The position numbers and the translations under genes are program-made. This document shows positions 1 through 64,000 of a stretch of 64,000 nucleotides of DNA, piece after piece. This DNA is from an uncultured Oscillospiraceae bacterium (GTDB lineage: Bacteria; Bacillota; Clostridia; Oscillospirales; Oscillospiraceae). Position 1 is the stretch's first letter. Every line of letters begins with the position of its first letter. Under the pieces are notes generated by a model. That model was not told the DNA's origin and made no database searches. It worked only from the letters and a program-made list of their open reading frames with translations. Location of the stretch: positions 1-64,000 of the forward strand of contig CANQHN010000003.1 of assembly GCA_947623745.1 (NCBI GenBank), in the 5' to 3' direction.

Positions 1-84
1 TATAATAATATGCGGACTTTGAAAAATGATATAGAGGATGCATTAAACATTGAAGTACTAAAAGCAAGGGGAATTTTGGAGTAA
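1..84 (+). CDS. 3' end of an unknown AT-rich gene (partial)
   Basis: The frame is open from the window edge and ends in TAA at 82-84, giving the last 27 residues of a protein whose tail ends KARGILE. The stretch is charged and helical in character, but I do not recognise the family. It is much richer in A+T than everything to its right, which suggests a different origin, possibly acquired DNA. A strong hairpin follows at 134-177. An internal ATG at 10 could start a 24-residue peptide, but a continuing upstream gene is more likely. Confidence 0.4.
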   Translation, partial: YNNMRTLKNDIEDALNIEVLKARGILE

Positions 85-133
85 TTCAACTATTGCAATA
101 GAAGATTCAAAATAGAAGATCCAAATATAAAAA

Positions 134-177
134 GAGAACAGCCATACCTGGATCGATTTCCGAGTATGGCTGTTCTC
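134..177 (+). terminator. 14-bp perfect inverted repeat, probable terminator
   Basis: Arms at 134-147 (GAGAACAGCCATAC) and 164-177 are perfectly complementary around a 16-nt loop. An A-rich stretch precedes the left arm, so the structure would give a U-tract only for minus-strand transcription. It may end the unknown gene at the window edge, or the minus-strand transcript of the methyltransferase gene at 263-1090. Confidence 0.5.
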
Positions 178-262
178 TGCGTTGCACCCCTGTTTGGCAG
201 CTACCCAATGTCAGTACTGTTTCGATACTGTTTTATTGGAAGCTACCGCAGGCGGGGCTTTT

Positions 263-1090
263 TTATGTCCTCTGGTACAGGTGGAGGTCGAAGCCGATCT
301 CCGTCTCCAGGCGGTCCAGCTGTTCCAGCCGCTCCACGCCCTCCCTGGGGGTCTTCCAGGCGTAGGGGGTCATGCGGAACAGGGCCAGGATGTCGGCGGG
401 GTCGTCCAGGGCGATGGAATACCGCACGGGGACGGCGCCCAGGTAGGCGAAGCCGGGGTACTGCTCCACCTTCACCGGGTTCTCGTAGGGCTGGGGGTAG
501 AGCACCTGCTTCATCTGCCACAGGTGGCGGGCGGAGGGGACCACATAGAGGAAGTGCCCGCCGGGGCGGAGGACCCGGGCGAACTCCGCCGCCGCCAGGG
601 GGGAGAAGATATCGAGCAGCAGGTGGGCGCAGCCGTCAGGCAGGGGGAGCCGGTAGGCCGAGGCCACGGCGAACTGCCCCTGGGGCAGGCGCCTGGCCGC
701 CCGGCGCAGGGCGAACTTGGAGATGTCCACCCCGGCGATACGAGGCTCCCTGCCCGCGCCGGCCAGGGCGTGAAAGACGCCGGCGGTGTACCAGCCCTCG
801 CCGCAGCCGCTGTCCACCACCACCGGCGCGGAGTCCGCTCCGGTGAGGCCCAGGGCCTGTTCCTCCAGGGCGGCGCGCAGGGGGAGGTAGTACCCCTTGT
901 CCAGAAAGGCGGAGCGGGCGGCCACCATCTCCCGGTCGTCGCCGGGGGCCTTGGAGTGCTTGCGGTTGGGGGGCAGCAGGTGGGCGTAGCCCTCCCGGGC
1001 CAGGTCGAAGCTGTGGCCCGCGGGGCAGCGCAGGACGTTACCCTCCCGGCACAGGGGGGCGGAGCACAGGGGACAGCAGAAGAGGACCAC
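263..1090 (-). CDS. RlmA-like 23S rRNA guanine-N1 methyltransferase
   Basis: The protein has 275 residues. The N-terminus has the RlmA-type zinc-binding pattern: CPLC near residues 6-9, a cysteine at 22 and H26 (CPAGH). A class I SAM-dependent methyltransferase fold follows, with the glycine-rich motif VDSGCGEGWYT near residue 93. The family methylates N1 of a guanine in hairpin 35 of 23S rRNA (G745 in Escherichia coli; related enzymes modify G748). Length matches the family. The start is GTG at 1088-1090, chosen for the AAGGAGG about eight bases upstream. The gene stands alone and diverges from the next operon. The exact target guanine cannot be read from sequence. Confidence 0.85.
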   Translation of the reverse strand: MVLFCCPLCSAPLCREGNVLRCPAGHSFDLAREGYAHLLPPNRKHSKAPGDDREMVAARSAFLDKGYYLPLRAALEEQALGLTGADSAPVVVDSGCGEGWYTAGVFHALAGAGREPRIAGVDISKFALRRAARRLPQGQFAVASAYRLPLPDGCAHLLLDIFSPLAAAEFARVLRPGGHFLYVVPSARHLWQMKQVLYPQPYENPVKVEQYPGFAYLGAVPVRYSIALDDPADILALFRMTPYAWKTPREGVERLEQLDRLETEIGFDLHLYQRT

Positions 1091-1230
1091 GGCGGTCGCC
1101 TCCTTTCGGTGTTTATGGCTATTATGGAGGAAATCGGGGGAAGATGCAAGGGGGAGTTTTCGGCCTGCGGGCGGGGCGGAGAGAAGTTTACATAACGCAA
1201 AAACGGGGCAGAAAGTTCTTCACAGCGCGA

Positions 1231-1259
1231 TTGACAGGAAAAGCGGCGCACCGTATAAT
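1231..1259 (+). promoter_or_regulatory. Vegetative promoter for the DUF951-hisC operon
   Basis: A perfect TTGACA (1231-1236) and a perfect TATAAT (1254-1259) are separated by 17 bases. The predicted start lies about 25 bases upstream of the GTG at 1292. This is one of the strongest promoters in the window. Confidence 0.9.
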
Positions 1260-1291
1260 AGAGGAAAACAGCTGGAAAGGGGAGCGCGGCC

Positions 1292-1492
1292 GTGGATATC
1301 CACCTCAATGACGTTCTGAAAATGAAAAAACCCCACCCCTGCGGCTGCCAGGAGTGGCTGGTGCTGCGGGTGGGGATGGACTTCAAGCTGCGCTGCCAGG
1401 GCTGCGGCCGTGAGCTGATGCTGCCCCGGAGCAAGGCGGAGAAGAACATCCGCAGGGTGACCCGGGATGGACAGATCGTGGAAAACCTGTGA
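1292..1492 (+). CDS. DUF951 family protein
   Basis: The protein has 66 residues with the conserved DUF951 layout: a basic start ending LKMKKPHPCGC, then a CxxC pair (CQGCG) near residue 36 and the segment LPRSKAEK. The cysteines suggest metal or nucleic-acid binding, but the molecular role of the family is not established. The GTG start is preceded by GGAAAGGGGAG. It is the first gene of a short operon with hisC, a radical SAM gene and rarA. Confidence 0.85.
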   Translation: MDIHLNDVLKMKKPHPCGCQEWLVLRVGMDFKLRCQGCGRELMLPRSKAEKNIRRVTRDGQIVENL

Positions 1493-1510
1493 CGCGAGAG
1501 GATCATGACC

Positions 1511-2575
1511 ATGGACAAGAGATTTTGGAGCAGCCGGATCCAGACGCTGGTGCCCTACACCCCGGGGGAGCAGCCCAAGGACCGGGTGTTCATCAAGCTG
1601 AACACCAATGAGAACCCCTACCCGCCCTCCCCGAAGGTGCTGGAGGCTATCCGGGAGGCCACCGACGCTCGTCTGCGGCTCTACCCGGACCCGGAGGCCC
1701 TGGAGCTGCGGAAGGCGCTGGCGGAGTTTTACGGCGTGGGACCGGAGCAGGTGTTCTGCGGCAACGGCTCGGACGAGGTGCTGGGGCTGTGCTTCTACGC
1801 CTTCTTCTCCCCGGGGAAAAAGGTGGTGTTCCCCGACATCACCTACAGCTTTTACCCGGTCTATACGGAGCTGTTCGGGCTGGACTACGAGGAGATCCCC
1901 CTGAACGGGGACTTCACCCTGCCGGTGGAGCGGTTCCTGGGGGGCAACGGCGGCGCGGTGGTGTGCAACCCCAACGCACCCACGGGAAAGACCCTGCCCC
2001 TGTCCGATATCCGGCGCATCCTGGAGGCCAACCCGGACGTGGTGGTGCTGGTGGACGAGGCCTACGCCGACTTCGGCGCCCAGTCCGCCGTGCCGCTGCT
2101 GAGGGAGTACCGGAATCTGGTGGTGGTGGGCACCATGTCCAAGTCCCGCTCCCTGGCGGGGCTGCGGGTGGGGTACGCCCTGGGCAGTCCGGACCTGATC
2201 GCCGGGGTGAACTGCGTGAAGAACTCCTTCAACTCCTACCCGCTGGACCGGATCGCCCTGGCGGCGGGGGAGGCCGCGGTGCGGGACACGGCGTACTTCG
2301 AGCAGACCCGCAGAAAAATTATGTCAACCAGACAGCGGACGGCGGAGCGGCTCCGGGAGCTGGGGTTCCTGGTCCACGACTCCAACGCCAACTTCATTTT
2401 CATCACCCACCCGGCCAGATCCGGAAGGGAACTGCAGCAGGGGCTGCGGGACCGGGGGGTGCTGGTGCGCCGGTTCGACCGGCCCCGGATCGCCGACTAC
2501 CTGCGGGTGTCCATCGGCACCGACGAGGAGATGGACGCCATGTGCGCCGCCTGCGCTGAGATCTTGAAGGAGTAA
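1511..2575 (+). CDS. hisC: Histidinol-phosphate aminotransferase
   Basis: This is a fold-type I PLP aminotransferase of 354 residues. It converts imidazole-acetol phosphate plus glutamate to histidinol phosphate. Family motifs visible are LNTNENPYPPS at the N-terminus, FCGNGSDEV, the NPNAPTG turn, VDEAYADF with the PLP-binding aspartate, and MSKSRSLAGLR with the Schiff-base lysine near residue 211. I chose the ATG at 1511 over the one at 1505 because GAGAGG at 1496-1501 is then nine bases away rather than three. No other his gene is nearby, and related HisC proteins can accept other amino acids. Confidence 0.88.
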   Translation: MDKRFWSSRIQTLVPYTPGEQPKDRVFIKLNTNENPYPPSPKVLEAIREATDARLRLYPDPEALELRKALAEFYGVGPEQVFCGNGSDEVLGLCFYAFFSPGKKVVFPDITYSFYPVYTELFGLDYEEIPLNGDFTLPVERFLGGNGGAVVCNPNAPTGKTLPLSDIRRILEANPDVVVLVDEAYADFGAQSAVPLLREYRNLVVVGTMSKSRSLAGLRVGYALGSPDLIAGVNCVKNSFNSYPLDRIALAAGEAAVRDTAYFEQTRRKIMSTRQRTAERLRELGFLVHDSNANFIFITHPARSGRELQQGLRDRGVLVRRFDRPRIADYLRVSIGTDEEMDAMCAACAEILKE

Positions 2576-2579
2576 TGTT

Positions 2580-3467
2580 ATGAGATACGACAGCGACCTG
2601 CTGTACCGGCCGCCGGGGGAGTGGAAGAGCTACCTGCTCCAGTGTACCATCGGCTGCTCCAACAACCAGTGTACCTTCTGCGGGATGTACAAGGAGAAGA
2701 AGTTCCGCGTCCGGCCCGTGGAGGACATTTTGGAGGACATTGACATGGCCCTGGACTACTACGGTCCGGGGCTGCGGCGGGTGTTCCTCATGGACGGGGA
2801 CGCCATCGTCATGAAAACCGGCGAGCTGATGCAGGTGCTGCGCAAGCTGTACAGCGCCTTCCCCCTGCTGGAGAAGGTGACCCTCTACGCCGGGCCCCGG
2901 AGCACCCTGTCCAAGTCCCCCCAGGAGCTGAAGGAGCTCCACGACGCGGGGCTGAGCCGGGCCTACCTGGGGGTGGAGAGCGGCAGCGACGACGTGCTGC
3001 GGTTCATCCACAAGGGGGTGGACGCAAAGACCATGCTCCTGGCCGGGCAGCGGCTGGTGGAGGCGGGGATCGACCTGTGGGTCACCGTCATCCTGGGCAT
3101 GACCGGCGCCAACGGCGAGGGGGGCGACTGGCAGGAGCACATCCTGTCCACCGCCAAAATCATCAACGAGATGCGGCCCCGGCACCTGTCCGCCATGACC
3201 TTCGCCCCCGCCAAGGGGACCCCCCTGGGGGACGACGTGCTGGCCGGGCGGTTCACCGTGTGCGACGCGGACCACATCCTGCGGGAGTGCCGGATGCTCA
3301 TCGAGCACCTGGATGTGGACCCGCTGCACTTCACCAGCAACCACGCCTCCAACTACCTGCCCCTGAAGGGCGGGCTGCCGGAGGACAAGGAGAAGTTTCT
3401 GGCCCTGATCGACCAGGCCCTGGAGGGGAAGATCAGGCTGCGCAAGACCCTGAATCGGGGGATCTGA
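2580..3467 (+). CDS. Radical SAM protein with CX4CX2C cluster motif
   Basis: The protein has 295 residues. Its cluster-binding segment reads CSNNQCTFCGMYK, so the three cysteines are spaced CX4CX2C rather than the usual CX3CX2C. This variant is typical of a family of Fe-S oxidoreductases with the GCSxNxCTFCxMYK signature. The central region contains LGVESGSDDVL, a SAM-contacting motif of Elp3/HemN-like enzymes. The ATG lies five bases after hisC, so the genes are co-transcribed. The substrate is unknown. Confidence 0.75.
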   Translation: MRYDSDLLYRPPGEWKSYLLQCTIGCSNNQCTFCGMYKEKKFRVRPVEDILEDIDMALDYYGPGLRRVFLMDGDAIVMKTGELMQVLRKLYSAFPLLEKVTLYAGPRSTLSKSPQELKELHDAGLSRAYLGVESGSDDVLRFIHKGVDAKTMLLAGQRLVEAGIDLWVTVILGMTGANGEGGDWQEHILSTAKIINEMRPRHLSAMTFAPAKGTPLGDDVLAGRFTVCDADHILRECRMLIEHLDVDPLHFTSNHASNYLPLKGGLPEDKEKFLALIDQALEGKIRLRKTLNRGI

Positions 3468-3483
3468 ACGGGGAGGAGTTGCC

Positions 3484-4749
3484 ATGGCCTACCGCCCGCT
3501 GGCGGACGAGATCCGGCCCACCACTCTGGACGAGGTGGTGGGGCAGAAGCACATCCTGGGGAAGGACGGACTGCTGCGCCGGGTGATCGAGGGGGGCAGC
3601 GTGCCTAACCTCATCTTCTACGGCCCCTCCGGGACGGGGAAAACCACGGTGGCCAACATCATCGCCCAGCGCACCAACCGGCCCCTGCACCGGCTCAACG
3701 CCACCACCGCCACCATCGCCGATATCAAGGCCATCATGGAGGAGATCGGCACCCTTCTGGCCCCGGAGGGGGTGCTGCTGTACCTGGACGAGATCCAGTA
3801 CTTCAACAAGAAGCAGCAGCAGTCCCTGCTGGAGTTCATGGAGAACGGGAAGATCACCCTCATCGCCTCCACCACCGAGAACCCCTTTTTCGCCGTGTTC
3901 GGGGCGGTGCTGTCCCGGGCCACGGTGTTTGAGTTCAAGCAGATCACCGCTGAGGACGCCCTGCCCGCCATCGACCGGGGCATCTCCATCATGGAGGAGC
4001 GCCTGGGGGCGCAGGTGGTGTGTGAGGACGGGGTGCGGGAGCACCTGGCCTGGGCCTGCGGCGGGGATATCCGCAAGGCCATGAACGCCATCGAGCTGCT
4101 GCTCACCGCCGCCAGGAGGGAGCAGGGGAAGATCACGGTCACCCTGGCCGACGCCAGGACCGCAGCACAGAAGTCCGCCATGCGCTACGACCGGGAGGGG
4201 GACGCCCACTACGACATCGCCTCCGCCCTGATGAAGTCCCTGCGGGGCTCCGACCCGGACGCGGCGCTGCACTACCTGGCCCGGTTTTTGGAGGCGGGGG
4301 ACATCATCACCCCCATCCGGCGCATTTTGTGCTCGGCCAGCGAGGACGTGGGGATGGCCTACCCCCAGGCGGCCCTCATCGTCAAGGCCCTGGTGGACAA
4401 CGCCATGCAGCTGGGTCTGCCCGAGGCGCAGCTCCCTCTGGCCCAGGCGGTGATCCTGCTGGCCACCGCCCCCAAGTCCAACTCGGTGGTGGAGTCCATC
4501 GGCGCGGCCCGCGCCGACGTGCGCGCCGGGAAGGTGGGGGACATCCCCCGCCATTTACAGAACGTCCACGCCGACTCCGCCGGGCTGGAGCGGGAGCAGG
4601 GCTACCTCTACCCCCACAATTTCCCCGGCCACTGGGTCAGGCAGCAGTACCTGCCCGACGAGCTGAAGGACGCGCACTACTACGTGTTCGGCGACAACAA
4701 GACCGAGCAGGCCGCAAAGCGGTACTGGGACGAGATCAAAAAGAAGTGA
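3484..4749 (+). CDS. rarA: Replication-associated recombination protein A (AAA+ ATPase)
   Basis: This is a 421-residue RarA/MgsA/WRNIP1-type ATPase, related to the DNA polymerase III clamp loader, which acts at stalled replication forks. Walker A (GPSGTGKTT) is at residues 47-55 and Walker B (LYLDEIQYF) near residue 100. The sensor region IASTTENPFF and the C-terminal MgsA tetramerisation domain (NSVVESIGAARADV, YLYPHNFPGHWV) follow. Length matches the family. A good Shine-Dalgarno GGGGAGG precedes the ATG at 3484. It is the last gene of the operon, and a terminator follows at 4753. Confidence 0.93.
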   Translation: MAYRPLADEIRPTTLDEVVGQKHILGKDGLLRRVIEGGSVPNLIFYGPSGTGKTTVANIIAQRTNRPLHRLNATTATIADIKAIMEEIGTLLAPEGVLLYLDEIQYFNKKQQQSLLEFMENGKITLIASTTENPFFAVFGAVLSRATVFEFKQITAEDALPAIDRGISIMEERLGAQVVCEDGVREHLAWACGGDIRKAMNAIELLLTAARREQGKITVTLADARTAAQKSAMRYDREGDAHYDIASALMKSLRGSDPDAALHYLARFLEAGDIITPIRRILCSASEDVGMAYPQAALIVKALVDNAMQLGLPEAQLPLAQAVILLATAPKSNSVVESIGAARADVRAGKVGDIPRHLQNVHADSAGLEREQGYLYPHNFPGHWVRQQYLPDELKDAHYYVFGDNKTEQAAKRYWDEIKKK

Positions 4750-4752
4750 GGG

Positions 4753-4783
4753 AGGGCCGCCCGGAGGGGGCGGCCCTCTTTTT
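4753..4783 (+). terminator. Intrinsic terminator after rarA
   Basis: A 10-bp GC-rich stem (AGGGCCGCCC at 4753-4762 with 4768-4777) around a five-base loop is followed by TCTTTTTG. It starts four bases after the rarA stop. Confidence 0.88.
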
Positions 4784-4829
4784 GCGGCTGACTTGTCCCG
4801 GACCGGGCGGAAAATGGGTGAAATGGGGC

Positions 4830-4858
4830 TTGTCAATGGGCGGGGAAACAGGTAAAAT
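4830..4858 (+). promoter_or_regulatory. Promoter of the radical SAM / DUF2344 operon
   Basis: TTGTCA (4830-4835) and TAAAAT (4853-4858) are spaced by 17 bases, about 107 bases upstream of the ATG at 4966. The leader between them holds no structure that I recognise. Confidence 0.75.
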
Positions 4859-4965
4859 AATATCCTGCTGAACGGACCGGGGCGCGCCCCGCGCCGTTTT
4901 GTCCGTACCCATTGGAAAAAACCGCGCCGCCCGCGGCGAGGATCACAGTACACAGGAGGAAGGCC

Positions 4966-6810
4966 ATGAACCGCACTTTGGAGCGTATCCTGCCCAAGGT
5001 ACAAAAGCCCGCCCGGTACACGGGAGGGGAGTACAACGCCGTGGTCAAGGACCGGGACACGGTGGACCTGCGCTATGCCCTGTGCTTCCCCGACACCTAT
5101 GAGATCGGCATGTCCAACCTGGGCTGCCGCATCCTGTACGGCCTGATGAACGAGCAGGACGGCGTCTGGTGCGAGCGGTGCTACGCCCCCTGGGGGGACA
5201 TGGAGGAGGAGATGCGCCGGGAGGGCATCCCCCTCTACGGCCTGGAGAGCGGCGACCCCATCGCCGGCTTCGACATCATCGGGTTCTCCCTGGGGTACGA
5301 GATGGCCTACACCAACGTGCTCAATATGCTGGACCTGGCCGGCGTCCCCCTGCGCTCCGAGCAGCGCCGGGGCCTGGCGCCCCTGGTGGTGGCCGGGGGG
5401 ACCTGCGCCTTCAACCCCGAGCCCCTGGCCCCCTTCGTGGACTTCTTCGTTCTGGGCGAGGGGGAGGACGTGACCCTGGAGTATATCCAGCTGTTTCGCC
5501 GGGCCAAAAAGGAGAACTGGAGCAAAGAGGAGCTGCTGCGGGCGGCCGCCCAAATCCCCGGCATCTACGTCCCCTCCTTCTACGAGCCGGTCTACCGGCC
5601 TGACGGGACGCTGGAGGCCGTGGAGATCAAGGAGGGCTCCGGCGCCCCCGAGGGGGTCGAAAAGCGGATCGTGGAGGACTTTGACAGCTCCTACTTCCCG
5701 GTAAAGACCATCGTGCCGTCCACCGAGATCGTCCACGACCGGGTGATGCTGGAGCTGTTCCGGGGGTGCATCCGGGGCTGCCGGTTCTGCCAGGCGGGGT
5801 ACATCTACCGCCCGGTGCGCTGCCGCGGGGCGGAAAAGCTGGCGGAGTACGGCAAGGCCGCCTGCGCCGGCTCGGGCTACCAGGAGATGACCCTGTCCAG
5901 CCTGTCCTCCACCGACTACCCCCAGCTGGTGGAGCTGTGCGACGAGCTGATGGACTACTGCCAGCCCAGGGACATCGGCCTGTCCCTGCCCTCCCTGCGG
6001 GCGGACAGCTTCTCCATGGAGCTGGTCCAGCGGCTGCAGAAGCTGCGCAAGGGCGGGCTCACCTTCGCCCCCGAGGCGGGCACCCAGCGCCTGCGGGACG
6101 CCATCAACAAGAATCTGCGGGAGGAGGACCTGATGCAGTCGGTCCGCACCGCCTTCACCGCGGGCTGGAGCGGCGTGAAGCTCTACTTCATGCTGGGCCT
6201 GCCCACCGAGACCGACGAGGACGTGCTGGCCATCGCCGACCTGGCCCGGAAGGTCTACTTCGCCTGGCGGGAGTGCACCCCCAACATGGCCCGGGGGGTG
6301 CGGATCACTGTGTCCACCTCCTGCTTCGTCCCCAAGCCCCACACCCCCTTCCAGTGGGAGGCCCAGGTCACCATGGAGGAGTACCAGCGCCGGGTGGGCC
6401 TGCTGCGGGACGCGCTGAAGTGGGACCGCTCCATCACCTACAACTGGCACGACCCCCAGGCCAGCTATTTAGAGGCGGTTTTCTCCCGGGGGGACCGCCG
6501 GCTGGCCGACGTCATCGAGGAGGCCTGGAGGCGGGGGGCCAAGTTCGACTCCTGGAGCGAGTACTTCTCCTTCCAGCGCTGGATGGACGCCTTTGCCGCC
6601 TGCGGCCTGGACCCGGCCTTCTACGCCCACCGGGAGCGGGGGAGGGACGAGGTGTTCCCCTGGTGCCGCATCGACCCGCCGGCCCACACCGGGTTTTTGT
6701 GGCGGGAGCGGGAGAAGTGCTACCGGGCCGAGACCACCCCGGACTGCCGGACCCACTGCTCTGGCTGCGGGGCCAACCGCTATCTGACGGGAGGTGTGTG
6801 TAATGGCTGA
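4966..6810 (+). CDS. TIGR03960-type radical SAM protein with B12-binding-like domain
   Basis: The protein has 614 residues. An N-terminal B12-binding-like (Rossmann) domain runs to about residue 230. A radical SAM core follows with the canonical CX3CX2C motif CIRGCRFCQAG and the motif FAPEAGTQRLR. The C-terminus has a cysteine cluster (CRTHCSGCGANRY). This is the uncharacterised TIGR03960 family, usually next to a DUF2344 protein, as here. The ATG at 4966 is chosen for the AGGAGGA at 4954-4960. An upstream in-frame start at 4912 lacks a ribosome site. The stop overlaps the next gene. The substrate is not known; links to tRNA or rRNA modification have been suggested for relatives. Confidence 0.88.
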   Translation: MNRTLERILPKVQKPARYTGGEYNAVVKDRDTVDLRYALCFPDTYEIGMSNLGCRILYGLMNEQDGVWCERCYAPWGDMEEEMRREGIPLYGLESGDPIAGFDIIGFSLGYEMAYTNVLNMLDLAGVPLRSEQRRGLAPLVVAGGTCAFNPEPLAPFVDFFVLGEGEDVTLEYIQLFRRAKKENWSKEELLRAAAQIPGIYVPSFYEPVYRPDGTLEAVEIKEGSGAPEGVEKRIVEDFDSSYFPVKTIVPSTEIVHDRVMLELFRGCIRGCRFCQAGYIYRPVRCRGAEKLAEYGKAACAGSGYQEMTLSSLSSTDYPQLVELCDELMDYCQPRDIGLSLPSLRADSFSMELVQRLQKLRKGGLTFAPEAGTQRLRDAINKNLREEDLMQSVRTAFTAGWSGVKLYFMLGLPTETDEDVLAIADLARKVYFAWRECTPNMARGVRITVSTSCFVPKPHTPFQWEAQVTMEEYQRRVGLLRDALKWDRSITYNWHDPQASYLEAVFSRGDRRLADVIEEAWRRGAKFDSWSEYFSFQRWMDAFAACGLDPAFYAHRERGRDEVFPWCRIDPPAHTGFLWREREKCYRAETTPDCRTHCSGCGANRYLTGGVCNG

Positions 6811-7468
6811 CCGCCTGCTGTTCTCCAAGACGGGGCGCGCCCGGTATATCTCCCACCTGGACCTGATGCGCACCTTCCAGCGGGCCTTCTTCCGGGCCGG
6901 CATCCAGATCAAGCACACCGGGGGCTTCAACCCCCACCCCTTCGTCTCCATCGCCCTGCCCCTGTCGGTGGGCTACTCCAGCCAGTGTGAGATCCTGGAG
7001 TTTGGCCTGATCGGGGGGGCCGCGGCGGAGGAGGTGCCGGAGCGGCTCACCGCCGCTATGCCCGAGGGGATCACCGTCCACCGCTGCTACGCCGGGGGCC
7101 GTCCCCTAAAGGAGCTGGCCTTCGTGGATTACATCGTCACCATGGAGTACGGGGAGGGCCGCCCCCCGGAGGCGGAGGCCGCCCTGCGGCAGCTGCTCAG
7201 CCGGGACAGCCTGGTGGTGCGCAAGAAGTCCAAAAAGGCGAAGAGCGGCTACACCGAGGTGGACCTGATTCCCCGCATCCGCTCCTGGAGCCTGGAGTGC
7301 GCCGGGGACGCCATGACCCTGGACGCGGTGCTCTCCGCCCAGAACCCCGGCCTCAACCCGGAGCTCATCCGGGCCGCCTTCTGCGAGGCCTTCCCCCAGT
7401 ACGCCCCGGACTACGTCTGGTTCCACCGCCGCGGGGTGCTGGACGGGGACGGGAACCCCTTTGAATAG
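6803..7468 (+). CDS. DUF2344 (TIGR03936) radical SAM-linked protein
   Basis: The protein has 221 residues and begins ADRLLFSKTGRARYISHLDLMRTF, the conserved opening of the DUF2344 family. This family is almost always encoded beside, or fused to, TIGR03960 radical SAM proteins, so a shared complex is likely. It contains GGFNPHPFVSIALPLSVGY, also conserved. The ATG at 6803 overlaps the upstream stop by eight bases and has GGGAGG before it, which implies translational coupling. A GTG at 6794 is less well placed. The biochemical role is unknown. Confidence 0.87.
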   Translation: MADRLLFSKTGRARYISHLDLMRTFQRAFFRAGIQIKHTGGFNPHPFVSIALPLSVGYSSQCEILEFGLIGGAAAEEVPERLTAAMPEGITVHRCYAGGRPLKELAFVDYIVTMEYGEGRPPEAEAALRQLLSRDSLVVRKKSKKAKSGYTEVDLIPRIRSWSLECAGDAMTLDAVLSAQNPGLNPELIRAAFCEAFPQYAPDYVWFHRRGVLDGDGNPFE

Positions 7469-7489
7469 GGACAAATTTTTCCAAAGGGC

Positions 7490-7518
7490 TTGTCAAACGG
7501 CCCGGAACCCGGTATAAT
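7490..7518 (+). promoter_or_regulatory. Promoter of yajC
   Basis: TTGTCA (7490-7495) and TATAAT (7513-7518) have a 17-base spacer. The predicted transcription start near 7525 lies just before the ATG at 7531. This argues for translation beginning at the downstream TTG at 7564. Confidence 0.88.
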
Positions 7519-7563
7519 AACTAAAGTGCCATGAGGCGACATACAGATTTGGAGGGATTTTCT

Positions 7564-7860
7564 TTGGAGGGTACAGGAGCTTTTACTTTTAGCAATATTA
7601 TCATATTGGTACTGATGTTTGCGGTGCTGTGGTTCTTCATGATCCGCCCGGAAAACAAGCGGAAGAAAGAGGCCCAGGCCATGCGCGACTCCCTGGCCGT
7701 GGGCGACGAGATCACCACCATCGGCGGCATCACCGGCACCGTGTGCGCGGTGAAGGAGAACACCATCGTCATCGAGTCCGGCGCTGACCGGGTGCGCCTG
7801 GAGATCACCAAGTGGGCCGTGTCCAGCAAGGGTACTCCTGCCGCTGAGCCCCAGCAGTAA
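7564..7860 (+). CDS. yajC: Preprotein translocase accessory subunit YajC
   Basis: This is a small single-pass membrane protein of the SecDF-YajC complex that aids Sec-dependent export. One hydrophobic helix (IIILVLMFAVLWFFM) is followed by the family motif IRPENKRKKE and a soluble tail with GDEITTIGGITGTV and DRVRLEITKWAV. I chose TTG at 7564 (98 residues) because GGAGGG at 7551-7556 is seven bases upstream and the promoter predicts a transcript starting near 7525. An ATG at 7531 would give 109 residues from an almost leaderless message. secD and secF are not adjacent. Confidence 0.88.
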   Translation: MEGTGAFTFSNIIILVLMFAVLWFFMIRPENKRKKEAQAMRDSLAVGDEITTIGGITGTVCAVKENTIVIESGADRVRLEITKWAVSSKGTPAAEPQQ

Positions 7861-7885
7861 ACAGCGGAAAACAGGCATGTTCGAT

Positions 7886-7940
7886 CCCCTCCCCGCATAG
7901 ATTTCAGGCGTGAGCTTGGAATCTGCGGGGAGGGTTTTTT
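7886..7940 (+). terminator. Terminator after yajC containing the next gene's ribosome site
   Basis: CCCTCCCCGCA (7887-7897) pairs with TGCGGGGAGGG (7924-7934), extended by an imperfect inner stem, and six T residues follow (7935-7940). The T-run abuts the ATG at 7941. The only plausible ribosome site for that gene, GGGGAGGG at 7927-7934, lies in the right arm of the stem. Confidence 0.8.
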
Positions 7941-8363
7941 ATGAAGAAGAGCGGGAAGCGTCAGGAGGAGCCGGGGAGCGCCTGGATGGCGGTGGCCACG
8001 GCGCTGCTGCAGGGGGGCGTGCTGGCGCTGGCCGTCACCCTGCTGGCGCTGTTCGGGTGCGCGGCGGCGGTGTCCGCCGGGGTGATGGGCCAGGGGACCA
8101 TGGGGCGCGCGGCCATCGCCGTGTGCGTGCTGGGGGCGCTGGCGGGCTCGGCGGTGTCCATGCGCCGCCGGCGGGAGCTGGCCCTGCCCCTGGGGCTGGG
8201 CACCGGGGCGGTGCAGTTCGCGCTGCTGCTGGCGGCGGGGGTGCTGCTCTATGAGGACGCGCCCGACCTGGGGAGCGTGCCGCCGGTGCTGTGCGCCTGC
8301 CTGTGCGGCGGGGCCTGCGGGGGCATCCTGGGAAGAAAGACCAAGAAAAAACGCAGAAGGTGA
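7941..8363 (+). CDS. TIGR04086 family membrane protein
   Basis: The protein has 140 residues with about four predicted membrane helices (near residues 15-45, 55-70, 82-100 and 108-128) between a basic start and a very basic KKKRRR end. Size, topology and position match the TIGR04086 family of Clostridia, which is usually encoded near yajC and scfA. Its function is unknown. The start codon sits directly on the T-run of the yajC terminator and uses a ribosome site inside the hairpin, so expression probably depends on read-through or on unfolding of the hairpin. Confidence 0.75.
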   Translation: MKKSGKRQEEPGSAWMAVATALLQGGVLALAVTLLALFGCAAAVSAGVMGQGTMGRAAIAVCVLGALAGSAVSMRRRRELALPLGLGTGAVQFALLLAAGVLLYEDAPDLGSVPPVLCACLCGGACGGILGRKTKKKRRR

Positions 8364-8392
8364 TTGAAATGGGAAAAGGGTTGTGTTATAAT
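8364..8392 (+). promoter_or_regulatory. Promoter of scfA
   Basis: TTGAAA (8364-8369) and TATAAT (8387-8392) are 17 bases apart. The -35 box begins directly after the preceding stop codon. Confidence 0.85.
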
Positions 8393-8440
8393 AACCTCAA
8401 ACTATGCGGGCCTGCCCGCAGCGATTCGGAGGAGATTCCC

Positions 8441-8587
8441 ATGAAACACATCCAGACCCTTAACGGCGCCACCCTGAAGAACAGCGCCGCCCACGGCGGC
8501 TGCGGCGAGTGCCAGACCTCTTGCCAGTCCGCCTGCAAGACCTCCTGCACCGTGGCCAACCAGAAGTGCGAGAACCAGGGGCAATAA
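8441..8587 (+). CDS. scfA: SCIFF precursor peptide (six cysteines in forty-five residues)
   Basis: This 48-residue ribosomally made peptide is the substrate of the adjacent radical SAM maturase. Six cysteines at positions 21, 24, 28, 32, 36 and 43 lie in the conserved pattern CGECQTSCQSACKTSC. In studied homologues the maturase builds a thioether from a cysteine sulfur to the alpha carbon of a nearby residue, usually threonine. The leader begins MKHIQTLNG. The ATG at 8441 has GGAGGAG upstream. A hairpin separates it from scfB. The role of the mature peptide is unknown, although the system is nearly universal in Clostridia. Confidence 0.95.
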   Translation: MKHIQTLNGATLKNSAAHGGCGECQTSCQSACKTSCTVANQKCENQGQ

Positions 8588-8608
8588 AAGCACATTGAGA
8601 TGAAAAGT

Positions 8609-8636
8609 GGCCCATGCGGTGCGCATGGGCCGCTTT
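8609..8636 (+). terminator. Hairpin between scfA and scfB, partial terminator
   Basis: A perfect 10-bp stem (GGCCCATGCG at 8609-8618 with 8622-8631) around GTG is followed by GCTTTGCT. The U-tract is short, so it probably lets part of the transcription through. That would give more precursor message than maturase message and protect the 3' end of scfA. Confidence 0.65.
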
Positions 8637-8672
8637 GCTGTGTAATTCAACAGCGATACGGAGGAGAATTCT

Positions 8673-10100
8673 ATGATACATACCTTTACCGCCCTGGGCC
8701 GCCACATCGCGGTGGATGTGAACAGCGGGGCGGTCCACGTGCTGGACCAGATGTGCTGCGACCTGCTGTCCCTGACGGATGGGCCCCTGGGGGAGGAGTG
8801 CCCCCGGGATTTTTTGGACAGGCTGCCCCAGTACGACCCCGAGGAGCTGCGGGAGGCCTGGCGGGAGCTCCGGGAGCTCCAGGACCAGGGCCTGCTGTAC
8901 TCCGACGACAGCTATCTGGACCCCCAGGCCGCCATGGCCCTGCCCAAGGCGGCGGTGGTGAAGGCCCTGTGCCTGCACGTGTCCCACGACTGCAACCTGC
9001 GGTGCAAATACTGCTTTGCCTCCACCGGCGATTTCGGCACCGGGCGCAAGACCATGGACTTCGAGACCGCCAGGCGGGCCATCGACTGGGTCATCGCCAA
9101 GTCGGGCAAGCGGCGCAACATCGAGGTGGACTTCTTCGGCGGCGAGCCGCTGATGGCCATGGACACGGTGAAGCGCACCGTGGAGTACGCCCGGTCCATC
9201 GAGGAAAAGTATGACAAGTGTTTCCGCTTTACGATCACGACCAACGGAGTCCTGCTCAACGAGGAGAATATGGAGTACATCAACCGGGAGATGTCCAACG
9301 TGGTGCTCTCCCTGGACGGCCGGCCGGAGGTCAACGACAACATGCGCCCCACCGTCAACGGGAAGGGGAGCTATGACGTCATCGTGCCCCGGTTCCAGAA
9401 GCTGGCCGCCATGCGGGGCACCAGAGACTACTACGTCCGGGGCACCTTTACCCGGGAGAACCTGGATTTTGCCGCCGACGTGATGCACCTGGCCAGTCTG
9501 GGGTTCCGGAACGTCTCCGTGGAGCCGGCCAGCGGCGCGCTGGACGACCCCTACGCCATCAAGGCGGAGGACCTGGAGCGGGTGGAGGCGGAGTACGAAA
9601 ACCTGGCCCGCCAGCTGCAGGGCAGGGGAGGGGAGATCAACTTCTTCCACTTCAACGTGGATTTGAAGCAGGGCCCCTGCGTCATCAAGCGCCTGCGGGG
9701 CTGCGGCGCCGGGTGCGAGTACGTGGCCGTCACCCCCGACGGGGACATCTACCCCTGCCACCAGTTCGTGGGCCGGGAGGAGTACCGCATGGGCAGCGTG
9801 TACGACGGCACCTTCGATATGGAGCTGTCAGGGAAATTCGCTGAACAGAACATCTATACCAGGCCGGCCTGCCGGAAATGCTGGGCGCGGTTCTACTGCT
9901 CCGGCGGCTGCTCCGCCTCCAACCTGATCGTCAACGGCGACATCAGCATCTCCAACGAGGTGGCCTGCGCCATGGAGCGCAAGCGCCTGGAGTGCGCCAT
10001 CGCGTTGAAGGCTACGGCGGCCGGCATGGGGGAGGAGCCATATACGGAATGTAATAATACAGACTGTAATCACTGTAATCAAGCGGACGAAACGGCGTAA
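8673..10100 (+). CDS. scfB: SCIFF radical SAM maturase
   Basis: This 475-residue radical SAM/SPASM enzyme installs a thioether in the SCIFF peptide. Residues 1-85 resemble a peptide-recognition (RRE-like) domain. The core motif CNLRCKYC has cysteines at 107, 111 and 114. The C-terminal half has the SPASM cysteines (GPC, CGAGC, YPC, CRKCW, CSGGC) that bind two auxiliary 4Fe-4S clusters. The extreme C-terminus carries another cysteine cluster (CNNTDCNHC). The ATG at 8673 follows GGAGGAG. It is co-transcribed with scfA through a partial terminator. Confidence 0.95.
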   Translation: MIHTFTALGRHIAVDVNSGAVHVLDQMCCDLLSLTDGPLGEECPRDFLDRLPQYDPEELREAWRELRELQDQGLLYSDDSYLDPQAAMALPKAAVVKALCLHVSHDCNLRCKYCFASTGDFGTGRKTMDFETARRAIDWVIAKSGKRRNIEVDFFGGEPLMAMDTVKRTVEYARSIEEKYDKCFRFTITTNGVLLNEENMEYINREMSNVVLSLDGRPEVNDNMRPTVNGKGSYDVIVPRFQKLAAMRGTRDYYVRGTFTRENLDFAADVMHLASLGFRNVSVEPASGALDDPYAIKAEDLERVEAEYENLARQLQGRGGEINFFHFNVDLKQGPCVIKRLRGCGAGCEYVAVTPDGDIYPCHQFVGREEYRMGSVYDGTFDMELSGKFAEQNIYTRPACRKCWARFYCSGGCSASNLIVNGDISISNEVACAMERKRLECAIALKATAAGMGEEPYTECNNTDCNHCNQADETA

Positions 10101-10147
10101 AAAACAACATCTTGGACCGCGGGAACGCGGCTGAACCTACATCTTGA

Positions 10148-10185
10148 GCCGAGGCGGGGACGGAACGTGCCCCGCCCCGGCTTTT
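10148..10185 (+). terminator. Intrinsic terminator after scfB
   Basis: GCCGAGGCGGGG (10148-10159) pairs with CCCCGCC..GGC (10170-10181), with one mismatch, and TTTT follows. Confidence 0.75.
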
Positions 10186-10196
10186 GGTTTCCTAAG

Positions 10197-10238
10197 TTGA
10201 CATAACAGAGTTGACATAAAGTATTGACAGAATTGACG
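10197..10238 (+). repeat. Four clustered TTGAC elements upstream of spoIIM
   Basis: TTGACA occurs at 10197, 10211 and 10224, and TTGACG at 10233, with the first two embedded in the longer repeat AGTTGACATAA. Starts are 14, 13 and 9 bases apart. They could be binding sites for a regulator, stacked -35 boxes or decayed direct repeats. They lie in the 277-bp gap between scfB and spoIIM. Confidence 0.55.
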
Positions 10239-10264
10239 AAAATTAAAAATTTGCCGAAAAAGCC

Positions 10265-10293
10265 TTGCGAAACCTGTTTTTACGCGCTATATT
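10265..10293 (+). promoter_or_regulatory. Candidate promoter of spoIIM
   Basis: TTGCGA (10265-10270) and TATATT (10288-10293) are separated by 17 bases in an A+T-rich stretch. A sporulation-sigma promoter would be expected for a spoIIM orthologue, so this may not be the main start. Confidence 0.45.
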
Positions 10294-10377
10294 AGCATTG
10301 TTCTTATTTCTCCGCATTTTTCCGCTGTTTCTATTTTTCCCCACCGGAACATAATTTGGTTTCAGGGGGGATACACG

Positions 10378-10998
10378 ATGAGAAGGAACAGACGGACGAG
10401 TGTGGACCTGCCTGCCGGCGAGACCGCCGCCCTGCTGGTGCTGGGCGCGGTGTTCCTGGCGGGGGGCGCGGCGGGCTGCCTGGCCGCCGCGGGTATCCGC
10501 GGAGACGCCGGGACGGCCCTGCGTGATTACTTGTCGGCCTATCTGGCCCTGGCCGGAGAGGGCGGCGGCGCGGTGAGCTTTGCCGGCGCGCTGTGGGAAC
10601 AGCTCAGCTTTTCCCTGTGCACCCTGCTGATGGGGTTTGCCGCCGCAGGGCTGCTGGGCATCCCGGCCCTGTTCGCTGTCAAGGGATTTACCTTCGCATT
10701 CTGTGTGGCCTGCTTCTGCCGCCTGTTCGGCTGGGCCGGTCTGGGTCCGGCGGCCTTCCTGTTTGGGCTGCCCGCTCTGCTGTGGGCCCCCGCACTGTTC
10801 GTGCTGGGCGCCCAGGCCATGGGCAGCTCCCGCTCGGTGCTGCGGCGCTTCCTGGGAGAGCCCGTGCTGCCCGCCTTCTGTCAGGCCGGCTACTGGGCGC
10901 GCTGCGCCCTGTGCGCCGCTGCCCTGGCGCTGTGCGTGGCGCTGGAGTATTTCGCCCTGCCAGCCCTGGTGGGGGCGTCTGCCCGGATGATGGGCTGA
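10378..10998 (+). CDS. spoIIM: Stage II sporulation protein M-like membrane protein
   Basis: The protein has 206 residues with about five membrane helices and belongs to the SpoIIM/DUF95 family. In Bacillus, SpoIIM forms the DMP peptidoglycan-remodelling machine with SpoIID and SpoIIP that drives engulfment. Supporting features are size, topology and the conserved central segment AVKGFTFAFCVACF after a long periplasmic loop (YLSAYLALAGEGGG). The ATG at 10378 has an AGGGGGG site. xerD follows after 33 bases, the order spoIIM-xerD also seen in other Firmicutes. Confidence 0.8.
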   Translation: MRRNRRTSVDLPAGETAALLVLGAVFLAGGAAGCLAAAGIRGDAGTALRDYLSAYLALAGEGGGAVSFAGALWEQLSFSLCTLLMGFAAAGLLGIPALFAVKGFTFAFCVACFCRLFGWAGLGPAAFLFGLPALLWAPALFVLGAQAMGSSRSVLRRFLGEPVLPAFCQAGYWARCALCAAALALCVALEYFALPALVGASARMMG

Positions 10999-11031
10999 AA
11001 AACAACAATGAAAAAGAAAGGAGCTGATACC

Positions 11032-11913
11032 GTGCAGGACTACCTGAGCACCTACGAGAACTATTTGAGAACGGAGAAAAACGCCTCTGACAACACGGTC
11101 AGCTCCTATATGCGGGACGTGCGGCAGTTCTCCGCCGCCATGGAGAAGAAGGACCTGGAGCTGGGGGAGATCCTCCCCAAGGACGTGGAGGACTACATCC
11201 ACGGCCAGACCCGCAAGGGCAAGTCGGCCGCCACGGTGACCCGCTCCCTGGCCTCCATCAAGTCCTTCTACAACTGTTTGATGAACCTGGGCCTGGCCCA
11301 GAGCAACCCGGCCAAGAACGTGGCCCCCGCCAAGGTGGAGCGCAAGCTGCCCCAGGTGCTCACCAGCGCGGAGGTGGAGCTGTTCCTGGAGCAGCCCGAG
11401 GCCACCGATCTGAAGGGCTACCGGGACCGGGCCATGCTGGAGCTGCTGTACGCCACCGGCCTGCGGGTGACGGAGCTCATCAGCCTGGACGTGGACGACC
11501 TGAACCTGCCCGGCGGCGTGCTGCATTGCAGGAGCAAGGGCCGCGAGCGGGTCATCCCCCTGTACCCCGTGGCGATCCGGGCGCTGAGCGAGTATCTGAC
11601 CAACGTTCGGCCCCAGCTGCTGGAGGACAAGGACGAGACCGCCCTGTTCGTCAACATGGGCGGGGAGCGGATGAGCCGCCAGGGGTTCTGGAAGCTCATC
11701 AAGCACTACCAGGAGAAGGCCGGCATCCAGAAGGACATCACCCCCCACACCCTGCGCCACTCCTTCGCCGCCCACCTGCTGGAGAACGGCGCCGACCTGC
11801 GCTCCATCCAGGAGATGCTGGGTCACGCGGACATCTCCTCCACCCAGATATACTCCCGCCTGGTCAACCAGCACCTGAAGGACGTCTACCGCAAGGCGCA
11901 TCCCAGAGCATAA
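11032..11913 (+). CDS. xerD: Tyrosine recombinase XerD
   Basis: This 293-residue site-specific recombinase resolves chromosome dimers at dif together with a partner Xer protein. An N-terminal SAM-like DNA-binding domain ends near residue 95. The catalytic domain shows ATGLRVTELISL (first Arg), a conserved lysine in SKGRERVIPL, HTLRHSFAAHLL (His-x-x-Arg), LGHADISSTQIYSRL (His and the nucleophilic Tyr). GTG at 11032 is chosen because AAAGGAG at 11017-11023 is eight bases upstream. The in-frame ATG at 11008 has no site and would add a lysine-rich tail. A second tyrosine recombinase lies at the right edge of the window. Confidence 0.88.
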   Translation: MQDYLSTYENYLRTEKNASDNTVSSYMRDVRQFSAAMEKKDLELGEILPKDVEDYIHGQTRKGKSAATVTRSLASIKSFYNCLMNLGLAQSNPAKNVAPAKVERKLPQVLTSAEVELFLEQPEATDLKGYRDRAMLELLYATGLRVTELISLDVDDLNLPGGVLHCRSKGRERVIPLYPVAIRALSEYLTNVRPQLLEDKDETALFVNMGGERMSRQGFWKLIKHYQEKAGIQKDITPHTLRHSFAAHLLENGADLRSIQEMLGHADISSTQIYSRLVNQHLKDVYRKAHPRA

Positions 11914-11925
11914 GTGAAAAAAGGG

Positions 11926-11977
11926 CCGGCCTGCCGATCTTCTCCTTTCGGATTTCTTCGGCAGGCCGGTTGATTTT
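11926..11977 (+). terminator. Terminator after xerD
   Basis: Perfect 12-bp arms CCGGCCTGCCGA (11926-11937) and 11958-11969 enclose a 20-nt loop, followed by TTGATTTT. Confidence 0.8.
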
Positions 11978-11987
11978 ATCCAAAACA

Positions 11988-12024
11988 GGAACACATCCCC
12001 CGGCGGGCCGGGCGGATGTGTTCC
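11988..12024 (-). terminator. Terminator of the minus-strand sigma/anti-sigma operon
   Basis: Perfect 11-bp arms GGAACACATCC (11988-11998) and 12014-12024 are followed, reading the minus strand, by TGTTTTGG. It ends transcription arriving from the gene at 12045-13397. Confidence 0.75.
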
Positions 12025-12044
12025 TTGCTGTTTGCGGCTGTTTT

Positions 12045-13397
12045 TTATTCCGGCAGAGGGGTGACGCTGACCACCCCGCCCAGCTGGAGGGGCCAGGTCT
12101 CCAGCACCTCGCCGCCAAAAACCACGGCGATCCGGTCGCCGGGGGAGAGGGCGGTGTCCTCCCAGGAGAAGGTCACTTGGTCGCCCTCCCGTATCCCGCC
12201 GGTACACTCGGCCAGGACGGCGGCGCCGTTGACCTCCAGCACCACGGCGGCGAACTTGGCCTCGCTGGGGCTGAAATTGGGGGAGGCCCCCTCCTCTACC
12301 TCCCGGGCGCCGGAGGGGAAGATGTACCCCACCGCCGGGTCATAGGCCAGGGTGAAGGCGGGCTCAGCGCCCTCCTGGGGCGGGAACTCCACCGCGGGCT
12401 CGGTGGGTTCAGGAGAGGGCTCCAGGTACCCGTCGTCCCCAGGGCGGAGGATATCCGGCTCCTCGGCGAGGACGGTGCCGTCGGCGTAATTTCCCGGCCC
12501 GACGGGGGTATCTGGGTCAACAGCGTGGGAGACGGCGCCGGCCGGATATTCAACTACAGCGTCCACGGAGTCCCGCTGCCCCGCCGTCACATGGATGGCG
12601 TCATCCTCCGGGTCCAGGCGGGACAGCAGCGCCAAAACCTGGTCGTCCACCTCGGTCAGCCAAAGATTTACGCGGTTTTCCTCCTCGTCCACCCCGGAGC
12701 CGGCAAAGACCTCCTTGATGAGAGAGTAGTCCAACAGGCTGTCCTGGAGCTGGCGCAGATAGGACAGGGAGTATTTCCCGGGGACGAAGTCCACGTTCTC
12801 GCTGCCTAGAGCGTCGATGATCTCCTGCCGCAGCTCCGGGGTGTCCAGCTCCTCCACCAGCACCAGGGTCAGCCGGGCCACCCGGTCGGGGCGGTGGTTG
12901 TTCAGGTAGCCGCCGCCGTACCAGCCGGGCCAGTTGGGGTCAAAGCTGTCCTCCTGCTGCCCGTATGTCTCACACAGATAGTCCAGGAGCGCGTTGTAGA
13001 GGCCGATGGCCTCGCTCTGGGAGACGAAAGCTGTCTCTCCGCTGCCGGTAGTGGAGCTGTCTCCGCTGTCCGGGGTGGTCCAATTCACCTCGCCGCCGTC
13101 GGGGGACGGGGCGGGGTCCGTCTCCACTACAGCGGACTCGGCGGTGGAGGTCTGCACGCCGTACTCCGCCAGGGTGCAGCTGTGGAGCCTGACGTTCTCA
13201 CTATGGCTGGAAACGGCGCTGTAGATGGGGAAGGCGGCCGCCGCCAGTACGGCGCAGGCGGCCACGGCGGCGTATTGCTTCCAGGGCGCGGGCCGCCTGA
13301 CGGGGGAGGGGGCGGCCAGCTTCTCCCGCAGGGCGGCCTGGGCCCCCTCGCTGGGGGACAGCCGCCCCTGCATGGTGCGGAACAGATCGCTATTCAT
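12045..13397 (-). CDS. Probable anti-sigma factor with large extracytoplasmic domain
   Basis: The protein has 450 residues. A cytoplasmic segment of about 40 residues is followed by one membrane helix (AAVAACAVLAAAAFPIYSAV, about 44-63). A roughly 385-residue acidic, low-complexity outer domain rich in Pro, Ser, Thr and Glu follows. Within it DPNWPGWYGGGYLNN and LVLVEELDTPEL suggest a folded unit. Position directly after, and overlapping by eight bases, an ECF sigma factor gene supports an anti-sigma or sensor role. No zinc-binding ZAS motif (HxxxCxxC) is visible at the N-terminus, so it is not a classical ZAS protein. The function is inferred from context. Confidence 0.6.
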   Translation of the reverse strand: MNSDLFRTMQGRLSPSEGAQAALREKLAAPSPVRRPAPWKQYAAVAACAVLAAAAFPIYSAVSSHSENVRLHSCTLAEYGVQTSTAESAVVETDPAPSPDGGEVNWTTPDSGDSSTTGSGETAFVSQSEAIGLYNALLDYLCETYGQQEDSFDPNWPGWYGGGYLNNHRPDRVARLTLVLVEELDTPELRQEIIDALGSENVDFVPGKYSLSYLRQLQDSLLDYSLIKEVFAGSGVDEEENRVNLWLTEVDDQVLALLSRLDPEDDAIHVTAGQRDSVDAVVEYPAGAVSHAVDPDTPVGPGNYADGTVLAEEPDILRPGDDGYLEPSPEPTEPAVEFPPQEGAEPAFTLAYDPAVGYIFPSGAREVEEGASPNFSPSEAKFAAVVLEVNGAAVLAECTGGIREGDQVTFSWEDTALSPGDRIAVVFGGEVLETWPLQLGGVVSVTPLPE

Positions 13398-13893
13398 CGA
13401 AGTAGTCTCCTTTTAACGTCTCGCGGAGCATGTCCCGGCCCCGGGACAGGCGCATGCGCACCGTGCCGGGGCGCAGGGAGAGGGCCTTGGCGATCTCCCC
13501 GGTGGACAGCTCCTGGAAATAGAACAGGTACAGGGGCAGGCGGTACGCCTCGTCCAGCTCCGACAGGGCCTGCCACACCCGGTGCTCCTCCGGCTCCCGG
13601 AAGGGGACGGCGGTTTCCGTCTGCTCCTCCAGGGGGACGGTCTTTTTCCGCCAGGTGGAGGCGGTGACCCGACGGGACAGGTTCAGCGTGGTGCGCAGCA
13701 GCCAGGCGCGGCGGTGCTCCTCGTCCCTGAACTGCTTGCCGGACTGGCAGTAGGCCAGGAATACCTCCTGGAACACGTCGTCGGCGTCGGCCGGGGAGCC
13801 GGTTTTGGCCAGGGCCAGGCCGTACACCGAGTTCTGATAGCGGTGGATCACGTCCTCCAGCTCGCCGCCCGCGCGCAGCGGCTCAGTTCCCAT
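13390..13893 (-). CDS. ECF-type RNA polymerase sigma factor
   Basis: The protein has 167 residues. Region 2 runs over about residues 10-75 (YQNSVYGLALAKTGSPADADDVFQEVFLAY). Region 4, about 105-160, has LSELDEAYRLPLYLFYFQELSTGEIAKAL and the helix-turn-helix RPGTVRMRLSRGRDML. Size and lack of region 3 mark it as an extracytoplasmic-function sigma factor. It is read away from ruvC and co-transcribed with the downstream membrane protein, its likely inhibitor. The inducing signal is unknown. Confidence 0.9.
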   Translation of the reverse strand: MGTEPLRAGGELEDVIHRYQNSVYGLALAKTGSPADADDVFQEVFLAYCQSGKQFRDEEHRRAWLLRTTLNLSRRVTASTWRKKTVPLEEQTETAVPFREPEEHRVWQALSELDEAYRLPLYLFYFQELSTGEIAKALSLRPGTVRMRLSRGRDMLRETLKGDYFDE

Positions 13894-13957
13894 GGGCGCT
13901 CCCCCCTTTCACCTGTAACTCAAAGTTTAGGCCCGAATTGTCACAGCGAAAAAACTA

Positions 13958-13987
13958 TTTCCCATTTTATCAAAGCTGTGATATAAT
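13958..13987 (+). promoter_or_regulatory. Candidate promoter of the ruvC operon
   Basis: A perfect TATAAT at 13982-13987 lies 32 bases before the ruvC ATG. The best -35 (TTTCCC at 13958-13963, 18-base spacer) is poor. A TGTGATATAAT context gives an extended -10 (TG two bases before), which can compensate. Confidence 0.55.
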
Positions 13988-14019
13988 TACAATGTATTGT
14001 TATGGGCAGGAGGGACGGC

Positions 14020-14541
14020 ATGATCATTTTGGGCATCGACCCCGGGGTGGCCACCATCGGCTTCGGGGTGATCCGGGCCGACCGGCAGAAAAACACGCTG
14101 CTCCAGTACGGCGTCATCACCACCCCGCCGGGCATCCCCCTGTCCAGCCGCCTGTTACAGATCTCCAACGACATGCAGGAGCTGATCCATACCTTCCACC
14201 CCGACGAGATGGCGGTGGAGGAGCTGTTCTTCTCCAAAAACATCACCACCGGCATCGCCGTGGCCCACGGCCGGGGGGTGATCCTGCTGGAGGCGGAGCG
14301 GCTGGGGGTGCCGGTGTTCGAGTACACCCCCATGCAGGTCAAGCAGGCGGTGGTGGGCTACGGCGGGGCGGAGAAGAAGCAGGTCATGCTCATGACCCAG
14401 CGCCTGCTGAACATGAGGGAGATCCCCCGGCCTGACGACGCGGCCGACGCCCTGGCCCTGGCCATCTGCCACAGCCGCACCGCCACCTCCCTGCTGAATA
14501 CCGAACGGGTGTTCGACCCGGCCAAATACGACACGCGATAA
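14020..14541 (+). CDS. ruvC: Holliday junction resolvase RuvC
   Basis: This 173-residue endonuclease cleaves Holliday junctions moved by RuvAB. Acidic catalytic residues sit in IILGIDPGVATIGFG (Asp), MAVEELFF (Glu) and RPDDAADALALAICH (two Asp), as in the RuvC family. ATG at 14020 is chosen for AGGAGGG at 14008-14014. An upstream in-frame ATG at 14002 precedes that site. It is the first gene of the ruvC-ruvA-ruvB cluster. Confidence 0.95.
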   Translation: MIILGIDPGVATIGFGVIRADRQKNTLLQYGVITTPPGIPLSSRLLQISNDMQELIHTFHPDEMAVEELFFSKNITTGIAVAHGRGVILLEAERLGVPVFEYTPMQVKQAVVGYGGAEKKQVMLMTQRLLNMREIPRPDDAADALALAICHSRTATSLLNTERVFDPAKYDTR

Positions 14542-14553
14542 GGAGCGTCTGCT

Positions 14554-15162
14554 ATGTTCTACTACGTCAGCGGCACCGTGGCCCACATCGAGCCCTACCT
14601 GGCCGTCATCGACTGCGGTGGGGTGGGCTACGCCTGCCGCACCACCAGCTACAGCCTGTCCGCCCTGAAACAGGGGGAGAAGGGCAAGCTGTTCACCTAC
14701 CTGAATGTCCGGGAGGACGCCATGGAGCTCTATGGCTTCGCCACCGCCGAGGAGCTGCGGCTGTTCCAGCAGCTCATCTCCGTGTCCGGCGTGGGGCCCA
14801 AGGCCGCCCTGGCCATCCTGTCGGCCAGCACCCCGGCCAACCTGGCCCTGTCCATCATCACCGGGGACGAGAAGGCCCTCACCCGCGCCCCCGGCGTGGG
14901 CAAGAAGATCGCCCAGCGGGTGATCCTGGAGCTGAAGGACAAGCTGGCCAAGGGCCAGTCTTTCGGCCCGGCGGGGGAGACCTACGGCGGCACCGGCGTG
15001 ACCATCATCCCGGAGGACAAGCTGTCCGAGGCCTCCGCCGCCCTGGCGGTGCTGGGCTACTCCCCCGGCGAGGTGGCCGCCGCCCTCAAGGGCATCGACC
15101 TGGACAGCCAGAGCCTGGAGCAGATCATCAAGCAGGCGCTGAAACGGATGGTAAAGCCGTAA
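14554..15162 (+). CDS. ruvA: Holliday junction branch migration protein RuvA
   Basis: The protein has 202 residues. Domain I is an OB fold (MFYYVSGTVAHIEPYLAVIDCGGVGY). Domain II has tandem helix-hairpin-helix motifs (ISVSGVGPKAALAILS and TRAPGVGKKIAQRVILELKDKL) that bind junction DNA. Domain III (about 155-200) contacts RuvB. It tetramerises on Holliday junctions and loads RuvB. It starts 12 bases after ruvC with AAGGAG upstream. Confidence 0.95.
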   Translation: MFYYVSGTVAHIEPYLAVIDCGGVGYACRTTSYSLSALKQGEKGKLFTYLNVREDAMELYGFATAEELRLFQQLISVSGVGPKAALAILSASTPANLALSIITGDEKALTRAPGVGKKIAQRVILELKDKLAKGQSFGPAGETYGGTGVTIIPEDKLSEASAALAVLGYSPGEVAAALKGIDLDSQSLEQIIKQALKRMVKP

Positions 15163-15201
15163 CCGAGAAAAAACGCAGTTTGGAGAGGGGAGAGGCGCGG
15201 C

Positions 15202-15549
15202 ATGGCCAAGCTGGAGCGGAGACTGACCGGGGATTTTGACGCGGTGCTGGACGCGCTGGACCGGGGCATCCTGGAGGGCAGCGTGTCCGCCACCTATGAG
15301 GACGGCAGCGACTACGCCGCCGGGGAGGTGCGCTGCGCCGTCCGGGTGTACGAGCGGTACAGCTACGTGGGCGGCAACCGGGTGAGCCTGAACCTGACCC
15401 TGGCGGGGACGGGGAGGAAGCTGTTCCTCTCCGCCATCACCTCCGGCGGGAGCCAGGCGGTGTTCTTCAAGATCAACACCTGGGGGGAGGAGGCCTTCCT
15501 GGACACCCTCCGGGAAATCGTGGACGGCCTGCCCGGCCGGGGAATTTAG
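15202..15549 (+). CDS. DUF6054 family protein
   Basis: The 115-residue protein has no signal peptide or membrane segment. It opens LERRLTGDFDAVLDALDRGIL and has conserved VRVYERYSYVGGNRVSLNLTLAG and AITSGGSQAVFFKINTWGEEAFL segments, which I match to the DUF6054 family of Clostridia. Its role is unknown. It sits between ruvA and ruvB in the same direction and is probably co-transcribed with them. Confidence 0.65.
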   Translation: MAKLERRLTGDFDAVLDALDRGILEGSVSATYEDGSDYAAGEVRCAVRVYERYSYVGGNRVSLNLTLAGTGRKLFLSAITSGGSQAVFFKINTWGEEAFLDTLREIVDGLPGRGI

Positions 15550-15561
15550 TGGAGGACCTGG

Positions 15562-15897
15562 ATGGACAGGGAACAGGCCGCCGGGCTGATCATCACGGCC
15601 GTGATCCTGCTCCCCCTGCTGATCGCCGGGATCGCCTTGTGCCTCGGCCACGGGGCGGACCTCATCGCGGGGTACAACACCGCCTCCCCGGAGGAAAAGG
15701 CCAAATGGGACGAGAAGGCCCTGTGCCGGGGCGTGGGGGCCCTGGTGCTGCTGATCCTCGCCTGCATCGCGGTCACCGCGGCGGGCGGCGTGTTCGAGAA
15801 ACCGCTCCTGCTCTGGCTGGGGCTGGGTTCCACAGCGGCGGTCACGGCGGGCGGGCTCGTCTATCTCAACAAGAGCAAGCGATTTAAGAGGAAGTGA
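15562..15897 (+). CDS. DUF3784-like small membrane protein
   Basis: The protein has 111 residues with three hydrophobic segments (about 8-27, 57-77 and 84-102). Between the first two is [26 protein letters not shown], the AGYNT-S-EEK signature of DUF3784 proteins. It ends KSKRFKRK. No function is established. It lies 12 bases after the DUF6054 gene and four bases before ruvB, and its end supplies the GAGGAAG ribosome site for ruvB. Confidence 0.65.
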
Positions 15898-15901
15898 CGT
15901 T

Positions 15902-16969
15902 TTGAGCATCAATTTTTCCGACGAGGGCTTTGGGGCTGAGCGCTACGAGCCCCTGGTGACCACCTCCCTCACCCGGGAGGACGAGGGGGAGTACTCCCTG
16001 CGGCCCAGGACCCTGCGGGAGTACATCGGCCAGGAGAAGGCCAAGGGCAACCTGGAGGTGTTCATCCAGGCGGCCAAAATGCGGCAGGAGCCCCTGGACC
16101 ACGTGCTGCTCCACGGCCCCCCGGGACTGGGCAAGACCACCCTGTCCGGCATCATCGCCAACGAGATGGGGGTGAACATCCGCATCACCTCCGGCCCCGC
16201 CATCGAGAAGCCGGGGGACCTGGCCGCCCTGCTCACCAACCTGAACGAGAACGACATCCTCTTTGTGGACGAGATTCACCGGCTCAACCGCCAGGTGGAG
16301 GAGATCCTGTACCCCGCCATGGAGGACTACGCCATCGACATCATCATCGGCAAGGGGCCATCCGCCAACTCCATCCGGCTGGACCTGCCCAAGTTCACCC
16401 TTATCGGGGCCACCACCCGGGCCGGACAGCTCTCCGCCCCCCTGCGGGACCGGTTCGGCGTGACCCTGCGGCTGGAGCTGTACACCCCGGAGGAGCTGGC
16501 CAGGATCGTCACCCGGTCCGCGGGCATCCTGAGCGTGCCCATCGAGGAGGCCGGGGCCATGGAGATCGCCCGCCGCAGCCGGGGCACCCCCCGGATCGCC
16601 AACCGGATGCTGCGCCGGGTGCGGGACTTCGCCCAGGTGAAGGCCGGGGGCGTCATCACCAAGAAGGTGGCCGACGAGGCCCTCACCGCCCTGGAGATCG
16701 ACCACCTGGGCCTGGACGCCATCGACCACCGGATGCTGCGCAGCATCATCGAGAACTACCGGGGCGGCCCGGTGGGGCTGGACACCCTGGCCGCCACCAT
16801 CAACGAGGAGGCGGTGACCCTGGAGGACGTGTACGAGCCTTACCTGATGCAGCTGGGGTTCCTCACCCGCACCCCCAGAGGGCGCTGCGTCACCCCCAAA
16901 GCCTACCAGCATCTGGGCCTGTCCGTGCCCGGCGGCGGGGCAGAGGAGCTGGAGCAATTGAGCTTTTGA
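15902..16969 (+). CDS. ruvB: Holliday junction branch migration helicase RuvB
   Basis: This 355-residue AAA+ motor pumps DNA through the RuvA-junction complex. Walker A is [13 protein letters not shown] and Walker B is [11 protein letters not shown]. Sensor 1 is [13 protein letters not shown], the arginine finger region is PLRDRFGV, and the C-terminal winged helix shows [22 protein letters not shown]. The start is TTG at 15902 with GAGGAAG about seven bases upstream. The length fits the family. Confidence 0.95.
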
Positions 16970-17087
16970 CCCCGGTTTTGGGGCCCCTGCGCCCCCGGCG
17001 GGAGCCGATCATTTGAAAAAATCAGCGATTCCACAGAAAAAGCGGGAAGAGATCCAGAGTTTTGAACAAAATAATTTGGACAGCCTC

Positions 17088-17116
17088 TTGACAAAAACTG
17101 TTATTTTGTTTATCCT
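17088..17116 (+). promoter_or_regulatory. Candidate promoter of the sigma factor gene
   Basis: A perfect TTGACA (17088-17093) and TATCCT (17111-17116) are 17 bases apart. The predicted start at about 17123 falls in the ribosome site of the chosen ATG at 17133, so the leader would be very short or the main start lies upstream. Confidence 0.55.
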
Positions 17117-17132
17117 ATATAGGAGCCTGTTT

Positions 17133-17753
17133 ATGCTTTTTGACCAGACTGATTTTCAGGCGCTCCCGGATGGGGAGCTCTGCCGGCGCGCCGCCTGCGG
17201 CGAGCCCCGGGCAGAGGAGGAGCTGGTCAGCCGCTACGGCCGCCTGGTCCGGGTCTGCGCCCGCCCGCTGTTTCTGGCGGGAGGGGACAGCGAGGACCTG
17301 ATCCAGGAGGGGATGCTGGGGCTGCTCTCCGCCATCCGGAGCTACGATGCCGGCCGGCCCGCCTCCTTTCGGACCTACGCCGAGATCTGTATCCGCAGCC
17401 GGCTGGCCACCGCCGTGCGGGCGGCCCAGCGGGACAAACACCTGCCTTTGAACCACAGCGTCTCGTTCGAGACTCCTCTTTTTGACGGAACCAGCGCGTA
17501 TCTGTTCTCCAGTGAAGAGAGCCCTGAGGATGTGATCATCGGCCGGGAGGCGCTCCAGGAGCGGCTGGACGCTCTCAGGGACCAGTTGTCCGATTTTGAA
17601 TCGGAGATCCTTTCCTATTATCTGGGCGGTCTGTCCTGTGTCGAGATCGCCCGCCGGGTGGGCCGCCCCCCCAAGTCGGTGGACAACGCGGTCCAGCGCA
17701 TCCGGCGCAAAATGGCGCAGTTACCCAATTCCGGCGTATCCAGCGAGAGCTGA
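17133..17753 (+). CDS. Sigma-70 family RNA polymerase sigma factor (SigH-like)
   Basis: The protein has 206 residues. Region 2 contains LVSRYGRLVRVCARPLFLAGGDSEDLIQEGMLGLLSAIRSYD and FRTYAEICIRSRLATAVR. Region 4 contains DFESEILSYYLGGLSCVEIARRVGRPPKSVDNAVQRIRRKM. Spacing and sequence resemble SigH/Spo0H more than typical ECF factors, but assignment to the sporulation sigma H is not certain. I chose ATG at 17133, preceded by AGGAG. An in-frame TTG at 17013 would add 40 residues that look non-coding. No anti-sigma gene is adjacent. Confidence 0.8.
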   Translation: MLFDQTDFQALPDGELCRRAACGEPRAEEELVSRYGRLVRVCARPLFLAGGDSEDLIQEGMLGLLSAIRSYDAGRPASFRTYAEICIRSRLATAVRAAQRDKHLPLNHSVSFETPLFDGTSAYLFSSEESPEDVIIGREALQERLDALRDQLSDFESEILSYYLGGLSCVEIARRVGRPPKSVDNAVQRIRRKMAQLPNSGVSSES

Positions 17754-17792
17754 TCGCAAATACACTGCTAAATCAAAGAGAGGGAAATTCCA

Positions 17793-18068
17793 ATGTACGA
17801 AGACAAGATCCTGGTATGCAAAGAGTGCGGCAACGAGTTCACCTTTACCGCTGGTGAGCAGGAGTTCTACGCGGAGCGCGGCTTCCAGAACGAGCCCCAG
17901 CGCTGCAAGGCCTGCCGTGACGCCCGCAAGAACGCCGCCCGCGGTCCCCGTGAGTACTTCACCGCCGTGTGCGCCGCCTGCGGCGGCGAGGCCCGCGTGC
18001 CCTTCGAGCCCAAGTCTGACCGCCCCGTGTACTGCAGCGAGTGCTTCGCCAAGATGCGCCAGCAGTAA
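17793..18068 (+). CDS. Zinc-ribbon protein with CxxC motifs
   Basis: The protein has 91 residues with four CxxC pairs: CKECG near residue 9, CKAC near 38, CAACG near 60 and CSEC near 80. It has the FYAERGFQNEPQRCKACR signature of the treble-clef zinc-ribbon family often annotated zf-trcl. It is probably a cytoplasmic nucleic-acid or protein-binding scaffold of unknown role. GAGGGAAA precedes the ATG at 17793. A terminator follows directly. Codon use is like that of highly expressed genes (GAG, CGC, AAG). Confidence 0.8.
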   Translation: MYEDKILVCKECGNEFTFTAGEQEFYAERGFQNEPQRCKACRDARKNAARGPREYFTAVCAACGGEARVPFEPKSDRPVYCSECFAKMRQQ

Positions 18069-18090
18069 TTACCAGGAGAAAGAGGGAAAA

Positions 18091-18120
18091 AATGCCGCCC
18101 GGCCGGGCGGCATTTTTTTT
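18091..18120 (+). terminator. Intrinsic terminator after the zinc-ribbon gene
   Basis: A very stable GC-rich palindrome (AATGCCGCCCGG with CCGGGCGGCATT, 18091-18114) is followed by T8. The A-run before it would also work for minus-strand transcripts. Confidence 0.9.
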
Positions 18121-18143
18121 GAAAAACGCTCCGCGCAACCCCC

Positions 18144-18175
18144 GGTTGCGGAAAGTTCCAGCCCGGAGTGGTGGA
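18144..18175 (+). promoter_or_regulatory. Operator-like motif upstream of an XRE regulator, copy 1
   Basis: GGTTGCGG, then four bases, TTCCA, three bases, CGGAGTGGTGGA. The same string with small changes is at 61281-61311 before the other XRE regulator gene in the window. Here it overlaps a weak promoter: TGGATT (18172-18177), 16 bases, TACCCT (18194-18199). Confidence 0.55.
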
Positions 18176-18221
18176 TTTTAGGGGGGAAACCGCTACCCTG
18201 ATGGGGAAAGGAGGCGTTTCT

Positions 18222-18587
18222 ATGACGCTGGGAGAAAAGATACAGAGGCGGAGAGGCGAGCTGGGCCTCTCCCAGGAGAAGCTGGCCGAGGCGGTGGGGG
18301 TGTCTCGCCAAGCGGTGAGCAAATGGGAGCTGGACGATGCGGTCCCGGACACCAACAAGCTGCGCCCCCTTGCCAATGCCCTGGGGATGACAGTGGACGG
18401 ACTGCTGGACGACGGGGCGCCGCCGGAGGGGACGCCCGCGGCGGCGCCGGTCCCGGAAAAGCCGGGCTGGTTCGCCCTGCACTGGTACTGGCTGGGGCTC
18501 ATCCCGGTGGTTCTGGGCGTGCTCCATCTGGTGATGCTGCTGACGATATTCGGCCCTGTTTTGGGTCAGATCCTGTTTATGAGGTGA
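18222..18587 (+). CDS. XRE-family helix-turn-helix regulator with C-terminal membrane segment
   Basis: The protein has 121 residues. Residues 1-65 form an XRE domain (LGEKIQRRRGELGLSQEKLAEAVGVSRQAVSKWELDDAVPDTNKL, with SRQAVSKWE as recognition helix). A proline-rich linker follows, then a hydrophobic helix (YWLGLIPVVLGVLHLVMLLTIFG, about 93-115). It is probably a membrane-tethered repressor. ATG at 18222 is chosen for AAAGGAGG seven bases upstream. A motif shared with another XRE gene (61281-61311) lies at its promoter, suggesting auto- or cross-regulation. A 42-codon membrane peptide follows six bases later. Confidence 0.8.
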   Translation: MTLGEKIQRRRGELGLSQEKLAEAVGVSRQAVSKWELDDAVPDTNKLRPLANALGMTVDGLLDDGAPPEGTPAAAPVPEKPGWFALHWYWLGLIPVVLGVLHLVMLLTIFGPVLGQILFMR

Positions 18588-18592
18588 GCTTT

Positions 18593-18721
18593 ATGGTAAA
18601 TATCGCTGCTGTTTTGCCGCTTCTGGTGCAGGCCCTGGCGGCTGTTGGGATGATCGTTTTCGGCCTTGTGGTTTTCTTCCGGGGCCGCGGGCAGGTGCGG
18701 AAGAAATATGGAAAACGTTAA
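18593..18721 (+). CDS. Small membrane protein of 42 residues
   Basis: An ATG at 18593 with GAGGTGAG just upstream opens a 42-codon frame ending in TAA at 18719-18721. It encodes one hydrophobic helix (VLPLLVQALAAVGMIVFGLVVFF) and a basic tail (RGRGQVRKKYGKR). It starts six bases after the XRE regulator stop, so the two are probably one operon. I do not recognise a family. It could partner the regulator's membrane helix. Confidence 0.6.
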   Translation: MVNIAAVLPLLVQALAAVGMIVFGLVVFFRGRGQVRKKYGKR

Positions 18722-18738
18722 AAAACTGAAATTCTCCA

Positions 18739-18767
18739 TTGCAAAAGGGCGAAGGGTGGGATATACT
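18739..18767 (+). promoter_or_regulatory. Promoter of the DUF1858 gene
   Basis: TTGCAA (18739-18744) and TATACT (18762-18767) with a 17-base spacer lie 36 bases before the ATG. Confidence 0.8.
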
Positions 18768-18802
18768 ATCCCTATCACAAGAACAAATGGAGGAATCCTG
18801 TT

Positions 18803-19000
18803 ATGACCATCACCAAAGACACCGTCATCGGTGACATCCTCACCATCGCCCCCCAGACCGCGCCCCTGTTTCTGAGCATCGGGATGCACTGTCTGGGCTG
18901 CCCCGCCTCCCGCGGCGAGACCGTGGAGGAGGCCTGCATGGTCCACGGCGTCGACCCCGAGGAGCTGTTGGCGGAAGTCAACGCCATGATCACCGAGTAA
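18803..19000 (+). CDS. DUF1858 domain protein (hybrid-cluster-associated redox disulfide)
   Basis: The protein has 65 residues and matches the DUF1858 / TIGR03980 family. It has the conserved start ITKDTVIGDIL, the phrase GMHCLGCPASRGETVEEAC, whose CxxC is the putative redox-active or metal-binding pair, and a C-terminal helix. Family members often accompany the hybrid cluster protein, but no hcp gene is present here. A flavodoxin-like oxidoreductase follows after a hairpin. Confidence 0.85.
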   Translation: MTITKDTVIGDILTIAPQTAPLFLSIGMHCLGCPASRGETVEEACMVHGVDPEELLAEVNAMITE

Positions 19001-19010
19001 ACCAACAAAA

Positions 19011-19036
19011 GGGGCGGCGCAGGCCGCCTCTTTTCT
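19011..19036 (+). terminator. Terminator after the DUF1858 gene
   Basis: GGGGCGGC (19011-19018), loop GCAG, GCCGCCTC (19023-19030) with one G-T pair, then TTTTCTTC. Confidence 0.75.
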
Positions 19037-19059
19037 TCATCAAGAGCAGGAGGAGCGCT

Positions 19060-19650
19060 ATGAAATATACGATCTTGATGGGCAGCCCCCACCATAAGGG
19101 GAACACCGCCGCCCTGCTGGCCCCCTTTATGGACGAGAACGAGCTGATGGGCATCGAGCAGGACGTGATCTGGCTCTACGACCGGGATATCCGGCCCTGT
19201 AAGGGCTGCAAGGCCTGCCAGGACGCGAAGGGCAGCCTGGGCTGCGTCCAGGACGACGACTTCCAGGCCATCTTCGACTCCATCCAGACCAGCGACGTCA
19301 TCATCTTCGCCACCCCCATCTACTCCTGGTACTGCACCGCCCCCATGAAGGCCCTGATGGACCGGCTCATCTACGCCGGGTGCAAGTACTACGGGAAGGA
19401 GAAACAGCCCTCCGCGTTTTTCATGAAGCAGGTGGCCACCATCGCCACCTGCGGCTACCCCACGGAGAACGGCGCCGGGCTGTGGGAGGAGGGCCTGAAG
19501 CGCTGGTGTGAGCACGCCGAGATGGACTACCTGGGCATTTTCTGCCGCCGGGACAGGGGCAGGCCGGAGGAGTTCACAGGCGAGGACGTGGAGACCGACG
19601 TCCGGGACTTCGCCCACGCCCTGTACATCATGGTGGGGCACTCCATGTGA
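19060..19650 (+). CDS. Flavodoxin-like NAD(P)H-dependent FMN oxidoreductase
   Basis: This is a 196-residue flavoprotein of the NADPH-dependent FMN reductase / iron-sulfur flavoprotein group. The N-terminal phosphate-binding loop is LMGSPHHKGNTAAL. The cysteine-rich segment CKGCKACQDAKGSLGC (about residues 47-62) could bind an Fe-S cluster. FATPIYSWYCTAPMKALMDR is the conserved flavin-contacting strand-helix. The physiological electron acceptor is unknown. The stop at 19648-19650 is two bases before the trmK start. Confidence 0.82.
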   Translation: MKYTILMGSPHHKGNTAALLAPFMDENELMGIEQDVIWLYDRDIRPCKGCKACQDAKGSLGCVQDDDFQAIFDSIQTSDVIIFATPIYSWYCTAPMKALMDRLIYAGCKYYGKEKQPSAFFMKQVATIATCGYPTENGAGLWEEGLKRWCEHAEMDYLGIFCRRDRGRPEEFTGEDVETDVRDFAHALYIMVGHSM

Positions 19651-19651
19651 T

Positions 19652-20368
19652 ATGGAGCGCAGGCTGGAACTGACCCCCCGCCTGCGGGCGGTGGCCTCCC
19701 TGGTGCCCCGGGGGGCGCGGCTGGCCGACGTGGGCACCGACCACGCCTACCTGCCGGTGAGCCTGCTGCTGGAGGGGCGCATCCCCGGCGCCATAGCCGC
19801 CGACCTGCGCCCCGGACCCCTGGACCGGGCCCGGGACACCGCCCGGATCTACGGCTGCACGGACCGGATCTCCTTCCGCCTGTGCGACGGGCTGACCGGC
19901 ATCCGGCCGGGGGAGGCGGACGCGGTGTCCATCGCCGGCATGGGCGGGGAGACCATCGCGGCGATCCTGTCCGCCGCAGAGTGGGTAAAGGAGAAACGCT
20001 TGCCGCTGATCCTCCAGCCCATGACCGCCCAGCCGGAGCTGCGCCGGTGGCTGACGCGGAATGGGTATGCCATCCTGGAGGAAAAGCTGGCCCAGGAGGG
20101 GGAGCTGATCTACGTGATCCTCTCCGCCCGGGCCGGGGAGAGCGCCCCCATGGGCTCCGCCGAGGAGTGGGCCGGGCGGCAGTTCCCCGGCATGGACGCC
20201 CCCCTGCGGGGGGCCTATCTGGACCACCTGCTCCGAAAGGCCGGACGGGCCCTGGAGGGGATGGCCCGGAGCAGGATGGGGAGAGAGCTCCCCGGCTATC
20301 ACGAGCTGGAGCAGGTCTATGAGGGCCTGCTGGAGATGAAAAAGGAGTGGGAGCAGTGGCTTCGGTAA
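19652..20368 (+). CDS. trmK: tRNA (adenine22-N1)-methyltransferase
   Basis: The 238-residue class I SAM methyltransferase of the TrmK family modifies N1 of A22 in tRNA. The SAM motif is LADVGTDHAYLPVSLL. The catalytic-site signature is VSIAGMGGETIAAIL, followed by LILQPMTAQPELRRWL. The C-terminal third is a coiled-coil arm (YLDHLLRKAGRALEGM). Length fits. The order trmK then Nif3-like gene is conserved in Firmicutes. The stop overlaps the start of the next gene by 13 bases. Confidence 0.92.
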   Translation: MERRLELTPRLRAVASLVPRGARLADVGTDHAYLPVSLLLEGRIPGAIAADLRPGPLDRARDTARIYGCTDRISFRLCDGLTGIRPGEADAVSIAGMGGETIAAILSAAEWVKEKRLPLILQPMTAQPELRRWLTRNGYAILEEKLAQEGELIYVILSARAGESAPMGSAEEWAGRQFPGMDAPLRGAYLDHLLRKAGRALEGMARSRMGRELPGYHELEQVYEGLLEMKKEWEQWLR

Positions 20369-21153
20369 AAGAGGTGTACCGGCGCCTGGACACCTGGGCG
20401 CCCTTTGAGACCCAGGAGGGGTTCGACAACGCCGGGTTCCTGGTGGGGCACGGGGAGCGGGAGGTCACCGGCATCCTGGTGGCCCTGGATATCACCCCCC
20501 AGGTGGCGGAGGAGGCCGCGGAGCGGGGCTGTAACCTGATCGTGGCCCACCACCCGGTGATCTTCGACCCGGTGAGGGCCCTGACGGACGAGAGCGGCAC
20601 CGGCCGCCTGCTGCTGGCCCTGGCGGAGCGGGGGATCGCGGCCATCTGCGCCCACACCAACCTGGACGCCGCCCAGGGCGGAGTCAACGACTGTCTGGCC
20701 CAGGCCCTGCTGCTGGATCAGGTCGAGCTGCTGGAGCAGTCCGGCGTGGACCGGGAGGGCCGCCCCTACGGCATCGGCCGGGTGGGATTGGCCCACGCCG
20801 CCGGCTGCGGCGCGGCGGAGTACGCCCGGTTCGTGAAGGGACAGCTGGGCGCCGCCAGTGTGCGCTACGTGGACGGGGGAAGGCCCGTCCGCAGAGTGGC
20901 GGTGGGGGGAGGCTCCTGCGGCTCCATGCTGCTGGACGCGGTCCGCGCCGGGTGCGACACCTTCGTCACCGCCGACGTGAAGTACAACGTCTTTCTGGAG
21001 GCCAGGGAGCTGGGGATCAGCCTGATGGACGCCGGCCACTTCGCCACCGAGGACGTGGTGTGCCCGGCCCTGGTGGAGTTCCTGCGGGGAGAGTTTTTGG
21101 ACGTGCCCGTCCTGCGCTCCGCCGTCCACCGGGAGGTCTACCGCCAGGCCTAG
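20356..21153 (+). CDS. Nif3-like dinuclear metal-centre protein
   Basis: The 265-residue protein of the Nif3/YqfO/DUF34 family forms hexameric rings with a two-metal site. Metal-ligand motifs are visible: VAHHPVIFDPVR, CAHTNLDAAQGGVND and, near the C-terminus, DAGHFATEDVV. This is the short form without the inserted PII-like domain. GTG at 20356 is preferred because AAAGGAG at 20341-20347 is eight bases away. The GTG at 20347 lies inside that site. A role as a GTP cyclohydrolase-like hydrolase has been proposed for relatives, but the substrate is unsettled. Confidence 0.88.
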   Translation: MASVKEVYRRLDTWAPFETQEGFDNAGFLVGHGEREVTGILVALDITPQVAEEAAERGCNLIVAHHPVIFDPVRALTDESGTGRLLLALAERGIAAICAHTNLDAAQGGVNDCLAQALLLDQVELLEQSGVDREGRPYGIGRVGLAHAAGCGAAEYARFVKGQLGAASVRYVDGGRPVRRVAVGGGSCGSMLLDAVRAGCDTFVTADVKYNVFLEARELGISLMDAGHFATEDVVCPALVEFLRGEFLDVPVLRSAVHREVYRQA

Positions 21154-21173
21154 CGGAGGAAAACAGAAAAAAG

Positions 21174-21207
21174 GTGCGCCTGTCCGTGAGGACAGGCGCC
21201 CTTTTTT
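21174..21207. terminator. Bidirectional terminator between the Nif3-like gene and rnpB
   Basis: GCGCCTGTCC (21176-21185), loop GTGA, GGACAGGCGC (21190-21199), then CCTTTTTT on the plus strand. A6 before the stem gives a U-tract on the minus strand. It can end both converging transcripts. Confidence 0.9.
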
Positions 21208-21217
21208 GTCAATGTGC

Positions 21218-21571
21218 AAGTAAGCCTGTAAGCCGGGTTCTGTCTTTCAAGACAGCCATCTATCTCGACGCACTGTTGCCAGTACGCTCAAGCCGCCTCC
21301 CCGGGACGGCCGGGCCGGCCTGTGTGTCCCTCCACGGCGTTGCTCCGGATAGAGTTTACAGCAATGGACGCTTCCACGCCATTGGGTGGGCTCTTACCCC
21401 ACCTTTCCACCCTTGCTGGGCGCGGCGGAGCCCCGCCCAGCGGTATATCTCTGTTGCACTTTTCCTAGGGTCGCCCCCGGCGGGTGTTACCCGTTATCCT
21501 TGCCCTGCGGAGCCCGGACTTTCCTTACAGCCGGGCCTTTCGCCCCGGCCGCGCGGCTGTCCAGCTTACTT
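21218..21571 (-). ncRNA. rnpB: RNase P RNA, bacterial class A
   Basis: Read on the minus strand, this is the catalytic RNA that matures tRNA 5' ends. The universal GGAAAGTCCGGGCTCC block is at about 21513-21528. ACAGAACCCGGCTTA near the 3' end (about 21231-21245) pairs with it in the core. P1 is formed by AAGTAAGC at the 5' end and GCTTACTT at 21218-21225. The GAAACGG-free helices and GTAAGAGCCCACC region fit class A. A vegetative promoter lies just upstream, and a bidirectional terminator lies downstream. Exact ends are estimated from P1. Confidence 0.93.
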
Positions 21572-21579
21572 GCCCCGCT

Positions 21580-21609
21580 ATCATACCCCCAAAACGGGGG
21601 AGATGTCAA
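21580..21609 (-). promoter_or_regulatory. Promoter of rnpB
   Basis: On the minus strand TTGACA (21609-21604) and TATGAT (21585-21580) are separated by 18 bases, ending about eight bases before the predicted RNA 5' end. A short hairpin (CCCCC..GGGGG) lies in the spacer. Confidence 0.85.
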
Positions 21610-21661
21610 ATGGTTTTCTGCGCTCCGGGGAGAAAACCGAAAATCCCCCGGCTGGTAATCG

Positions 21662-21690
21662 TTGAATTTTTTTCCGGGGTATGGTATCAT
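21662..21690 (+). promoter_or_regulatory. Promoter of murD
   Basis: TTGAAT (21662-21667) and TATCAT (21685-21690) are spaced by 17 bases, 43 bases before the murD ATG and divergent from the rnpB promoter. Confidence 0.75.
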
Positions 21691-21732
21691 AATAAAGTTG
21701 TGAATCCATCACATCGGAAAGGGGTACTTACC

Positions 21733-23118
21733 ATGGCCGATATTCAGGAATATTTTGACACTCTGCGGGAGAAGCGCATCGCCGTGCTGGGCGCGGGGGT
21801 GAGCAACACCCCGCTCATTCGGATGCTGCTGCGGGCCGGGCTGAACGTGACCGTCCGGGACAAGGCCGCCAGGGACCGCCTGGGGGGCGTGGCCGAGGAG
21901 CTGGAAAGCCTGGGCGCCCGGCTGGTGCTGGGCCCGGACTACCTGGAGGACCTGACGGAGGACATCATCTTCCGCACCCCCGGCATCAGCCCCAACAACC
22001 CCCACCTGCGCCAGGCGGTGAAGAACGGGAGCGAGCTGACCAGCGAGATGGAGCTGTTCTTCCGCACCTGCCCCTGCCGCCTGATCGGTGTCACCGGAAG
22101 CGACGGGAAAACCACCACCACCACCCTGATCACCGAGTTTCTCCGGGCCGCCGGCTATAACGTCTACGTGGGCGGCAACATCGGCAAGCCTCTGCTGCCC
22201 GATGTGGCGGGGATGGAGCCGGACGACTTCGCGGTGCTGGAGCTGTCCTCCTTCCAGCTGATGACCATGGACCAGAGCCCCAATATCGCCGTGTTCACCA
22301 ACCTCTCCCCCAACCACCTGGACTACCACGGGTCCATGGGGGAGTACATCGCCGCCAAGGAGCACATTTTCCTCCACCAGGGGCCGGAGGACCGGGCGGT
22401 GTTCAACTTCGACAACCAGCTCACCCACGACCTGTCCATGGCCGCCAAGGGGCAGGTGGTCTACTTCAGCCGCCGCCAGACCCTGGACCAGGGGATCTTC
22501 CTGCGGGACGAGGCCATCTGGCTCACCAACGACCAGGGCAGCCGGGAGGTGCTCCCCCTGGCCGACATCCGCCTGCCCGGCGTCCACAACATCGAGAACT
22601 ACATGGCGGCCATCGCCGCCGTGGACGGCCTGGTGCCCGACCAGGTGGTGCGGGAGGTGGCCCGGAAGTTCACCGGCGTGGAGCACCGCATCGAGCTGGT
22701 GCGGGAGCTGGACGGGGTGCGGTACTACAACGACTCCATCGGCACCAGCCCCACCCGGACCATTGCCTGCCTGGAGTCCTTCCCCCAGAAGATTATCCTG
22801 ATCGCCGGCGGCTATGACAAGGGAGTTCCCTTCACAGGGCTTGGCCTGGAGATCGTGGACCACGTCAAGACCCTGGTGCTCACCGGCGCCACCTCCAAGG
22901 CCATCCGCGCCGCGGTGGAGGCAGCCCACGGCTACGCCCCGGGCTGCCCGGATATCCTGGAGATCGACGACTTTGCCGACGCGGTGAAGGCCGCCCGGGC
23001 CGCGGCGGAGCCGGGGGACGTGGTGGTGCTTTCGCCGGCCTGCGCCGCCTTTGACAAGTTCAAGAATTTCATGGAGCGCGGCAGGTTCTTCAAGGAGCTT
23101 GTCGGCCAGTTCCAGTAA
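21733..23118 (+). CDS. murD: UDP-N-acetylmuramoylalanine-D-glutamate ligase
   Basis: This 461-residue cytoplasmic Mur ligase adds D-glutamate to UDP-MurNAc-L-Ala in peptidoglycan synthesis. The N-terminal Rossmann domain opens RIAVLGAGVSNTPLIRML. The ATP loop is GVTGSDGKTTTTTLI. NLSPNHLDYHGSMGEYIAAKEHIF holds the conserved lysine and histidine. VEHRIELV and NDSIGTSPTRTIACL mark the C-terminal domain. It lacks the other mur/fts genes nearby, so it is a solitary murD. The ATG at 21733 has GGAAAGGGG upstream and its own promoter. Confidence 0.93.
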   Translation: MADIQEYFDTLREKRIAVLGAGVSNTPLIRMLLRAGLNVTVRDKAARDRLGGVAEELESLGARLVLGPDYLEDLTEDIIFRTPGISPNNPHLRQAVKNGSELTSEMELFFRTCPCRLIGVTGSDGKTTTTTLITEFLRAAGYNVYVGGNIGKPLLPDVAGMEPDDFAVLELSSFQLMTMDQSPNIAVFTNLSPNHLDYHGSMGEYIAAKEHIFLHQGPEDRAVFNFDNQLTHDLSMAAKGQVVYFSRRQTLDQGIFLRDEAIWLTNDQGSREVLPLADIRLPGVHNIENYMAAIAAVDGLVPDQVVREVARKFTGVEHRIELVRELDGVRYYNDSIGTSPTRTIACLESFPQKIILIAGGYDKGVPFTGLGLEIVDHVKTLVLTGATSKAIRAAVEAAHGYAPGCPDILEIDDFADAVKAARAAAEPGDVVVLSPACAAFDKFKNFMERGRFFKELVGQFQ

Positions 23119-23131
23119 GGAGACATGCGCA

Positions 23132-24172
23132 TTGGACTACGAACGAGTGTTGACGCGCCTGTGCGGCCTGTCCGCCCCCAGCGGCTTTGAGGGGGCGGCC
23201 GCCCAGGCCGCGGCGGAGCTGCTCGCCCCCCTGGCGGACGAGGTGTCTGTCACCCGGCTGGGCAGCGTGCTGGGGGTGCGCCGGTGCGGGCGGGAGAACG
23301 CGCCCAGGCTGTTGCTGGACGCCCACTTGGACGAGATCGGGTTCCTGGTCACCGGCCATGAGGAGGGCTTCCTCCGCTTCGCCCCGCTGGGCGGGGTGGA
23401 CCCCAGGATGCTCCCCGACCGGGAGGTGGTGGTGATGACCCGGCCGCCCATTCCCGGGGTGGTGGCCTGCCTGCCCCCCCACGTCCAGACCCGGGAGGAC
23501 ATGGACAAGTCCGTCCCCATCTCCGAGTCCTGGATCGACGTGGGGCTGACCCAGGAGGAAGCCAGGCGCCGCATCCCCATCGGCACCCCTGTCACCTTCC
23601 GCGCCCCCTGTTTCCCCCTGGGGGAGGGCCTGCTGTGCGGCAAGGCCATGGACGACCGGGCCTGCTTCGCCATCCTGCTGGACGCGCTGGAGCGCCTGGA
23701 GGGGAAGGAGCTGGCCGTGGACCTGTACGTGCTGGGCAGCACCCAGGAGGAGGTCAGCAGCGCCGGGGCCATCACTGCCGCCTACGGCGCGGCCCCGGAC
23801 CTGTGCGTGGCGGTAGACGTGACCCACGGTGCCACGCCGGACGCCAAGAAGGAGGAGACCTTCCCCCTGGAGGGCGGGCCGGTGATCGGCCGGGGCCCCA
23901 ACTGCACCGGCTGGATGTCGGACCGGCTGGAGGCGCTGGCCGGAGAACTGGACATCCCCTGCCAGATCGAGGTCATGGCCGGGGCGTCGGGCACCAACGG
24001 CTGGCCCCTCCAGGTCAGCCGCGAGGGGGTGGCCACCGCCGTGCTGTCCCTGCCCCTGCGGTATATGCACACCCCCGTGGAGGTGTGCGCGAGATCCGAC
24101 CTGGAGCAGACCGCCGCGCTGCTGGCGGCCTTTGTGGAGAGCCTGGGAAGGGAGGCGGAGGACCGTGCTTGA
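23132..24172 (+). CDS. M42 family metallopeptidase, paralogue 1
   Basis: The protein has 346 residues. It is a glutamyl aminopeptidase/endoglucanase-type (M42) di-metal peptidase, normally a large tetrahedral oligomer. Ligand motifs are LDAHLDEIGF (H65, D67), GKAMDDRA, STQEEVSSAG (catalytic and ligand Glu), VAVDVTHG and RYMHTPVEV (last His). TTG at 23132 is chosen for AAGGAGA eight bases upstream. It is the first of three tandem paralogues and overlaps the next by eight bases. Confidence 0.88.
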   Translation: MDYERVLTRLCGLSAPSGFEGAAAQAAAELLAPLADEVSVTRLGSVLGVRRCGRENAPRLLLDAHLDEIGFLVTGHEEGFLRFAPLGGVDPRMLPDREVVVMTRPPIPGVVACLPPHVQTREDMDKSVPISESWIDVGLTQEEARRRIPIGTPVTFRAPCFPLGEGLLCGKAMDDRACFAILLDALERLEGKELAVDLYVLGSTQEEVSSAGAITAAYGAAPDLCVAVDVTHGATPDAKKEETFPLEGGPVIGRGPNCTGWMSDRLEALAGELDIPCQIEVMAGASGTNGWPLQVSREGVATAVLSLPLRYMHTPVEVCARSDLEQTAALLAAFVESLGREAEDRA

Positions 24173-25190
24173 GCTGCTGAGCCAGCTGTGCGCCCTGGAC
24201 GGCGTGTCCGGGGACGAGGGGGCGGTGCGGGACTTCATCGCGGAGCGCGCCCGGCCCTTTGCTGATTCGGTCCGCACCGACGCCCTGGGCAACCTGATCG
24301 TGTACAAACGGGGGGCGAAGCCCACCGGGAACAAGCTGCTGCTGGCCGCCCACATGGATGAGGTGGGGATCATCGTCACCCGCGTCACCGACGAGGGCTA
24401 CCTGAAATTCGACTTTGTGGGCGGGGTGGACCGCCGGGTGGCCATCGGAAAGCAGGTGGTGCTGGGGAAGGACAAGGTCCCCGGCGTCATCGGGCTGAAG
24501 GCCATCCACCTGGTCAGCCGGGAGGAGCGGAAGAAGGCCCCCAAGACCGACGCGCTCTATATCGACATCGGAGCCAAGGACCGGGACGCCGCCCTGGAGC
24601 TGGTGCGCCCCGGCACCTACGGGGCCTTCGTGGGCGCGCCGGAGCCCTTCGGCGACGGCTTTTTGAAGGCCAAGGCCATTGACGACCGGGTGGGCTGCGC
24701 CGTGATGCTCAAGCTGCTGGAGGAGGACCTGCCCCTGGACGTGACCTTCGCCTTCACCGCCCAGGAGGAGGTGGGCACCCGGGGGGCCTTCGCCGCCGCA
24801 TTCTCCGTCACCCCGGAGATCGCCCTGGTACTGGAGACCACCGCCGCCGCCGACCTGCCCGGTCTGGAGGACCACCGCCGGGTGTGCGCCCCCGGCCGGG
24901 GGCCCGTCATCTCCTACATGGACGGCGGGACCATCTACGACCGGGCGCTGTTCGAGGCCCTGCGGGGCCTGGCGGAGGACAACGGGATCCCCTGGCAGAC
25001 CAAGGAGTATATCGCCGGGGGCAACGACGCCCGCACCATCCAGCGCACCAAGGCCGGCGTGCGGGCGGCCGCCCTGTCCGCCGCCGTGCGCTACCTCCAC
25101 GCCCCCGCCACCGTGGGCAGCGTGGCCGACTTTGAAAATATGCTTCGGCTGACCCGGCTGTTTCTGGGCTGGGCGGCCGATGCGCTGTGA
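24165..25190 (+). CDS. M42 family metallopeptidase, paralogue 2
   Basis: The 341-residue M42 peptidase shows LAAHMDEVGIIVT, AKAIDDRVGCAVM, TAQEEVGTRGAF and AVRYLHAPATVGS with the final histidine. In the position after ALVLETTAAADLPGLED the usual VDVTH-type aspartate is replaced by a Glu/Thr-rich segment. This resembles the subgroup with Glu as that ligand and may mark a different specificity from its neighbours. The start is GTG at 24165 after GGAGG, overlapping the upstream stop, which suggests translational coupling. Confidence 0.87.
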   Translation: MLELLSQLCALDGVSGDEGAVRDFIAERARPFADSVRTDALGNLIVYKRGAKPTGNKLLLAAHMDEVGIIVTRVTDEGYLKFDFVGGVDRRVAIGKQVVLGKDKVPGVIGLKAIHLVSREERKKAPKTDALYIDIGAKDRDAALELVRPGTYGAFVGAPEPFGDGFLKAKAIDDRVGCAVMLKLLEEDLPLDVTFAFTAQEEVGTRGAFAAAFSVTPEIALVLETTAAADLPGLEDHRRVCAPGRGPVISYMDGGTIYDRALFEALRGLAEDNGIPWQTKEYIAGGNDARTIQRTKAGVRAAALSAAVRYLHAPATVGSVADFENMLRLTRLFLGWAADAL

Positions 25191-25206
25191 ATTGAAGGAG
25201 AAGGAA

Positions 25207-26208
25207 ATGGAACTGTTTGAACTGATCCAGACGCTGTGCATGACCCACGGCCCCTCCGGGGACGAGGGGCCCATCCGGGAGACCATCCGCTCCCTGGCCG
25301 AGCCCTTCGCCGACGAGGTGCGCACCGACGCCATGGGGAACCTTATCGTCCACAAGCGGGGGAACGGCCCCCGGGTGCTCTTTGCCGCCCACATGGACTC
25401 CATCGGCTTTGTGGTCACCCATATTGAGAAGGAGGGGTTCCTCCGGGTGGGCCGCCTGGGCGGCATCCCTGTCAAGGAGGCGGCCTACGCCCCGGTGCTG
25501 TTCAAAAACGGCGTGGCCGGCGCGTTCGTGCCCGAGGAGAAGGCCGAGTTCGGCAAGCTGAAGCTGGACGAGTGCTACGTGGACATCGGCGCGGCGGACG
25601 GGGAGCAGGCCAAAAAGCTGGTGCAGGTGGGGGACACGGCGGTCTACGCCAACATCCCTTACTGCAACAGAGATAAAGTGTTTTCCCCTTACATGGATAA
25701 CCGGGTCTCCTGCGCCGTCCTGCTCTCCGCGCTCTCGGAGATTAAGGACAGCCCCAACGATTTGTGGTTCGTGTTCACCGTCCAGGAGGAGGTGGGCCTG
25801 CGGGGGGCCAAGACCGCGGCCTGGGGCGTGGACCCGGACTACGGCATCGCGGTGGATGTCACCGACGTGGACGACACCCCCGGCTCCGAGAAGTCCGGCA
25901 CGGCCCAGCTGGGCAAGGGGGCGGCCATCAAGGTGATGGACTCCTCCGTGATCTGCCACCCGGCGGTGGTGGAGAAGCTGTCCCAGCTGGCTCAGGCGGC
26001 CGGCATCCCCGCCCAGCGGGACATCCTGCGGGGCGGTGGCACCGACGCCGGCGCCATCCACACCACCCGGATCGGGGTGCGCACCGGGGGGATCTCGGTG
26101 CCCTGCCGGTATATCCACACCCCGGTGGAGACCGCCGACCTGTCCGACGTGCGCGCCTGCATCGACCTGACGGCCGCCTTCGCCAAGGCGGAGCTGGAAA
26201 AGCTGTAA
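25207..26208 (+). CDS. M42 family metallopeptidase, paralogue 3
   Basis: The 333-residue M42 peptidase has FAAHMDSIGFVVTH, SPYMDNRVSCAVL, TVQEEVGLRGAKTA, AVDVTDVDDTPG and RYIHTPVETADL. The first metal motif has HMDS in place of HxDE. ATG at 25207 is chosen for AAGGAG six bases upstream. It is third in the tandem array, and the three proteins may form homo- or hetero-oligomers of the TET type. The next gene, a PLP lyase-like enzyme, starts 30 bases later. Confidence 0.88.
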   Translation: MELFELIQTLCMTHGPSGDEGPIRETIRSLAEPFADEVRTDAMGNLIVHKRGNGPRVLFAAHMDSIGFVVTHIEKEGFLRVGRLGGIPVKEAAYAPVLFKNGVAGAFVPEEKAEFGKLKLDECYVDIGAADGEQAKKLVQVGDTAVYANIPYCNRDKVFSPYMDNRVSCAVLLSALSEIKDSPNDLWFVFTVQEEVGLRGAKTAAWGVDPDYGIAVDVTDVDDTPGSEKSGTAQLGKGAAIKVMDSSVICHPAVVEKLSQLAQAAGIPAQRDILRGGGTDAGAIHTTRIGVRTGGISVPCRYIHTPVETADLSDVRACIDLTAAFAKAELEKL

Positions 26209-26238
26209 TTTTTGATAAAAGAAGGATTGAATAGGAAA

Positions 26239-27486
26239 ATGCCTTTACAGATATCCGACCGGGTCCGCGCCCTGGGGGACCGGGCCCAGCGGGAGCTGGC
26301 GGAGCAGTTTGCCCGCATCGACGCCATTTCCCAGGAAAACACCCGGCGGGTGCTCTCCGCGTTCCAGGACCACCGGGTGGCCGACGGCTACTTCGCCGGC
26401 ACCACCGGCTACGGCTACGACGACCTGGGGCGGGACAAACTGGATGAGATCTACGCCCAGCTCTTCGGCACCGAGGCCGCGCTGGTGCGTATCCAGTTCG
26501 TCAACGGCACCCACGCCATCACCGCTGCCCTATTCGGGGCGCTGAAGGCGGGGGACGTGCTGGTGTCCGCCGTGGGCGCCCCCTACGACACCCTGCTTGG
26601 GGCCATCGGCGTGGTGGACAAGGGCCACGGCTCCCTGAAGGACTACGGCGTGGAGTACCGGCAAGTGGAATTGCTTGACAACAAGCCCGACCTGGAGGGC
26701 ATGGCGCGGGCCGCCGCCGACCCCAGGGTGAAGGCGGTGCTGATCCAGCGCTCCAAGGGCTACTCCACCCGCTCGTCCCTGTCCGTGGCGGAGATCGGCG
26801 AGATGTGCAGGGTCATCCGGGCGGCCAACCCCGGCGCCGCCATTATCGTGGACAACTGCTACGGCGAGTTCGTGGAGACCCTGGAGCCCACCCACGTGGG
26901 GGCCGACCTGGTGGCCGGGTCCCTCATCAAAAATCCCGGCGGCGGCCTTGCCCCCACCGGCGGCTACATCGCCGGGCGCCGGGATTTGGTGGAGGGGGCC
27001 GCCATGCGGCTGACCACCCCAGGCATCGGGGCGGAGTGCGGCTCCACCCTGGGGCAGAACCGACTGCTGTATCAGGGGCTGTTCCTGGCCCCCCACACGG
27101 TGGCCCAGGCGGTCAAGACCGCCGTGTTCGCCGCCAGAGTGATGGAGCTGCTGGGCTATGAGACCGAGCCCAATTCCGGCGCGGTGCGCCACGATATTAT
27201 CCAGATGATCCACATGCGAGAGCCGGAGGCCCTGAAAAAGTTCTGCAAGGGCATCCAGTTCGGCGCCCCGGTGGACTCCTACGTGACCCCGGAGCCCTGG
27301 GACATGCCCGGCTACGACTGCCCGGTGATCATGGCCGCCGGGGCCTTCATCCAGGGGGCGTCCATCGAGCTGTCCGCCGACGCCCCCATGCGGGAGCCCT
27401 ACACCGTCTACCTCCAGGGCGGCCTGACCTTCGAGTCCGGGCGGCTGGGGGTGCTGCTGGCGGTGCAGGAGCTGCTGGGGGAGTGA
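26239..27486 (+). CDS. Methionine gamma-lyase-like PLP enzyme (YnbB family)
   Basis: This 415-residue fold-type I PLP protein belongs to the family called methionine gamma-lyase-like or 'aluminium resistance protein' (YnbB in Bacillus). It contains GYGYDDLGRDKLDEIYAQLFGTEAALVR and FVNGTHAITAALFGAL, VDNCYGEFVETLEP with the PLP aspartate, and LVAGSLIKNPGGGLAPTGGYIAG with the likely Schiff-base lysine. The start is uncertain: ATG at 26239 fits homologue lengths, but TTG codons at 26212 and 26227 are possible. The substrate is not established. It may share an operon with the M42 peptidases. Confidence 0.82.
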   Translation: MPLQISDRVRALGDRAQRELAEQFARIDAISQENTRRVLSAFQDHRVADGYFAGTTGYGYDDLGRDKLDEIYAQLFGTEAALVRIQFVNGTHAITAALFGALKAGDVLVSAVGAPYDTLLGAIGVVDKGHGSLKDYGVEYRQVELLDNKPDLEGMARAAADPRVKAVLIQRSKGYSTRSSLSVAEIGEMCRVIRAANPGAAIIVDNCYGEFVETLEPTHVGADLVAGSLIKNPGGGLAPTGGYIAGRRDLVEGAAMRLTTPGIGAECGSTLGQNRLLYQGLFLAPHTVAQAVKTAVFAARVMELLGYETEPNSGAVRHDIIQMIHMREPEALKKFCKGIQFGAPVDSYVTPEPWDMPGYDCPVIMAAGAFIQGASIELSADAPMREPYTVYLQGGLTFESGRLGVLLAVQELLGE

Positions 27487-27539
27487 GCGCATAGGTCAAG
27501 CGCCCTTTGACATATCCTTATCCCGATGGGGGTGGGGAT

Positions 27540-28244
27540 ATGCTCCGGGACTTTGGCCGAAGGATGCGCTGGCAGCTGGCTTTGAGACGGAGGCGGCCCG
27601 CCGGGCCGCCTGTCCGCCCGGCCCCCTGGGCGGAGTTTGCGCTGACCGCCCTGCTGGGCTGCGCCGCGGCCGCCGGGCTGGTGACGCTGCTGGGGGCCCG
27701 CATCCGCCCCATCGCAGCCCAGGCCGCCCGCACCCAGGCGGAGAACACTGTCACCCGCCTGGTGGAGCAGGCGGTGCTGGCCGACCTGGAGGAGCGCGGG
27801 GTGGATTACAGCGACCTGGTCACCATCCAGCGGGACGAGAATGGCACCATCACCGCGTTGACCACCGACATGGCGCAGCTCAACCGCCTGCGGGGGGAGC
27901 TGCTGGAACGGGTGCTGGATGAGCTGGAGGGAGTTGGGGTGTCGGATATCCACATCCCCCTGGGCAGCCTGCTGGACATCGACTTCCTCTGGGCCGCGGG
28001 CCCCGACCTGAAGCTGCGCAGCATGTCCGTGGGCACCGTGTCCGCCCGGTTCGACAGCCAGTTCACCTCCGCCGGGGTCAACCAGACCCTGCACCGGCTC
28101 TGGCTGGACGTGGAGGTGCCCATGACCCTGATCCTCCCCGGCGACCAGGTGGAGGTCCGGGCGGGGACCCGGCTGTGCGTGGCGGAGACCGTCATCGTGG
28201 GCCAGGTGCCCGACGCCTTTTTGCAGATGGACCCGAAAACGTAA
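27540..28244 (+). CDS. yunB: Sporulation protein YunB
   Basis: The 234-residue YunB-family protein is expressed in the mother cell and needed for efficient sporulation in Bacillus. A very basic N-terminus (RRMRWQLALRRRRP) precedes one membrane helix (about 32-55). The extracytoplasmic domain follows with NTVTRLVEQAVLADL, VSDIHIPLGSLLDIDFLW and FDSQFTSAGVNQTLHRLWLDVEV, all typical of the family. ATG at 27540 is preferred over TTG at 27507 because of the preceding GGGGGTGGGG. I see no convincing sigma-E promoter. Confidence 0.87.
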   Translation: MLRDFGRRMRWQLALRRRRPAGPPVRPAPWAEFALTALLGCAAAAGLVTLLGARIRPIAAQAARTQAENTVTRLVEQAVLADLEERGVDYSDLVTIQRDENGTITALTTDMAQLNRLRGELLERVLDELEGVGVSDIHIPLGSLLDIDFLWAAGPDLKLRSMSVGTVSARFDSQFTSAGVNQTLHRLWLDVEVPMTLILPGDQVEVRAGTRLCVAETVIVGQVPDAFLQMDPKT

Positions 28245-28264
28245 GAAGAGGAGAGGCCCGTACC

Positions 28265-30887
<2,623 letters not shown>

Positions 30888-30930
30888 GGCCGCCCCTCTG
30901 GGGATCAGATACAGAAAACGAGGGATCACA

Positions 30931-31878
30931 ATGAAAAAAGGCTATCTCTATATCGCCGTCGCCACGTTCATGTTCACCACCTTCGAGGTGGCGCTGAAAT
31001 ATATCGCCGGGCAGATCAACTCGGTGCAGCTGACCCTGTGCCGGTTCTCCATCGGGTTTTTGTTCCTGCTGCCCCTGGCTCTGCGCACCCTGAAAAAGCG
31101 GGACAAGCACCTGGACGGGAAAACGCTGGCCTACTTCGCCCTGCTGGGTCTGACGGGCATCGCGGTGTGCATGTCCATCTACCAGCTGTCGGTGAACTAT
31201 CTGGACTCCGCGGTGGTGGCGGTGCTGTTCAGCTGCAACCCGGTGTTCGTCACCTTCCTGGCCTTCTTCCTGCTGGGGGAGCCCATCCTGCCCCGGAACG
31301 TGGCCGCCCTGGTGCTGGAGATCGCCGGGACGCTGGTCATCATCAACCCCCTGCACACGGAGCTGAACATGACCGGCGTGTTCCTGATCCTGGCGGCCAC
31401 CGCCCTGTTCTCCCTCTACGGGGTGATGGGCAAGCGCAAGGTGGCCGAGTATGGCGGCGCGGTGGTGACCTGCTTCAGCTTCCTGTTCGGCAGCGTCATT
31501 ATTTTCTTCTTCATCCTGCTGACCCACATCCCCGCCGTGGCCTCGGCCTTCGCCGCCGCGGGGCTTGCAAACTTCGCCAACATCCCCATCCTGGCGGGCT
31601 ACACCCTGGAGAACCTGCCCTTTGTGCTGTATGTCTCCGCCGGTGTGGCGGGGGTGGGCTTCTGTGCCTACTTCCTGGCCATGGAGTATGAGCCGGCCAG
31701 CGTGGTGTCCCTGGTGTACTTCTTCAAGCCCGCCCTGTCCCCGCTGCTGGCCTGGGCCCTCCACGGGGAGGAGATCGGCGGCAGGATGCTGGCGGGTATC
31801 GTGCTGATCGTGGCCGGCTCCATGTGCGCCATCATCCCCGGCGTCATCGAGGCCAAGCGGCCCAGGGCCGCGTCCTGA
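30931..31878 (+). CDS. EamA/DMT-family transporter
   Basis: The 315-residue membrane protein has ten predicted helices in two EamA repeats (about 5-140 and 150-300) and belongs to the drug/metabolite transporter superfamily. Hallmarks are TLCRFSIGFLFLLPLAL in repeat one, VNYLDSAVVAVLFSCNPVFVTFLAFFLLGE, and EPASVVSLVYFFKPALSPLLAWALHGEE in repeat two. It is probably an exporter of amino acids or small metabolites, but the substrate cannot be told. ATG at 30931 is 43 bases after ligA. Confidence 0.85.
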   Translation: MKKGYLYIAVATFMFTTFEVALKYIAGQINSVQLTLCRFSIGFLFLLPLALRTLKKRDKHLDGKTLAYFALLGLTGIAVCMSIYQLSVNYLDSAVVAVLFSCNPVFVTFLAFFLLGEPILPRNVAALVLEIAGTLVIINPLHTELNMTGVFLILAATALFSLYGVMGKRKVAEYGGAVVTCFSFLFGSVIIFFFILLTHIPAVASAFAAAGLANFANIPILAGYTLENLPFVLYVSAGVAGVGFCAYFLAMEYEPASVVSLVYFFKPALSPLLAWALHGEEIGGRMLAGIVLIVAGSMCAIIPGVIEAKRPRAAS

Positions 31879-31905
31879 GCCGCCCGGCGGAAAGAGAGAG
31901 AAAGT

Positions 31906-32478
31906 ATGCCGGAGCGGTACATAGCCTTTGATGTGGAGACCCCCAACAGCGCCAACAGCCGCATGAGCGCCATCGGCGTGGCGGTGGTGGAGGGCGGCGA
32001 GGTGGTGGGGGAGTATTCCACCCTCGTCAACCCGGAGACCCACTTCGACCCCTTCAACATCCAGCTCACAGGCATCACGCCGGAGCAGGCGGCCCAGGCG
32101 CCCACCTTCCGGGAGCTGTGGCCCATGCTGGAGCCGGTGTTCAGCGGCGGCATCCTGGCGGCCCACAACGCCCCCTTCGACATGGCGGTGCTGTCCAAGT
32201 GCCTGCGCGCCTACGGCATCCGCTGGCGGGCCCTGGCCGACTACGTGTGTACCTGCCAGATCGGGCGGCGCAGCTGCCTGGGGATGCCCAACTACCGCCT
32301 GGACACCCTGTGCCGGCGGTTTGATATCCCGCTGGACCACCACCGGGCGGGCAGCGACAGCATGGCCTGCGCCCAGCTGCTGCTGCGCTACCGGGAGATG
32401 GGGGTCGATCCGCTGCGGTTCCGCCGCAGATACGATTTGCTCCACGCCCGCACCCTGGGCGGGAGCGCCTACTGTTGA
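31906..32478 (+). CDS. DnaQ-like 3'-5' exonuclease
   Basis: The 190-residue DEDDh exonuclease domain protein shows Exo I FDVETPN (usual DxE, with PN in place of the common TG), Exo II AAHNAPFDMAVL and Exo III HHRAGSDSMACAQLL. It resembles stand-alone proofreading subunits of the DNA polymerase III epsilon family. ATG at 31906 follows GAGAGAAAG. The mutT-type gene comes next, so both may belong to a small DNA-maintenance group with ligA. Confidence 0.85.
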   Translation: MPERYIAFDVETPNSANSRMSAIGVAVVEGGEVVGEYSTLVNPETHFDPFNIQLTGITPEQAAQAPTFRELWPMLEPVFSGGILAAHNAPFDMAVLSKCLRAYGIRWRALADYVCTCQIGRRSCLGMPNYRLDTLCRRFDIPLDHHRAGSDSMACAQLLLRYREMGVDPLRFRRRYDLLHARTLGGSAYC

Positions 32479-32496
32479 GAAAGGCAGGGGAGAGCG

Positions 32497-32877
32497 ATGA
32501 CACAGGTGGTTGCCGCCCTGATCTGGAACGGGGACCGGTTCATGATCTGCCAGCGCCCGGCCCACAAGGCCCGGGGGCTGCTGTGGGAGTTCGTGGGCGG
32601 AAAGGTGGAGCCCGGGGAGAGCAAACAGCAGGCCCTGGTCCGGGAGTGCCGGGAGGAGCTGGCCGTCACCGTGGAGGTGGGGGAGGTCTTTATGGAGGTG
32701 GACCACGTCTACCCGGACCTGACGGTCCACCTGACCCTGTTCCACGCCTCCATCGCGGAGGGGACGCCCCAGAAGCTGGAGCACAACGACATCCGCTGGA
32801 TCACCACCGATCAGATCGGGGACTACGCGTTCTGTCCGGCGGACGAGGAGATCCTGGCCCGGCTGAAAATGAGATAA
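32497..32877 (+). CDS. mutT: MutT-like 8-oxo-dGTP diphosphatase
   Basis: The 126-residue Nudix hydrolase has a full Nudix box (GGKVEPGESKQQALVREC followed by REEL). The opening VVAALIWNGDRFMICQRP and the short length match MutT/NTP pyrophosphohydrolases that remove oxidised nucleotides. The ATG at 32497 has GGGGAGAG before it. A terminator follows at 32883. The gene converges on the broken 3' half of cotJC. Confidence 0.87.
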   Translation: MTQVVAALIWNGDRFMICQRPAHKARGLLWEFVGGKVEPGESKQQALVRECREELAVTVEVGEVFMEVDHVYPDLTVHLTLFHASIAEGTPQKLEHNDIRWITTDQIGDYAFCPADEEILARLKMR

Positions 32878-32882
32878 TGGAA

Positions 32883-32915
32883 AAGGCGCTGTCCGTACGG
32901 ACAGCGCCTTTTTTT
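32883..32915 (+). terminator. Terminator after mutT
   Basis: A near-perfect palindrome AAGGCGCTGTCCG...CGGACAGCGCCTT (32883-32910) is followed by T5. It is also usable by the minus-strand cotJC transcript, which ends at 32925. Confidence 0.9.
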
Positions 32916-32924
32916 GCGGTCAGG

Positions 32925-33137
32925 TCACTTTTCGGGCCGGGCGGGCATCTTGTCGAAGGCGGGGTTGGTGAGGTAGACGTTTTTGGCGTCCATCTTCTCC
33001 TTGCACAGCCGCAGGCACTCGCCGAAGCGCTGGAAGTGGACGATCTCCCGCTCCCGCAGGAAGCGGATGACGTTGTTCACGTCCGGGTCGTCGGACAGGC
33101 GCAGGATGTTGTCGTAGGTCAGTCGGGCCTTCTGCTC
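32925..33137 (-). CDS. cotJC: cotJC 3' part: C-terminal 70 residues, no start codon
   Basis: On the minus strand this frame encodes EQKARLTYDNIL, then LSDDPDVNN and FLREREIVHFQRFGECL, ending MPARPEK and TGA. It is the C-terminal third of a CotJC spore-coat protein (manganese-catalase family). It holds two predicted metal ligands of the dinuclear site, the Glu of AAEQKA and the His of REREIVH, 33 residues apart as in manganese catalases. The frame has no start codon or ribosome site upstream: it runs into the recombinase element at 33136. It would be translated only after joining to the 5' part at 38735-39144. I see no internal mutation, so it looks maintained rather than decaying. Confidence 0.9.
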   Translation of the reverse strand, partial: EQKARLTYDNILRLSDDPDVNNVIRFLREREIVHFQRFGECLRLCKEKMDAKNVYLTNPAFDKMPARPEK

Positions 33138-33160
33138 TGCTGCAGTTCTGTAAGGACAAC
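33113..33160. other. Attachment site, recombinase-proximal junction of the cotJC element
   Basis: The 8-bp TCTGCTGC at 33136-33143 is identical to 38735-38742 at the other junction. The crossover dinucleotide is TC at 33136-33137 (GA on the coding strand). Bases 33113-33135 belong to cotJC. Bases 33138-33160 belong to the element and end in TAAGGACAAC, the inverted copy of GTTGTCCTTA at 38712-38721. Confidence 0.85.
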
Positions 33161-33231
33161 ATTTTTCAGGCGCCGCCGGGCGGGAGCGAATCTGTCTTGA
33201 CAGAAGGGGCCGCCTTTGGAAGTTGGAATGC

Positions 33232-34791
33232 TCAGAAGTTCCAGTAGATCTCTACCGGGGGGGACTTTTCGCCCTTCGCCCGCTTTCCCACGGTGACATG
33301 GTCGATCAGGAGCTCGACCATCTCGCGGGTCAGGTGCTCCGGGTGCAGATACCTTTGGACGACCTCGCCGCGGCTTTCGCCGGACGCGATCTGCCGCTCC
33401 AGCTCCGCCAGCCGGGCCTCTTCGGACCGGATCAGGCCGTCCAGGCGGTCCTTGTCTCCGGTCAGGCCCTCTGCCAGCTCCCGGAAGGTGGGCTCGCCGA
33501 TCGCCCCCCGCGCCCGGTCCAGGTAGAGCGCCCGGAGCCCCCTGGCGTACTCCGCGGATTTTTTCCGGTAGGCGGCGAGGTTGGCCATAAGGCGCCTGCG
33601 CCGCTCCTCAAGTCCGCTTTTCAGCTCGATGCCCCGCTCCAGGGCGTCCCGGTCCAGGTATTGGTCGGACAGCCGCGCCAGCTCCTGGAGCACGATTTGC
33701 TCCAGCAGGCTGACGGAGATGAAGGAGCCCACGCAGGCGTCCCTGGCGGCGTGCCGGCTGGAGCACTGTAAGTAGTGGCGCCCGTGGTTCTTGGAGGAGC
33801 GCATGGTGTAGCCGCAGTTGGCGCAGAGCACCTTTCGGGAGAACAGGCCGATCTCTCCCCCGGAAAAGGGCTTTGCCCGCTGGGCGATCCTGGACTGCAC
33901 CCGGTCCCACAGCGCCCGGTCGATGATGGGCTCGTGGGTGCCCTCCACCCGGTACCACTCGCTTTTCGGCCGCGGCCTGTTCTGCTTGGTCTTGTAGGAG
34001 ACGCTCCCGTATCTGCCCTGGACCATGTTTCCGATGTACATTTCGTTGGTCAGCATGTCCGCGATGGCGGAGTACCTCCACAGCGTGCTGTTTTTCCCCC
34101 TGGGCTGCCGGCAGCGCAGGCCGTGCAGGCGCTTGTACTCCGTCGGGTTGGGGACGCCCCGGTCATTGAGCATCCGGGCGATCGCCGTTTTTCCGTACCC
34201 CTGCGAGAACAGGGTGAACACCTCCCGGACAACGGCGGCGGCCTCCCCGTCGATGAGGAGATGACCCTTTTGGTCCGGGTCCTTCTGGTAGCCGTAGAGG
34301 GCGAAGGCCCCGATGTGATACCCGTTTTGGCGGCGGTTGACCAAGACGCTGCGGATGTTGTTGGACATGTCCTCCAGATACCACTCGTTGACCAAGCCGT
34401 TGATCTGGCGGGACTTCTTGTTCCCCGCGTTCTCCGTGTCCGCGTGGTCCGCGACGCTGACGAAGCGGATGTTCCAGAGGGGGAAGAGGCCGTGGATGTA
34501 CTTTTCCACCAACTCCATCTCGCGGGTGAAGCGGGACTGGCTCTTGCACAGGATGATGTCGAACCTGTGCTGCTCCGCGTCGCGGAGCATCTGCCGGAAG
34601 GCGGGGCGGTTTCGGTCGGAACCTGTGTAGTCATCGTCGCTGTAAAGGTTATACACTTCCCAGCCCTCCCGGAGCGCGTACTGTATCAGGAGGGCTTTCT
34701 GATTGGCGATGCTGCTGCTGTCGTCGGTCTCCAGTCTCTTGTTTCGGTCCTCCTCGGACAGGCGGCAGTAGATAGCGGCTTTTTTTCCCAT
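33232..34791 (-). CDS. Large serine recombinase of the cotJC element
   Basis: The protein has 519 residues. The resolvase catalytic domain (about 1-150) has the nucleophile in AAIYCRLSEED (S12) and the conserved DDDYTGSDRNRPAF, CKSQSRFTRE and NNIRSVLVNRR segments. A recombinase domain (about 165-290, GYQKDPDQKGHLLID) follows. Then comes a zinc ribbon (CANCGYTMRSSKNHGRHYLQC, about 330-360) and a coiled coil (about 375-475). This is the standard layout of large serine integrases. It is read towards the cotJC 3' part and lies 72 bases inside that junction. The protein probably cuts at the GA core and both integrates and, with a directionality factor, excises the element. Confidence 0.93.
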   Translation of the reverse strand: MGKKAAIYCRLSEEDRNKRLETDDSSSIANQKALLIQYALREGWEVYNLYSDDDYTGSDRNRPAFRQMLRDAEQHRFDIILCKSQSRFTREMELVEKYIHGLFPLWNIRFVSVADHADTENAGNKKSRQINGLVNEWYLEDMSNNIRSVLVNRRQNGYHIGAFALYGYQKDPDQKGHLLIDGEAAAVVREVFTLFSQGYGKTAIARMLNDRGVPNPTEYKRLHGLRCRQPRGKNSTLWRYSAIADMLTNEMYIGNMVQGRYGSVSYKTKQNRPRPKSEWYRVEGTHEPIIDRALWDRVQSRIAQRAKPFSGGEIGLFSRKVLCANCGYTMRSSKNHGRHYLQCSSRHAARDACVGSFISVSLLEQIVLQELARLSDQYLDRDALERGIELKSGLEERRRRLMANLAAYRKKSAEYARGLRALYLDRARGAIGEPTFRELAEGLTGDKDRLDGLIRSEEARLAELERQIASGESRGEVVQRYLHPEHLTREMVELLIDHVTVGKRAKGEKSPPVEIYWNF

Positions 34792-34807
34792 CTTGAACTC
34801 CGCGCCG

Positions 34808-34951
34808 TCACCAGGCGGTGGCGGCGGCCTCCCTGGACCTCTCCAGCTGGTCGATCAGGTCGATCCATACCCTGGTGAACTGCGCCGGGGAGAGTTCGTT
34901 CGTGCCGCTCCGAAAATGACTGGTGCAGGGGAGAAGGTCCTGCTCACACAT
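34808..34951 (-). CDS. 47-residue protein upstream of the recombinase, candidate directionality factor
   Basis: ATG at 34949-34951 (minus strand), with AAAGGGGG nine bases upstream, opens 47 codons ending in TGA 16 bases before the recombinase start. The sequence has a cysteine pair (CEQDLLPC) and a helical segment ELSPAQFTRVWIDLIDQLERSR. I do not recognise a family. Position and size fit a small DNA-binding accessory such as a recombination directionality factor, but this is inference. Confidence 0.55.
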   Translation of the reverse strand: MCEQDLLPCTSHFRSGTNELSPAQFTRVWIDLIDQLERSREAAATAW

Positions 34952-34974
34952 TGGGATATACCCCCTTTCCCGCC

Positions 34975-34982
34975 AGTATATG
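34975..34982 (-). promoter_or_regulatory. Possible -10 element of the recombinase operon
   Basis: Minus-strand CATATACT lies about 24 bases before the 47-residue peptide gene. It contains TATACT, a fair sigma-A -10, but the -35 region is poor (TTCTAG at an 18-base spacing). It also resembles the CATAnnnT -10 of mother-cell sigma factors E and K. Which polymerase uses it cannot be decided from sequence. Confidence 0.35.
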
Positions 34983-35027
34983 CGCTGCCCGGGCCGGCCT
35001 AGAAGGGCGGGGAGCTGGAAATGGAGG

Positions 35028-35056
35028 TTGCTTTTCTGCCCGGCAGGCGGTAAAAT
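35028..35056 (+). promoter_or_regulatory. Promoter of the element's plus-strand genes
   Basis: TTGCTT (35028-35033) and TAAAAT (35051-35056) are 17 bases apart, 57 bases before the lipoprotein ATG. The form is vegetative, so these genes should be expressed during growth. Confidence 0.7.
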
Positions 35057-35112
35057 CAGGGTACGGATGCGGTGTTGACTACCCGAGCATCTGGAAAGGG
35101 AGGAACCAGAAT

Positions 35113-35931
35113 ATGAAGAATAGATTATGTAAATTAATTTCCGCGGCCCTCGCGGCGGCGATGCTGACGGCCTGCTCCGCGCCCAGCGCCGCGCCGGGGG
35201 GAAACCCGGCGCAGAGCGCCGCGCCGGCTGCGGCGTCCGACTCCGGCCCGCTGTCCTCCAGCCAGGAGCAGACGGACCGTGCCCCGGAGGACGACGCGTC
35301 GGGGTTTGTGGTCCTGGCGGAAGCGGTCCCCGATGTGATCCTCGAGATCCGCTACTACTCCACCTACAACTTTGTCGGGGAGCGGGTCCGGGGCTATGAG
35401 GAGCCCTGCGCGCTGATCACAAAGGAGGCGGCGGAGGCCCTCAAAGGGGCGGCGAAGGACGCGGAGGAGCGGGGGTACCGGCTGAAGATCTACGACGCCT
35501 ACCGGCCCCAGTCCGCGGTGGACCACTTTATCCAGTGGGCGGAGGACACCGGGGATACGCGCATGAAGGCGTATTTCTACCCGGAGCTGGACAAGTCGGT
35601 CCTGTTCGAGCAGGGCTACATCGCCGAGCGCTCCGGCCACAGCCGGGGGAGCACCGTTGATTTGACGCTCTTTGACATGACCACGGAGAAAGAGGCGGAC
35701 ATGGGCGGGACCTTCGACTACTTCGGGGAGCTCTCCCACCCCGACTATACCGGCGAGCTGACGGACCAGCAGATCCGGAACAGGGAGATTTTGCGGGACA
35801 TCATGGTGGAGAACGGGTTCAAGCCCCTTGACACGGAGTGGTGGCACTTCACGCTGGAGAATGAGCCCTACCCGGACACCTACTTTACCTTCCCGGTCAG
35901 CGGGGATTCCGTCCCAGATCAGGGAAAATAA
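35113..35931 (+). CDS. VanX-like D-Ala-D-Ala dipeptidase lipoprotein (M15 family)
   Basis: The protein has 272 residues. A signal peptide ends in the lipobox LTAC (Cys near 24), then a low-complexity Ala/Ser/Pro linker to about residue 60. The M15D peptidase domain shows YDAYRPQSAVDHF, SGHSRGSTVDLTLF (zinc His and Asp) and TEWWHFTL (catalytic Glu and zinc His), as in VanX/DdpX. Exported and lipid-anchored, it probably trims peptidoglycan or recycles D-Ala-D-Ala outside the cytoplasm. Cytoplasmic VanX acts differently. ATG at 35113 follows GGGAGGA. There is no vanHA partner. Confidence 0.85.
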   Translation: MKNRLCKLISAALAAAMLTACSAPSAAPGGNPAQSAAPAAASDSGPLSSSQEQTDRAPEDDASGFVVLAEAVPDVILEIRYYSTYNFVGERVRGYEEPCALITKEAAEALKGAAKDAEERGYRLKIYDAYRPQSAVDHFIQWAEDTGDTRMKAYFYPELDKSVLFEQGYIAERSGHSRGSTVDLTLFDMTTEKEADMGGTFDYFGELSHPDYTGELTDQQIRNREILRDIMVENGFKPLDTEWWHFTLENEPYPDTYFTFPVSGDSVPDQGK

Positions 35932-35951
35932 GACAGAGAGGAGGCGGACCG

Positions 35952-38138
35952 ATGGAACAGCTGCTGGATGGCCTGAGCCGCGCCCAGCGGGAGGCGGTCA
36001 CCGCCACCGAGGGGTTCGTGCGGGTCATCGCCGGGGCGGGCTCCGGGAAAACCCGGGCCCTGTCCCACCGGTTCGCCTACCTGGTGAACGAGCTGGGCAT
36101 TTTGCCGGGGAACATCCTGTGCGTCACGTTTACGAATAAGTCCGCCAACGAGATGCGCCAGCGCATCCACGCCCTCACCGGGGACAACGACACGGGGTAC
36201 ATCAACACCTTCCACGGGTTCTGCGTGTCCGTGCTCCAGGAGGACAGCCACGCGGTGCAGTACCCCAAGAGCTTCCTGGTGCTGGACAACTCGGATATCG
36301 ACGCTATGCTCCAGATCATCTACGAGGAGCGGGGGCTGTCCCTGCGGGACATGACCTTCTCCGCCGCCCGGGACATGATCGAAATACAAAAGCTGTTCAA
36401 GCGGCCGGACTACTACCGGGACATGATCGCCCTGTCCCTGGACGAGCTGAAGGAGAAGTATGACCGGGCCGCTGGGGCGAAGGATATCATTTTCTACGGC
36501 TACCTCTACCAGGAGAAAAAGTGCTTCGGCCTGGACTACAATGACCTGATCAAGTTCACCCTGTACATCTTTGAGCAGGACCCGGAGATCCGGCTCAAGT
36601 GGCAGCGACGGCTGGAGTACATCATGATCGACGAGTTCCAGGATATCGACCAGCTCCAGTATGAGCTGATGACGGCGCTGTGCGGCTACCACAAGAACCT
36701 GTTCATCGTGGGGGACCCGGACCAGACGGTGTACACCTGGCGGGGGGCCAATGTGAAGTACCTGCTGGACTTCGACAAGGATTTCGCCCCGTGTAAAACT
36801 ATTCTGATGATGGAGAACTACCGCTCCACGCCCCAGATTTTGGCGGCGGCCAACTCCCTTATCGCCAACAACAAAAACCGGGTCAAGAAGGACCTGATCC
36901 CCACCCTGCCGGACGGGGAGGAGGTCCTGTGCCACTACGCCGACGACCCCGGGGCGGAGGCCGATTGGATCGCGGAGCGGATGAAGCTGCTCCACGAGGG
37001 GGGAGTCCCCTACCGGGACATGGCGGTGCTCTACCGGGCCCACTACGTCACCCGGAGCGTGGAGGACACCCTCTTGCGGGAGAAGGTGCCCTACGCCATT
37101 TACAGCGGGGTGCAGTTCTTCGGACGGGCGGAGATCAAGGACGCGCTCTCTTACCTGCGGATGATCGCCTACAGGGACGACCTGTCCTTCCTGCGGGTGG
37201 CCAACGTGCCCAAGCGGAACCTGGGCAAGCGGCGGATGGCTTTTCTCCAGGAGTACGCCGCGCAAAATGGCTGCACCCTCTACGGGGCGCTGACCCGGAA
37301 CCTGGAGGACGACGTTTTCAAGGGCACGAAGGCGGCCTCCTTCGTCTCCCTGGTGGAGCGGTACGCCGCCGGGTACGAGGGGCGGCCGGTGTCCGAGGTG
37401 CTCTCCGCCCTTCTAAACGACAGCGGCTACGAAAAAATGCTCCGCACCGAGGGCAGCCAGGAGCGGCTGGACAACCTGGCGGAGCTGAAGCAGTCGGTGT
37501 ATGAGTACGAGACCACCTGCGGCGAGGAGGTCACCCTGGAGCACTACCTGGCCCATGTCGCCCTGTTCACCAACGCCGATACCGCAGACACCGGCGACCG
37601 GGTGAAGCTCATGACCGTCCACGCCGCCAAGGGGCTGGAGTTCCCATACGTGTTCCTGTGCGGCATGAACGAGGGCATCTTCCCCTCCCGGAAAACGGCG
37701 ACCCTGGAGGGCATGGAGGAGGAGCGGCGGCTGGCCTTCGTGGCCATGACCCGGGCGAAAAAGGCCCTGTACCTGTCCGAGGCGGGCGGGGAGCACTTCG
37801 ACCGGTCCCCCCGCTACCCCTCCCGGTTCCTCCTGGACATCGACCCGCCCCTGCTCACCTTCACCCGGGAGCCCCAGGAGGGGCTGATCGCGGCGGCCAG
37901 GGAGTATGTCCAGGCCTCGCTCCAGCGCCTCCCGGAGAACCGGGACTCCCTGATTTTCCCCGTCGGGACCCGGGTGCGCCACGCCCTGTTCGGGGAGGGC
38001 ACCGTGCTGGACGCGGACACCGACAAGGGGGCCCACCTGGTCCAATTCGATTCCATGCCCACCCCCAGGCAGATCTCATTCCGGGCGAAGCTGGAGCGGT
38101 GCGGCCGCGGAGAAAGTGGGGAGGCGGGAGCGCGGTGA
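35952..38138 (+). CDS. PcrA/UvrD-type superfamily 1 DNA helicase
   Basis: The 728-residue SF1A 3'-5' helicase shows motif Ia-I VIAGAGSGKTRAL (Walker A), motif II MIDEFQDID, motif III GDPDQTVYTWRGA, motif IV MENYRSTPQIL, motif V VHAAKGLEFPYVF and motif VI RRLAFVAMTRAKK. A C-terminal Tudor-like segment (VGTRVRHALFGEGTVLDAD, about 672-690) is typical of PcrA. The domain order and length match a housekeeping PcrA more than a phage helicase, yet the gene lies inside the excisable element. The next gene starts at an overlapping GTGA. Confidence 0.92.
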   Translation: MEQLLDGLSRAQREAVTATEGFVRVIAGAGSGKTRALSHRFAYLVNELGILPGNILCVTFTNKSANEMRQRIHALTGDNDTGYINTFHGFCVSVLQEDSHAVQYPKSFLVLDNSDIDAMLQIIYEERGLSLRDMTFSAARDMIEIQKLFKRPDYYRDMIALSLDELKEKYDRAAGAKDIIFYGYLYQEKKCFGLDYNDLIKFTLYIFEQDPEIRLKWQRRLEYIMIDEFQDIDQLQYELMTALCGYHKNLFIVGDPDQTVYTWRGANVKYLLDFDKDFAPCKTILMMENYRSTPQILAAANSLIANNKNRVKKDLIPTLPDGEEVLCHYADDPGAEADWIAERMKLLHEGGVPYRDMAVLYRAHYVTRSVEDTLLREKVPYAIYSGVQFFGRAEIKDALSYLRMIAYRDDLSFLRVANVPKRNLGKRRMAFLQEYAAQNGCTLYGALTRNLEDDVFKGTKAASFVSLVERYAAGYEGRPVSEVLSALLNDSGYEKMLRTEGSQERLDNLAELKQSVYEYETTCGEEVTLEHYLAHVALFTNADTADTGDRVKLMTVHAAKGLEFPYVFLCGMNEGIFPSRKTATLEGMEEERRLAFVAMTRAKKALYLSEAGGEHFDRSPRYPSRFLLDIDPPLLTFTREPQEGLIAAAREYVQASLQRLPENRDSLIFPVGTRVRHALFGEGTVLDADTDKGAHLVQFDSMPTPRQISFRAKLERCGRGESGEAGAR

Positions 38139-38647
38139 GGGACATCTTTTTCAAAACGGACGGCTTTATTTTCTCCCTCCGGGCCGGCGGCCTTCTGGTC
38201 CGGGACGGTAAGGTCCTTTTACAGAAGCACAGGGAGAAGGAGGACTACTATATCATCGGCGGGCACGTCACCGGCATGGAGACGGCGCGGGACGCGCTGA
38301 AAAGGGAGTTCCGGGAGGAGCTCGGGGCGGAGATCGAGCCCGTCCGCCTGGCGGCCGTGGCCGAGGCGTTCTACCCCTGGGAGGGCACGCCCTGGCACCA
38401 GATCTGTTTCTACTATCAGGTCCGCCTGGAGGACGCGCGGGACATGCCCCTGGAGGGTGTGATCCACGGACAGGATGAGCTGGGCGGGGAGCGGTTCGAC
38501 CTGGATTTCTGCTGGGTGCCGCTGGACAGGCTGAAAAGGGGGCTGAACCTGTACCCGCCGGAGCTGATCCCCGTAATCCTGGGGGACAGGGAGGAGCTCG
38601 TCCACTTTGTCTACGATGAGTTCCGCTGTCCCAGGCCGGAGCAATAG
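38135..38647 (+). CDS. Nudix hydrolase
   Basis: The 170-residue protein starts at GTG 38135, overlapping the helicase stop, with GGGGAGGCGGG upstream. The Nudix box is GGHVTGMETARDALKREF followed by REELGAEI. The opening FKTDGFIFSLRAGGLLVRDGKVLLQKH and the tail VPLDRLKRGLNLYPPELIPVIL resemble clostridial Nudix proteins of unknown substrate. It is the last gene of the element before its terminator. Confidence 0.83.
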   Translation: MRDIFFKTDGFIFSLRAGGLLVRDGKVLLQKHREKEDYYIIGGHVTGMETARDALKREFREELGAEIEPVRLAAVAEAFYPWEGTPWHQICFYYQVRLEDARDMPLEGVIHGQDELGGERFDLDFCWVPLDRLKRGLNLYPPELIPVILGDREELVHFVYDEFRCPRPEQ

Positions 38648-38680
38648 ATAGGCGCTGCGATTGGAAGATCGGGTCTGGAC

Positions 38681-38711
38681 CGCCGGGCGGACGCACCGCC
38701 CGGCGTTTTTT
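38681..38711 (+). terminator. Terminator at the edge of the element
   Basis: A perfect 10-bp stem CGCCGGGCGG (38681-38690) with 38696-38705 is followed by T6. It directly abuts the attachment arm at 38712. Confidence 0.9.
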
Positions 38712-38759
38712 GTTGTCCTTATGAGACTGCACCATCTGCTGCCAGGTCCTCGGACAGAT
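38712..38759. other. Attachment site, distal junction of the cotJC element
   Basis: TCTGCTGC at 38735-38742 repeats the core at 33136-33143. Element bases 38712-38734 begin GTTGTCCTTA, and 38737-38759 belong to cotJC. Joining the two element arms around GA gives a 48-bp site in which 18 of 23 flanking base pairs are symmetric, typical of a serine-integrase attP. Confidence 0.85.
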
Positions 38760-39144
38760 CGGCGATGACATCTCCCAGGGACTGCATGGTGGAGGCGCTC
38801 CAGGGGTAGCCGGAGGCGAACTGGGGGTAGATGCCGGTGGTGTGGTCCACAAAATAGGAGGCGAAGAGGGGGTTCTTCTGCACCTCCTCGTCGGTGAGGT
38901 TCCGGGTGAGCTGGTGGACGATGGCCGCCACCATCTCCATGTGCCCCAGTTCCTCGGTGCCGATGTCGGTCAGCAGGCCCTTGGCCTCGGCGAAGGGCAT
39001 GGCGTAGCGCTGGGACAGGTAGCGCATGGAGGCGCCCAGCTCCCCGTCGGGACCGCCGTACTGAGTGATGATATAGGCGGCCAGCTTGGGGTTGGGGGTG
39101 GTGATCTTTACCGGGAACTGCAGCTTTTTCTCATAAATAAACAT
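38719..39144 (-). CDS. cotJC: cotJC 5' part: N-terminal 136 residues plus element-encoded tail
   Basis: On the minus strand the frame starts FIYEKKLQFPVKITTPNPKLA and runs through QYGGPDGELGASMRYLSQRY, TDIGTEELGHMEMVAAIVHQL and DVIADLSEDLAA. This is the N-terminal two thirds of the CotJC/manganese-catalase family, with metal ligands E35, E65 and H68. After AA at residue 136 the element supplies five codons (DGAVS) and a TAA, so the present product lacks the last two ligands. It starts directly after cotJAB and is co-transcribed with it. Excision replaces the GAT (Asp) codon with GAG, restoring ligand Glu137. Confidence 0.92.
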   Translation of the reverse strand: MFIYEKKLQFPVKITTPNPKLAAYIITQYGGPDGELGASMRYLSQRYAMPFAEAKGLLTDIGTEELGHMEMVAAIVHQLTRNLTDEEVQKNPLFASYFVDHTTGIYPQFASGYPWSASTMQSLGDVIADLSEDLAADGAVS

Positions 39145-39145
39145 C

Positions 39146-39604
39146 TCACTTCACCTCGTTCTGCTGATAGTTCCAGGGCCACGGGTCCTTGAGCCAGCTG
39201 TACTTGTCGCAGTTGGCCGCGCAGGAGCGGGTCAGGGGGCCGAAGCGCTCCTCGTAGGCGGCCTTGGCCGACTTCTCCATGGCGGCGTACTGCTTGAACA
39301 TCTCGAAGGCCTCGGTGTCGTCGGGGTGGGTGTCCAGATAGGTCCCCAGCTCCAGCACCACGAACTCGATGGCCTGGAGCTCCACCAGCGGGTTGGAGGG
39401 CAGGGCGCTGCCCTCCACCTTCAGGTGGAAGGGGAGGTTCAGGCCGGGGAACAGAGTGCCGTTGCTCAGCGCGTCGTTCTGGGAATACTTCTGGGGATTA
39501 TCCTGCTGGAACGGCACATAGGGGACTGCCAGCCCCGCGCAGGAGGGCAGGGTGCCGTAATGGTCCGGGCAGCTCGGGCGCGTGCCGCCGTTTTCCTTAT
39601 TCAA
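39146..39604 (-). CDS. cotJB: CotJA-CotJB fusion spore-coat protein
   Basis: The 152-residue product joins two coat proteins normally made separately. About 25-60 is CotJA-like (VPYVPFQQDNPQKYSQNDALSNGTLFPGLNLPF). About 68-152 is CotJB-like (NPLVELQAIEFVVLELGTYLDTHPDD and YEERFGPLTRSCAANCDKYSWLKDPWPWN). The start is uncertain. I place it at TTG 39602-39604, nine bases after AAGGAGG on the minus strand. An ATG closer to that site (ATGTTTTGA) stops at once. It is the first gene of the cotJ operon, with cotJC starting one base after its stop. Confidence 0.78.
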   Translation of the reverse strand: MNKENGGTRPSCPDHYGTLPSCAGLAVPYVPFQQDNPQKYSQNDALSNGTLFPGLNLPFHLKVEGSALPSNPLVELQAIEFVVLELGTYLDTHPDDTEAFEMFKQYAAMEKSAKAAYEERFGPLTRSCAANCDKYSWLKDPWPWNYQQNEVK

Positions 39605-39651
39605 AACATGGTTCCTCCTTGGGCGTAGTTGGAGGGCGGACCCTCCATCCC

Positions 39652-39659
39652 ATCTTATG
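39652..39659 (-). promoter_or_regulatory. Possible sigma-E type -10 of the cotJ operon
   Basis: Minus-strand CATAAGAT fits the CATAnnAT -10 consensus of the mother-cell sigma factor E and lies about 48 bases before the proposed start. The -35 region is not a good match, so this remains tentative. In Bacillus the cotJ operon is sigma-E dependent. Confidence 0.4.
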
Positions 39660-39754
39660 AGCGGGGGAGAAATCTGGGACCGGCGGGGTCGCCGGGGGCG
39701 CGGGGCCAGCCGGGCCGCGCTGGGGCAAAAGCGAAAAGAAACGCCCCGCGGGAA

Positions 39755-39783
39755 TTGCTTTTTCCGCCGTGGGGCGCTATAAT
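39755..39783 (+). promoter_or_regulatory. Promoter of the cobalamin operon
   Basis: TTGCTT (39755-39760) and a perfect TATAAT (39778-39783) have a 17-base spacer, 33 bases before the GTG at 39817. The leader is too short for a cobalamin riboswitch. Confidence 0.8.
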
Positions 39784-39816
39784 GACATATTGAACACAAT
39801 GTGAGGGGGGAGCGGG

Positions 39817-41187
39817 GTGGAGCCTGTGCGTGTGCCGCGGCTGATGGTCGCCGCCCCGGCCAGCGGCCAGGGAAAGACGGCGTTGACCTGTGCCCTGCTG
39901 CGCTGCGCCCAGCGCTCCGGGAGGGCCCCCAGGGCCTTTAAGTGCGGCCCGGACTACATCGACCCCATGTTCCACCGCGCCGTGCTGGGGGTGCCCAGCC
40001 GGAATCTGGACCTGTTTTTCAGCGGGGAGGACGAGGTGCGGGCGCTGCTGGCCGCCCACGGAGGGGACTCCCTGGCGGTGCTGGAGGGGGCCATGGGGTT
40101 CTACGACGGCATCGGCGGCACCGACCGGGCCAGTAGCTGGCACCTGGCGCGGGCCACCCGGACCCCGGTGGTGCTGGCCGCCGCGCCCGGAGGGACGGCG
40201 CTGACTATGGCGGCCGCCCTGAAGGGCCTGAAGGAGTTCCGCGTCCCCAGCCAGATCGCCGGGGTGATCCTGGACCGGTGCAGTGAGAGGCTGTTCCGCC
40301 TGCTTGCCCCCGTGATCCGGGCCGAGACCGGGCTGGAGGTGTACGGCTACCTGCCGGAAAGGCCGGAGTGCGCCGTTCCGAGCCGGCACCTGGGACTGGT
40401 GACGGCGGAGGAGCTGCCCCAGCTCCAGGGGATCGTGGAGCGTCTGGCGGAGCAGATGGAGCGCACGGTGGACGTCCCCGCCCTGCTGGCCCTGGCGGAC
40501 AGCGCCCCGGCGCTGGAGGGGGACGGGTATCCCCCGGAGCCCTATGGGGGCGGCGTGCGGATCGCGGTGGCCCGGGACCGGGCGTTCTGCTTCTACTACG
40601 AGGAAAATCTGGACCTGCTGCGCCGGTCGGGCGCGGAGCTGGTCTCGTTCAGCCCCCTGGAGGACAGGGAACTGCCGGAGGGGGTCTGCGGGCTGTACCT
40701 GGGCGGCGGCTACCCGGAGCTGTGGGCCAGGGAACTGAGCGAAAACACGCCCATGCGGACCGCCGTCCGCGCCGCGGTCCGGGCGGGGATGCCCGCCCTG
40801 GCCGAGTGCGGGGCCTTCCTCTACCTCCAGGAGAGCCTAGAGGACGGACAGGGGAGGGCCTGGCCCATGGCGGGGGTGTTCTCCGGCCGGGGGGTCAGAG
40901 GGGCGGACCGGAGCCGGTTCGGCTATGTGGAGCTGACCGCCGGGCGGGAGAACCCGTATCTGCGTCCCGGCGAGTCCATCCGGGGCCACGAGTTCCACCG
41001 GTGGGACTGTACAGAAAACGGCGGCGTGTGCCGGGCGGACAAGCCGCTGTCTGACGCCGGCTGGGACTGCATGTCTGTGGAAAAAAACTGCTTTGCGGGG
41101 TTCCCGCACTTGTATCTGCCGTCCAATCCGGCCTTCGCCCGCCGCTTTGTGGAGCGGTGCCGGCGGTTTGAACAGGAGGCGCTATGA
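39817..41187 (+). CDS. cbiA: Cobyrinate a,c-diamide synthase
   Basis: The 456-residue CbiA/CobB amidates side chains a and c of cobyrinate using glutamine and ATP. The N-terminal dethiobiotin-synthase-like domain has RLMVAAPASGQGKTALTC (P-loop) and KCGPDYIDPMFH. The C-terminal class I glutamine amidotransferase domain has the nucleophile in LAECGAFLYLQE and the GYVELTA...GHEFHRWD segment. The start is GTG at 39817 with GGGGGGAG upstream. It heads nine cob genes that overlap end to start. Confidence 0.93.
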   Translation: MEPVRVPRLMVAAPASGQGKTALTCALLRCAQRSGRAPRAFKCGPDYIDPMFHRAVLGVPSRNLDLFFSGEDEVRALLAAHGGDSLAVLEGAMGFYDGIGGTDRASSWHLARATRTPVVLAAAPGGTALTMAAALKGLKEFRVPSQIAGVILDRCSERLFRLLAPVIRAETGLEVYGYLPERPECAVPSRHLGLVTAEELPQLQGIVERLAEQMERTVDVPALLALADSAPALEGDGYPPEPYGGGVRIAVARDRAFCFYYEENLDLLRRSGAELVSFSPLEDRELPEGVCGLYLGGGYPELWARELSENTPMRTAVRAAVRAGMPALAECGAFLYLQESLEDGQGRAWPMAGVFSGRGVRGADRSRFGYVELTAGRENPYLRPGESIRGHEFHRWDCTENGGVCRADKPLSDAGWDCMSVEKNCFAGFPHLYLPSNPAFARRFVERCRRFEQEAL

Positions 41188-42242
41188 CCGCTCTGGAACA
41201 GCTCATCTCTGCCATTTCTCCCGCTGACCGGGCCGCGATGGCCCGGGCCCGGGCCCGCTGGGACGCCGTCGCAAAGCCCCTGGGGAGCCTGGGGCTGCTG
41301 GAGGACGCCGTGGTCCGCGCCGCCGGGGTTCTGGGCAGCGAACACGTCCGCTGGGGGAAAAAGGCGGTGGCCGTCTTTTGTGCCGACAACGGCGTGGTGG
41401 CCGAGGGGGTCACCCAGACGGGGCAGGAGGTCACCGCCGCCGTGGCCGCCGCGATGGCCCGGGGGGAGTCCTGCGTGTGCCGCATGGCCCGGGTGGCCGG
41501 GGCGCAGGTGTTCCCGGTGGACATGGGCATGGCCGCGCCGGTAGAGGTATCCGGGATACTGCGGCGCTCCGTTCGCCGGAGGACGGGCGACATCGCCCGC
41601 GGACCGGCCATGGGCCGGGGGGAGGCCGTGTCCGCCCTGCTGGCCGGGGCCGAACTGGCCGGGGAGCTGGCCAGGCAGGGGTTCGGCCTGCTGGCCGCCG
41701 GGGAGATGGGGATCGGAAACACCACCACCGCTGCGGCGGTGGCCGCCGTGCTGCTGGGCCTGCCCCCGGAGCGGGCGGCCGGCCGGGGCGCCGGGCTGTC
41801 TGACGCCGCTTTGGAGCATAAGATCGAAGTGATCCGCCGGGCCATCGCCCGGAATGAACCGGACCCCGCCGACCCGCTGGATGTGCTGGCCAAGGTGGGC
41901 GGACTGGATATCGCGGGGATGGCCGGGTTCTATTTGGGGGCGGCCGCCAACGGTGTGCCGGTGCTGCTGGACGGGGCCATCTCCTGCGCCGCGGCCCTGC
42001 TGTGCGTGCGGCTGTGTCCCGACGCGGAGAAGGCGATGATCGCCAGCCACCGGCCCGCGGAGCCCTGCGGTGCCCTGCTGCTGGAGGCGCTGGGGCTGCG
42101 GCCTATCCTGGATGCCGGCCTGCGCCTGGGCGAAGGCACCGGGGCGGTGGCGGCCATGCCGGCGCTGGATATGGCGTTGGCGGTCTATCAGGGGATGTCC
42201 ACCTTTCAGGAGCTGGGCATCGCCCCCTACACGCCCCAATGA
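41184..42242 (+). CDS. cobT: Nicotinate-nucleotide-dimethylbenzimidazole phosphoribosyltransferase
   Basis: The 352-residue CobT makes alpha-ribazole phosphate (or its adenine analogue) for the lower ligand. KPLGSLGLLEDAVVRAAG, FCADNGVVAEGVTQTGQEV, AGEMGIGNTTTAAAV and, near the end, LLLEALGLRPILDAGLRLGEGTGA carry the substrate-binding and catalytic residues, including the catalytic Glu of the last motif. ATG at 41184 overlaps the cbiA stop (ATGA). Which base it activates cannot be read from sequence. Confidence 0.94.
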   Translation: MTALEQLISAISPADRAAMARARARWDAVAKPLGSLGLLEDAVVRAAGVLGSEHVRWGKKAVAVFCADNGVVAEGVTQTGQEVTAAVAAAMARGESCVCRMARVAGAQVFPVDMGMAAPVEVSGILRRSVRRRTGDIARGPAMGRGEAVSALLAGAELAGELARQGFGLLAAGEMGIGNTTTAAAVAAVLLGLPPERAAGRGAGLSDAALEHKIEVIRRAIARNEPDPADPLDVLAKVGGLDIAGMAGFYLGAAANGVPVLLDGAISCAAALLCVRLCPDAEKAMIASHRPAEPCGALLLEALGLRPILDAGLRLGEGTGAVAAMPALDMALAVYQGMSTFQELGIAPYTPQ

Positions 42243-42766
42243 GGGCGCTGGTATTCGGCGGCGCGGGCAGCGGAAAGAGCGCCTTCGCCGAGGAGCTCTC
42301 CCGCCGCTTGGCGGACGGGGGGCGGCTCATCTATCTGGCTACCATGTCCGCCGGGGAGCCGGAGAGCCGGGCGCGGATCGCCCGCCACCGGGCCCAGCGT
42401 GCGGGGAAGGGCTTTGAGACGGTGGAGCGCCCCTGTGATCTGGCGGGGCTGGATGTGCCCGCCGGCTGCACCGTGCTGCTGGAGGACCTGGGTAACCTGG
42501 CCGCGAATGAGCTGTTTTTACAGGGGAAAGCAAGCGAAAAGGCTTTACAGGATATGCTCGCCGGGATTGCCCGCCTGGAGGCGCAGGCCCGCCACCTGGT
42601 GGTGGTGGGCAACGCGGTGTTCTCTGATGGCGGGCGGTACGACGGGGGCACCATGGGCTACCTGCGTACCCTGGCCCGGCTCCAAAATGCGCTGGCCGGG
42701 CGGTTCGAGCAGGTGACCGAGGTGGTCTGCGGGCTGCCGGTCTATTGGAAGGGGGAGGGCCTATGA
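42239..42766 (+). CDS. cobU: Adenosylcobinamide kinase / guanylyltransferase
   Basis: The 175-residue CobU-type enzyme phosphorylates adenosylcobinamide and converts it to the GDP derivative. The P-loop is VFGGAGSGKSAFAEEL, followed by LIYLATM and the RIARHRAQRAGKGFETVE guanylyl-transfer region with the conserved His. The late segment reads VVVGNAVFSDGGRYDGGTMGY where most CobU have a TNEVGxGIVP motif. That motif instead occurs in the short gene at 43530. The start overlaps cobT by four bases. Confidence 0.85.
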   Translation: MRALVFGGAGSGKSAFAEELSRRLADGGRLIYLATMSAGEPESRARIARHRAQRAGKGFETVERPCDLAGLDVPAGCTVLLEDLGNLAANELFLQGKASEKALQDMLAGIARLEAQARHLVVVGNAVFSDGGRYDGGTMGYLRTLARLQNALAGRFEQVTEVVCGLPVYWKGEGL

Positions 42767-43533
42767 CCGCGCTGCGGGCCGTTGTGATGGCCTTCTCCAT
42801 GTACTCCCGTATCCCCATGCCGGAGGTCCGGTGGGAGGAAAAAAACCGGGCCTGGGCCCTGTGCGCCTTCCCCCTGGTGGGGGCGGCGGTGGGGGCTGTG
42901 CTGTGGCTGTGGGCCGCGTTCGCGGCCTGGCTGGGGCTGGGAGCGGCCCTGCGCGCCGCCGGGTCCACCCTGATCCCCTTGGCCCTCACCGGGGGCATCC
43001 ATATGGACGGGTTCTGCGACACGGTGGACGCCCTGGCCTCCCACCGGGACCGGACGCGCCGGCTGGAGATCCTCTCCGACCCCCACATCGGCTCCTTCGC
43101 GGCGATGGCCTGCGGGGGGTATCTGCTGCTCACCTTCGCCCTGTGGTGCCAATTTGAGATGGACCGGGGCGATCTGCTGGCCCTGTGCCTGCTGCCGGTG
43201 CTGTCCCGGGCGCTGTCCGCCCACGCCGCCCTCACCCAGCCCAACGCCCGGGGGGGTGGGCTGCTGGCGGCGTTTACGCAGGGGCGGAGCTGTTGGCACA
43301 TCTGGACTGTCATCCTGATCTCCTTTACAGTGACCTTTGCCGTCGGGCTGTGCGGGCTGGGTGTTTTCTGCGCCCTGCCGGCGCTGTTCGTGTATCTGTG
43401 GTACGTTCGGATGGCCCGGCGGGAGTTCGGCGGCCTGACCGGGGACCTGGCCGGGTGGTTTTTGCAGGTGTGTGAGCTGGCGGGGCTGGCGGGACTGGTC
43501 CTGGCCCAGCGAGTAGCGGAGGTGCTGGTATGA
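42763..43533 (+). CDS. cobS: Adenosylcobinamide-GDP ribazoletransferase
   Basis: The 256-residue cobalamin-5'-phosphate synthase is an integral membrane enzyme with about six helices that joins adenosylcobinamide-GDP to alpha-ribazole. Signature features are FSMYSRIPMPEVRW at the N-terminus and the metal-binding stretch GGIHMDGFCDTVDALASH, plus ILSDPHIGSFAAMACGGYLLL. ATG at 42763 overlaps the cobU stop. Confidence 0.93.
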   Translation: MTALRAVVMAFSMYSRIPMPEVRWEEKNRAWALCAFPLVGAAVGAVLWLWAAFAAWLGLGAALRAAGSTLIPLALTGGIHMDGFCDTVDALASHRDRTRRLEILSDPHIGSFAAMACGGYLLLTFALWCQFEMDRGDLLALCLLPVLSRALSAHAALTQPNARGGGLLAAFTQGRSCWHIWTVILISFTVTFAVGLCGLGVFCALPALFVYLWYVRMARREFGGLTGDLAGWFLQVCELAGLAGLVLAQRVAEVLV

Positions 43534-43853
43534 TTCTGATCGTGGGCGGCCTGGGGGCCGGAAAGCGGACCTTCGCCGCGGAGTACCTGGGGGCCCGGCG
43601 GGAGGATATGTCCCCGGCCCTGGACGAAAAGCCGGTGCTGTATGATTTACAGGACCTGGAGCCTCTGCCGGACGAGGCGGAGCTGCTGAAAAAGGAGATC
43701 GTCATCTGCAACGAGGTGGGTAGCGGCGTGGTCCCCATCGACAGGGGGGAGCGCGGCCGCCAGGAGGCCGTTGGCCGGCTGTGCACCCGGCTGGCCGCCC
43801 GGGCCGAGGCCGTCTACCGGGTCCAGTGCGGCCTGGGGATGCGGCTGAAATAG
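43530..43853 (+). CDS. Short CobU-like protein
   Basis: The 107-residue protein keeps the two ends of CobU: a P-loop-like LIVGGLGAGKRTFAAEYL at the start, and CNEVGSGVVPIDRGERGRQEAVGRLCTRL...VQCGLGMRLK at the end. It lacks the central guanylyl-transfer region with the ATM and His motifs. It is therefore not a full kinase/guanylyltransferase. Its intact frame, overlap with cobS and place in the operon argue against a dead gene. It may complement the CobU at 42239, which lacks the NEVG motif. Confidence 0.75.
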   Translation: MILIVGGLGAGKRTFAAEYLGARREDMSPALDEKPVLYDLQDLEPLPDEAELLKKEIVICNEVGSGVVPIDRGERGRQEAVGRLCTRLAARAEAVYRVQCGLGMRLK

Positions 43854-43861
43854 GAGGAAGT

Positions 43862-44437
43862 ATGGAGCTTGCACTGATTCGTCACAGCGCCACCCGGGGC
43901 AACCTGGAGCGGCGCTATATGGGCACCGACGACCAGCCTCTGGCCCCGGAGGGGATGGAGCTGGCCCGGTCGCGGGCGGGAAAAATGCCGGCGGTGGGCG
44001 CGCTGTGGGTCTCGCCCATGCTGCGCTGCCGCCAGACGGCGGAGCTGCTGTTCCCCGGTATGCCCCAGATCGTGGTGCCGGAGCTGCGGGAGTGCGATTT
44101 CGGCGCCTTTGAGGGAAAGACCTGGGACGAGCTGGAGTCCGACCCCCTCTACCGGCGCTGGGTGGCCGGGGAGGACGTGACCCCGCCCGGCGGCGAGAGC
44201 CGCAGAGCGGGCGGCGAGCGGGCCCTTACCGGCATCCGCGGGGTGGTGGAGCAGGCCAATCGGATGGGGATCACCCGGGCCGGGGTGGTCACCCATGGCG
44301 GGATCATGATGTCGGTGCTCAGCATCTGCGGCGAGCCGAAGCGGGGGTTCTATGACTGGCTGGTGGGCAACTGTTGCGGCTACCTGCTGGATGTGAAGGA
44401 AGAAAACTTTACCCTTCGCGTGATCGGGCAGATATGA
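43862..44437 (+). CDS. cobC: Alpha-ribazole phosphatase-like histidine phosphatase
   Basis: The 191-residue histidine phosphatase superfamily member probably removes the 5' phosphate from alpha-ribazole phosphate or adenosylcobalamin phosphate. The catalytic motif reads LIRHSATRGN; most relatives have RHGET or RHGQT, so the Gly is replaced by Ser. Further motifs are MLRCRQTAELL, LRECDFGAFEGKTWDEL and VVTHGGIMMSVL with the second His. ATG at 43862 follows AGGAGG. The assignment rests on operon position. Confidence 0.85.
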   Translation: MELALIRHSATRGNLERRYMGTDDQPLAPEGMELARSRAGKMPAVGALWVSPMLRCRQTAELLFPGMPQIVVPELRECDFGAFEGKTWDELESDPLYRRWVAGEDVTPPGGESRRAGGERALTGIRGVVEQANRMGITRAGVVTHGGIMMSVLSICGEPKRGFYDWLVGNCCGYLLDVKEENFTLRVIGQI

Positions 44438-45387
44438 GATTTTTTCTTCTGCTGTGCTCCGCGGCGCTGGACTGGCTCTGGGGGGACCCCCACTGGATGC
44501 CCCACCCGGTGCGCTGGATGGGGGCCATGATCTCTGCGCTGGAGCCGCCCCTGCGGCGGCTGTTCCCCGGGTCGCCGGGCGGGGAGCTTGCCGCCGGCGG
44601 GGCGCTGACGGCGCTGGTCACAGGGACCTTTGGGGGCGGCTGCTGGCTGCTCCTTCGGATTTTGGGGCGGATCTCGCCCGCTCTGCGGGCGGTTGTCCAG
44701 ATCTGGCTGGGCTACCAGCTGCTGGCCGCCCGCGCCCTCCAGGCGGAGAGCGGAGCGGTGTGTCCCTTCCTGCGCCGGGGGGACCTGCCCGGCGCCCGGC
44801 GGGCGGTGGGGCGCATCGTGGGCCGGGACACCGGCGCGCTGGACGCCGCCGGCGTCACCCGGGCGGCAGTGGAGACAGTGGCGGAGAACACCTGCGACGG
44901 GGTGGTCGCGCCCCTGTTCTGGATGCTGCTGGGGGGCGTGCCCCTGGGGATGGCCTATAAGGCGGTGAACACCCTGGACTCCATGGTGGGCTACCGAAAT
45001 GAGCGATACCTCTATTTTGGCCGGACCGCCGCGCGGCTGGACGACGCGGGAAATTTTATCCCCGCCCGGCTCTCCGGGCTTCTGATGTGTCTGGCGGCCC
45101 TGCTCCTGCCCGGGTTCAGCGGGAGAGGGGCCTGGAGGGTCTTTCTGCGGGACCGGAAGAACCACAAGTCCCCCAACTCCGCCCACACCGAGGCCGCCTG
45201 CGCCGGGGCGCTGGGGGTCCAGCTGGCGGGGGACGCCTGCTACTTCGGCCAGCTGGTGAAAAAACCCTTCATCGGGGATGCCCTGCGGCCGGTCCAGGTG
45301 GAGGACGTGTCCCGGGCGGCGGTGTTGATGTACGCCTGCGAGGGGTTGCTTCTGCTGGGGGCCGGGATAGTTTACATAATACTATAA
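44434..45387 (+). CDS. cbiB: Adenosylcobinamide-phosphate synthase
   Basis: The 317-residue CbiB/CobD membrane protein attaches aminopropanol phosphate to adenosylcobyric acid. LDWLWGDPHWMPHPVRWMGAMI, VETVAENTCDGVVAPLFWMLLGG, AVNTLDSMVGYRNERY, FLRDRKNHKSPNSAHTEAACAGALGVQLAG are the family hallmarks. It has about five membrane helices. ATG at 44434 overlaps the phosphatase stop by four bases. Confidence 0.94.
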   Translation: MRFFLLLCSAALDWLWGDPHWMPHPVRWMGAMISALEPPLRRLFPGSPGGELAAGGALTALVTGTFGGGCWLLLRILGRISPALRAVVQIWLGYQLLAARALQAESGAVCPFLRRGDLPGARRAVGRIVGRDTGALDAAGVTRAAVETVAENTCDGVVAPLFWMLLGGVPLGMAYKAVNTLDSMVGYRNERYLYFGRTAARLDDAGNFIPARLSGLLMCLAALLLPGFSGRGAWRVFLRDRKNHKSPNSAHTEAACAGALGVQLAGDACYFGQLVKKPFIGDALRPVQVEDVSRAAVLMYACEGLLLLGAGIVYIIL

Positions 45388-45404
45388 AAAAGGGGGCGAT
45401 CGGG

Positions 45405-46439
45405 GTGGTCTATACCCACGGCGGGGATGTGTTTGCCCTGGGGGAGCCGGTGCTGGATTTCTCCATCAGCCTGAACCCCCTGGGGATGCCCCCCTGCGCC
45501 GTCGAGGCGGCGCGGGAGAGCCTGCTTGTCCCGGCCCATTACCCGGACCCCTGCTGCCGCGATTTAGTCCGCGCCATTGCCCGCCGGGACGGCGTGGAGG
45601 AGGGCCAGGTGCTGTGCGGGAACGGGGCCAGCGACCTGATCGACCGGCTGGTGCGGGCGGTGGGCCCTGAACGCGCCCTGGTGGCGGCGCCGGCCTTTAC
45701 GGAGTATGAAAAATTTCTGAAAATCAACCACTGTAAAGTGGATTTCCATTTCACGCAGGAGCGAGAGAATTTCACCCTGACGGAGCGCGTCCTGGGGGAG
45801 ATCACGGCGGATACCGGCCTGGTTTTTCTCTGTGACCCCGGAAGTCCCGGCGGCGCGCTGCTGGAGGGGGACCTGCTTCGGGCGGTTTTGGCGCGCTGCC
45901 GGGCGGTGGGCGCGCTGCTGGCGATGGACCAGTGTTTCCTGGAGCTGACCCGGGCCGACCCGCGCCGCCTGGCGGACGAGCTGCCCGGCGGGGGACTGGT
46001 CCTTCTGCGGGCGCTGACCAAGAGCTTTGCCATGGCCGGCCTGCGGGTGGGCTACTGCCTGAGCGGGGAGCGCGGTCTGCTGGAGCGGATGGAGGCCCTC
46101 TCCCAGCCCTGGGCGGTGTCCGTCCCGGCCCAGGCCGCGGCGGCGGCGGCCCTGGAGGGCGCGCCGGACTGGCCAAGCCGGTGCCTGGACATAGTGGAGA
46201 GGGAGCGCGGGCGCATCTCCGCCGCTCTTGAGCGGGCCGGGGCGAAGGTCTATCCCAGCGACACCAATTTCCTGCTGTTCCGCTGGCGGGATGAGGAGTT
46301 GAAACAAAAACTGCTGCGGCGGGGCATTTTGATCCGCCAGTGCAACGACTTCCGGGGCCTGGACGGCCGGTATTTCCGGGTCTCGGTGCGCACACGGGAG
46401 GAGAACGACCGCCTGATCCAAGCGTTGGGGGAGGTGTAA
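45405..46439 (+). CDS. cobD: Threonine-phosphate decarboxylase (HisC-like PLP enzyme)
   Basis: The 344-residue fold-type I PLP protein resembles CobD, which makes (R)-1-aminopropan-2-ol phosphate for CbiB. It shows HGGDVFALGEPVLDFSISLNPLG at the N-terminus, CGNGASDLIDRLVRA, LLAMDQCFLEL with the PLP Asp, and LRALTKSFAMAGLRVGY with the lysine. In most relatives the Asp-x-x motif is followed by A-F, here by QC. GTG at 45405 follows an AGGGGGC site. Its place between cbiB and cobQ supports the role over a histidine-pathway one. Confidence 0.87.
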   Translation: MVYTHGGDVFALGEPVLDFSISLNPLGMPPCAVEAARESLLVPAHYPDPCCRDLVRAIARRDGVEEGQVLCGNGASDLIDRLVRAVGPERALVAAPAFTEYEKFLKINHCKVDFHFTQERENFTLTERVLGEITADTGLVFLCDPGSPGGALLEGDLLRAVLARCRAVGALLAMDQCFLELTRADPRRLADELPGGGLVLLRALTKSFAMAGLRVGYCLSGERGLLERMEALSQPWAVSVPAQAAAAAALEGAPDWPSRCLDIVERERGRISAALERAGAKVYPSDTNFLLFRWRDEELKQKLLRRGILIRQCNDFRGLDGRYFRVSVRTREENDRLIQALGEV

Positions 46440-46443
46440 GAGG

Positions 46444-47901
46444 ATGGCGAGAGCCATTATGATCCAGGGGACCATGTCCAATGTGGGCAAGAGCGCCCTG
46501 ACTGCGGGGCTGTGCCGCATTTTCCGGCAGGACGGCCTGCGGGCCGCCCCTTTCAAGAGCCAGAACATGGCACTGAACAGCTTTGTGACCCGGGAGGGCC
46601 TGGAGATGGGCCGGGCCCAGGTGATGCAGGCGGAGGCCGCCGGGGTGGAGCCGTCGGTGCGGATGAACCCCATCCTGCTTAAGCCCACCAGCGACATGGG
46701 CAGCCAGGTCATCGTCAAAGGCGAGGTGGTGGGCACCATGCCCGCCAAGGAGTATTTCCGCTATAAAAAATCGCTGATTCCCACCATTATGGAGTGCTAC
46801 CAGTCCCTGGCGGCGGAGTACGATGTGGTGGTCATCGAGGGGGCGGGCAGCCCGGCGGAGATCAACCTGAAGGCTGACGACATCGTCAACATGGGCATGG
46901 CCAGGCTGGCCGGGGCCCCCGTCCTGCTGGTGGGGGATATTGACCGGGGCGGCGTGTTCGCCCAGCTCTACGGCACCCTGGCTCTGCTGGATCCGGAGGA
47001 GCGCGCCTTGGTGAAGGGGACCGTCATCAACAAGTTCCGGGGGGATGCGGAGCTGCTGCGCCCCGGCTTGACTGAGCTGGAGAGGCTGACCGGCACCCCG
47101 GTCATGGGCGTGGTGCCCTACGGGCAGTTCGATCTGGAGGACGAGGACAGCCTGTCCAACCGGTTCCGCGCCCGGAGCGCCCCCGCGCCTTTGGACGTCG
47201 CGGTGATCCGCCTGCCGCGGATCTCCAATTTCACCGACTTCGCCGCCCTGGAGAGCCACCCGTCGGTGGGGGTGCGGTATGTCCAGCGCCCTGGCGAACT
47301 GGGCCGGCCGGACCTGCTCATCCTGCCCGGCACGAAGAGCACCCTGGACGACCTGCGCTGGCTGTGGGACACCGGGCTGGCCCACGCCGTGCTACGCTAT
47401 GCCGCAGGCGGCGGGGCGGTCGTCGGGATCTGCGGCGGGTTCCAGATGCTGGGCCGCACCCTGTCCGACCCGCTGGGCACAGAGGGGGGCGGCGAGGCCC
47501 CCGGACTGGGCCTGCTGGACACCGACACCGTTTTCGCCGCGGAGAAAACCAGGACGCGGGTGCGGTGTGATATACGGATACCGGACGGATTTTACGCCCC
47601 GCTGGACGGCTGTCCCGCGGAGGGGTACGAGATCCACATGGGCCGGACCTCCGGCGCGGAGCGGGTCACCGCCAAGGGAAAGGTGCTGGGCACCTACCTG
47701 CACGGCCTGTTCGACTCTCAGGAGCTGACCGGGGCGCTGGTGGGGCTGCTGCTGAAGGAGAAGGGGCTGGACCCCGGGGACCAGACGCCCGCGGAGAGCC
47801 GGTACGCCTACAAGCAGCGCCAGTACGACGCGCTGGCCGGGCTGGTGCGCCGGAGCCTGGACATGGAGAGGATCTATCAAATCATCGCGCGGGGCGTGTG
47901 A
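46444..47901 (+). CDS. cobQ: Cobyric acid synthase
   Basis: The 485-residue CobQ/CbiP amidates the four remaining side chains of adenosylcobyrinate diamide. The N-terminal synthetase domain has MIQGTMSNVGKSALTAGLCR (P-loop), FKSQNMALNSFVT and VIEGAGSPAEINL. The C-terminal glutamine amidotransferase domain has LPGTKSTLDDLRWL and the nucleophilic Cys in VGICGGFQMLG, with GYEIHMGRT later. It is the last cobalamin gene; no transcription stop is seen before the Sel1-repeat gene 33 bases on. Confidence 0.95.
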   Translation: MARAIMIQGTMSNVGKSALTAGLCRIFRQDGLRAAPFKSQNMALNSFVTREGLEMGRAQVMQAEAAGVEPSVRMNPILLKPTSDMGSQVIVKGEVVGTMPAKEYFRYKKSLIPTIMECYQSLAAEYDVVVIEGAGSPAEINLKADDIVNMGMARLAGAPVLLVGDIDRGGVFAQLYGTLALLDPEERALVKGTVINKFRGDAELLRPGLTELERLTGTPVMGVVPYGQFDLEDEDSLSNRFRARSAPAPLDVAVIRLPRISNFTDFAALESHPSVGVRYVQRPGELGRPDLLILPGTKSTLDDLRWLWDTGLAHAVLRYAAGGGAVVGICGGFQMLGRTLSDPLGTEGGGEAPGLGLLDTDTVFAAEKTRTRVRCDIRIPDGFYAPLDGCPAEGYEIHMGRTSGAERVTAKGKVLGTYLHGLFDSQELTGALVGLLLKEKGLDPGDQTPAESRYAYKQRQYDALAGLVRRSLDMERIYQIIARGV

Positions 47902-47934
47902 CCCCGGGACGGGAATAGAAGGAAGGCATTTTCG

Positions 47935-50598
47935 ATGTATTATCGCTGTACCCAGCTGGACTGCGGCTGCTTTGCCCAGTCGGACTTCAGGTCGATGAAC
48001 TGCCCCCACTGCGGCAAGCCCATGGTGCGGACCGACGAGTCCAGGATGTCCGGCGACGACTGGGCCTCCTTGGGGGTGTTTTGGGCCAGCCAGCCCGACG
48101 GGCAGGAGCGGGCGCTCCAGTGCTTCCGCAAGTCCGCCGGCATGGGCAGCGCCTGGGGCACCTGCAACCTGGGGCTGTGCATGGAGCAGGGCACCGGGAC
48201 TGAGGCGGACCCCAGGCAGGCCTTCTGGCTCTACCAACAGGCCGTGGAGATGGGCAGCCTGTCCGCGGTATGCAACCTCGGCGTGTGCTACGAGATGGGG
48301 ATCGGCACCCAGCCCGACGTGGGCCGGGCGGTGGAGCTCTACAAAAAGGCGGCGGAGCACGGCTCCGCCAGGGGACAGCGGCTGCTGGCCCGGTGTCTGG
48401 ACTTCGGCATCGGGGTGGACAGGGACGAGCGGGCCGCCCTGGAGCTGCTGCGCAGCTCCGCCCTCCAGGGGGATACGGCCAGCCAGACGGAGCTGGCCCG
48501 CCACTACGAGTTCGGCACCGGCACGGAGATCGACCCGGAGAAGGCGGTGCAGTGGTACCGGCGGGCCGCCGAGGGCGGCGACGCCGACGGCGCCTGCTGC
48601 CTGGGCTGGCTGCTGGAGTACGGCAAATGGGTGGAGCAGGATATCAAACAGGCGGTGCGCCTGTACCAGCAGGCGGCCGAGGCCGGCCACAGCCGGGCCA
48701 CGCTGCTGCTGGGCCTGTGCTACCTGCGGGGCAACGGGGTGAAGCGGGACGCCGAATATGCCTGGAGGCTGCTGCGGCTGGCCTATAAGCTGGGCGCGGA
48801 GTCCGCCGCCTGCGATTTGGGGCAGATGTGCCTCCAGGGCAGCGGCGTGGAGCAGAGCGACACCGAGGCCGTGCGTTGGTGGACCCTGGGCGCCCAGCAG
48901 GACGACTGCGTCTGCCAGTACAATCTGGGCTGGTGCTACGAGCAGGGCCGGGGCGTGGAGCGGGACGAGGGCAAGTCCTTCTTCTGGTACCGGCGGGCCG
49001 CCGACGGCGGCGACACCGACGGCATGTGCGCCGTGGGCCTGGCCTACGAGCTGGGCCAGGGCGTGAAGCAGAGCTGGGAAAAGGCGGTGGAGTACTACCG
49101 CAGGGCCGCCGAGCGGGGAAATGGCCGGGCTATGGGCAACCTGGCCTGGTGCTACGACAACGGAAAGGGCGTGGAGCAGGACCAGGCCGCCGCTGCCCGG
49201 TGGTTCTTGAAGGGGGCCCAGGCGGGCAACGTGCGCAGCATGTACTGCTACGCCTGGGACTGCGAGCACGGCGAGGGGGTGAAGCAGGACCTCGCCCAGG
49301 CGCTGGAGTGGTATCAAAGGGCCGCGGAGCTGGGCGACAGCGCCGCCGTTTGCAGCGTCGGCTATCTCTATGAGACGGGCAGCGGCGTAGAGCAGAGCTG
49401 GGAGAAGGCGGCGGAACACTACCGCAGGGCCGCCGAGATGGGCAGCGGCCGGGCCATGGGCAACCTGGCTTGGTGCTACGACAACGGAAAGGGCGTGGAG
49501 CAGGACCAGGCCGCCGCCGCCCGGTGGTTCTTAAAGGGCGCCCAGGCGGGCAACGTGCGCAGCATGTACTGCTACGCCTGGGACTGTGAGCACGGCGAAG
49601 GGATGGAGCAGGATTTCGCCCAGGCGCTGGAGTGGTACCAAAAGGCCGGGGAGCTGGGCGACGGCGAGGCGGTGTGCAGCGTCGGATACCTCTACGAGGC
49701 CGGCAGCGGCGTGGAGCAGAGCTGGGAGAAGGCGGCGGAGCACTACCGCAGGGCCGCCGAGATGGGCAACACCCGGGCCATGTGCAACCTGGCCTGGTGT
49801 CTGGAGCACGGCAGGGGCGTGGAGGCCAGCCTGCCCCAGGCCCTGGAGTGGAACAGGAAGGCCGCCCAGGCCGGCAGCGGCCGGGGGATGTACAACGTGG
49901 GCCGGTTTTACGCCTACGGCCTGTCGGTGGAGGCCGACCGGGCCGAGGCGGCGCGCTGGTACGACCGGGCGGCGAAAACGGGCCACGCCGGGGCCCTCAC
50001 GGACCTGGGCTACGCCTACGGCTACGGCCTGGGCGTGGAGATGGACGAGAAGAAAGCGGTAGAGCTGTACCTCCAGGCCGCGGGGAAGGGCAACGCCGCG
50101 GCGATGAACAACCTGGGCGACCACTACACCCTGGGCCGCGGGGTGAAGAAGGACCTGAAAAAGGCCGCCTACTGGCTGCGCAAGGCCATCAAAAAGGGAA
50201 ACGTCACCGCCCTGTACAATATGGGCTACCTCTATGAGCTCCAGGGGGAGCCGGGCAAGGCCCTGGAGGAGTACCGAAAAGCGGCGGAGAAGGGCGACGG
50301 GCACGCCTGCTGGGCGCTGGGCCGGTTCTACGAGGAGGGGACCGCCGTCCAGGCCGACCCGGCCCAGGCGCTGGAGTGGTATCAAAAGGGCGCGGAGCAG
50401 GACGTGCTCAACTGCCGCTGTCGCCTGGCCAGGTGTCAGGCCAAGGGCATCGGACTCCCCGCAGACCGGGAGAGGGCCCTGGCCCTGTGCCGGGAGATTT
50501 TGAGCCAGGAGTACCCCAACACGGTGCTGGAGGACTACGGGACCCGGGAGGAGCTGGAGATGGTCCGGGCCCTGAGGAAAGAACTGGAGAAAGACTGA
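47935..50598 (+). CDS. Zinc-ribbon Sel1-repeat protein
   Basis: The protein has 887 residues. The first 35 hold four or more cysteines (CTQLDCGC, CPHCG) that look like a zinc ribbon. The rest is an almost continuous array of about 22 Sel1-type (TPR-like) repeats of 36 residues, with the recurring pattern A...LG..Y..G.GVEQD...A..WY..AAE.G. No signal peptide or membrane helix is seen, so a cytoplasmic scaffold for protein partners is likely. The partner is unknown. Three consecutive blocks of 108 residues from 49071 are nearly identical. It lies 33 bases after cobQ, possibly in the same transcript, although a link to cobalamin is not obvious. Confidence 0.85.
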   Translation: MYYRCTQLDCGCFAQSDFRSMNCPHCGKPMVRTDESRMSGDDWASLGVFWASQPDGQERALQCFRKSAGMGSAWGTCNLGLCMEQGTGTEADPRQAFWLYQQAVEMGSLSAVCNLGVCYEMGIGTQPDVGRAVELYKKAAEHGSARGQRLLARCLDFGIGVDRDERAALELLRSSALQGDTASQTELARHYEFGTGTEIDPEKAVQWYRRAAEGGDADGACCLGWLLEYGKWVEQDIKQAVRLYQQAAEAGHSRATLLLGLCYLRGNGVKRDAEYAWRLLRLAYKLGAESAACDLGQMCLQGSGVEQSDTEAVRWWTLGAQQDDCVCQYNLGWCYEQGRGVERDEGKSFFWYRRAADGGDTDGMCAVGLAYELGQGVKQSWEKAVEYYRRAAERGNGRAMGNLAWCYDNGKGVEQDQAAAARWFLKGAQAGNVRSMYCYAWDCEHGEGVKQDLAQALEWYQRAAELGDSAAVCSVGYLYETGSGVEQSWEKAAEHYRRAAEMGSGRAMGNLAWCYDNGKGVEQDQAAAARWFLKGAQAGNVRSMYCYAWDCEHGEGMEQDFAQALEWYQKAGELGDGEAVCSVGYLYEAGSGVEQSWEKAAEHYRRAAEMGNTRAMCNLAWCLEHGRGVEASLPQALEWNRKAAQAGSGRGMYNVGRFYAYGLSVEADRAEAARWYDRAAKTGHAGALTDLGYAYGYGLGVEMDEKKAVELYLQAAGKGNAAAMNNLGDHYTLGRGVKKDLKKAAYWLRKAIKKGNVTALYNMGYLYELQGEPGKALEEYRKAAEKGDGHACWALGRFYEEGTAVQADPAQALEWYQKGAEQDVLNCRCRLARCQAKGIGLPADRERALALCREILSQEYPNTVLEDYGTREELEMVRALRKELEKD
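49071..49800 (+). repeat. 324-bp tandem repeat inside the Sel1 gene
   Basis: Units start with GAGCTGGGA at 49071, 49395 and 49719, exactly 324 bases (108 codons, three Sel1 repeats) apart. The first two are complete and nearly identical at DNA level. The third matches for about 80 bases and then diverges. This points to recent unequal recombination. Confidence 0.85.
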
Positions 50599-50610
50599 TT
50601 CACATCAAAA

Positions 50611-50643
50611 AATCGCCCCGTCTGCACAGCAGACGGGGCGATT
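50611..50643. terminator. Bidirectional terminator between the Sel1 gene and the Crp-type gene
   Basis: AATCGCCCCGTCTG (50611-50624) pairs perfectly with 50630-50643 around CACAG. AAAAA before it serves minus-strand transcripts, and ATTCC follows on the plus strand. Confidence 0.85.
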
Positions 50644-50644
50644 C

Positions 50645-51286
50645 CTATTCCTGGCAGAGCCGCTCCAGGGCGGAGCGGTCCAAAATTTTTACGCCGCGGT
50701 AGCCGGTGGACAGCCAGCCTTTTCCGGCGAACTCCCGCAGCACCCGGCTGACAGTGACCCGGTTGGCGGAGACGGCGGCGGCGATCTCCTCCTGGGTGCA
50801 GGGGACCAGACCGCTGTGGGTGGGGAGGGAGAGTAGGTGCCGGGCCACCCGGCAGGGGACGGGCCGGAAGGCCATGTCGTCCACGTGATCGGACAGCAGG
50901 CGCACCGTCCGGGCCAGGTATTTCAGCATGGCCAGGGCCAGGGCGGGGTCCTTGGCGATCTCATCGCACACCAGCTCCCGGTCGATGGGGACGATCTCGC
51001 ATGGGGTGAGGGCCACGGCGGAGGACACCCGGGGCAGCTCGTCGAAGAAGGAGGCCTCCCCGAACAGGGAGCCGGTCCCGTAGACGTGCAGCACCCGCTC
51101 GTCCCCGCCGGCGGACTGGATGAAGCTCTTCACCCGGCCCTTTTTCAGATAGTAAAAGCAGGTGGCCTCCGTGTCCTGGAGGTAGATGAGGTAGCCGGGG
51201 GAGCAGCGCACCACCGACCGGTTTTCCGCGAAGGGCCGCCAGATGTGCTCCGGCAGGCCCAGCTCATGGAAGGGCTGTCCCGACAT
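50645..51286 (-). CDS. Crp/Fnr family transcriptional regulator
   Basis: The 213-residue protein has a cyclic-nucleotide-binding-like beta barrel (about 15-120, with GYLIYLQDTEATCFYYLKKGRVKSF and GSLFGEASFFDELPR) and a C-terminal winged helix (about 145-213, CTQEEIAAAVSANRVTVSRVLREFAGKGWL). No N-terminal cluster of four cysteines is present, so it is not a typical oxygen-sensing Fnr. It is read divergently from leuCDB with overlapping control regions. The ligand is unknown. ATG at 51284-51286 follows a weak AGGCGG site. Confidence 0.88.
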   Translation of the reverse strand: MSGQPFHELGLPEHIWRPFAENRSVVRCSPGYLIYLQDTEATCFYYLKKGRVKSFIQSAGGDERVLHVYGTGSLFGEASFFDELPRVSSAVALTPCEIVPIDRELVCDEIAKDPALALAMLKYLARTVRLLSDHVDDMAFRPVPCRVARHLLSLPTHSGLVPCTQEEIAAAVSANRVTVSRVLREFAGKGWLSTGYRGVKILDRSALERLCQE

Positions 51287-51322
51287 GGGATCACCGCCTG
51301 TTCTGCATAAAATTTTTTTAAC

Positions 51323-51352
51323 ATTGTAACACACACTACATTCTTGCATCAA
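51323..51352 (-). promoter_or_regulatory. Promoter of the Crp-type gene
   Basis: On the minus strand TTGATG (51352-51347) and TACAAT (51328-51323) are separated by 18 bases. Confidence 0.7.
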
Positions 51353-51367
51353 GGGGTATGCTATACT
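51339..51367 (+). promoter_or_regulatory. Candidate promoter of leuCDB
   Basis: TATACT (51362-51367), with TG three bases before (GTATGCTATACT), lies 34 bases before the leuC ATG. No good -35 is found at 17 bases (CATTCT), so it may need activation, perhaps by the divergent Crp-type regulator. The region overlaps that gene's promoter. Confidence 0.5.
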
Positions 51368-51401
51368 TTTCTCATCCCAAATCACACGAGGAGGAATTTT
51401 T

Positions 51402-52661
51402 ATGGGAATGACCATGACGCAGAAGATCCTGGCCAAGGCCGCCGGGCTGGACCACGTGGAGCCCGGACAGCTCATCGAGGCCAGGCTGGACCTGGTGCTG
51501 GGCAACGACATCACCACCCCCGTCGCCATCACCGAGTTTGAGAAGGCCGGCTTCACCCAGGTCTTTGACAAGGACAGGATCGCCATTGTCCTGGACCACT
51601 ACACCCCCTGCAAGGACATCAAGTCCGCCCAGCTGTGCAAGCAGGCCAGAGAGTTTGCCCACAAGCACAGCATCACCAACTTCTTCGACGTGGGCCACAT
51701 GGGCGTGGAGCACGCCCTGATCCCCGAGAAGGGCCTGGCCGCCCCCGGCGAGGTCATCGTGGGCGCCGACTCCCACACCTGCACCTACGGCGCCCTGGGC
51801 GCCTTCTCCACCGGCGTGGGCTCCACCGATATGGCCGCCGGCATGGCCACCGGTCTGCTGTGGTTCAAGGTGCCCTCCGCCATCAAAGTGACCCTGAAGG
51901 GCAAGCTCCAGCCCCACGTGTCCGGCAAGGACGTGATTTTGCACCTGATCGGCTCCATCGGCGTGGACGGCGCCCTGTACCAGTCCCTGGAGTTCACTGG
52001 GGAAGGGGTCGCCAGTCTGAGCATGGACGACCGGTTCACCATCTCCAACATGGCCATCGAGGCCGGCGGCAAGAACGGCATCTTCCCCGTGGACGAAAAG
52101 ACTATGGAATACATCAACGGCCGGGTCAGCCGCCCCTGCGAGGTCTTTTCCGCCGACCTGGACGCCCAGTACACCCGGGAGGTGGTCATCGACCTGGACA
52201 AGCTGGAGCCCACCGTGGCGATGCCCCACCTGCCCGAGAACACCAAGTTGGTGTCCGAGGTGGCCGGCCTGCCCATCGACCAGGTGATCATCGGATCCTG
52301 CACCAACGGCCGCATCCAGGACCTGCGCATCGCCGCGGCCATTATGAAGGGCAAGAAGGTGGCCCCCAACGTGCGCTGCGTGGTGCTGCCCGCCACCCAG
52401 GATATCGTCCTCCAGGCCATGGCCGAGGGCCTGATCCAGACCTTTATCGAGGCCGGCGCCGCCGTCTCCACCCCCACCTGCGGCCCCTGCCTGGGCGGCC
52501 ACATGGGCGTGATGGCCGAAGGGGAGCGCACCGTCTCCACCACCAACCGCAACTTCGTGGGCCGCATGGGCCACGTCACCTCCGAGATCATCCTGGCCAG
52601 CCCCGCCGTGGCCGCCGCCTCCGCCATCGCCGGGTGTGTGGCTGACCCCAGGAAGTCCTGA
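51402..52661 (+). CDS. leuC: 3-isopropylmalate dehydratase large subunit
   Basis: The 419-residue aconitase-family protein isomerises 2- to 3-isopropylmalate together with LeuD in leucine synthesis. Cluster-binding cysteines are in [12 protein letters not shown] and [14 protein letters not shown]. Other motifs are [35 protein letters not shown] and [25 protein letters not shown]. This is the short archaeal/clostridial type. ATG at 51402 follows GAGGAGG by seven bases. Confidence 0.95.
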
Positions 52662-52711
52662 TTCTTTTTCCTTCAAGAAAAAGAATCAAAAAGAACTTTT
52701 GCGCAAAGCTG
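52661..52711 (+). other. Two adjacent hairpins between leuC and leuD
   Basis: ATTCTTTTTC (52661-52670) pairs perfectly with GAAAAAGAAT (52677-52686), loop CTTCAA. Just after it GCAAAGC pairs with GCTTTGC (about 52693-52709). The A+T-rich first hairpin overlaps the last base of the leuC stop. It may process or stabilise the message, or be a small dispersed repeat. Confidence 0.6.
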
Positions 52712-52758
52712 CGCTTTGCTTCCGCTGTGTAAAATACAGAACAGAAAGGAACGATACC

Positions 52759-53244
52759 ATGAAGGTTTACAAATACGGCGCCAACGTGGACACCGACGTG
52801 ATCATCCCCGCCCGGCACCTGAACGACCCGTCCCCGGCGGCCCTGGCCTCCCACTGCATGGAGGACATCGACGCCAGCTTCGCTTCCACCGTGGAGGAGG
52901 GGGACATCATCGTGGCCGGCCCCAACTTCGGCTGCGGCTCCTCCCGGGAGCACGCCCCCCTGGCCATCAAGTCCTGCGGCGTGAAGTGCGTCATCGCCCC
53001 CTCCTTCGCCCGCATCTTCTACCGCAACGCCATCAACATCGGGATGCCCATCCTGGAGTGCCCCGAGGCCGCCGAGGCCATCCAGGCCGGCGACACCGTC
53101 ACCGTGGACTTCAAGACCGGCGTCATCACCGACGAGACCCTGGGCAGGACCTTCCAGGCCGCGCCCTTCCCGGAGTTTATCGAGGGCATCATCCAGAGCG
53201 GCGGCCTGCTCAACTCCCTGAAGGCGAGAGGGGTGGCGAAGTAA
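52759..53244 (+). CDS. leuD: 3-isopropylmalate dehydratase small subunit
   Basis: The 161-residue swivel-domain partner of LeuC has the signatures [34 protein letters not shown] and [20 protein letters not shown] at 52759 follows AAAGGA. The 97-base gap after leuC contains two hairpins. The stop shares a base with the leuB start (TAATG). Confidence 0.95.
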
Positions 53245-54320
53245 TGAACTATAAGATCGCGCTGATCCGGGGCGACGGCATCGGCCCCGAGGTGGTGGGC
53301 GAGGCCGTCAAGGTCATGGAGGCCGTGGGCGAGAAATTCGGCCACAGCTTCCAGTTTGTGGACGTGCTCATGGGCGGCTGCGCCATCGACGCGGTGGGGA
53401 AGTCCTACCCCGACGGCACCGCCGAGAAGTGCAAGTCCTGCGACGCGGTGCTGCTGGGCGCTGTGGGCGGTCCCAAGTGGGGCCACTCCACCAACCCCGA
53501 CAAGCGGCCGGAGACCGCCCTGCTGTCCATCCGCAAGGACCTGGGGCTGTACGCCAACCTGCGCCCCGCCGCCCTGCGGCCCGCCCTGGCCGACGCCTGC
53601 CCCCTGAAAAAGGAGACGGCGGAGAAGGGCATAGACCTGATGATGGTCCGGGAGCTCACCGGCGGCATCTACTTCGGCAAGAGGGCCCGCTACCAGACCG
53701 AGGACAGGGGAGAGGAGGCCAGCGACCTGATGGCCTACTCCCAGCTGGAGATCGAGCGCATCGGCCGCCGGGCCTTCGAGCTGGCCCGCCTGCGCCGGGG
53801 CAAGGTGTCCAGCGTGGACAAGGCCAACGTGCTGGAGACCTCCCGCCTGTGGCGGCAGATCATGCACAAGCTGGCCCAGGAGTACGCCGACGTGGAGTAT
53901 GAGGACGTGCTGGTGGACAACGCCGCCATGCAGCTGGTGAGGGACCCCGGCCAGTTCGACGTGGTGGTCACCGAGAACATGTTCGGCGATATCCTCTCCG
54001 ACGAGGCGTCCATGATCACCGGCTCCATCGGCCTGCTGCCCTCCGCGTCCATCGGGGATACGGCCCCCGGTCTGTACGAGCCCATCCACGGCTCCGCCCC
54101 CGATATCGCGGGGCAGGACAAGGCCAACCCCATCGCCACCATCCTGTCTGTGGCCATGATGTTCCGCTACTCGTTCCAGCTCCCGGACGAGGCCGCCGCC
54201 ATTGAGTGCGCGGTGGATGCCGTGCTGGCCGAGGGCTGGCGCACCGCCGACATCGCCAAACCCGGCGAGACCGCCGTGGGCACCCAGAAGATGGGCGAGC
54301 TCATCCGCGCAAAACTGTAA
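53244..54320 (+). CDS. leuB: 3-isopropylmalate dehydrogenase
   Basis: The 358-residue NAD-dependent beta-decarboxylating dehydrogenase converts 3-isopropylmalate to 2-oxoisocaproate. [84 protein letters not shown] and [18 protein letters not shown] are family motifs that hold the substrate and metal ligands. The ATG at 53244 overlaps the leuD stop. leuA is not in this window. Confidence 0.95.
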
Positions 54321-54332
54321 ACCTGAGGAGAT

Positions 54333-54372
54333 AGGGGAGTGCCCCGCGTGGCGCGGGGCACTCCCCTTTTTT
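54333..54372 (+). terminator. Terminator after leuB
   Basis: AGGGGAGTGCCCCGCG (54333-54348) pairs with CGCGGGGCACTCCCCT (54352-54367) around TGG, followed by T6. Confidence 0.92.
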
Positions 54373-54499
54373 AGGGCCGCTGTGCCAGAGGATGAAGGAA
54401 ATGTTGCAAAGAATACACGCCGCCTGGTGTGCACTCCCGGATTCTGCATGATTTACGGCATGGACGGTTCAAAATTTTTCGATGATTCAAAGATTTTTC

Positions 54500-54528
54500 T
54501 TGCATTTTTCTGTTCCAGAGCATATAAT
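54500..54528 (+). promoter_or_regulatory. Promoter of the aminotransferase gene
   Basis: TTGCAT (54500-54505) and TATAAT (54523-54528), 17-base spacer, lie 120 bases before the ATG. The 276-bp gap from leuB to this gene otherwise shows no recognisable RNA or coding sequence. Confidence 0.8.
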
Positions 54529-54648
54529 AGGTCCGCTGTGTGGTCAGCGGGGAAGAGGGCGCTGCCCGCGGCGGGGAAATCACCGCGTTTTGGATTTAAA
54601 ATGTGAGATTTGGAACGCATGGACAGGTAAAGATGGAGGAAGAAACCT

Positions 54649-55848
54649 ATGAAAGAATTATCCAAGATCGCGCTCGCCATTGAGCCGTCCGCCACGATGG
54701 CCATCGATACGCTTTTCAAGCAGATGAAGGCCGACGGAGTGGACGTGATCGGCTTCGGCGCCGGCGAGCCCGATTTCAATACCCCCGACGATATCAAGGC
54801 GGTGGGCAAGGCCGCTATCGACAATAACGAGACCCGCTACACCCCCTCCAGCGGCACCGTGGAGCTGCGCAAGGCCATTGCCTACCGGCTGAAGGAGGAC
54901 TGCGGGCTGGATTATACCGTTAAGCAGATCTCCGTCTCCAACGGCGCTAAGCCCTGCGTCTATGTGTCTCTGCGGGCCATCATCAACCCCGGCGACGAGG
55001 TGATCCTGCCCTCGCCCTTCTGGGTCAGCTACTCCGAGCTCATCCGCATGTGCGGCGGTGTGCCCGTCATCATCGAGACCCGGGAGGCCGACGACTTCAA
55101 GCTCACCGCCCAGGAGCTGGCCGACGCCATCACGCCCAAGACCAAGGCCATGATCCTCAACAACCCCTCCAACCCCACCGGCATGATGTATTCCAGGGCG
55201 GAGCTGGAGGAGCTGGCCAAGGTGGTGGTGGAGAAGGACATCTACGTGGTCTGCGACGAGATCTACTACCGCTTGGTCTACGACGGAGGGGAGTTTTACA
55301 GCTTTGCCGCTGTCAGCCCCGAGGCCAAGGAGCGCACCCTGCTGGTCAACGGCGTGTCCAAGTCCTACGCTATGACCGGCTGGCGCATCGGCTATGTGGC
55401 CGCCAACGACCAGATTTCCACTGTTATCGCCAACTACCTCAGCCACTGCACCGGGTCCCCCAGCTCCATTTCCCAGAAGGCCGCCCTGGAGGCCCTCACC
55501 GCCCCCCAGGACAGCGTGGAGTTCATGCGCCAGGCCTTCCAGCGCCGCCGGGACTATATGGTGGAGCACATGAACAAGATCGACGGGGTGAGCTGCATCA
55601 TGCCCCACGGCGCGTTCTACGTGATGATGAACATCGAGAAGCTCATCGGCAGAAAGCTGTTCGGCCAGACCATCCACAGCTCCGACGAGTTTGCCAGCCT
55701 GTTTTTGAAGTACGGCAAGGTGGCTGTAGTGCCCGGCACCAGCTTCAACGCCCCCAACTTCGTCCGCTGGTCCTACGCAACCTCTCTGGACAACATCAAG
55801 GAGGGCCTGCGCCGCCTGGAACTGTTCCTCCAGGAGAAGGCCGTCTGA
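54649..55848 (+). CDS. Aspartate-type pyridoxal-phosphate aminotransferase
   Basis: The 399-residue class I aminotransferase of subgroup Ib shows VIGFGAGEPDFNTPDDI, YTPSSGTVELRKAIA, LNNPSNPTGMMYSRAEL, VVCDEIYYRLVYDGG (PLP Asp and Tyr) and LLVNGVSKSYAMTGWRIGYV with the Schiff-base lysine. AspC of this subgroup uses aspartate, but related enzymes prefer aromatic or other amino acids. GGAGGAAG precedes the ATG at 54649. It has its own promoter and terminator. Confidence 0.88.
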   Translation: MKELSKIALAIEPSATMAIDTLFKQMKADGVDVIGFGAGEPDFNTPDDIKAVGKAAIDNNETRYTPSSGTVELRKAIAYRLKEDCGLDYTVKQISVSNGAKPCVYVSLRAIINPGDEVILPSPFWVSYSELIRMCGGVPVIIETREADDFKLTAQELADAITPKTKAMILNNPSNPTGMMYSRAELEELAKVVVEKDIYVVCDEIYYRLVYDGGEFYSFAAVSPEAKERTLLVNGVSKSYAMTGWRIGYVAANDQISTVIANYLSHCTGSPSSISQKAALEALTAPQDSVEFMRQAFQRRRDYMVEHMNKIDGVSCIMPHGAFYVMMNIEKLIGRKLFGQTIHSSDEFASLFLKYGKVAVVPGTSFNAPNFVRWSYATSLDNIKEGLRRLELFLQEKAV

Positions 55849-55867
55849 TAAGTTCCTTATATCAATG

Positions 55868-55896
55868 AAATGCCGCCCGATGGGCGGCATTTTTTT
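55868..55896 (+). terminator. Terminator after the aminotransferase gene
   Basis: ATGCCGCCC (55870-55878), loop GAT, GGGCGGCAT (55882-55890), then T6. AAA before it gives modest reverse activity. Confidence 0.88.
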
Positions 55897-56004
55897 GAAA
55901 AAATCCGTGCCGAATGAAGAAGAGAAGGCTGCCCAAAAGGCGCCGGGCCGCTGATTTAATTTTTTGTGAAACTTTTGGGAAACCAGTAGTAATGCCGCCT
56001 GGAT

Positions 56005-56015
56005 TGCGCTATAAT
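56005..56015 (+). promoter_or_regulatory. -10 region of purB
   Basis: TGCGCTATAATGG contains a perfect TATAAT (56010-56015), with TGCGC before it. No convincing -35 is found at 16-18 bases (AGTAGT). It lies 35 bases before the ATG at 56050. No purine riboswitch is seen in the 201-bp gap. Confidence 0.55.
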
Positions 56016-56049
56016 GGAGCCAACAAATCCATGAAAAGGTTGTGAATCC

Positions 56050-57486
56050 ATGCCCACCAATACCTACGAGAGCCCCCTGTCCTCCCGCTATGCCAGCGAC
56101 GAGATGCTCTATCTGTTCTCCGCCGACAAGAAATTCTCCACCTGGCGGCGGCTCTGGGTCGCCCTGGCCCGGGCGGAGATGGAGCTGGGCCTGCCCGTCA
56201 CCCAGGAGCAGGTGGACGAGCTGGAGGCCCACATCACCGACATCGACTATGAGCGGGCCGCCCAGTGGGAGAAGAAGCTGCGCCACGACGTAATGGCCCA
56301 TGTCCACACCTACGGCGAGCTGTGCCCCAAGGCCATGCCCATCATCCACCTGGGCGCCACCAGCTGCTATGTGGGGGACAACACCGATGTCATCCTCATG
56401 CGCGAGGGCCTGGAGCTGGTCCGGGACAAGCTGGTGCAGGTCATCGCCAGGCTGGGGGAGTTCGCCCGGGAGTATGAGGCCCTGCCAACCCTGGGCTTTA
56501 CCCACTTCCAGGCCGCCCAGCTGGTCACTGTGGGCAAGCGGGCCACCCTGTGGATCAACGAGCTGCTCATGGACCTGGAGGAGGTGGAGCACCGCATCTC
56601 CACCCTGAAGCTGCTGGGCTCCAAGGGCACCACCGGCACCCAGGCCTCCTTCCTGGAGCTGTTTGAGGGGGACCACGAGAAGGTCAGACTGCTGGAGGAA
56701 AAGATCGCAAAGGAGATGGGCTTTACAGCTGTTGTCCCCGTCAGCGGTCAGACCTACTCCCGGAAGATGGACTACAACGTGGTGTCCACCCTGGCCGGGA
56801 TCGCCCAGTCGGCCAGCAAGTTTGCCACAGATATGCGCCTGCTGTGCCACCTCAAGGAAGTGGAGGAGCCCTTCGAGAAGAACCAGATCGGCTCGTCGGC
56901 CATGCCCTACAAGCGCAACCCCATGCGGTGCGAGCGCATCTGCTCCCTGGCCCGGTACGTCATCGTGGACGTGGGCAACCCCGCTGTCACCACCGCCACC
57001 CAGTGGTTCGAGCGCACCCTGGACGACTCGGCCAACAAGCGCCTGTCAGTACCGGAGGCCTTCCTGGCGGTGGACGCTATCCTGAATATCTACTTGAACG
57101 TGGCCTCCGGCCTGGTCGTCCACCCCAAGGTCATCGAGAAGCACGTGCTGGAGGAGCTGCCCTTCATGGCCAGCGAGAACATCATGATGGACGCAGTGAA
57201 GAAGGGCGGCAACCGGCAGGAGCTCCACGAGCGCATCCGGGTCCTCTCCCAGGAGGCCGGGCGGAATGTAAAGGAGCTTGGCTTGTCAAATAACCTCATC
57301 GACCTCATCGCCGCCGACCCCGCTTTCGGCCTGAGCCGGGAGGAACTGAGCGCACATCTGGAGCCCAAGGACTACATCGGCCGCTGCCCGGAGCAGGTGG
57401 AGGAGTTCCTGGAGACCCAGGTGGCTCCGGTGCTGGAGAAGTACGCCGCGGCGCTGGATACCAGACAGTCCGAGCTGAAGGTTTGA
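56050..57486 (+). CDS. purB: Adenylosuccinate lyase
   Basis: The 478-residue fumarase-superfamily enzyme acts twice in purine synthesis, on SAICAR and on adenylosuccinate. SPLSSRYASDEMLYLFSADKKF opens it, VMAHVHTYGELCPKAMPIIHLGATSCYVGDN follows, then LGFTHFQAAQLVTVGKRA and the signature GSSAMPYKRNPMRCERICSLARY. This is the animal-like longer form. The ATG at 56050 has only a weak AAGG site. No other pur gene is adjacent. Confidence 0.95.
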   Translation: MPTNTYESPLSSRYASDEMLYLFSADKKFSTWRRLWVALARAEMELGLPVTQEQVDELEAHITDIDYERAAQWEKKLRHDVMAHVHTYGELCPKAMPIIHLGATSCYVGDNTDVILMREGLELVRDKLVQVIARLGEFAREYEALPTLGFTHFQAAQLVTVGKRATLWINELLMDLEEVEHRISTLKLLGSKGTTGTQASFLELFEGDHEKVRLLEEKIAKEMGFTAVVPVSGQTYSRKMDYNVVSTLAGIAQSASKFATDMRLLCHLKEVEEPFEKNQIGSSAMPYKRNPMRCERICSLARYVIVDVGNPAVTTATQWFERTLDDSANKRLSVPEAFLAVDAILNIYLNVASGLVVHPKVIEKHVLEELPFMASENIMMDAVKKGGNRQELHERIRVLSQEAGRNVKELGLSNNLIDLIAADPAFGLSREELSAHLEPKDYIGRCPEQVEEFLETQVAPVLEKYAAALDTRQSELKV

Positions 57487-57513
57487 AAAGTTTGACAGGA
57501 CGGAGGTACTGTT

Positions 57514-58794
57514 ATGAAAAGGCAGGAAGAGCATAAGAGATACATCGCCGCCGGCGTCACCGCCTTTTCTGTGATCGCCGCGTCGATGCTCCTGTTTTTT
57601 GCCCTGTTCCAGTGGGAGACCATCAGGGCCTTCTTTGACCAGCTGTGCCACATCCTGCGGCCCGTGCTCCTGGGCCTGGTGCTGGCGTTCCTGCTGCTGC
57701 CTGTCCACCGGGGCATTTTGAATTTCCTGCGGAAGGTCACCAACAGCAAGCACCAGAACCTTTTGAATATGTGCGCCATCATCCTCAGCCTGCTGTTTGC
57801 CGCCGTCCTAATCTATCTGCTGCTGGCTATGGTGGTCCCCCAGGTCTATGACAGTGTGGTCGGCCTGGTCAACGCCATCCCCGAGTACATCATCAGCGTC
57901 CAGACTCGCCTGCAGACCTTCCTCCAGAACAATCCGGACATCCAGGCGGCCGTTATGTCCGCCTTCAACTCGGCGGCCGCCTCCCTGGAGCAGTGGATCG
58001 TCTCCGAGATCCTGCCCAACCTGGAGTCGGTGTCCAGCACCATCGTGTGGCTGCGGGACAGCGTGCTGCCCAGGCTGCCCGAGCTGAGCGGCGTGGTCTC
58101 CAGCGTGTCTTCCGCAGTGATCTCCATGCTGGTCCTGCTCAAAGACCTGCTCATCGCCCTGATCGTGTCCATCTACCTGCTGGCCCGGAAGGAGGTGTTC
58201 GCGGCCCAGAGCAAGAAGATCGTCTACAGCCTCTTTCCAACCTGGGTCGGGGACCTGATCGTGAAGGAGACCCGCAACGCCTACCACATCATGAGCGGGT
58301 TCATCAACGGCAAGCTGCTGGACTCCCTGATCATCGGCATCATCACCCTGGTGTGCTGCAACCTGTTCAAGTTCCCGTACCCGGCCCTGATCGCCACGGT
58401 CATCGGCGTGACCAACATCATCCCGTTCTTCGGGCCCTTTATCGGCGCCATCCCCTGCGCCCTGTTGATCCTCCTGGTGCGGCCCATCCAGTGCATCTAC
58501 TTCGTGATTTTCATCTTTGTGCTCCAGCAGTTCGACGGGAACATCCTGGGCCCCAAGATCCTGGGCGACTCCACGGGCCTGGCCTCCTTCTGGGTCCTGT
58601 TTTCCATCCTGCTCTTCGGCGGCCTGTTCGGCTTTGCCGGCATGGTGATGGGCGTGCCCGTATTCGCCATGTTTTACAGCATCGTCCGCCAGCTGGTCCA
58701 CTGGGGCCTGCGCGGCCGCGGCCTGTCCGAGGACACGGAGGACTACATGGGACCCACCCCGCCGCTGGCAAAGCCCCCGGCGGGGGAGCAGTAG
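57514..58794 (+). CDS. AI-2E family permease
   Basis: The 426-residue membrane protein has about eight helices and belongs to the AI-2E/PerM/UPF0118 family (which includes the sporulation protein YtvI). The paired N-terminal helices (about 15-35, 40-60) and VPQVYDSVVGLVNAIPEYI give way to an amphipathic periplasmic region. The conserved C-terminal core is SGFINGKLLDSLIIGIITLVCC, VIGVTNIIPFFGPFIGAIPCALLILL and QQFDGNILGPKILGDSTGLASFWVLFSILLFG. The transported molecule is unknown. GGACGGAGG precedes ATG 57514. Confidence 0.88.
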   Translation: MKRQEEHKRYIAAGVTAFSVIAASMLLFFALFQWETIRAFFDQLCHILRPVLLGLVLAFLLLPVHRGILNFLRKVTNSKHQNLLNMCAIILSLLFAAVLIYLLLAMVVPQVYDSVVGLVNAIPEYIISVQTRLQTFLQNNPDIQAAVMSAFNSAAASLEQWIVSEILPNLESVSSTIVWLRDSVLPRLPELSGVVSSVSSAVISMLVLLKDLLIALIVSIYLLARKEVFAAQSKKIVYSLFPTWVGDLIVKETRNAYHIMSGFINGKLLDSLIIGIITLVCCNLFKFPYPALIATVIGVTNIIPFFGPFIGAIPCALLILLVRPIQCIYFVIFIFVLQQFDGNILGPKILGDSTGLASFWVLFSILLFGGLFGFAGMVMGVPVFAMFYSIVRQLVHWGLRGRGLSEDTEDYMGPTPPLAKPPAGEQ

Positions 58795-58802
58795 AAATAA
58801 AA

Positions 58803-58836
58803 AAATCCCGTGCGCATCGCGCACGGGATTTTTTTG
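58803..58836. terminator. Bidirectional terminator between the permease and phosphofructokinase genes
   Basis: AAATCCCGTGCGC (58803-58815), loop ATC, GCGCACGGGATTT (58819-58831), with A6 before and T7 after, serving both convergent genes. Confidence 0.92.
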
Positions 58837-58842
58837 CGGTCA

Positions 58843-60084
58843 TTACATATCGACGGTGAGGACCTTCTTGAGATGGGCGAAGCGGGGGAGGGAGTCCTCG
58901 GTGGGGGCGTCGGCCGCGCCCTGGATGAGGGGCAGGACGTAGTCGATGAAGGGCTGCTCGATGCCGTCGCCGGAGGCGTTGATCCACTCGCGGGGGACCT
59001 TTTTCTCGAAGTTGGCCACGATGTCCAGGGGCTCCAGGGAGGTCTCGCACTTGTAGCCGCCCTCGCGGGTGCACTTGAAGGCCACCATCTTGTCGGTGAC
59101 GCCGGACACGGCGGCCTCCACGGCGGCGGCGCCGGCCTGCCAGGCCTCCTCAATGTCGGTCTTGGAGGCGGAGTGGGCGGCGCAGCGCTGGAGCAGGGAC
59201 AGCTCGATGCCCCGGACCTTGGCGCCGGTGGCCTTCTTCACCTCGTCGGCCAGCATGACAGCCAGGCCGCCCAGCTGGGCGTGACCAAAGCCGTCGGTGG
59301 CGGAGGTCTTGGCCTCGGACACGAAGGTGCCGTCGGCGTAGTGGATGCCCTCGGACACGGCCACCAGGCACTTGCCGGTCTTGTCGTAGATGGCCTTCAC
59401 GCTGGTCAGGAACTTGTCCATATCGAAGTCGGTCTCGGGCAGATAGACCAGGTCGGGGCCGCAGCCGGTGAGGGAGGCCAGGGCGGCGGAGCCGGCCAGC
59501 CAGCCGGCGTGACGGCCCATGATCTCGATGACGGTGACCATGCCGGTGTCGTACACGTGGGCGTCCTGCCACACCTCGGCCACGGAGGTGGCGATGTACT
59601 TGGCGGCGGAGGCGAAGCCGGGGCAGTGGTCGGTGCCGTTCAGGTCGTTGTCGATGGTCTTGGGCACGCCCATGATGCGGCACTCGTAGCCCACCTTCTG
59701 CATGTACTTGGAGATCTTGTTGCAGGTGTCCATGGAGTCGTTGCCGCCGTTGTAGAAGAAGTAGCGGACGTTATACTTCTGGAAGATCTCCAGGATGCGC
59801 TTGTAGTCGGTGTCGTCCTTGTCGGGGTCGGCCAGCTTATAGCGGCAGGAGCCCAGGGCGGAGGAGGGGGTATGCTTGAGCAGCTCCAGCTCGGCGGGGT
59901 CCTCCTGGCCCATATCGTACAGCTTGTCGTCCAGCACGCCCTTGATGCCGTGGGCGGCGCCCAGGACCCGGGTGATGCAGTCCTGCTTCAGCGCGGTCTG
60001 GATGACGCCGGCGGCGCTGGCGTTGATGACGGCGGTGGGGCCGCCGGACTGGCCGATGATACAGGCTCCGGTCAATTTTTCCAT
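58843..60084 (-). CDS. pfp: 6-phosphofructokinase, probably pyrophosphate-dependent
   Basis: The 413-residue enzyme catalyses phosphorylation of fructose 6-phosphate. It shows CIIGQSGGPTAVINASAAG, RYFFYNGGNDSMDT, MGVPKTIDNDLNGTDHCPGFASAAKYIA and VIEIMGRHAGWLAGSAAL. The lysine of PKTIDND, where ATP enzymes have Gly, suggests use of pyrophosphate. The NDS where many have DDS or DGS is unusual, so the phosphoryl donor should be tested. ATG at 60082-60084 follows AAGGAGG. It diverges from the aldolase gene, its pathway neighbour. Confidence 0.88.
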   Translation of the reverse strand: MEKLTGACIIGQSGGPTAVINASAAGVIQTALKQDCITRVLGAAHGIKGVLDDKLYDMGQEDPAELELLKHTPSSALGSCRYKLADPDKDDTDYKRILEIFQKYNVRYFFYNGGNDSMDTCNKISKYMQKVGYECRIMGVPKTIDNDLNGTDHCPGFASAAKYIATSVAEVWQDAHVYDTGMVTVIEIMGRHAGWLAGSAALASLTGCGPDLVYLPETDFDMDKFLTSVKAIYDKTGKCLVAVSEGIHYADGTFVSEAKTSATDGFGHAQLGGLAVMLADEVKKATGAKVRGIELSLLQRCAAHSASKTDIEEAWQAGAAAVEAAVSGVTDKMVAFKCTREGGYKCETSLEPLDIVANFEKKVPREWINASGDGIEQPFIDYVLPLIQGAADAPTEDSLPRFAHLKKVLTVDM

Positions 60085-60147
60085 TGTAAGTTCCTCCTTA
60101 ATATGATGCTTTGTCAAATTCGCTTGAATGTGGATTTTCTCCCGTAA

Positions 60148-60176
60148 ATGATAGCACAAACCCTTGTAATTATCAA
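60148..60176 (-). promoter_or_regulatory. Promoter of pfp, interlocked with the fba promoter
   Basis: Minus-strand TTGATA (60176-60171) and TATCAT (60153-60148) have a 17-base spacer. Its -35 sits inside the fba promoter spacer. Confidence 0.7.
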
Positions 60177-60192
60177 CCGGTGATGGTACAAT
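60164..60192 (+). promoter_or_regulatory. Promoter of fba, interlocked with the pfp promoter
   Basis: TTGTAA (60164-60169) and TACAAT (60187-60192), 17-base spacer, lie 32 bases before the aldolase ATG. Its -35 sits inside the pfp promoter spacer. Confidence 0.78.
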
Positions 60193-60224
60193 ATACCTGC
60201 AAAATTTATGAAGGAGATGGTATT

Positions 60225-61190
60225 ATGCCATTGGTCACTACCACCGAAATGTTCAAGAAAGCCTACGACGGCGGCTACGCCATCGGCGCTTTCAACGTCA
60301 ACAACATGGAGATCGTCCAGGGCATCACCGAGGCTGCCAAGGAAGTCAACGCCCCTCTGATCCTCCAGGTTTCCAAGGGCGCCCGCGCCTACGCCAACCA
60401 CACCTACCTGATCAAGCTGGTGGAGGCCGCCATCATCGAGACCGGCCTGCCCATCTGCCTGCATCTGGACCACGGCGACAGCTTCGAGACCTGCAAATCC
60501 TGCGTGGACGGCGGCTTCACCTCCGTGATGATCGACGCCAGCAGCAAGCCCTTCGCCGAGAACATCGAGATCACCAAGAAGGTCGTGGAGTACGCCCATG
60601 ACCACGGCGTGGTGGTCGAGGCCGAGCTGGGCTCCCTGGCCGGTGTGGAGGACGAGGTCAAGGTCAAGGCCGAGGACTCCAGCTACACCCGCCCCGAGGA
60701 GGTTGAGGAGTTCGTCACCAAGACCGGCTGCGACTCCCTGGCCATCGCCATCGGCACCAGCCACGGCGCCTATAAGTTCACCGCCGCCCAGTGTACCCGC
60801 AACGAGCAGGGCATCCTGGTGCCGCCCCCGCTGCGCTTCGACATCCTGGAGGAGGTCTCCAAGCGCCTGCCCGGGTTCCCCATCGTGCTCCACGGCTCCT
60901 CCAGCGTGCCTCAGAACTTCGTGAAGATGATCAACGACAACGGCGGCAAGATGCCCGACGCCGTGGGTATCCCCGAGGAGCAGCTGCGCAAGGCCGCCGC
61001 CATGTCCGTTTGTAAGATCAACATCGACTCCGACCTGCGCCTGGCTATGACCGGCACCATCCGTCAGTTCATGGCCGAGCACCCCGACAAGTTCGACCCC
61101 CGCGAGTACCTCAAGCCCGCCCGCGCCAACATCAAGGAGCTGGTCAAGCACAAGCTGGTGGACGTGCTGGGCTGCGCCGGCAAGGCCTGA
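60225..61190 (+). CDS. fba: Class II fructose-1,6-bisphosphate aldolase
   Basis: The 321-residue zinc aldolase cleaves fructose 1,6-bisphosphate in glycolysis. AIGAFNVNNMEIVQGITEAA, LHLDHGDSFETCKSCVDGGFTSVMIDAS (catalytic Asp and zinc His), VEAELGSLAG, AIGTSHGAYKF (zinc His) and IVLHGSSSVPQNFVKMI are family motifs. AAGGAGATGG precedes the ATG at 60225. Codon choice is strongly biased, as expected for a highly expressed gene. It is read divergently from phosphofructokinase. Confidence 0.95.
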   Translation: MPLVTTTEMFKKAYDGGYAIGAFNVNNMEIVQGITEAAKEVNAPLILQVSKGARAYANHTYLIKLVEAAIIETGLPICLHLDHGDSFETCKSCVDGGFTSVMIDASSKPFAENIEITKKVVEYAHDHGVVVEAELGSLAGVEDEVKVKAEDSSYTRPEEVEEFVTKTGCDSLAIAIGTSHGAYKFTAAQCTRNEQGILVPPPLRFDILEEVSKRLPGFPIVLHGSSSVPQNFVKMINDNGGKMPDAVGIPEEQLRKAAAMSVCKINIDSDLRLAMTGTIRQFMAEHPDKFDPREYLKPARANIKELVKHKLVDVLGCAGKA

Positions 61191-61231
61191 TCTCACAAAC
61201 AAAGCGGACAAGCCGCTTTCATCCGGAAAAA

Positions 61232-61255
61232 GGAGCGCCAACGGCGCTCCTTTTT
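61232..61255 (+). terminator. Terminator after fba
   Basis: GGAGCGCC (61232-61239), loop AAC, GGCGCTCC (61243-61250), then T5. A smaller AAAGCGG/CCGCTTT hairpin precedes it at about 61201-61219. Confidence 0.88.
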
Positions 61256-61280
61256 CTGTTCCAAAGCAGATTCCACTTTT

Positions 61281-61311
61281 GGTTGCGGCGGTTCCACACG
61301 GAAGTGGTGGA
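61281..61311 (+). promoter_or_regulatory. Operator-like motif upstream of an XRE regulator, copy 2
   Basis: GGTTGCGG, three bases, TTCCA, CAC, GGAAGTGGTGGA repeats the string at 18144-18175. It contains the dyad TTCCACACGGAA. It overlaps the -35 (TGGACA, 61308-61313) of a promoter whose -10 is TAGAAT (61331-61336) at a 17-base spacing. Confidence 0.55.
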
Positions 61312-61359
61312 CAATTCTGCCCTTTTTCGCTAGAATAGGGGCGAAAGGGGGGAGGTCCC

Positions 61360-61986
61360 GTGACGTTTGGCGAGAAGCTGTACCGGCTGCGGAAGGAGAG
61401 CGGCATGAGCCAGGAGGAGCTGGCCCGGAAGCTGAACGTGGCCCGGCAGGCCATTTCCCGCTGGGAGCTGGGGGAGGTGGTGCCGGACACGGTGAACGTG
61501 CTGGCTGTCAGCCGGCTGTTCGGGGTGTCCACCGACTACCTGCTGCGAGAGGACTGCGAACAGGAGCGCGACACCCCGGCGGTCCAAAACGCCGAGGCCG
61601 ACCTCCAGCGCCGGACCCGGGCGGCCAACCTGGGGCTGGTTTTCCGCACCATGTCCCTGTGCTGTGCCCTCTGCATCAATCTGTGGCTGGTCACAGGGGA
61701 CCCGGCGTGGAAATTCGGGGCCGTGTTGTGGCTGGCCGTGAGCGTTGCCGGGCTGGCCTGGTGGAATCACCGGTGGTACATCAAGGAGCAGGGGAGCCGC
61801 AAGCTGCTGAAATGGGACCTTCCTATGGTCCTTCTGGCGTTCCTCCTGCCCCGCTTCCTCACCTGGATCCCGGGGAACTGGGGGTGTTTCCTGGGCGTAC
61901 TGCCCTCGGTTTTCCTGCTGTCTCTCAAGATCCGGGTCATCCTGTACGAGCACTACCAGGTCGCTCCCACCGGGCGCAAAAAGTGA
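61360..61986 (+). CDS. XRE-family helix-turn-helix regulator with membrane domain
   Basis: The 208-residue protein has an N-terminal XRE domain (FGEKLYRLRKESGMSQEELARKLNVARQAISRWELGEVVPDT), related to the regulator at 18222. It is followed by about four membrane helices (residues 95-200). The GTG start at 61360 follows GGGGAGG. The promoter carries the motif shared with the other XRE gene. Such membrane-bound regulators may sense envelope signals, but the target genes are unknown. Confidence 0.85.
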   Translation: MTFGEKLYRLRKESGMSQEELARKLNVARQAISRWELGEVVPDTVNVLAVSRLFGVSTDYLLREDCEQERDTPAVQNAEADLQRRTRAANLGLVFRTMSLCCALCINLWLVTGDPAWKFGAVLWLAVSVAGLAWWNHRWYIKEQGSRKLLKWDLPMVLLAFLLPRFLTWIPGNWGCFLGVLPSVFLLSLKIRVILYEHYQVAPTGRKK

Positions 61987-62041
61987 CCGCTCCCGCCCCG
62001 GCCGCATAGGATGGGCCAAAAGGGGAGAGGAGTGGTCTGTT

Positions 62042-62608
62042 TTGCCGGATTCCCTTGTGATGGTCCCATACAACCGCCGGGCCGCCGTGGCCTACGCCCA
62101 CCGCTGGGCCTACGGCCGCAACCCGGCCTACTATGACTATGAGGAGATCGGGGGGGACTGCACCAATTTTGCCTCCCAGTGCCTCTACGCCGGGACCGGG
62201 GTGATGAACTACACCCCCACCTTCGGCTGGTACTACATCGACGGCGGCGACAAGGCCCCGGCCTGGACGGGGGTGCCCTATTTCTACAACTTTATGACCC
62301 GGGAGGAGCGCTCGCCGGGGCCGTTTGGGGTGGAGATCCCCCCGGAGCGGCTGGACCTGCTGCGCCCCGGGGACTTCGCCCAGCTGCGCTTCTCCACGGA
62401 GGTCTTTGGTCACACACCCATCATCGTGGAGATCGGCCAGCCGGCCACATTGAGCAATATCCTGGTGGCCGCCCACACCCAGGACGCCGATTACCGGCCC
62501 CTGGACTCCTACTACTACCTGGAGCTGCGGTTCATCCACATCCTTGGGGCCTACTCGAACCGCGGGGAGCGCCCGGGAGGGCTGTTGGGGCTCTTCAGCC
62601 GGTTATAA
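62042..62608 (+). CDS. Amidase-domain (amidase_6) protein
   Basis: The 188-residue protein is made almost entirely of the putative amidase_6 (CHAP/NlpC-like) domain common in spore-forming Firmicutes. VPYNRRAAVAYAHRWAYGRNPAYYDYEEIGGDCTNFASQ contains the conserved catalytic-type Cys. GHTPIIVEIG and AAHTQDADYRPLD hold His and Asp. No signal peptide is seen, so it may act inside the cell or spore. The start is uncertain: TTG at 62042 with AGGAG 11 bases away, or ATG at 62060. Confidence 0.82.
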   Translation: MPDSLVMVPYNRRAAVAYAHRWAYGRNPAYYDYEEIGGDCTNFASQCLYAGTGVMNYTPTFGWYYIDGGDKAPAWTGVPYFYNFMTREERSPGPFGVEIPPERLDLLRPGDFAQLRFSTEVFGHTPIIVEIGQPATLSNILVAAHTQDADYRPLDSYYYLELRFIHILGAYSNRGERPGGLLGLFSRL

Positions 62609-62610
62609 AA

Positions 62611-62642
62611 AAGCAGCGGCGGTGTGCGCCGCTGCTTTTTTA
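62611..62642. terminator. Bidirectional terminator between the amidase and SdpI-like genes
   Basis: AAGCAGCGGCG (62611-62621), loop GTGTG, CGCCGCTGCTT (62627-62637), with A-rich flank before and T7 after. The minus-strand SdpI-like stop lies within its T-run. Confidence 0.9.
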
Positions 62643-63005
62643 TGGGAGCTTGTGGCCGTCCTCGTCGAAGCCGTTTTTCAGCGCGGTGTCCACCAGAAAG
62701 ACGGAGATACACAAAAACACCATCTCGCCGCCGATGAGCCACAGGATGAAGGACGCATAGTGGTCCGCGAAGATCACCATCAGCACTGAGGCCAGAACGG
62801 TGAGAATCACCCCCAGCCGGACCCAGGTGTTGGAGATGTGGACGTGGGCGAACTCCCAGGTCTCCTGGCTGCGAGCGGACAGCTCTGTGCGGTAGGCCAG
62901 GCCGCCCTCGTCGGTGAACTTAGGGGGCCGCAGCTTCCAGTACAGCCCCACGGCGAACAGGGCCAGCGGAGTGATCAGAGCGCCGATAAAACAGATCACG
63001 TACAT
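62640..63005 (-). CDS. SdpI-like small membrane protein
   Basis: The 121-residue membrane protein has three helices (about 3-23, 60-80 and 84-105). GLAYRTELSARSQETWEFAHVHISNTWVRLG resembles the GYRTxxSmkneetW signature of the SdpI family (immunity to the SdpC toxin in Bacillus). No sdpABC toxin genes are present. The family also has many members of unknown role. The stop is at 62640. Confidence 0.72.
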   Translation of the reverse strand: MYVICFIGALITPLALFAVGLYWKLRPPKFTDEGGLAYRTELSARSQETWEFAHVHISNTWVRLGVILTVLASVLMVIFADHYASFILWLIGGEMVFLCISVFLVDTALKNGFDEDGHKLP

Positions 63006-63020
63006 GTTGATTCCCTCACT

Positions 63021-64000
63021 TTATTCGTCAGTTTCTTCGGATTTTTCCGCTTTTTTGCTCTTTTTTACCCTGGAAAGGGGATTTGCCCGGGCGGCGGTGC
63101 GCAGGTCGTCGTTGTCGATGTGGGTGTAGATCTGGGTGGTGTTCAGGTGGTCGTGTCCCAGGACCTCCTGGAGAGTGCGCACGTCAACGCCGTTTTGCAG
63201 CATCAGAGTGGCGGCGGTGTGGCGCAGCTTGTGGGAGGAGTACTGAGTGCTGTCCAGCCCGGCGGCGGCCAGGTGCTTCTTCACCAGCTTGTGGACGGCG
63301 GCCCGGGTGATGCGGCGGCGGTTCTGGAGGGTGACGAACAGGGCGTTTTTGTCCACCAGAGCCAGGGTGCTGCGCTCTGTCAGCCAGTCTCGGAGGGCGG
63401 ACTGGCAGGCCTCGTTCAGGTAGAGCATCCGCTCCTTGTTGCCCTTGCCCAGCACCCGGAGCTGATCTTCTCGAACATCTGTTACATTTAACCCGACTAA
63501 CTCAGAGATACGCAGGCCGCAGTTCAAAAACAGGGTCAGGATGCAGTAGTCGCGGGTGGAATTTTTTCCCTCCACGGACTCCAGCAGTTCCACGCTTTCT
63601 TCCAGATCCAGGTAGCGGGGCAGGGATTTTTTCAGCCGCGGGGAGTCCAGGTCCTGCATGGGATTTTCCCGGATCAGCTTGGCCTTGGTGGTCAGATACT
63701 TGTAGAACGAGCGGATGGTGGCAATCTTCCGGGCCCGGGCCGCTGGTGACAGCCCGTAGGTGGTGGAGTCGCTGTTGGGGTGCGCGGCGCGGTCGCGGGA
63801 CAGGTAGCTCATGTAGCTGTAGACGTCTGTGAGCGTCACAGAGGAAACCAGAGCCAAATCCACGTCGTCGATTGAGATGGAGTCGATGTCTGTATCCTTG
63901 GGGGCGAGCCGGCGCTGGAGCTTCAGGTAGCGGAAGAAATTGCGCAGGTCCAGGAAATACTCATCGACGGTTTTGTGGGAGTGGTTCTGGATGGTCTCGT
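63021..64000 (-). CDS. Tyrosine recombinase, 5' end outside the window
   Basis: At least 326 residues are visible, and the frame is still open at the window edge. The N-terminal SAM-like domain begins before the edge (TIQNHSHKTVDEYFLDLRNFFRYL). The catalytic domain shows LFLNCGLRISELVGLNVTD (Arg), GKGNKERMLYL (Lys), SSHKLRHTAATLM (His-x-x-Arg) and LGHDHLNTTQIYTHI (His and Tyr nucleophile). It is larger than XerD and ends with a Lys/Glu-rich tail. It could be a second Xer or an unrelated integrase. Confidence 0.88.
   Translation of the reverse strand, partial: ETIQNHSHKTVDEYFLDLRNFFRYLKLQRRLAPKDTDIDSISIDDVDLALVSSVTLTDVYSYMSYLSRDRAAHPNSDSTTYGLSPAARARKIATIRSFYKYLTTKAKLIRENPMQDLDSPRLKKSLPRYLDLEESVELLESVEGKNSTRDYCILTLFLNCGLRISELVGLNVTDVREDQLRVLGKGNKERMLYLNEACQSALRDWLTERSTLALVDKNALFVTLQNRRRITRAAVHKLVKKHLAAAGLDSTQYSSHKLRHTAATLMLQNGVDVRTLQEVLGHDHLNTTQIYTHIDNDDLRTAARANPLSRVKKSKKAEKSEETDE

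Follow-up and report, generated by a model that had tools for sequence, protein, structure and literature searches.

The closest described systems are elements that split a sporulation gene and carry their own recombinase. In Clostridioides difficile, the skin element of sigK encodes a large serine recombinase (LSR, CD1231), and its excision, by which the mother-cell gene is reassembled, requires a small recombination directionality factor (RDF, CD1234) controlled by sigma-E/SpoIIID, as described in the relevant sections of PMC5025042. The gin element of gerE in Bacillus cereus combines a non-phage cargo with a recombinase inside a split sporulation gene (PMC5595907, in the part describing the element). 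The sporulation genes yabG, spoVFB and spsM are interrupted by yin, vfbin and SPbeta, respectively, none of which has cotJC as its target in the sections of PMC10747680 dealing with these elements; yin was described there as restricted to one strain. The cyanobacterial heterocyst elements of nifD, nifH and hupL offer a parallel, as multiple variants and multiple elements per gene were recorded in the corresponding part of PMC4874684, including four elements in nifD of Rivularia; they differ in that the terminal cell is the heterocyst and no endospore is formed. Finally, a large LSR catalogue indicates that many unrelated LSRs can converge on one conserved gene, and in its main text the words catalase and spore did not occur and sporulation occurred once (PMC10083194). 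No published report of a cotJC-intervening element was found in the literature searched.

The window analyzed here is a 64,000-nucleotide stretch of an uncultured Oscillospiraceae genome. Its cotJC gene, encoding a spore-coat manganese catalase, was broken at codon 136/137 by a 5.6-kb LSR-bearing element (33144..38742; 5,599 bp with one core copy counted). Exon 1 (38735..39144, minus strand) covered codons 1-136 plus the opening bases of codon 137 and read ...SEDLAA, after which the element codons DGAVS and a stop followed. Exon 2 (32925..33143, minus strand) comprised codons 135-206 and the stop, core included; it had no start codon of its own and read AAEQKAR.... The 8-bp core GCAGCAGA was located at the exon 1 end (38735..38742, minus strand) and at the exon 2 end (33136..33143, minus strand), and occurred five times in the 64 kb when both strands were summed. 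Joining of the exons across a single core copy gave 206 stop-free codons. Both pieces matched the Pfam family PF05067 (Mn_catalase), covering positions 1-150 and 150-199 of its profile. In the alignment to the solved Lactobacillus-type catalase 1jku, the residues E35, E65, H68, E137 and H170 fell on the positions that we take to be its Mn ligands, and the product was assigned to CotJC as a PF05067 protein with all five ligands. The preliminary description had claimed the run of exon 1 into five foreign codons and a stop, the start-less exon 2 beginning with EQKAR, the common 8-bp junction sequence, the in-frame 206-codon product with manganese-catalase spacing and a serine recombinase between the halves; all of these were borne out, the junction coordinates exactly.

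A fused CotJA and CotJB domain ORF (39146..39799, minus strand; 5' limit provisional) was located directly upstream of cotJC, and a -10-like site CATAAGAT (39652..39659, minus strand) preceded the cotJ genes. The host genome contained an intact spoIVA. A search of the host assembly returned exon 1 as a single copy plus a distant CotJC paralogue (~40% identical), and neither an excised junction nor a circle was present. The genome is a 76-contig draft, so an assembly or annotation artefact was considered; it was rejected as very unlikely, as the element is contained in full in a single 155,933-bp contig, and single-contig genomes (G006, G153 and G308) likewise have a split cotJC whose exons flank or adjoin an LSR.

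The recombinase of the element was a 519-aa LSR (33232..34791, minus strand) with Resolvase, Recombinase and Zn-ribbon domains (PF00239, PF07508, PF13408, PF14287), and it was placed by the tree in the clade of site B, the insertion place at codon 137. The cargo was composed of a D-Ala-D-Ala dipeptidase (PF01427; 35137..35931, plus strand) with a lipoprotein-like N-terminus, scoring 218 bits against the VanX model and thus below its cut-off of 320; a UvrD/PcrA-type helicase (35952..38138, plus strand), whose best PADLOC matches were to GajB; and a NUDIX hydrolase (38147..38647, plus strand), recognized by Pfam. The helicase is an extra paralogue: the removal of an essential PcrA by the element was ruled out because a second PcrA-like gene is present elsewhere in the host genome. 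No phage structural or lysis genes were found among the Pfam matches of the cargo, and by this measure the element is not prophage-like. The 38-bp attP of the window was absent from IMG/VR, and a search for terminal repeats among 19 viral loci, several of which were only parts of their contigs, gave no lead.

With a split coding region, its own site-specific recombinase and a shared core at which precise excision would restore the frame, the locus fits the sporulation gene-intervening elements. It is not a skin element, since the target is cotJC rather than sigK, a structural coat enzyme where skin interrupts a regulator. Like skin, it has an internal LSR. Unlike skin, the candidate small ORF, which was set beside CD1234 by description, lies directly before the LSR. 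It also differs from gin in the gene and the bacterial class, and in size (28.6 kb for gin, PMC5595907). It was concluded that, going by the literature searched, cotJC is a new target for elements of the skin/gin/yin kind.

The small ORF (34808..34951, minus strand) encodes 47 aa. It had no match in PHROGs, NCBIfam or Pfam, and a family name for such small ORFs was not found. A similar ORF preceded the LSR in other site-B elements, in 62 of 89 loci altogether; three of the remaining 27 had an LSR starting at the contig edge and hence no true upstream DNA. Judged by this recurrent position, the ORF is a likely candidate for the directionality factor. A sigma-E/K-like -10 site CATATACT (34975..34982, minus strand) preceded it in the window, where the promoter consisted of the -10 only, with no ATA at -35. 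The full form ATA-N14-17-CATAnnnT was conserved ahead of the RDF-like ORF in 44 of the 62 site-B loci, compared with a mean of 1.0 and a maximum of 4 in shuffled sequence and with 17/784 control upstreams; the promoter loci are related, and after LSR clustering at 85% the full form remained in only 7 of 13 clusters. CATAnnnT was found in 59/62 loci, and 55 of these 59 sites were located 15-44 nt upstream of the start codon. The spoIVA promoter of the host has the same form, ATA-N16-CATATAGT. The RDF promoter was also checked for a SpoIIID site, which was rejected, such sites being no more frequent than expected (3/62 loci versus 6.1 in shuffles).

The recurrence of the small ORF together with its sigma-E-like promoter makes excision in the mother cell likely. 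Alternatively, excision might be random or stress-driven in growing cells, cotJC being a phase switch or the plain attB of a mobile element. LSRs are general integrases, and the excised yin element was seen at all culture time points (PMC10747680, in the section on yin). However, the operon is preceded by a sigma-E-like promoter and the element sits in a sporulation gene, so that excision unlinked to the mother cell was regarded as quite improbable.

Further, cotJC was surveyed in 200 genomes of the same family. It was present in 176, of which 70 lacked an uninterrupted match, the final count being made after 29 genomes outside the first listing were rechecked. The gene proper was absent from 24 genomes (21 without a match, and three, G132, G244 and G232, left out because of a paralogue only in the first two and a 30% match in the third), and 10 of these 24 kept spoIVA. 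G197 was counted as uninterrupted, and G333 was left out of the split class because its two pieces abut. At least five insertion places were recognized (codons ~30, 53, 62-65, 137 and 175), mostly in active-site motifs, and seven LSR types, defined by a quick tree search, were each confined to one place. In some genomes cotJC was in three pieces, and in one case apparently in four. The 30 junctions tested, 29 of relatives and the one described above, were all in frame and gapless over a shared core, and those of site B that were examined had the GA of codon 137 in common. In 82 of 88 loci, a cotJC piece with its boundary at this codon was accompanied by a related LSR, a few of the loci being the same DNA fetched twice; this is more than chance. 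Flintibacter muris DSM 110149 and Anaerotignum lactatifermentans DSM 14214 are cultured relatives in which a cotJC piece adjoins a site-B LSR. As for the search for identical insertions suggested earlier, near-identical elements were found in different genera. The family-wide pattern and the mobility between genera lie beyond what the reading of a single window could show.

Such mobility would also suit a plain integrative element for which cotJC serves as attB and is left inactive, the catalase being dispensable, the second homologue of the host compensating and recent transfer explaining the intact exons; the family genomes that lack cotJC and keep spoIVA point the same way. Inactivating mutations in either half, the outcome named beforehand as contrary to reassembly, were sought in the site-B loci. 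No stop or frameshift was detected in 31/31 exon-1 stretches (codons 67-136) and 66/66 exon-2 stretches (codons 137-176), that is, in 97/97, and exons were open even in genes with two or three elements. In addition, spoIVA was present in 66 of the 70 genomes with a non-intact cotJC, and the recombinase operon has the sigma-E-like promoter. Permanent inactivation was therefore considered unlikely. A frameshifting deletion across site B was present in cotJC of one genome of the same genus (G025).

The mean dN/dS was 0.070 for joined split genes (94/120 pairs) and 0.073 for intact genes (109/136 pairs), and all five ligands were retained in 16/16 joined split genes. The dS of the LSR was often far below that of the exons (0.19 versus 2.3 for the Roseburia/Blautia loci); insertions can therefore be of recent date, and the conservation of the exons may be older than they are. 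The dN/dS values are thus weakened as proof of function, and the mobility between genera likewise weakens the selection arguments, since conservation may partly predate insertion.

We proposed, with good confidence, that the cotJC-intervening element is excised in the mother cell, restoring CotJC. The exact refitting of the pieces suggests that reassembly is probably confined to the dying, spore-building mother cell. At some time the LSR would have placed the element in cotJC, at a codon of the active site that is conserved, as the exact, mobile boundary indicates. During growth, and also in the forespore, cotJC would stay split. In the mother cell, sigma-E would turn on the small upstream ORF and the LSR, and the putative RDF and the LSR would recombine the two core sites, releasing a 5.6-kb circle. 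The 206-codon CotJC would then be formed and incorporated into the spore coat; the element retained in the forespore would be inherited. The excisable, sporulation-linked element of the preliminary description was thus supported: the in-frame junctions, open exons, spoIVA retention and promoter speak for it, RDF activity, timing and excision itself being inferred.

Taken jointly, the data make it fairly probable that, in gut Clostridia, mobile DNA has its main developmental landing site in cotJC; that no fewer than seven separate lineages of serine recombinase have converged on five conserved positions within the 620 bp of the gene, several of these positions being codons of the active site; that three- and four-piece genes are rebuilt by successive, separately encoded mother-cell excisions; and that the defence systems of the elements (CRISPR-Cas I-C, Cse1-type Cas, type I restriction) are kept in the forespore and lost from the mother cell. 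The published sporulation-gene rearrangements that were found concern few targets; here, within a large gut family, a single structural gene has no uninterrupted copy in 70 of the 176 species that possess it. Annotation pipelines may often overlook or mislabel cotJC in gut spore-formers. Many new sets of LSR, att sites and putative RDF, each with a short crossover core, are on offer, and the multiple sites and unrelated recombinases make possible a comparative test of why elements pick genes of terminal cells. If true, the joint reading would mean that germline and soma are separated in these bacteria, in a manner comparable to the DNA splicing of ciliates.

In the window, the cotJ genes were located on the minus strand of a 3.05-Mb genome assembled in 76 contigs, a fused CotJA/CotJB ORF (39146-39799, identified by domain matches) coming first and cotJC, the gene of the spore-coat manganese catalase, next. 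The preliminary description had proposed that cotJC was split by a serine-recombinase element and could be rejoined in frame, and this was upheld. The gene was broken after codon 136, exon 1 ended with the reading ...SEDLAA followed by DGAVS and a stop, and exon 2 began at the far end of a 5,599-bp element encoding a 519-aa large serine recombinase (LSR). GCAGCAGA (gene strand) was present at both junctions, joining the exons with one copy kept resulted in 206 codons, and each piece gave a Mn_catalase match. The five proposed ligands in manganese-catalase spacing were also recovered, aligning to the residues that we took to be the ligands of the manganese catalase 1jku. A second CotJC homologue of ~40% identity (L002, contig C1 of the same genome, 146961-147494) was uninterrupted in the listed range.

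No cotJC-intervening element was found among the matches listed in the open-access PMC literature, preprints being outside this scope. The available excerpt of PMC10747680 lists sigK, spsM, spoVFB, gerE and yabG as targets of intervening elements, and that of PMC11222575 reports a 678-bp CotJC homologue directly adjoining attR of prophage phi027.

Matching insertions, which the preliminary description had suggested looking for, were found in relatives from several genera. The best 80 of 523 candidate stretches encoding relatives of the window LSR (named genomes), the window itself and seven same-genus regions gave 88 site-B LSR loci, a few of which were duplicate DNA. A cotJC exon lay in the same locus in 82 of them, the others being L007, L014, L037, L056, L071 and L072. 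The hosts included Flintibacter, Blautia, Roseburia, Anaerotignum, Anaerotruncus, Diplocloster, Clostridium fessum and Oscillibacter. The same element end abutted divergent exons in four loci (Anaerotignum, Roseburia and two Blautia), and 11,048 bp at 97.8%, spanning the element end and exon 1, were common to the Diplocloster and C. fessum loci. Both observations argue for transfer of the site-B element from genus to genus, and its edge at codon 137 is sharp. In the LSR group nearest the site-B clade (same-genus loci such as L093, L095, L096 and L098), the flanking gene was the start of a PRK06851-type ATPase truncated near residue 98, at an IVDGTAPH motif; this ATPase gene is probably another target of such LSRs.

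Five insertion places were distinguished in the fetched regions: D (codon ~30), E (~53), A (62-65), B (137) and C (175-176). The inserts carried seven LSR types with 19-37% identity between types, and the A and A2 LSRs shared one site at 23% mutual identity. On a quick LSR tree of 73 rows, where E was a single row, the nine labels required eight changes, the fewest possible. B (24 rows), D (9), A2 (8), C (4), C2 (2) and spoIVA (3) each fell on a single side of a branch, while A (13 rows) required two changes, one long-branched row falling outside. The shared cores, reduced by eye and with more than one possible core at some junctions, were GG (A), GAA (A2), GA (B), a GGxGA stretch (C), GG (D) and GA (E).

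Three-piece cotJC genes were joined in G082 and G019 (B+C) and in G072 (D+C), and three pieces were present in seven further genomes, on one contig in G183, G121 and G268, and also in G148, G160, G103 and G179. The pieces of G404 covered 24-65, 63-137 and 135-191, therefore four pieces were implied. In Blautia sp. An249 (L006), which carried a site-B LSR, a site-A-type LSR lay 4 kb beyond an exon running from site A to site B; two elements are in this one cotJC. According to the excerpted text of PMC4874684, several elements within one gene are known in cyanobacteria, a likeness to the multi-piece cotJC.

The frequency was estimated in 200 Oscillospiraceae genomes at least 90% complete, 179 of which had an initial cotJC match. 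Rechecking the 29 lowest-ranked genomes revealed two with only the paralogue (40% identical), one with a 30% match and one uninterrupted gene. The corrected total was 176 genomes, 106 uninterrupted and 70 non-intact, the latter an upper count since contig ends or divergent termini may explain some. Match ranges assigned 45 of the 70 to sites A (16), D (9), C (7), A or E (6), B (3) and D+C (2), with two unclear; at least two matches occurred in 41 of these 45, although the second may be the paralogue. The other 25 comprised 22 with at least two pieces and three with one. Uninterrupted cotJC, which the preliminary description had also suggested seeking in relatives, was found in the family and also in 17 of the 56 same-genus genomes with a joined-protein match (64 searched), the remaining matches being broken at differing codons or incomplete. 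In the class sample of 146 genomes, 99 had a match, some through the paralogue alone, and both site-A pieces were visible in 13 family labels. As a control, spoIVA was matched in 180 genomes of the family sample, with more than one match in 12, by a measure unlike that for cotJC. The sigK model gave eight paired half-matches at position ~110 in 61 genomes, all below the curated cut-off.

It was also observed that spoIVA was split at codon ~362-367 in G244 (contig C23; L199, L217), G147 (contig C2; L198, L218), G179 and G108. In G244 and G147, an LSR stood directly before the second piece, and the two exons lay on a single contig at distances of 42 kb and 31 kb, respectively. The spoIVA LSR clade adjoined the site-A cotJC clade.

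All 30 junctions, 29 from relatives (at least 81% of the reference score) and that of the window, could be joined in frame without a gap across a common core of 2 bp or more; one gene was assumed for eight joined pairs with exons on different contigs. Inactivating mutations in either half, considered in the preliminary description, were absent from the site-B exon stretches, 31/31 and 66/66 of which were free of stops and frameshifts. The mean dN/dS was 0.070 for 16 joined split genes, all ligands being kept, versus 0.073 for 17 intact ones. The LSR dS was far under the exon dS in many pairs, therefore the exon conservation signal may predate the insertion. Both cotJC and SpoIVA occurred in 170 genomes, cotJC only in 6, SpoIVA only in 10 and neither in 14 (Fisher p 4.7e-11, uncorrected for kinship), and SpoIVA was kept in 66 of the 70 genomes with non-intact cotJC. 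An element-free broken cotJC was found in G025 (L172, ~2550-3087), with ~25 codons missing around site B and a frameshift; it is a failed excision scar, a true loss or an assembly error.

The window element encoded a 47-aa ORF immediately upstream of the LSR. Its opposite strand carried genes for a D-Ala-D-Ala dipeptidase whose start resembles that of a lipoprotein, for a UvrD/GajB-like helicase and for a NUDIX hydrolase. The dipeptidase scored 218 bits on the VanX model against a cut-off of 320, therefore no resistance is claimed. No phage structural gene was among the Pfam matches of this element. The other elements inspected do not form a sample; they carried Cas1c, Cas7c, Cas8c and Cas3c of CRISPR-Cas I-C (G082, site C), Cas3 and Cse1 (G016, site B), type I restriction-modification and a Rep protein (G005, site C), a YqaJ recombinase and an OLD/AriA-like ATPase (G072), a plasmid-type Rep (G074) and a pyrimidine nucleoside phosphorylase (G153). 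The smallest element was 3.1 kb (G153) and the largest distance between exons 157 kb (G308), both in one-contig genomes. The exons of G308 (L222-L223) were of site A, and an A2-type LSR adjoined exon 2.

A small ORF matching an alignment-derived pattern preceded the LSR in 62/89 site-B loci; 3 of the 27 misses started at a contig edge, and the window and L083 were the same DNA. ATA-N14-17-CATAnnnT was found before 44 of the 62 (17-nt spacer in 41), compared with an average of 1.0 and at most 4 after shuffling, and with 17/784 other ORF upstreams of the same loci. CATAnnnT itself preceded 59/62 versus 116/784. The loci are related; with their LSRs clustered at 85% identity, 7/13 clusters had the full promoter form and 12/13 the -10. 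The window retained the -10 alone, and its genome had ATA-N16-CATATAGT upstream of spoIVA. Intact same-genus cotJ regions had CATAnnnT within 900 nt in 17/17 and ATA at -35 in 1/17, with no shuffled control. Different small ORFs preceded the LSR in many cases of the other site classes, where the distance from CATAnnnT to the LSR was at most 400 nt in 7/11 (A), 3/4 (C), 2/2 (C2), 4/8 (D), 1/3 (A2) and 1/1 (E), with no control run. SpoIIID-like sites were not enriched upstream of the site-B small ORFs. The 17-nt spacer was itself conserved, as GGACTTGCCGC in many loci (e.g. L004-L008); this would be unusual in a plain promoter and is perhaps a regulator site.

The excerpt of PMC5025042 describes the C. 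difficile skin recombination directionality factor as a 72-aa protein controlled by sigma-E and SpoIIID. By analogy, such a role is credible for the candidate small ORF before the site-B LSR. We proposed that the cotJC element would be excised in the mother cell, a prediction from sequence that is the best explanation and, in our judgement, a quite probable one. The window case was confirmed, and the finding is larger than first noted, since the element belongs to a set of cotJC-intervening elements that is widespread.
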